Of a stretch of DNA of 22,175 nt, positions 1-22,175 are shown one piece after another. The DNA lies in the NCBI GenBank assembly GCA_015680635.1, contig JAABOA010000159.1, positions 1 through 22,175 of the forward strand, written 5' to 3'. Every line of letters begins with the position of its first letter. Within the stretch, counting starts at the first letter, position 1. The notes beneath the pieces were generated by a model that saw only the letters and a program-made list of their open reading frames with translations, had not been told where the DNA came from and did no database searches. The position numbers were made by a program, and so were the translations under genes. This stretch comes from Lunasporangiospora selenospora. Lineage: Eukaryota; Mortierellomycota; Mortierellomycetes; Mortierellales; Mortierellaceae.

Positions 1-437
1 CGATGAACACGAGAACGCATGCAACCAACACAGACAAAGGCGCAGGCACGAAGGCGTCCACGGACATTCGACCTTCGACTGACAATGGCTCATGGATATG
101 ATCATGTAGGGAACATCACTGGCGACAAACTGATGCAGCCAAAAAGGAACCCAACAATTGACAAAGGACTTGCAGGCGACGGCCACAAAGCCTGCATGCA
201 CAATTGCTCCTGTCATCCATCGAAATCAGACAGACCTCCCCCTACTTCTCTCCTTCTTCCCTCAGTCTCTCTCCTATCTCCAAATCCGTTCTGTAACAGT
301 TATCTTGATAGCAGGACAATGACGGAATGGATCTGGACTGTTTCTTCCGCCTTGGATATGAGAGACGGGGGACTTGGGAGAAACAGAAAGGACAACCACT
401 AACCCTCATATTATTTCATTATGACGGTCTTTTATAG
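1..437 (+). other. Intron or upstream sequence of the NMNAT-like gene; no supported exon
   Basis: This stretch ends in a good 3' splice site: a CTAAC branch-like motif at 399-403 and an AG at 436-437 directly before the codons for the catalytic GSFCPIH motif. The preceding exon must supply the first base (G) of the glycine codon and the usual hydrophobic beta strand of the Rossmann-like fold. I could not find such a strand followed by a convincing GT donor in 1-436, so the 5' exon is either outside the window or weakly marked. An open frame at 19-402 has no hydrophobic core or recognisable domain and runs into the branch region, so I do not call it a gene. Confidence 0.5.
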
Positions 438-1513
438 GTTCGTTCTGCCCAATCCACCTTCAACACACTGAAATGCTCGAAGCAGCCAAGCAAAGGATGG
501 AGCAAGGAGACTGGGAGAATGGAAGTGAAGGTGGATCAACTTCAGCCATCATCCTGGGGGGCTATCTCTCTCCAAGCCACGACCTCTATGTTGGCGAGAA
601 GCTCAAGGGCGAAGAGATGGTCCTTAACTCTCAGGAACGACTGGAGCTCTGTCGCCTTCAGACAGCTGACTCGGACTGGATTGACGTCGACGCCTGGGAG
701 TCGACTCAGGACCAATTCTTTGATTATCACAAGGTCACGTCTCGATTGCAGCAGCATCTTCAGGAGCGTTGCCAGTCAATGTTGGAGCAGAAGATGGAGG
801 TCCTTCGGGCAGTTCAGGGCGGTGGCAAGGGATTACAGATGCAGATGCAGGCACAGACACAGGAGGCTTTAGATTCAGCTGTTCCACAACGATCAGGGTC
901 ACTGGAATCGACGAATCCATTCAACATCCGAGTGGTCTACCTCTGTGGAGCAGATTTTGTGCTACGAACAGGGGCACGCAAGTTGACAAACGGGATTGTC
1001 ATCGTGGACCGGCCCTTGGGCCCTCCATCGTCGAACCGGCGGTCGATCCTTCTGACGAATACGGGTGGATCAATCATGGTTCCCGTCTCAAACCAAGTGG
1101 AGGAGAGCGATGAGGAAGAGTTGCTGGGCACCTCAATCTCATCCACGGCCTCTTCCTCAACCACATCCTTATCTTTGACACCATCGGCCACTGCGGCCGC
1201 TGAGGCCTTGGCCGAAGCGACAGCGGCAGCATTGTCAGTATTTCAAAACCCACGTCCATTGATCCTGACGGCCAAACAGCGGGTGTTCAAACGATTGGAG
1301 CAATCCTACGGACACGAGTGGTGTGAGGCGAGTCGGAACAATATCTGGTGGCTGCCTGCGAGAAGTCAAACCGAGTCTGAGGATATTTCATCGACAAGGA
1401 TCAGGAATCTGTTGTCAACCCAACAGAGCTGCGAAGGACTGCTCCATCCTCGCGTCGCGGGACGGTTGCAGGAACACCGTCGAAACAGGGGATTGGATGT
1501 TTGTTGGCAGTGA
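438..1513 (+). CDS. Nicotinamide-nucleotide adenylyltransferase-like protein, 3' exon (5' partial)
   Basis: The family joins NMN (or nicotinate mononucleotide) to ATP, giving NAD and pyrophosphate, the last step of NAD synthesis. The visible 358 residues begin with the nucleotidyltransferase motif GSFCPIHLQH, provided the acceptor at 436-437 is used (phase 1). They continue with LGGYLSPSHDLY, the matching DWIDVDAWES stretch, LCGAD (941-955) and the ISSTRIR signature (about 1385-1405) that binds ATP phosphates. All lie in the order known for eukaryotic NMNAT enzymes. The stop is TGA at 1511-1513. Two things are odd. A Ser/Thr/Ala-rich low-complexity insert is encoded at about 1097-1237. The segment after LCGAD, which in typical enzymes carries a conserved aromatic substrate-binding loop, is very short (VLRTGARKLTNGIVIV). 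This may therefore be a divergent paralogue with altered substrate preference. The family call is strong; exact specificity is uncertain. Confidence 0.85.
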
Positions 1514-1871
1514 ATGGAGCTCATGGCCCTCCTGTTATTCTCTCTCACTCCCCACTACCATTCACCCACGCAAAAACACTCACGCACGAGCGATGAATGC
1601 ACGCACCCCTTCTCTCTCCTGCAGACGAGCGCTTGTTGTGCGTCACTCCAAACCATTGTTGCTTCAGTTACTACTTCTATTTCTGCAGCCTCCACTGCTG
1701 CAACTCCCCCCCCCCCACAGGACAAAAGGGTACCAACCATTTCCTTCCCTTTTCTTTCCTTTATAATGTACCATATTGGTGACTCGAGCAGAAAGGCCCT
1801 CGCTCTCTCGCCTTTTCTTTTCAGTTTTTCTGGCCAACGCTCGCTTCATTGTCTGTATAGTAAAGTCTCGT

Positions 1872-1877
1872 AATAAA
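1872..1877 (+). promoter_or_regulatory. Possible polyadenylation signal of the NMNAT-like gene
   Basis: An AATAAA hexamer lies about 360 bases after the stop codon, in an otherwise pyrimidine-rich flank. It is the first canonical hexamer found downstream of the gene. The distance is long, so the true cleavage site could be earlier and use a variant signal. Confidence 0.35.
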
Positions 1878-1890
1878 AAAGGGATATTTC

Positions 1891-1920
1891 CCTTTCCTCT
1901 CTCTCTCTCTTCTTTTTCTC
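1891..1920. repeat. CT-rich simple repeat
   Basis: An uninterrupted pyrimidine tract with about eight CT units, followed by T-rich sequence and CACAG. It is a simple-sequence tract. It also has the look of a polypyrimidine tract with acceptor, but no exon could be assigned to it. Confidence 0.75.
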
Positions 1921-2213
1921 CACAGGTGTACTCTTAGTAAAGCTGTCTTTAGCACCTTTTTTCAGACCTCAGCAAAGATGGGTCGTGGCAGTGCAGGCTC
2001 TCGGAATTATTATTTTATCTTCCAATGCAAATGAACACAAAGGAGAAGGGGGAGGGGGAGGTGGACGAAAGACATTTTGACTTGGCTGTACAAAAAATGT
2101 CGATGGCCTCTGGTTCATTGACTGATCATCACGAATCCCAAAACACAAATCTCTGACCATTGCTTTTCTCCGTCATTTCCCTTCTCCTTTAGCATTAAAC
2201 CCAAATCTCCAAA

Positions 2214-2451
2214 ATGAAAGGGAGGGGAAAGCAGGTTGAGCTGCCTGTAGCCCTGACGATTAATTTCCTGGCGCTTAATCGAATGGCCACTGAAAAGCGT
2301 ATCCCTGCTTCTGGGTGTGCTGTGGCAAGTGCACCAAGGCCATGGTTCGGATTGAGTAACCCAATGCAATCAGAATTGCCCAGGCCGATTAGACCAGCCC
2401 CAGTAACTGGAGCACTGCCCATGGGGCCAAATGAGTGCGAACTAGCTGAAA
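2214..2451 (+). CDS. Candidate 5' exon of array copy A (unrecognised)
   Basis: An ATG at 2214 in a favourable context (ccaaaATGA) opens a frame rich in Pro, Ala and Leu with no domain I recognise. A donor-like GTAAAA at 2452 and an acceptor at 2617-2618 (CAATAG) would join it, in phase 1, to the frame that leads into the recognisable exon of copy A at 2619-2765. A TACTAATTAC branch-like motif lies between them. The joined frame is open across the junction. No similarity to exon 1 of copy C was visible, so this could be an unrelated open frame. The minus strand is also open across much of it (2195-2491), which lowers confidence. Confidence 0.3.
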
Positions 2452-4399
2452 GTAAAAAAATTCGCCTGCTCTCAACTCTTTTATTGACCAAGACGAGCCC
2501 TTGTCGTCAAGTTATGGCTCGCTTGAAAGTATTTAGGAGTAGACAGTCTTGTACTAATTACTGGACCTTGGCTGCTTTCTCCTGCCACATTTATTTTCTG
2601 GTCAATGCTAGGCAATAGTAACTTCAGGACTCCTTTCATTACTTGAAAAAGATATTTTTGCTTTTGAAGAAGAGACGGTTGCTTTAGATACAATAGACTC
2701 GTTCGACTCGATGGAGAATTATGAAAGTCTGGTGAAAGCGACTCTGAATTCTGGCGGTAGTCTTGGTAAGTCAGAATAATTGGTCAGATGAAATATGTTT
2801 AAAAAAGTCTCGACTGACATGGTCACTTGAATAGGTTCAAGATTCTTCTTCAAAGAGAGCAAGGACAGTTACGGAAATACAACCCATCAAGGGACGACAA
2901 CGTAAGGAAAGTGTGGGGGAGGGGGTAAGAGAGAGTAAAAGAGAGCAGAGACATGGATGGAGGAAAAAATGCACTTTTTCTTGCGACGTTCTTGACTCTA
3001 AAGAGCTTCATGTTACTCTTTTGAACCGAATACTTGGTAGTAACTATGCCGGTCCTATTCGATTGTCTGGAATGGACCCTCAAAGAGTATGTCGTTAATC
3101 TGATTTAATGGGTTGTGCAAATCGGCTAAAGGGGGGGGGGAGAGACTAGAAGATTTTACTTTCTTTAGTTTGACTTGGAAGGAGGAGCTGTTGATAGCAA
3201 CCAATTCTATAATATGATCCTGTGTTTCTTAATTGATGAGGACGCAAAAGGTATTCTATTCATTGAGATCAGAGGCCAGGTGTGAGTCTGCTTGATGATT
3301 ATCGAGTTTCAGGAGAGGTCTTGATTGTGCCTGAAACTAACCCTTAGTATACAGGATCTAAACCTGGAGCCTTTTGTTAAAGAGGGTAAGCAGAAAGTGA
3401 CCCATGGAACAATTGCGGGCGTGAGATACGAGTAGTTTTTGTTTTCCTTTCTCACTCTCCAATGTCATCTTACTGTCTTTAATAGGAAAGAAAGTGTTTC
3501 TGTGTGTGCTATTGCAAACTCAGGTACACGGTCAGCAGTTCTACATCCATACATGTCACAAATCAATCAAGAATCTAGGATCTGCTCAGCTTTGTTTTGT
3601 TCAATTCAGTCAAAATATATTTGCGAAAGGCTCGATCGGTACGTCTCAAAAGGGGGCCAACTACATGTTGCAATTATATTGTGGAGAGAAACAGCCCTTT
3701 GAACGACGACTCGCTAAGACTTGAAACTCTAATAGATTACATCCTACCCGCACAGCCATCTCCAAGTCGGTTCTTTAACGTGTGGCACAGCGACAGTGAA
3801 AATAAGTTTGCGATGCAAAGTCCTGCTATCATTCATCACTTTGAAATATCAAGCACTGGCTCCCATGTGGTGACACTTTCTTCCACGGGGAAAAAGCTCC
3901 ACCTCGACGTGTGGGAGCTGAAATCTAGCAAAGCACCCCGCAAAGATGTGTGCCCACCCTCACCTTCGACCTCAAGGACACATCTTGTCCTCAACGACTG
4001 GACCAATGACAACCATAGCTTGTCACTCACGGTATCACGGACTGGATGCCGTATCATTGTTTATAGAGACGAGTTTTCTTCAAAGCCAGCATTCTGTTCC
4101 TACTTATATAACTCGGACATGGGTGGCAGTATCCATCCTTCAAACATTCTGCGTCATCATAGCTCACTCAATCATTTCAGAGGATGTGCGACATTTGCCA
4201 GTGCAACCTCTGGCTGGATTAACCATCTGAGAGACTCCTTACATGCGATGGAATGAGCCTCAGTGTGTACAATGCCTCCAACTTATGGCAGTTTCAGTAC
4301 CATATCTTAATCTCACTTCATCAGGACTTTGACTTGACTAAACGTCTGGTATCATCAGCCATTGGAGGTCACTTTATATGGAAGCAGTCACCATATCAA

Positions 4400-4407
4400 G
4401 TCTCTGT
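4400..4407. repeat. Left target-site duplication of LINE insertion
   Basis: GTCTCTGT here is repeated at 4760-4767. The coding homology to copy C (QxSxW, where the propeller strand ends) stops right after this copy and resumes at the second copy, so the octamer is the duplicated target. Confidence 0.8.
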
Positions 4408-4759
4408 GTAAGAGTTAGACCAAAAGGGTCCGAAGAAAAGGAAGAATGGACAAAATGGTTCAAAGGTGGTTACAATACAGACGGTATGAGTGACTTTTGT
4501 GACTGTGGTAAAAGACAACAGGGCCACATCCTAGATCGATGTCCTGGTTCTGAAACGAAGCAAGAAGGAGACGCAGCTCTCCGAATGAGTCTTTGTGGAG
4601 AGGATGGGAGGGGTTAGTAGATGGAAGTTCTAACTAGATGGGACACTAAAAAACAGTGGCAGATTGGCAGACGTAGGCTAGGATATTCTTAGTAATGTTT
4701 GTTTGGCTAGGCCTGTGGCTAGTAGCCGAAATCTCACTGTATAAAGCATAAAAAAAAAG
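4408..4759 (+). mobile_element. 5'-truncated non-LTR retrotransposon (LINE) fragment
   Basis: This 352-base segment interrupts copy A exactly within a propeller strand and is flanked by an 8-base direct repeat. It ends in a run of nine A residues (4750-4758), the hallmark of target-primed reverse transcription. An open frame from its left edge to TAG at 4615-4617 ends with CDCGKRQQGHILDRCP. This matches the C-x-C-x6-H-x4-C zinc-binding tail found at the C-terminus of LINE reverse transcriptase proteins, including fungal Tad-like elements. About 140 bases of 3' UTR follow. Only the extreme 3' end was inserted, so it is non-autonomous. The clade assignment is tentative; the retrotransposon call is firm. 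Confidence 0.85.
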
Positions 4760-4767
4760 GTCTCTGT
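4760..4767. repeat. Right target-site duplication of LINE insertion
   Basis: Second copy of GTCTCTGT, directly after the A-run of the element. From here the host frame continues as VSVWSIDSGE, matching ISIWDLASG of copy C. Confidence 0.8.
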
Positions 4768-7700
4768 ATGGAGCATTGATTCTGGAGAGTGTCGACAGTG
4801 CATCACTACAAGCCATACAATTGAAAACTGCTTTCTCTCTTTAAATGGAAACCAGCTTGCGATTGTTTTAAAGGATATCTTGTTCATCTACTTGACTTCA
4901 ACAGGCGGCCTTCTCCAGCGCTCGGATATCTCTCATCTTGATTGTGATGGGTTCCTCGAAGGAACTACCAGCATCTATGGGATACTTAACCACAAGTCTG
5001 GGCCAATACTTTCCATTCTGGATTCAGTCAACCTTTTACATAGGAGGGAAACTCATCTACCATCGAACGATGGGTTGATCGTACGGGACGTCAAACCCTA
5101 TTGCCGGAAAAATATTGGCAACGAGATGATAGTTGTCGCTACCAAGCACGGATCTATCTTAGACATCTCTTGAAGGATATTACACGCAGTACCGATGGCT
5201 CTGGTGAGCAACCTTGCATCTCAAAATGCATGTTTAAGTTGAAAGAGGTATCGCAGATCGAAGACTCAATCGAAGAGGTCGTTTATGGGACAACATACAA
5301 GGCGAAAGCTACAGGCAGATATCCAAGGATCTTAGTTATTGACATCACATTCGCCGATAGCCAGTCGAGACAGCTCTGGCTGAACGCTGAAAGCTCGTAT
5401 TTTGTGCGCCAGCAACCCATGCTCGTGACAGTTTCCAGATATGGCAATGGTTTTTATTGCTCGATCTGGAAACTTCCTCGGCCGAGCAGAGACAGGTTTG
5501 AGCTCCTATTGCATTGGATGCTACGCTCTGCTACTGGAGCGTACTCGATTCAATCCTGCCCCCATGGCTGAATATTTAAACTAGTTCTTGTAACCCAAAG
5601 TATTCACCTATCGACAGAAGAGGTTTTCTCGAATGCGAATTTCCGCTATCTTCGTGAAACAATCCCATCCGTTGGGCCCTTTAAGGAGTGTAGCCCAGAG
5701 GCTGCGGATGAAATCCTCCGCTACCTGCATTCACATATCAACAAATACCCAGGACAAGATGACCAGTCGATTTCTGTGATGGCCAAGGTTTGTTCCAGTT
5801 AGAGTTCAACAGACCAAAACAAGTTCAAACAAGTCCTTCTTAGACTGCTGCAGACTCATCCAAGTGTCCACTGGGTTCCTTTGAAAGTCTACAGCAAGGG
5901 ATCCAACCCAATTGAGATCTTGCTCGGAAAGGCTATCACCGACCCGGTGGTGCTCGGCATGGTCCATATCCTCATCGACTATTGTATGAAAAAGGTAAGA
6001 GGTGAGAAGAACGTTACTTATCTTTTGTGTCTCTGTCCGTGTTTGGAGGATATTACCGTTCGGTATGCAGATTTTGCGCAAGAGCCTTTGCCTAAATTCC
6101 ATGTCACGACCGAGAATTTATTATGGACAACTACAAGATTGCGCACCCTCCAACACTCAGTCGATTGTGGACTTCTGACGACTCCAAGATCTACGACTGC
6201 CGGAATCCAATTCTTCAATGTTGTTATTCAGAAGAAAAGACAAGGAATCCACTCAACTCTCAATTTACAGAGGATATCTACGTTGTGTCTGTCAGTTTCC
6301 TTTGGTCATTTATACCCCGTAATCGAGCTCTTGACAGAGAGTTTCCGAAGGTCAATTCAAAGAAGCCGATATCATGGCTTGGGGCACTTTTCCATTTGTT
6401 TCTTTTCAATTTGAATCCTTTCAGTCATGTCTACATCCAACCTCGATCCTATAGCCAGGAGATCCTCGACAACCCTGCCATCGAAGCAATTATCCAGTAC
6501 AAATGGTAAACAAACAAAGATACTAGTAACACACGATGGACTCTATGGCCCTCAGAATAGACATTTTTTTCGAGTGAACTAACATTAAAACGAATGGGAG
6601 GGGTGTCCTCTTGACCTATTTCATTTTCTTCATCTAGGAACAAATACGTTTTTCGACTCTGAATGCTTCGGTTCTCTCTCCAATGTGTCTACGATGTGCT
6701 TGTCCTTGTTGCGGCAATGCTTCAAGTCTATGGAGCTCCAGACTCGCTTCTCTGGGTATTCGTAGTTATTGTTGCCCTATCGTGCATCATTTTGTGGCTA
6801 GAGTTCCTCAATGGCTTGAAGGATAGTATCGGGTTCCACTCACTACGGTGAATGAAGGGGGGTCAATCAGCCCGTGTTATACGGACACGGGCAAGCTAGA
6901 AAACATCAACAAGGATCCAATGAACGCCAGCAGTCAGCGGTCTCGATACCTCAGGTAAACCTTTTAACCCTTTCTTCTCTCATTTTGATTTGTAGAAAAA
7001 AAAGACCAGGTCGGCTACTCTTACTAAACAGACCTGTGATGTTAGATCACCTTTCAATATTTTCGACTTGCTAGTATACCTTATCTGTAAGGCACAAGCA
7101 TCCACCAGATTGCCAACATTGTCCTTGCTGAAAGTTCGGGAGTGATGGTAGACTATAGTTTCAGCGTCATCTTGGTCCTATTGCACTTGGTAAGCGGACT
7201 AGGGAACAGGAGGTGAGGAGGAGATGAGCAAAAAAAACAGAGCCCAATTGACGACTGTTCTTTCCGACAAAGCTCCAGTCATTCTATCTAACTAGCCGAA
7301 CCTTGATCTCATTGCTTCGTCACCCCATTTGCATACAGCTACAATTGGCAGAGCTTCGAGTAAGCGAGACAATGTGCAAGTACATTGCTATTGTCCTCAG
7401 TATTTTGCGTGAGATCAAGGTGTTCTTTATGGTCTTTTCGGGCGTGGTGATCTTCTTTTCGATCGCCATCCTACACGTTCTCTACGGTGTAGGCAGCCAT
7501 ACCTGGGAAGAACCCAATGTCAACCTTCCAAAGAGCTTTTTGGGCGCTGTCACGACAGCGTATCTGATCATGATAATTTGAGATCGATACCTTTTATCTT
7601 TATTTTATTGTAGTTGCTGCTTTTATGGTTCTTGTAACCGTTGCTCTATCGAAAGAAAACACAGTTTAAAACACCTCTCCTTCTTGGATGTTCCACTTTT

Positions 7701-7847
7701 AGGGAGGACGATATGATCCCCTAGCCAACGACATTTTTGAGAATGGCGACGGAAATACCAAGGCTTCCTACAAGAACGGTCCGCTTTTGTTGATGCTAAT
7801 GGTGTACTTTACATTCTCCTCGATCTTAATGCTTAATGTCCTGATCG

Positions 7848-8244
7848 GTAAGGCTGCATGTTGCGCGTGCTAATTGGGCTTCCTTGGCCCTAGTAAGATA
7901 CAGTTTACAAACTGTTGCTGCTGTATATCTTCTGGACACAGTATGACAATGATCAATCTTCATGGTCCCCGTCGACATCTCATTGTTTCTTGGTTGTTAA
8001 AATAATACAAATATTACATTCCGCTAGTACCTCGCGCCTGAATGCCAAAGTCTGTCTGCGAGTGAAGCAATGGCTAGAATAGTTCTGTCCAATGGAAACA
8101 TTTTTTGAGTTAAAGAAACAATCTATGCTGCCGAGGGAGTTTGTTGTAGCCTGTACTCCATCTATCTTGAGGTTCAACGCGTTGATGGAAAAGTAACAGT
8201 GAAGCGTGGATCATATCATCGTCCTTTCCAATGTTCTCGGGCCC
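7848..8244 (+). other. Junction between array copies A and B
   Basis: Copy A ends at the donor after exon 11 (GTAAGG at 7848) and clear similarity to copy B starts near 8245. The stretch between lacks any open frame of note. Weak similarity to the end of exon 7 of copy C seems to begin around 8130-8160 (TTTGTTGTAGCCTGT against TTTGTTGCTCCTGTC). The boundary of copy B may therefore lie earlier and simply be eroded. It probably marks a deletion or unequal-crossover joint. Confidence 0.45.
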
Positions 8245-10328
8245 AGGCTACAACATGGAGTCAAGCTTTCTACCACTACCTCCTGTTCAACATGTACCCT
8301 TTCAGCCATGTGTACATTTGGTCCCGCTTCTACAATCTTGAGATCCTCGATAATCCCGCCATCGGAGCCGTGATCCAATACAAGTGGTGTGTTAATGACT
8401 GTCCTGTAAATTGAGAATGCATAGAAGTAGCTTCATTCACTTTTAGGAACACACTTGTGTATGCGATCTGAATGGCCCGATTTGCAGTACATTCTATCTA
8501 CTCTATCCAGATTGTGAGTGGAGCTATAATGCAGGCGTACCATAAACAAGAAACAATACCGCTTATTGGAGCATTCTCAGCAATCATCTTTCTCTCGTGC
8601 ATATTCCTCTGGCTCGAGCTCTTTCAATGGCGAAAGAGTCAGTATTATCTGCTGCTAGAGGTTATGGATGAATACAAAACCGAGAAAAGGAGATGGATGA
8701 GGAGGAAAAGAGGAGGAATAGTAGTTTTCATTCAAGGATCATTCGATGGATATCTGAAGTATTGTCTCTTTTCACAAGAAAGTGTAAGAGGAACGATCTT
8801 CAGGGCCCATTTGATATCAAGAGATATCGGTCACCATAATTGAGGTATGTCGGAGATACTGAGCTCCCTGTCAGTGGATAGCAATGAACACGAACGTGAT
8901 CTCCTTCTCCAACTCTCAACGCTAAGTATTCCATTCAATGGGTCTCCTTACAACTTGCTAGTTCTAGTCACCTACTCCTACGCTCTCCTCACAAGCATCC
9001 ACCAGATCACCAACATCACGAATCCAAAGGGAGGCGTAACCTCCTACTTTAGTTTCAGCGTCGTGTTTGTGTTCCTCCTTCTGGTATGTTAATTGAGACC
9101 GATGAGGCGAGTAGAAACAGCTAAAGCGTTGGTCAATAAGCCAGAGTACGGTTATCTGTTCATTATCTCACCAAAAATCAACCTCAAGTCGCTCTGTAGC
9201 TGGCTGAACCCCGAGTGAGCGAGGCTGTATGCAAGCACATTACCATTGTGTTTGATATTCTTCGCGAAGTTAAGATATTCTTCATGGCGCTTGTGACTAA
9301 CACACTCTACTTCACGGTAGCCATTGTTCATGCTATTCATGGTGTTGTAGCCGACTCGGGAGAACCCGATAATGCCAGGCTCCCGAGTAACTTTATTGGA
9401 GCCATTAGCACTGTGTACCTGATGATGGCATGTTCCTCTTGCTCTGGAACCCTGATGGATAGTGCAACAGGTATAGTGATTCTCCCACATCTAACAATAG
9501 TTTTACTCTTGAGTATAGGGAGGACGATATGATCCCCTGAGCAATTACATGTATGAGGATGGCTATGGAGGTGGCAAGGGAGCATACAACAATGGGTCAC
9601 TCTTGCTGATGATGATGGTGTACTTTACATTCTTGTCGATCCTGATACCTAATGTGTTGATTGGTGAGTAGATCTGGGGATGCGGAACAAACTCGGTAAT
9701 ACTCTTATTGCAATCAAAACAAGGGCCAACACAGTGCAATGGAGCAGTGACTGAATGGCTCCGAGGACTATAGCATTGATCAACAGTGCCTTTTTATAGG
9801 TCGATGATAGCTGGCACCAGGTGTGGCTCGAGAATAGACTCCAGTATGTTGAAAGCGCCGAGAAAATGTCTTATCGCATTCCTGGTAAGTGTCTTATATC
9901 CCATTGGCATTAGAAAGTTGTCCGTTAAGTGAGAGATAGTGTTTAGCGAGCGTGGGCATTCAGATGACAAGTCTGACATCCTGTGTCGCTGTGCTATCTT
10001 TGTGTACTCTCAAAAGGGATTCCGCGAGACATTCGATTGGTGCCCAGAGACGATTTATTATTAAGCTATACAACATTGGTAGTCCACTCTTACCGAGCAG
10101 ATCACCACAACGCCAAAAGGAGTATCGCCTGTATTGTTGACTCCAAACACCAAAGGCACGACAAAGAGTCCACTGCAAGACGAAAATTAGCAGACTGTTA
10201 TGGAGCAGCTTGCTCGACAAGAACTCCAGATTAGCGCACTCAGGGAAGACCTAAGGGATATCAAGCAAAATGTCCACGCCCTTGTTTCAGCACTACTACA
10301 GTCTCAAGGTCAAGGTTGCAGCCTTTGA
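8245..10328 (+). pseudogene. Array copy B: 5'-truncated TRP-channel pseudogene
   Basis: It starts inside the equivalent of exon 7 (NMYPFSHVYIWSRF, DNPAIGAVIQYKW) and keeps exons 8-13. Exons are 8245-8386, 8447 to about 8844, 8942-9083, 9200-9427, 9519-9663, 9774-9884 and about 10017-10328. Several have exactly the length of copy C (228, 145 and 111 bases). Six membrane segments, GGRYDPL and an S6 close to that of copy C are readable, as is a C-terminal coiled-coil stretch (QLARQELQISALREDLRDI). Damage includes TGA at 8469, TAA near the end of exon 8, an exon 9 acceptor changed from AG to GG (8940-8941), a GC donor after 9427, TAG at 9797 and a frameshift at the start of the last exon. The propeller and N-terminal module are missing. 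It is not expected to make a channel. Confidence 0.85.
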
Positions 10329-11039
10329 GGCTCTTTGCTGGTCTAATATTTTCTCATGTCATCCTTGGAGCATGGAAGAGCTCTAGAGTCGGCAAAATAA
10401 TCTATAGATCGTTGGTAGAAAGCTGGGGTCGATTTGCTGGTGTAGTTGGAACACTTCGTATTATGTGAAATGATTGAGGATTCTTAGAGAGATGTTTGTC
10501 AGTGTTTAACGAGCCTCTCCCTTTGTTGCCTAAGTAGTGATCGCCTCCTTGGGACAACTAGCGAGCAATGACGAAAAGAGTTGAATAGCTTGCTTAATGG
10601 TCTTTTGCCCCGGTCGAGGACTGAGGAAGTCGAGATTCCTTGGTCTCGATCATTCATTATATTCGCGGCCAAAGTAGATGCTGGATTGGTGAATCTCTGT
10701 CCCAGCAGGAGCCGAACATGAAGCAATTACAGAGGTATTGGGATTGCAACCGCAGACGCAGATCTGCCATTGGCATTCGATCCTTTTCGCTGAAGGAGGG
10801 GCCAGCCTCATGAAGTGAATTTGGAACTTTGAGCAGTTCATTAATCCCATAGGCTTATGAGTTGGTCGAACAATGGGTCTGTAATTTGAGAAATGGAGTT
10901 TTGGGGTTCAAAGAGGTCCGTGCCACAGCCACAGTGCTCGTGGAACCGGAGAGAGGGATAAGAGAAAGCCAGTCTTTCCATTCATTCACACTGTTCATTC
11001 ATCATCCTTCCATTGCTTCCCCAGGCTATAGTGGACACC
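10329..11039 (+). other. Spacer between copies B and C, with the likely promoter and 5' UTR of copy C
   Basis: No exon similarity to the family was seen here. Short open frames on both strands look random. The last 100 bases are pyrimidine-rich (about 10970-11025) and include CTTCCCCAG at about 11016-11024, which could be either the acceptor of a 5' UTR intron or an initiator-type tract. No TATA box was recognised. Confidence 0.5.
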
Positions 11040-14000
11040 ATGGCCACGGACATTCCCTCGACACTCTCTAAACCCGAAGCAACTTTGGTTATTGTCGAAC
11101 ACACGCCAGAGTCAGGTTTGGGTCTGAAAATCCGGGGCGGCAATAGTAACCAGGCACACAATATTCGCGACATCCATGACAGGCTGACTAGCAACAGTGC
11201 CGTCAGCCAGGAAGGCAATAACATGAGAAAGCCAACTGAGAGTCTATATGTCGGTGATCTAACCACTATCGGCTCAGGAAGCACACCCGACTCGTGCCCT
11301 AAACCGAATCCCCCTTCTGGTCCATCCATGTCTACTCAACTCGACATCACCCCAGAAAGCAACAGCCTAGTTGAGTTGAAAGTCGAGGACGACGTATTTA
11401 GCGATAATTCAAAAGACCTTAGAGAACTCTCACTAATCCAAAGCGCCGACATGACTACAACGACAATAACTTTCACATCCATCGATGAATATGAGGCCCA
11501 GATGCTGAAGGATCTTGACGCCTGCTCCTCTGGTATGTAATATGATGCTCTCTCCAAGATTGGACCCTGTCTTTGTTTGAAATTCACCTCCACCCCCCTC
11601 CGAAAGAACACAATATAAAGGTACTGACTAGTTTTTCAAGACGATGGAGCTAGGCGACTATTTTACACTCGATCACCCAGCAACCATTACGGCAACCTTA
11701 CTTTTGAAGGAACAAGCAAGTAAGTACAAAAAAAGACTTGAGATAGGCTTGATCTGCACCTGGACCCATTCTCGTTCTAATCACATCTCTACCCAAACGG
11801 ACATGATAGTAACTATTCAAGGCCTATACGACTTGAGGGAAAACAATCTCAGGTATGCCTGGATTAATCTACAAAGAATACACCACTACCATGCCGGAAC
11901 CTCTATTAAACTTAAGAGACCATGATACATTTCAATAATAGCTTCGAGTCAAAAGAGACGAGGCCTTATCACAGCGCGAGCAAGTCTATTATGTGGTGTT
12001 ATGCCTCATGCTTGATCAAGATATTGAGGGCATCGACCAAATGTTTATTGGCAAACTGGTAAGGTATCCATGAGAAAGTAGCTTTGCCAGAAAGCAGAGC
12101 CTTCGTCTCTCTCAACCACTAACCACCGATATTCTTTGGAGTAGAAGATCGACTTAGGCCCTCCCCCTGAGAAAGGTGGGTAGAGTAGAGCATGGTCCGT
12201 GTCACTGACATTTGGCCTGACCAAGTTCTGCAGCTAATTTTCCCTGTCATACCATGATCGTTATCGATAGGAGAAGTCTCGATTGTTCGGGTGCTACTGC
12301 GATATCAAGCTGGACCAAATCTCATTGTTGAACTATGTCAAAAGGGCAAAACAACCCCTGGATCCATACTGCTCTGTTATGTCGAGTTGAGCCAGAGTCC
12401 ACCAAATGTAGTTTCGTATGGTATGTTTGTTGGTTCTGTGGGAGGATCCTATCTAGAGCCGTTTCCACGAGTCTCTGAACAGGAATACTTGGCTTGATTC
12501 TATGATGATAGATTGTATCCTGCCTCGGTTTACCCTGCCTCGGAGGGCATTCAACATTCAACACAACATCAGTGTTGGATCGAGGGACACACTAGCTCCG
12601 GCAACAATTTTCAGAGTTGCGATTTCAGCATCTGGGTCTCATGCTGCAACTCTTGCCAAGACCGGAGAGAAGATGTTCCTTGATCTCTGGGAACTAAGAT
12701 TATCAGAGGCCACTTCGACTGTCACCTTTCCTTACACGCACACAGTATCCAGTGCGCATGCCGCGATCGAGATTTTGACTGGCTATCCTAAAAACCCAAA
12801 GCTAACGCTGTCATGGGACGGATCTCAGATTGTGGTCTACAGGGTGCTAGGATCTTCTCCAGACACGTCTTATTTGTTCGAATACCCTAGAGACATCCAC
12901 CAACAGTCTCACAATCAACAAGTATCTCTTTCGCTCCAACTTTCCAAACGCCACAATCAGTACCCCGGCCTACAATCGCTCAGTGGGGAAGCCATGTTCG
13001 TCAATATCTCCACAGCGGAGTTGGGGGATATTTCCGAAAGATTCGTTGCCTGTGAGCAGAGTGGATTCAGTGTATTCAAGACTACAGAGTCATGGGAGAT
13101 GCTGTACCATATTCCCACTCTGCGATGCTCCACTTTTTCCGGCTATCATCAGGTCATGTCAGCGGCCGTAGGGGGAATCCTTGCATTGCAGACATCGCCC
13201 TACCAAATCTCCATCTGGGACTTAGCTTCAGGGACACCGAAGCATCTCATTGAAACAACAAGAGAGATCCGCAATAATCTTCTCTCATCAACCGGGGAGA
13301 CCTTGGCAGTTGATATAGGGAGGACTTTGCTTTTGTATTCAGCAACCTCTGGAGCTCTTCTTCAACGTCATCACATATCTTCCGAGGAGTGGTTGGGATT
13401 TATCGATGGGGACAGATATATCTATGGCTGCGATCCCTACCAACCTCCACACAACTATTTCATGGCAGACATTGGTGACCCTTTTCTGTCAAAGAAGTAC
13501 ATCATGCCACTGCTAAGCACAGATCAGAATGTTCGAGATATCATTACTGGTGGAGACTGGCAAGGAACCAATATCAAGTCTACACTGGTGGCATATCATC
13601 ATGGCTCGAACCTTGAGGTATCTTATCTTGAAGATTTGCCCTCAAGCACCGAAGACGAATTTCAATGTACCCGGGAATGTATATTAGACGTAAGCGAGGT
13701 CCCTGAGATTGTAATCGGGTCGGAAGTATCATATCCCGGTGGAATAATTACGACCCAAGCAAGTGACCACGGTCTGTTGAAGAATATTTCGCTGTATATT
13801 CGATTCAAGGATGGCAAGATGCGGCAGTACTGGTGGGTTTCATCCAGATTTCACCTCCAGGAGAAATGCTCTCAGTTTACTACGGTGTATGAAAAATCCA
13901 CTCTGCTGTGCCTCTCGATCTGGAGACTTCCGCGATCATCACAAGACGAACTTGAGCTTCTCTTTTACTGGGAACTAAATGGTGTGAACACAGCACACAC

Positions 14001-16949
14001 ACTGAGCACCTGCTCCCATGGAGGTAATCCGACACTCAGTACTAGCGGGGGTAATGTTCGACTCTACGAAGGGACGTCGCGTGTAGCATTAGATGTCAAG
14101 GTGCTATTCAAGACGATCTACAGGATTGATACCAGTAACGAAATGCAATGTTACGCAGCATCAGAAGCTGTGTTCAAGTATATTCGGTCGTTCGCCAATT
14201 ACTACCCCGTCCCTGGCGACCATTCCGTATCCCTGATATCGAAGATATGTAAGGCTCGAGATAAATTCAATCATGAAAGAGTTTCGCTGGTATTGAAGAA
14301 GCTGCTCCAAACAGACAACTCCAACAACACAATCAGTTGGATTCCTCTGCGGATCTATTCAAAAAGATCCAACCCTGTCGGAATTATCCTTGAGAAAGCC
14401 AGGGTCGATCCAACCGTGATTGAGATGGCGCACATCATCATTGAGTACTGTCTCAACAAGGCAAGAGAGTTGGACGATATTACCTACATTCTGTACTTGC
14501 TCGAGTACATGGATGAGTTGACCACCAGGTATGCTGATGTAGCACTTCAGATCACCAGAGGATTTGGGTACATTCGATGCCACGACCGAGAGTTTGTTAT
14601 CAAAAACCACAAGATAGCACATCCCCCGACATTCCGTCGGTTTTGGGCCCTCAATAATCTCAGGATCTATGAGTGCTGGAATCCGATACTTCAGGTACAC
14701 CTCAATGATAAAGGGTTTGATGCATTCAATGACACTTTCACGGAAGAGGTGTTTGTTGCTCCTGTCAATCTCCTCTGGTCATTTGTTCCGAAGGCCCTTA
14801 TCCCGTGTAATGAGTTCCCACTCGGCGACCCGCATCAAACTACAACATGGCTACTTTCTCTTTACCATGCAATCCTGTTCAACATGAACCCCTTCAGTCA
14901 CGTGTATATTCGGCCCCGCTTCTATAAGCTCGAAATCATCGATAATCCCGCCATTGAGGCCGTGATTCAATATAAGTGGTATGTATCGATTGGCCAACGA
15001 CTGTCTTGTGAACTGGAATGACGGAATGAACTTCCTTTAGTCCTGACATAACAGAGTGCTATTCACTTTTAGGAACACTTTTGTGTATGCTGTATGGATG
15101 ATTCGGTTTGTAGCCCAGTTTATCTACTATCTCCTCATTGTAATTGGTGCTTTGATGCAAGTATATCGTAGAGAAAGAGAGCCACTCCTTGGAGTGTTCT
15201 CGTCAATCATTGCCCTCTCTTGTGTGTTTCTCTGGCTCGAGTTCCTTCAGTGGCGAGAAAGTTGGTACCATGTACAACCAGAGATTAAAAAGTGGAAGAA
15301 AACATCAAGAGCGCTGTTCTTTACAGGAACAAGTGAAAAGAACCGTAGAAAGGATCCATTGGATACCAAGCGATCGCGGTCCCCGTATTTCAGGCAAGTC
15401 AGAGACTGGCACAAGAGTTACGATGGTAGTATAGAGTGTGTGCAAAGTCAAAAGCTAATATTTATTGACACTTAACCTTTTAATAGATCGTCCTACAATC
15501 TGCTGGATCTAGTAACTTTCTCCTACCCTCTCATCACGAGTATCCACCAGATTGTCAGCATATTGCGGGTGGATAAGAATGCCATGACTGCCGACTTTAG
15601 TTTCAGTATAGTTTTTGTGTTCCTCCACTTGGTACGTAATCGAGAACAGCCAGGGGTAGAGTGAGCCACATACAACTGGAAATATTATGTATTTTTTAGG
15701 CTATACAATTAACCGTTTCTATTGGATCACTCTGTAGCTGGCTGAACTCCGAGTGAGTGAGAATGTGTGCAAGTACATTACCATGGTATTTGGTATCATC
15801 CACGAGATCAAGGTGTTCTTCATGGTGCTTGCAGCCAGTATGATCTTCTTCACAATTGCGATTGTCCACGTCATTCATGGTGCTGTGAGTGACTCTGAGC
15901 GACCCTCTGATGCCAGTCTCCCAAAAGACTTTCTTGGAGCTCTCAGCACAGTGTACTTATTGATGGTAGGATCCTTGGATTCGATATCCTGGAGTGGAAT
16001 GAAACTTTTTGCGAATTGTTTGTTGAGGGGTCGGAATTTTAACCTTGTCATACTCTCACTCTTAACCACACCCCATGTTGTTGGCTTTAGGGAGGATGGT
16101 ATGACCCTCTGAACAAAGATATGTACATAGATGGCGAGGAAGGGATCATGGGAGCATACAAAAATGGATTGCTCCTGTTGATGGTGATGGTATATTTTAC
16201 ATTCTCGTCGGTCCTGATGCTCAATGTGTTGATTGGTGAGTCGATATTTATATGCGGATCAAACACATTATCACTTTACTCAATCTTGTAGCTAGTGCTA
16301 GTACTAACACGGCAAATGAATCCATTGGATGAATGGCTCTGGTGCCCATTCTTTTGTCTCTCAACAGCATTGATCAATAGTGCTTTTGTTAAGGCTGATG
16401 ACAGTTGGCGCCAGGTGTGGCTCGAGAACAGACTCCAGTATATCGAGAGCGCCGAGAATATGTCGTATCACATCCCTGGTAAGTAACCCATATCCCATTG
16501 GCATCACTGAGTTATCTGTTGAGTAAGATGTAGTGTTTAGTGAACTTGAGCTCTCAGTCGATAAGTCTGACATCCTGTGTCCCTGTGCTACTCTTTTGTA
16601 ATCTCAACAAGGGTTCCGCAACACATTCGATTGGTTCCCGGAGACGATCTATTATACAGCCACTCAATACCAAGTGAAGCAGTACTGGAGAAGAGTTACC
16701 AAGAAGGACGAAGAAATTATCTTTGACGATAATCAATATCTCCTCGGGCACGAAACTGGAGAAAATAGCAATGGCAATACGAGAACGCATAGAGGTGACC
16801 CGCAAACGCATGGGGAAATATCAGCCGCCAGCACCGATGCTGACAAATCACAGGCTATATATGCCGAACTCAAGGTAGAGATGTCAGATATCACGCGGGA
16901 CATTCATGCCATTCTAGCAGCCTTACAACAAATCCAAGATCAAAGTTAG
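11040..16949 (+). CDS. Array copy C: WD40-like beta-propeller fused to TRP-type ion channel, 13 exons, intact
   Basis: Thirteen exons (11040-11532, 11641-11719, 11810-11852, 11942-12058, 12145-12175, 12271-12420, 12512-14978, 15073-15393, 15487-15631, 15738-15965, 16091-16235, 16368-16478, 16612-16949) join without stop or phase error into 4668 bases, 1555 residues. ATG 11040 sits in caccATGG. Residues 1-164 are Ser/Thr-rich and probably disordered. Residues 165-305 form a beta-rich module I do not recognise. Residues 340-840 show repeated WD40-like strands (FLDLWEL, ISIWDLASG, LCLSIWRLP). Residues 850-1110 are helical. Membrane segments lie near 1137-1157, 1165-1186, 1239-1260, 1270-1286, 1308-1329 and 1385-1406, with a pore loop around 1346-1365 (MGGWYDPL). 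S6 reads LNVLIALINSAF, as in TRP channels, followed by a TRP-helix-like VWLENRLQYIE and a C-terminal coiled coil. A membrane cation channel gated through its large cytosolic part is inferred. Ligand and membrane are unknown. Confidence 0.85.
12421..12511 (+). other. Intron 6 of copy C, open in frame at its 5' end
   Basis: The donor is GTATGT and the acceptor GATGATAG. The matching intron of copy A (3639-3735, GTACGT to CTAATAG) sits at the same codon and phase. If unspliced, the exon 6 frame runs on to TGA at 12495-12497, adding about 25 residues. Copy A does the same and stops at TGA in a matching CTTGA context, which is probably the branch site. Splicing restores DCILP in C and DYILP in A, so removal is the normal state. 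Confidence 0.75.
15394..15486 (+). other. GC-AG intron (intron 8) of copy C
   Basis: The only phase-consistent donor at the end of exon 8 is AG followed by GCAAGT, the consensus of rare GC-AG introns. The acceptor is TTTAATAG. The corresponding position in copies A and B has a GT donor (GTAAAC and GTATGT), so the GC form appears derived in the intact copy. Confidence 0.7.
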
Positions 16950-17310
16950 AATATCTGAGGGTTTCTCGAGTCATTTAGATATCCAAATCATCCCCTGATG
17001 CGCTACGGTAACTTCAAAGATTCGGTTATAGCTCAAATAAATGGCGGTTTTAGCTCTTGGACTAGATTATTGGTTTAACGGCGAGCCTCCAGGTTGAATG
17101 AAGAGAAGGGCTTATGTGCAAGCGATGCATACTTGAGTATGTGCTGATATGAGTGCATTTTTCATGAAGACATCTCCGAGTCTTTGTTGTAGGCTAGTGA
17201 GTTTCTTCCTTGAAATGTTCTGGGTCAATGAGAAAATGAATAATCTCATGTAATGGGGAGCATTTGAGTGATAAAGACCTTTAAAGATCCCTTAACTAGT
17301 CCCTATGTAG
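16950..17310 (+). other. 3' UTR of copy C and spacer before copy D
   Basis: No open frame or family similarity was recognised. An AATAAA hexamer lies 87 bases after the stop codon of copy C and is annotated separately. The rest is AT-rich spacer up to the first recognisable exon relic of copy D. Confidence 0.6.
17036..17041 (+). promoter_or_regulatory. Polyadenylation signal of copy C
   Basis: AATAAA at a typical distance downstream of the TAG that ends the coiled-coil exon. It is the first canonical hexamer after the stop. Confidence 0.6.
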
Positions 17311-18326
17311 CCGGCTGAACTCCAGGTGGGGGGGATCATGTGCAGGCCCATCGTCATTGTGCTCTGTATTCTTTGAGAAATATTAGTGTTCTTCATGATG
17401 ATTGCAGTCAGTGCTCCTCTCCATAGTCACTATTTCTCATGTTATTAATGGTGTAGGTGGCTCAACGGAATATGCTAGTGCCAACCATCCGAATGTCTTT
17501 CATGGTGATACCACAACCGTATATCTGGTGGTGTTTAGATCTTGAAGCCCCAGTATTATGCATTAGGCTTTTGGAGTCGTAGCTGGTTATTGGGTTTTGG
17601 ACGTTCCTGAAATAAGGAAAGCAGGATTCCTAAAAAACAACATGTGTGAGGACAAGGGAGTATAAAAAATAAGCTCCTCTTGGTGATAGCTGACTGATGA
17701 TGGCGTACTTTACATCCTCGACTACCTTGTTACTCAATATGCAATGTGTTAATTGGTGGGCCAATTCGAAGCGCGGGGTAAACTCACTCTCAACGTGTCC
17801 AACGTTGTGGATAGCATCATTGCTAATAAAACACATAGGGTACCTGACCAATCGGACTTGACAACTATTGAACTCATCTCGGAACAGTATTAATTCACGG
17901 TACCTTTGTCAAGACTGACGACTCTTGGTGATAGGTTTTCCTCGTTAACAAGCTTCAGTATGTTGAACGTACTGATAACAGACCCATCACGTCGCTGGTA
18001 AGCGGCTCATATCCTGCCGATATTGCTGGTGTATCTTCTGGAAGATGTTAGAAATTGGCGAATGCAAGAGCCTTCAGACATCCATTGTAGCATTAACGCA
18101 ATTCCATTGAAAAAGGCTTCTACGAGACATCCAAATGGTTTCCTGAGTTGGTCTAGTATACAGCTCCTCCATGCCAAGTGAATACTAAAGAAGAGCTGTC
18201 AAAAGGAATGAGGAAATTCTCTTTGACAATGACAGCATTCACAAAACACCAAGCCAACAAGTAACGAGTGCCACGGAATCTACTAATCACTCGATTCGTG
18301 TGATAGAACTGAATGACATTGAATAA
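17311..18326 (+). pseudogene. Array copy D: highly eroded 3' relic of the TRP-channel gene
   Basis: Base-level similarity to copy C is visible in four blocks separated by intron-like gaps. They are the exon 10 equivalent (17311 to about 17535, from CCGGCTGAACTCCAGG through GTGTTCTTCATGATG), exon 11 (about 17640-17755, ending near AATGTGTTAATTGGTG), exon 12 (about 17887-18000, CTTCAGTATGTTGAACG) and exon 13 (about 18110-18240). Each has stops and several indels, so no frame survives. Retained introns mean it arose by DNA duplication, not by retroposition. It is the most diverged copy of the array. Upstream exons were not found. Confidence 0.75.
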
Positions 18327-18345
18327 AAAAAATAAAAATAAAAAA
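18322..18345. repeat. A-rich tract at the end of copy D
   Basis: A 24-base run of A with three interspersed T residues begins with AATAAA and follows the relic of the last exon. It may be the old 3' end signal of copy D or a slippage-expanded A tract. Confidence 0.6.
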
Positions 18346-18350
18346 CCTCG

Positions 18351-21300
18351 TCTAAAAATCCTAAGCGGATCTTTGCAGTTGTCAAAGTCGCGCTAGGATA
18401 AACAAATCATGGAACTTCAGGAAGCTTTAGGTAAGTCCCAAGAGGTCTTTAAAGAGACGAGACAGGAGAATTCAAAGCTGAAAATACTGGGCCCTTGGTA
18501 GAATACATTGTCATATCCATTCTTGGATCCAGTTCAAGTGAAGCTAGCATGTTTAACTGTTTCAAGTGAGTGGGGCTTCGGACCGGACTAAACGTAGGGG
18601 CCAATAATAATGATGAATTTGTATCCCAATCTGATCACGAACACCGATAGTCTTTTGCGATAGTCTTTAACCCTTGGGAATGATGTAAGAGCAAAGAGCA
18701 GGGTAAGGGTTACAACCAAGCTGATTCGACTCTTGGTCACACACATGTCTCAAGGACCATTCCGCCTTTGAGTAATCGCAAGAGCTTCTGCTCTTGCTTA
18801 GCTTAGAGTTTACCCTTCCTTCTAGCTTTTCAGTTAAGGTTTGCGAAAACGTGTCTGCAAGCCTTTGTGCACCATTGTCCCTGCTAAGGGGCTATTCAGT
18901 TGAGCATGCCTTACCTTGCCGTTAGGTTTTCAGTTACAGAGGGCAATTAAATTTTATTTTGGATGTAACTCATTTTCAGGTTCGCGCGCATCGAGGGGAA
19001 GAACATCTCATAAACAGATGCTTTATCTTCACCCTTCTTCCTCCCCATTCTTGGACGCCGAAACATGTTCCTACCTTCCCCTCACCCTCTTTCACTACCG
19101 ATGGCGTAATCCGCATTGGTGACGGAATTCCCTTTTTGTCTTTCTTTCTTGGACCCTCTCACCTCCCTTCTCCTGTTGTTCGTTTCTGGTTCGCCATCGC
19201 TCCCGTTCTTTGGATCGCGCAGGAATGTTGAGCACTTTTCGAGAATGACCACCTCCCTATCATCATTCCAACTGTATTGACTCTGTAGTCCAAGCTTGTG
19301 CTAGCACCCTGTTCTCCTCCATCTGCAACACAGTGAGTCTAAACATGCAACACACACAAAACAACAACACACAACAGTCAATCGTCCCAAAACCTTACTT
19401 GCTCACGCATAGCACCATGGTTGCATGCATACCACTATCATTCACTCCAGCAACGTTCTTTTTTTCTTTGTGATACATCCGTACAAAAAAAGTGCGTGAG
19501 AGAGCATTGAGCGCTGTCTGAAGGTGCACTTGAGAAAAAGCATACGGGTCTAAAGGGGCCACGCGGACTTGGTTCGGTCAGGTTCGGGCCTGTCATCTTC
19601 CATCCCGTCTGTTCCCGCGTACAAAGGAGTGTCCAAAGGATGGTGGTAACACCTTGACTCCTTTCTTTCTTTCCCCATGCGCTTTTGTCGGCGTGCGCAT
19701 GTCGTAACATGTGTACCTTGCTGCAGCCTTCAAGATAGAGGAACAGGGCGTGCAAGCCCAGCAAAAACATACAAAAAAACGTGGGAGATGCAAATAGAAA
19801 GAGGGTTTAACACGTTCAACGAGGCAGGAACGTGGGGAGAGTAAGAGAGAGAAAGGATTGGGGGAAGGAGGAGGGGGAGGTATTGGGTTTCCAGTACCCC
19901 TATCTCTTCTCTTTTGGGTGAACCATGTGAGTCGTTTCTGTATTTGCATCGCTCGAGTATGCAGACAATCGCAAGTCAGGAAAAGCTATTCTGTCTGACT
20001 ACTACCCCGATTCTGGCCTCAATTTCAACCCAGCTAACACATTGGCTCGCACACGCCATCGGGCGAAAGAGACCGGGGTCCAGCTCAACCTGCTTGACCA
20101 CTGAGGTCTCCACAAGAGCAAAAGAAAATAAAGCGGCGATGCTTCAGGCAATCATTGTGCCCAATCTAGACGACTTGGTCTTGTTCACAGAAATGTTGGC
20201 GCATATCTCGTTGCCCATCTATTTGCAGAATCTCGAGAGAATCAAAGGGGGGAAAGGAGAGGATTGAAGGGTGTCTGTGTTTGTATTTATGCGAGAGCCA
20301 AAGGAAGAGAGAGAGAGAAAGAGAGTACCTGTGTCGATCTCTCTGCTCCAATTTCCTTCTTTCTTGATTATCCTTGCTCCCACATCTTTTGTAAAGAGCC
20401 TTCGTTGACATATCAAGACACGTTGCATCAGTGCAACAGTCCATTGTCTGTCTGCGCTTTCTTCCGAACGTTTTTCAATTCCCAAGACCGAGCAGCCTTG
20501 AGGTCGCTCTCTTCCTTTTTTCTTCTCGAACCAACGAAGGTGATTGACGGATATCCAACCTAATAGACCAACGCAAAAATATAGGAGGTTACAAAAGCAG
20601 GACGAAGGTTGTTGCCCCCCGAAATGCAAATCGATGGGCAAGATAGAATGCTTCTGTTGCCTTTTGTCTGTCAGGGCTGCAAGCCATCGGATTGAAAGAG
20701 GGCGGAAGCGAAAATAACAAATATGCCATGCCAAACGCTCAAGAACGTGACCCTCCTCACTCCCTCTTCTATCATGCATTTCGATGCACCTCAAATACCC
20801 GAGAAGGGAGAGTGAGAAAGAGTGCCCCAGGTCTGAAAGTAGGCCTATTGTTTTTACGAAAGACCTGCATGGCGGTACACAGCACGACTGCATCTTGTTT
20901 CTTTACGGTCATCCTGACCTTGCCTTTGTCCTCTCCAGTCTTTGCGCCCAGCTCCATGTCCGTCCATTCTTAGTGTGGAACGTGGAGGGAGCGACCAAAG
21001 GACAAGCGAAGGTTTGGTCAGGGCATCTACCTATTCTCTCACTCTCACTCACTCACTCTCTCTCTTTTTTTCCCTCTCAAGCAATTTCCGCTTTCTAGAT
21101 CGTTATCTTTTGGAGGGTGAAGAGTCATTGACAGGGGGCAGTGGGCGCATGGGCGCGACCGTCCCTGGCAGAAGTGTGGAGGAGGGCATGATTTTGATAG
21201 GGTGGCGGAGGGGGAAACTCAACGGTCTCGGCAGAGGAAAAGGGATCGGCGATAGTGAGATAATGAAAAAGAACGAGGGGATGAGAAAGTGAGGAGTAGA

Positions 21301-22175
21301 TATGCCTGCTCTCTCTTTAGCAGAGTCTTCGTCTCCACACATGTGTCTTGCTAGGGTATCAAGACCCGTTATCGAGAGCTCTCCTGGCAGGGGTCGGCTC
21401 TCGCTGGTGGCGGGTAGGGGGGGGGGTGATGAGGGTCCAAGAGATGCAGACGGGAACACGGATGGGCTTTATTGGAGAGTCGAACACATGGCCGAGGGAG
21501 GCACAACCACAGACCAGAATCGAGGCTAGGCAACACACCATTGAGGCTCGAGATCCCGCATGATAAGGGGGACAAATCCTACCTCACTCTTTGTTGTCTC
21601 TCCGTCTCGGTTGCTTTCACGTTGGAAAGGGCAAGCAAGTGAAGAGAGAGGGAGAAAAATGCGGGGCTGAGGCATAATAAAGTTCAACGATCCCAAAAAA
21701 AACTGTGGAGGAGAGAGAGGGACCGAGGAGATCGAAGCGTGGCTCTCCATCTCGCTGCAGGTCCTCGTCTCGTCGGTTGTTTCCCCTGATGCTTTCACCT
21801 TTCCCTCATTACCACGCCGCACGAGATGGGATTGCAAGTGGTGAAGAAGAATAGCGAAGGAGAGCTCTTATTGTTGGATTTGTCAAAAGAGACAGGACCA
21901 GCCTGTCATCATCTACGCCCGGGCAAGGAAAGGAGGAAAAGGGCGCGAAGGCGGAGAGTCGAGGCTTGGAGATAGGGCAGGACTGGGCTTTGTTCGTGCG
22001 GCGGAATAGCTTTCTGCTGACTTTGAACTGAACTCGATGATGTTCCGTCTTCTCTTCTATGCGCACATATTGCGCGCTCCTCCCAGCGAACACGCCTCCC
22101 CAAAATCTCTGCAATAGTGTCCCAATGAAGAATGTACACTTTGGACGGCAGCATTCTTGGACAGGGTACTTCTAC
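18351..22175. other. 3.8 kb without a supportable gene
   Basis: Open frames occur on both strands but overlap one another and lack recognisable domains. Examples are 19914-20267 on + (117 codons) and 20219-20893 on - (224 codons, Arg/Ser/Cys-rich). The sequence becomes more GC-rich and full of CT, GA and G runs from about 19000 onward (for example 19855-19880, 21035-21078 and 21416-21427), typical of fungal promoter and UTR DNA. A GTGAGT donor-like site at 19331 after pyrimidine-rich sequence and an A/C-rich stretch at 19345-19390 look like 5' UTR material, but no coding exon could be attached. No tRNA or rRNA was seen. Confidence 0.5.
21035..21078. repeat. CT/CACT-rich simple repeat
   Basis: A pure-pyrimidine-biased tract of CT and CACT units leads into a T-run and CCCTCTC. 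Such tracts are common just upstream of fungal transcription starts, but no gene start could be placed next to it. Confidence 0.6.

Follow-up and report, generated by a model that had tools for sequence, protein, structure and literature searches.

Gene C of the soil fungus Lunasporangiospora selenospora (Mortierellaceae) joins a WD40-type beta-propeller, a ring-shaped fold that usually binds other molecules, to a TRP-type channel in one open spliced frame. It lies in the window, as we call the whole stretch of 22,175 nucleotides analysed here. The best explanation of the whole, and one that we consider highly probable, is that the gene encodes a subunit of a TRP-type cation channel with a large cytosolic propeller part, and that binding to this part opens the pore. 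Four kinds of evidence bear on this: the open frame, the order of the domains, their conservation across the family and the predicted folds. The role of the propeller as a sensor or ligand-binding part is the more conditional half of the proposal. No description of a WD40 propeller protein joined to a TRP channel was found in the literature searched (open-licence papers).

Gene structure and reading frame

Gene C was rebuilt from splice signals and relatives (Table 1). The spliced sequence, 4653 nt, encodes 1550 amino acids and a stop codon and has no internal stops; with the acceptors used in the GenBank protein, P0001, for exons 3 and 5 it gains five residues, for a total of 1555. The 13 exons and the continuous frame proposed in the first-pass annotation hold at these coordinates. 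The paralogous protein P0003 has a similar N-terminus and so backs the start codon. Through exon 7 the reconstruction agrees with P0001; the acceptor of exon 7 (12512) was fixed from P0001 and P0003, and the end of exon 8 (15393), at a GC-AG intron, was derived from relatives. At the base composition of the window, an open frame of 820 codons would arise by chance with a probability of about 3e-20.

Table 1. Features of gene C and of the neighbouring family copies, in positions of the window
Feature	Position	Strand	Remarks
Gene C (GenBank locus BGW38_001791)	11040..16949	+	13 exons, 1550-1555 aa; open spliced frame
Exon 1	11040..11532	+	N-terminus without assigned fold; paralogue P0003 starts similarly
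Exon 2	11641..11719	+	rebuilt spliced frame
Exon 3	11822..11852	+	GenBank (P0001) acceptor 12 nt further upstream
Exons 4-6	11942-12058, 12148-12175, 12271-12420	+	N-terminal module common to relatives, no assigned fold
Exon 7	12512..14978	+	propeller, second beta region, helical linker, pre-S1
WD40-type beta-propeller	12523..13647	+	about 28 strands, 7 blades by our count; exon 7 model
Second beta region	13690..14061	+	about 12 strands, AlphaFold model; fold not assigned
Alpha-helical linker	14095..14598	+	model helices start at residue 528
Linker domain and pre-S1	14599..14946	+	conserved DNPAI..YKW motif
S1 and S2 (exons 7/8)	14947..15262	+	transferred from model of relative P0094
Intron 8	15394..15486	+	GC donor (AG|GCAAGT), GC-AG; splice reconstruction
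S3 and S4 (exons 9/10)	15491..15755	+	transferred from relative
S5	15807..15878	+	exon 10
Pore helix and filter motif GGWYDP	15930..16111	+	spans intron 10; P0094 model and mapping
S6, LNVLIALIN	16166..16381	+	spans intron 11
TRP-type helix WRQVWLENR	16397..16471	+	
Heptad (coiled-coil-like) stretch	16869..16934	+	C-terminus
Copy A	3485..7849	+	propeller and channel exons over several frames
Copy B	8244..10313	+	starts in linker, without propeller; channel exons present
Copy D	17314..18233	+	remnant of S5 and post-S6 exons

The N-terminal part

The propeller is seen in an AlphaFold model of gene C's own exon 7, in which residues 4-378 form a ring of four-stranded blades, the fold also of the WD40 propeller proteins Ski8, Atg18/PROPPIN, WDR5 and Apaf-1. 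Confidence is moderate both for this model and for that of the relative P0094 (pLDDT 74.4 and 73.5, pTM 0.54 and 0.57, respectively). Family profiles point to the same fold: one matches the WD-40 protein 2ymu (E 1.7e-12), others match Apaf-1 and WDR5, and a larger profile of 44 sequences returns only propeller proteins, and no TRP protein, among the 60 matches listed. Pfam does not show the propeller in this copy. The exon 7 frame of gene C has no Pfam match at E<=1, and gene C no WD40 repeat above the Pfam cut-off; PF00400 has 93 matches genome-wide and none on the contig of gene C. Relatives (11 members scanned) match WD40-type Pfam models down to about 1e-6, below the curated cut-offs. The first-pass annotation had described one long propeller-like region. 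A propeller of about seven blades is indeed modelled, but the region is not a single long propeller, since a separate second beta region follows it. The helical linker said to connect propeller and channel lies in the same frame, and its helices are present in the exon 7 model.

The principal rival to an input role has the N-terminal part act as a structural or trafficking scaffold, in the manner of coatomer or IFT-A, that positions the channel or assembles it and senses nothing. Coatomer and IFT-A proteins combine a propeller with a helical solenoid; in exon 7 the propeller is followed by the second beta region and then by helices, and Foldseek ranks IFT-A, 90S/SSU processome and COPI proteins highest for the exon 7 model. 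The superpositions in these matches have rmsd values of about 18-34 A, with TM-scores no higher than about 0.3, so that a global arrangement shared with IFT-A or COPI is not established, and we dropped them as a means of deciding for a scaffold. The second beta region, with its few strands, also speaks against the likeness. We judge a scaffold role somewhat unlikely, and prefer the propeller as the input domain of the channel.

Upstream of the propeller, the small N-terminal module (11942-12420) is matched by its HMM in 114 of 245 sequences. Four segments taken from relatives gave no significant Pfam match. We presumed a likeness to PP2-like lectins, and rejected this candidate when the scan of the four segments returned only unrelated families (E 0.19 and 0.23).

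The channel part

Spliced together, the channel exons of gene C match Pfam Ion_trans with an E-value of 1.2e-11 (44.7 bits; cut-off 25). The match needs the spliced stretch: it is absent from the separate frames of exon 8 and exon 10, and the six Ion_trans matches in the genome all lie off the contig of gene C. Single-frame Pfam scans show neither part of the gene clearly. Of 11 relatives scanned, one (P0085) has no Ion_trans match.

The membrane topology was read from a model of the relative P0094, not of gene C itself; the propeller of P0094 is about 100 aa short. This model has helices S1-S6, a pore helix between S5 and S6, and a TRPV-like transmembrane fold with linker domain and pre-S1. 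In gene C, S4 (ADFSFSIVFVFLHLLAELRV) contains a single arginine, in keeping with TRP channels, which have few or no gating charges there. The helix after S6 carries the tryptophan and arginine of a TRP helix. HMMER aligns both family residues to WKFQR of the TRPM2-like entry 6co7, and the tryptophan alone to WKLQW of a TRPV4 entry; the strict W-3-W-3-R pattern is found in 94 of 243 relatives and fails in the remainder. The C-terminal heptad run has seven a/d positions, a length reached in none of 5000 shuffles. The six membrane segments, pore, TRP-style S6 motif and coiled coil of the first reading are supported by the Ion_trans match, the P0094 model, the post-S6 motif and the heptads. By sequence and predicted fold, the product of gene C is a TRP-type channel.

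Propeller and channel as a family trait

Four region HMMs were run on 245 sequences, namely 243 relatives, gene C and a paralogue on contig C139; 28 of the relatives, and gene C, were among the sequences from which the HMMs were built. Propeller and channel are both found in 227 of the 245, with the propeller first in every one of the 227, and nearly all of these are single database gene models. Both parts occur in 203 of the 207 sequences of at least 1200 aa. Ten of the 245 have a channel without a propeller match and eight have no channel match. Because the relatives were gathered via the linker and channel, or via a long region, a channel match in them follows from the way they were chosen, whereas a propeller match does not.

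The genome of L. selenospora gives the same picture. It contains 31 exon 7 matches, on 17 contigs, and 16 matches to the S5 exon. Exon 7 sequence lies upstream on the same strand for 15 of these 16; in two of the 15 it is limited, to the linker end in copy B and to a weak linker match in C139. The S5-exon match that lacks it, on C81, is itself weak (33% identity), and the locus there (L055), read in detail, contains no recognisable family gene. Starting from the other side, 14 of 16 exon 7 3' ends are followed by an S5 exon at a distance of 0.6-1.1 kb. Two remain, both near contig ends, with about 0.8 kb (C453) and 1.0 kb (C298) of sequence left; in 9 of the 14, spacing and exon together take up more than is left on C298. 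The C139 paralogue matches the propeller HMM with E 1e-24 and the channel HMM with 1.6e-57, in the order of gene C, and the intron at the border has an identical position (YK|W in gene C, FK|W in C139). The fusion asserted in the first reading, of propeller, helical linker and channel in one frame, is supported for gene C, and the counts support the pair as a trait of the family.

Besides the window, three of 55 loci were read closely: L055 and two others. L053 2563-8100 (contig C139) is the distant paralogue; it represents a second subfamily and has the order propeller, linker, channel and the filter AGRYDP. L054 2489-5506 (contig C453) is an open frame of 1005 aa with N-terminal module, propeller and linker, diverged from gene C, that stops near the end of its contig. 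PF23317 is precomputed on many relatives; local Pfam scans of P0009, P0016 and P0079 do not return it.

The GenBank model and the integrity of gene C

P0001 is only 1140 aa long; its reading continues past exon 7 into the intron (intron 7), and the channel is missing from it. Intron 8 has a GC donor, which is the likely reason for this truncation. The corresponding site has GT in all five paralogues in which it was located (C136, C5, C231, C31 and copy B); the 14 loci examined were gene C, these five, copy B a second time, and seven in which the site was not located. By omitting the channel, the GenBank model conceals the architecture of gene C. In databases some relatives are named 'WD repeat-containing protein 38' and others 'Transient receptor putative cation channel sub V member' 1 or 4.

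The selectivity filter of gene C is also unusual. The tryptophan of GGWYDP (16091-16111) occurs in none of the 166 pattern-matching relatives, 136 of which have arginine (167 of 243 relatives fit the first filter pattern and 166 the second, and non-matching ones were dropped). Because of this residue, conduction by the product of gene C may be altered or even absent.

Taken with the end of P0001 in residues of intron 7 and the non-standard donor, the filter residue could be read to mean that gene C makes two products, a soluble propeller protein from exons 1-7 and a separate channel from exons 8-13, or that its channel part is dead. Several observations argue against this: the frame is open across exons 8-13, exon 10 is under purifying selection (see below), the two parts are together in the great majority of family sequences, almost always in one gene model, and the intron is retained, with GT, at the five located paralogous sites. 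We regard separate products or a dead channel as very improbable, and treat gene C as one propeller-channel gene.

Relation to known channels and propeller proteins

TRP channels are known mostly with ankyrin or TRPM-type N-terminal parts. In predicted fold, the product of gene C appears nearest to animal TRPV channels, to which the P0094 model aligns in Foldseek with a low TMq, about 0.2 over full lengths, and a best E-value of 5.3e-5. TRPV6, TRPV2 and TRPV3 differ in having ankyrin repeats where the family has a propeller, and are about half as long. A helical segment of the family aligns loosely with the ankyrin region of TRPV6 (rmsd 5.5-7.5), but Pfam finds no ankyrin match at E<=0.01 in any of 11 members, and for this reason we do not file the family as TRPV. 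The 'different input domain' of the first-pass annotation fits these results, with the propeller replacing the ankyrin position. By sequence, the best match of the channel profile is TRPM2 (TRPM2-like 6co7, 8.1e-13); the same 11 members have no TRPM N-terminal or NUDT9-type Pfam family, however, and all 50 structural matches listed are TRPV.

Among fungi, Rhizophagus irregularis has 32 TRPV-like genes, an expansion that its authors date to the level of Mucoromycota (PMC10234402, in part). By description alone this is a similarly expanded set; a propeller goes unmentioned in the relevant section of that paper. Expansions of TRP channels in Glomeromycotina and Neocallimastigomycota are also reported in the section of PMC8778642 used here. 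The fungal channel TRPY1/Yvc1 has six or more membrane helices, and its C-terminal region is acidic (PMC3410928, in part). Some family members (e.g. P0009) have an acidic tail that resembles it by description, while the propeller in the N-terminal part sets the family apart. An origin from the TRPY1/Yvc1 line, as a channel of an internal membrane to which a propeller was added later, would accord with the description, in the same portion of PMC3410928, of TrpY1-like channels as the largest fungal TRP group. The TRP folds among the matches listed are mostly TRPV, however, and the nearest PDB sequences, in a comparison that did not take in Yvc1, are those of TRPM2 and TRPV. Such an origin seems improbable to us beside a TRPV-like channel.

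Proposed mechanism and its significance

In the mechanism that we favour, four subunits would build the pore. Each would present to the cytosol an N-terminal part made of the small module, the seven-bladed WD40-type propeller, the second beta region and the helical linker. The propellers would bind a protein or a small ligand there; binding would shift the linker and the TRP helix, S6 would open, and cations, probably including Ca2+, would flow into the cytosol. The joining of propeller and TRP channel in one protein suggests that such channels can also be opened in another way. A WD40-type propeller on a TRPV-like pore would provide a new input module, separable from the pore, for studies of how pores are opened from the cytosol. 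For early-diverging fungi, in which TRP-type expansions appear without a tested purpose in the parts of PMC8778642 and PMC10234402 used, the family offers a concrete architecture that can be tested.

Family spread, selection and tandem copies

Three homologue searches gave 12, 277 and 183 matches, of which the best 12, 120 and 120 were taken. Among these, every organism-labelled match belongs to a Mortierellaceae genus (P0213, P0216 and P0238 fall outside this statement), some of the genera being ones that we take to be of this family. The placement of the genera is otherwise drawn in part from a portion of PMC10386755. Gene C had been claimed as a single gene: it is single in having one open frame, but it does not stand alone: it belongs to a large family in the Mortierellaceae, in which there are tandem as well as broken copies.

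The channel is the better conserved half. Six Lunasporangiospora paralogues have a mean identity to one another of 0.53 in the channel, against 0.30 in the propeller. Between gene C and the paralogue on C136, dN and dS are 0.38 and 1.59 in exon 7, and 0.15 and 1.06 in exon 10 (S5), values that show purifying selection on both the propeller half and the channel half; of the eight pairs compared for each exon, dS is saturated in seven for exon 7 and in four for exon 10, and so only the remaining ratios are usable. Exon 7 was compared in eight of nine near-full-length paralogous matches (C298 was omitted): six are stop-free and two have one internal stop. A longer query that runs past exon 7 meets one or two stops in several paralogues that are otherwise stop-free.

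The window holds four tandem family copies, A, B, C and D, of which C alone is described with an open spliced frame. Copy B, in which the exon 8 frame contains TAA at the position of SPYFR in gene C, looks like a broken copy truncated at its 5' end. The family evolves by duplication, in tandem within the window, and by decay. Its channel remains better conserved than its propeller, a pattern to be expected where receptors have one output in common but differ in their inputs. A further, though rather doubtful, extension is that the Mortierellaceae possess a large repertoire of receptors with fast turnover, each of them a single protein: the cytosolic propeller would vary between receptors and would directly gate the TRP-type calcium channel, which is conserved. 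If true, input domain and calcium output would be fused within one chain, and the repertoire would be comparable in role to families of chemoreceptors or immune receptors.

Elsewhere in the window, an open frame at 425-1513 has a cytidylyltransferase-like Pfam match (6.2e-7) and is perhaps a nicotinamide-nucleotide adenylyltransferase.
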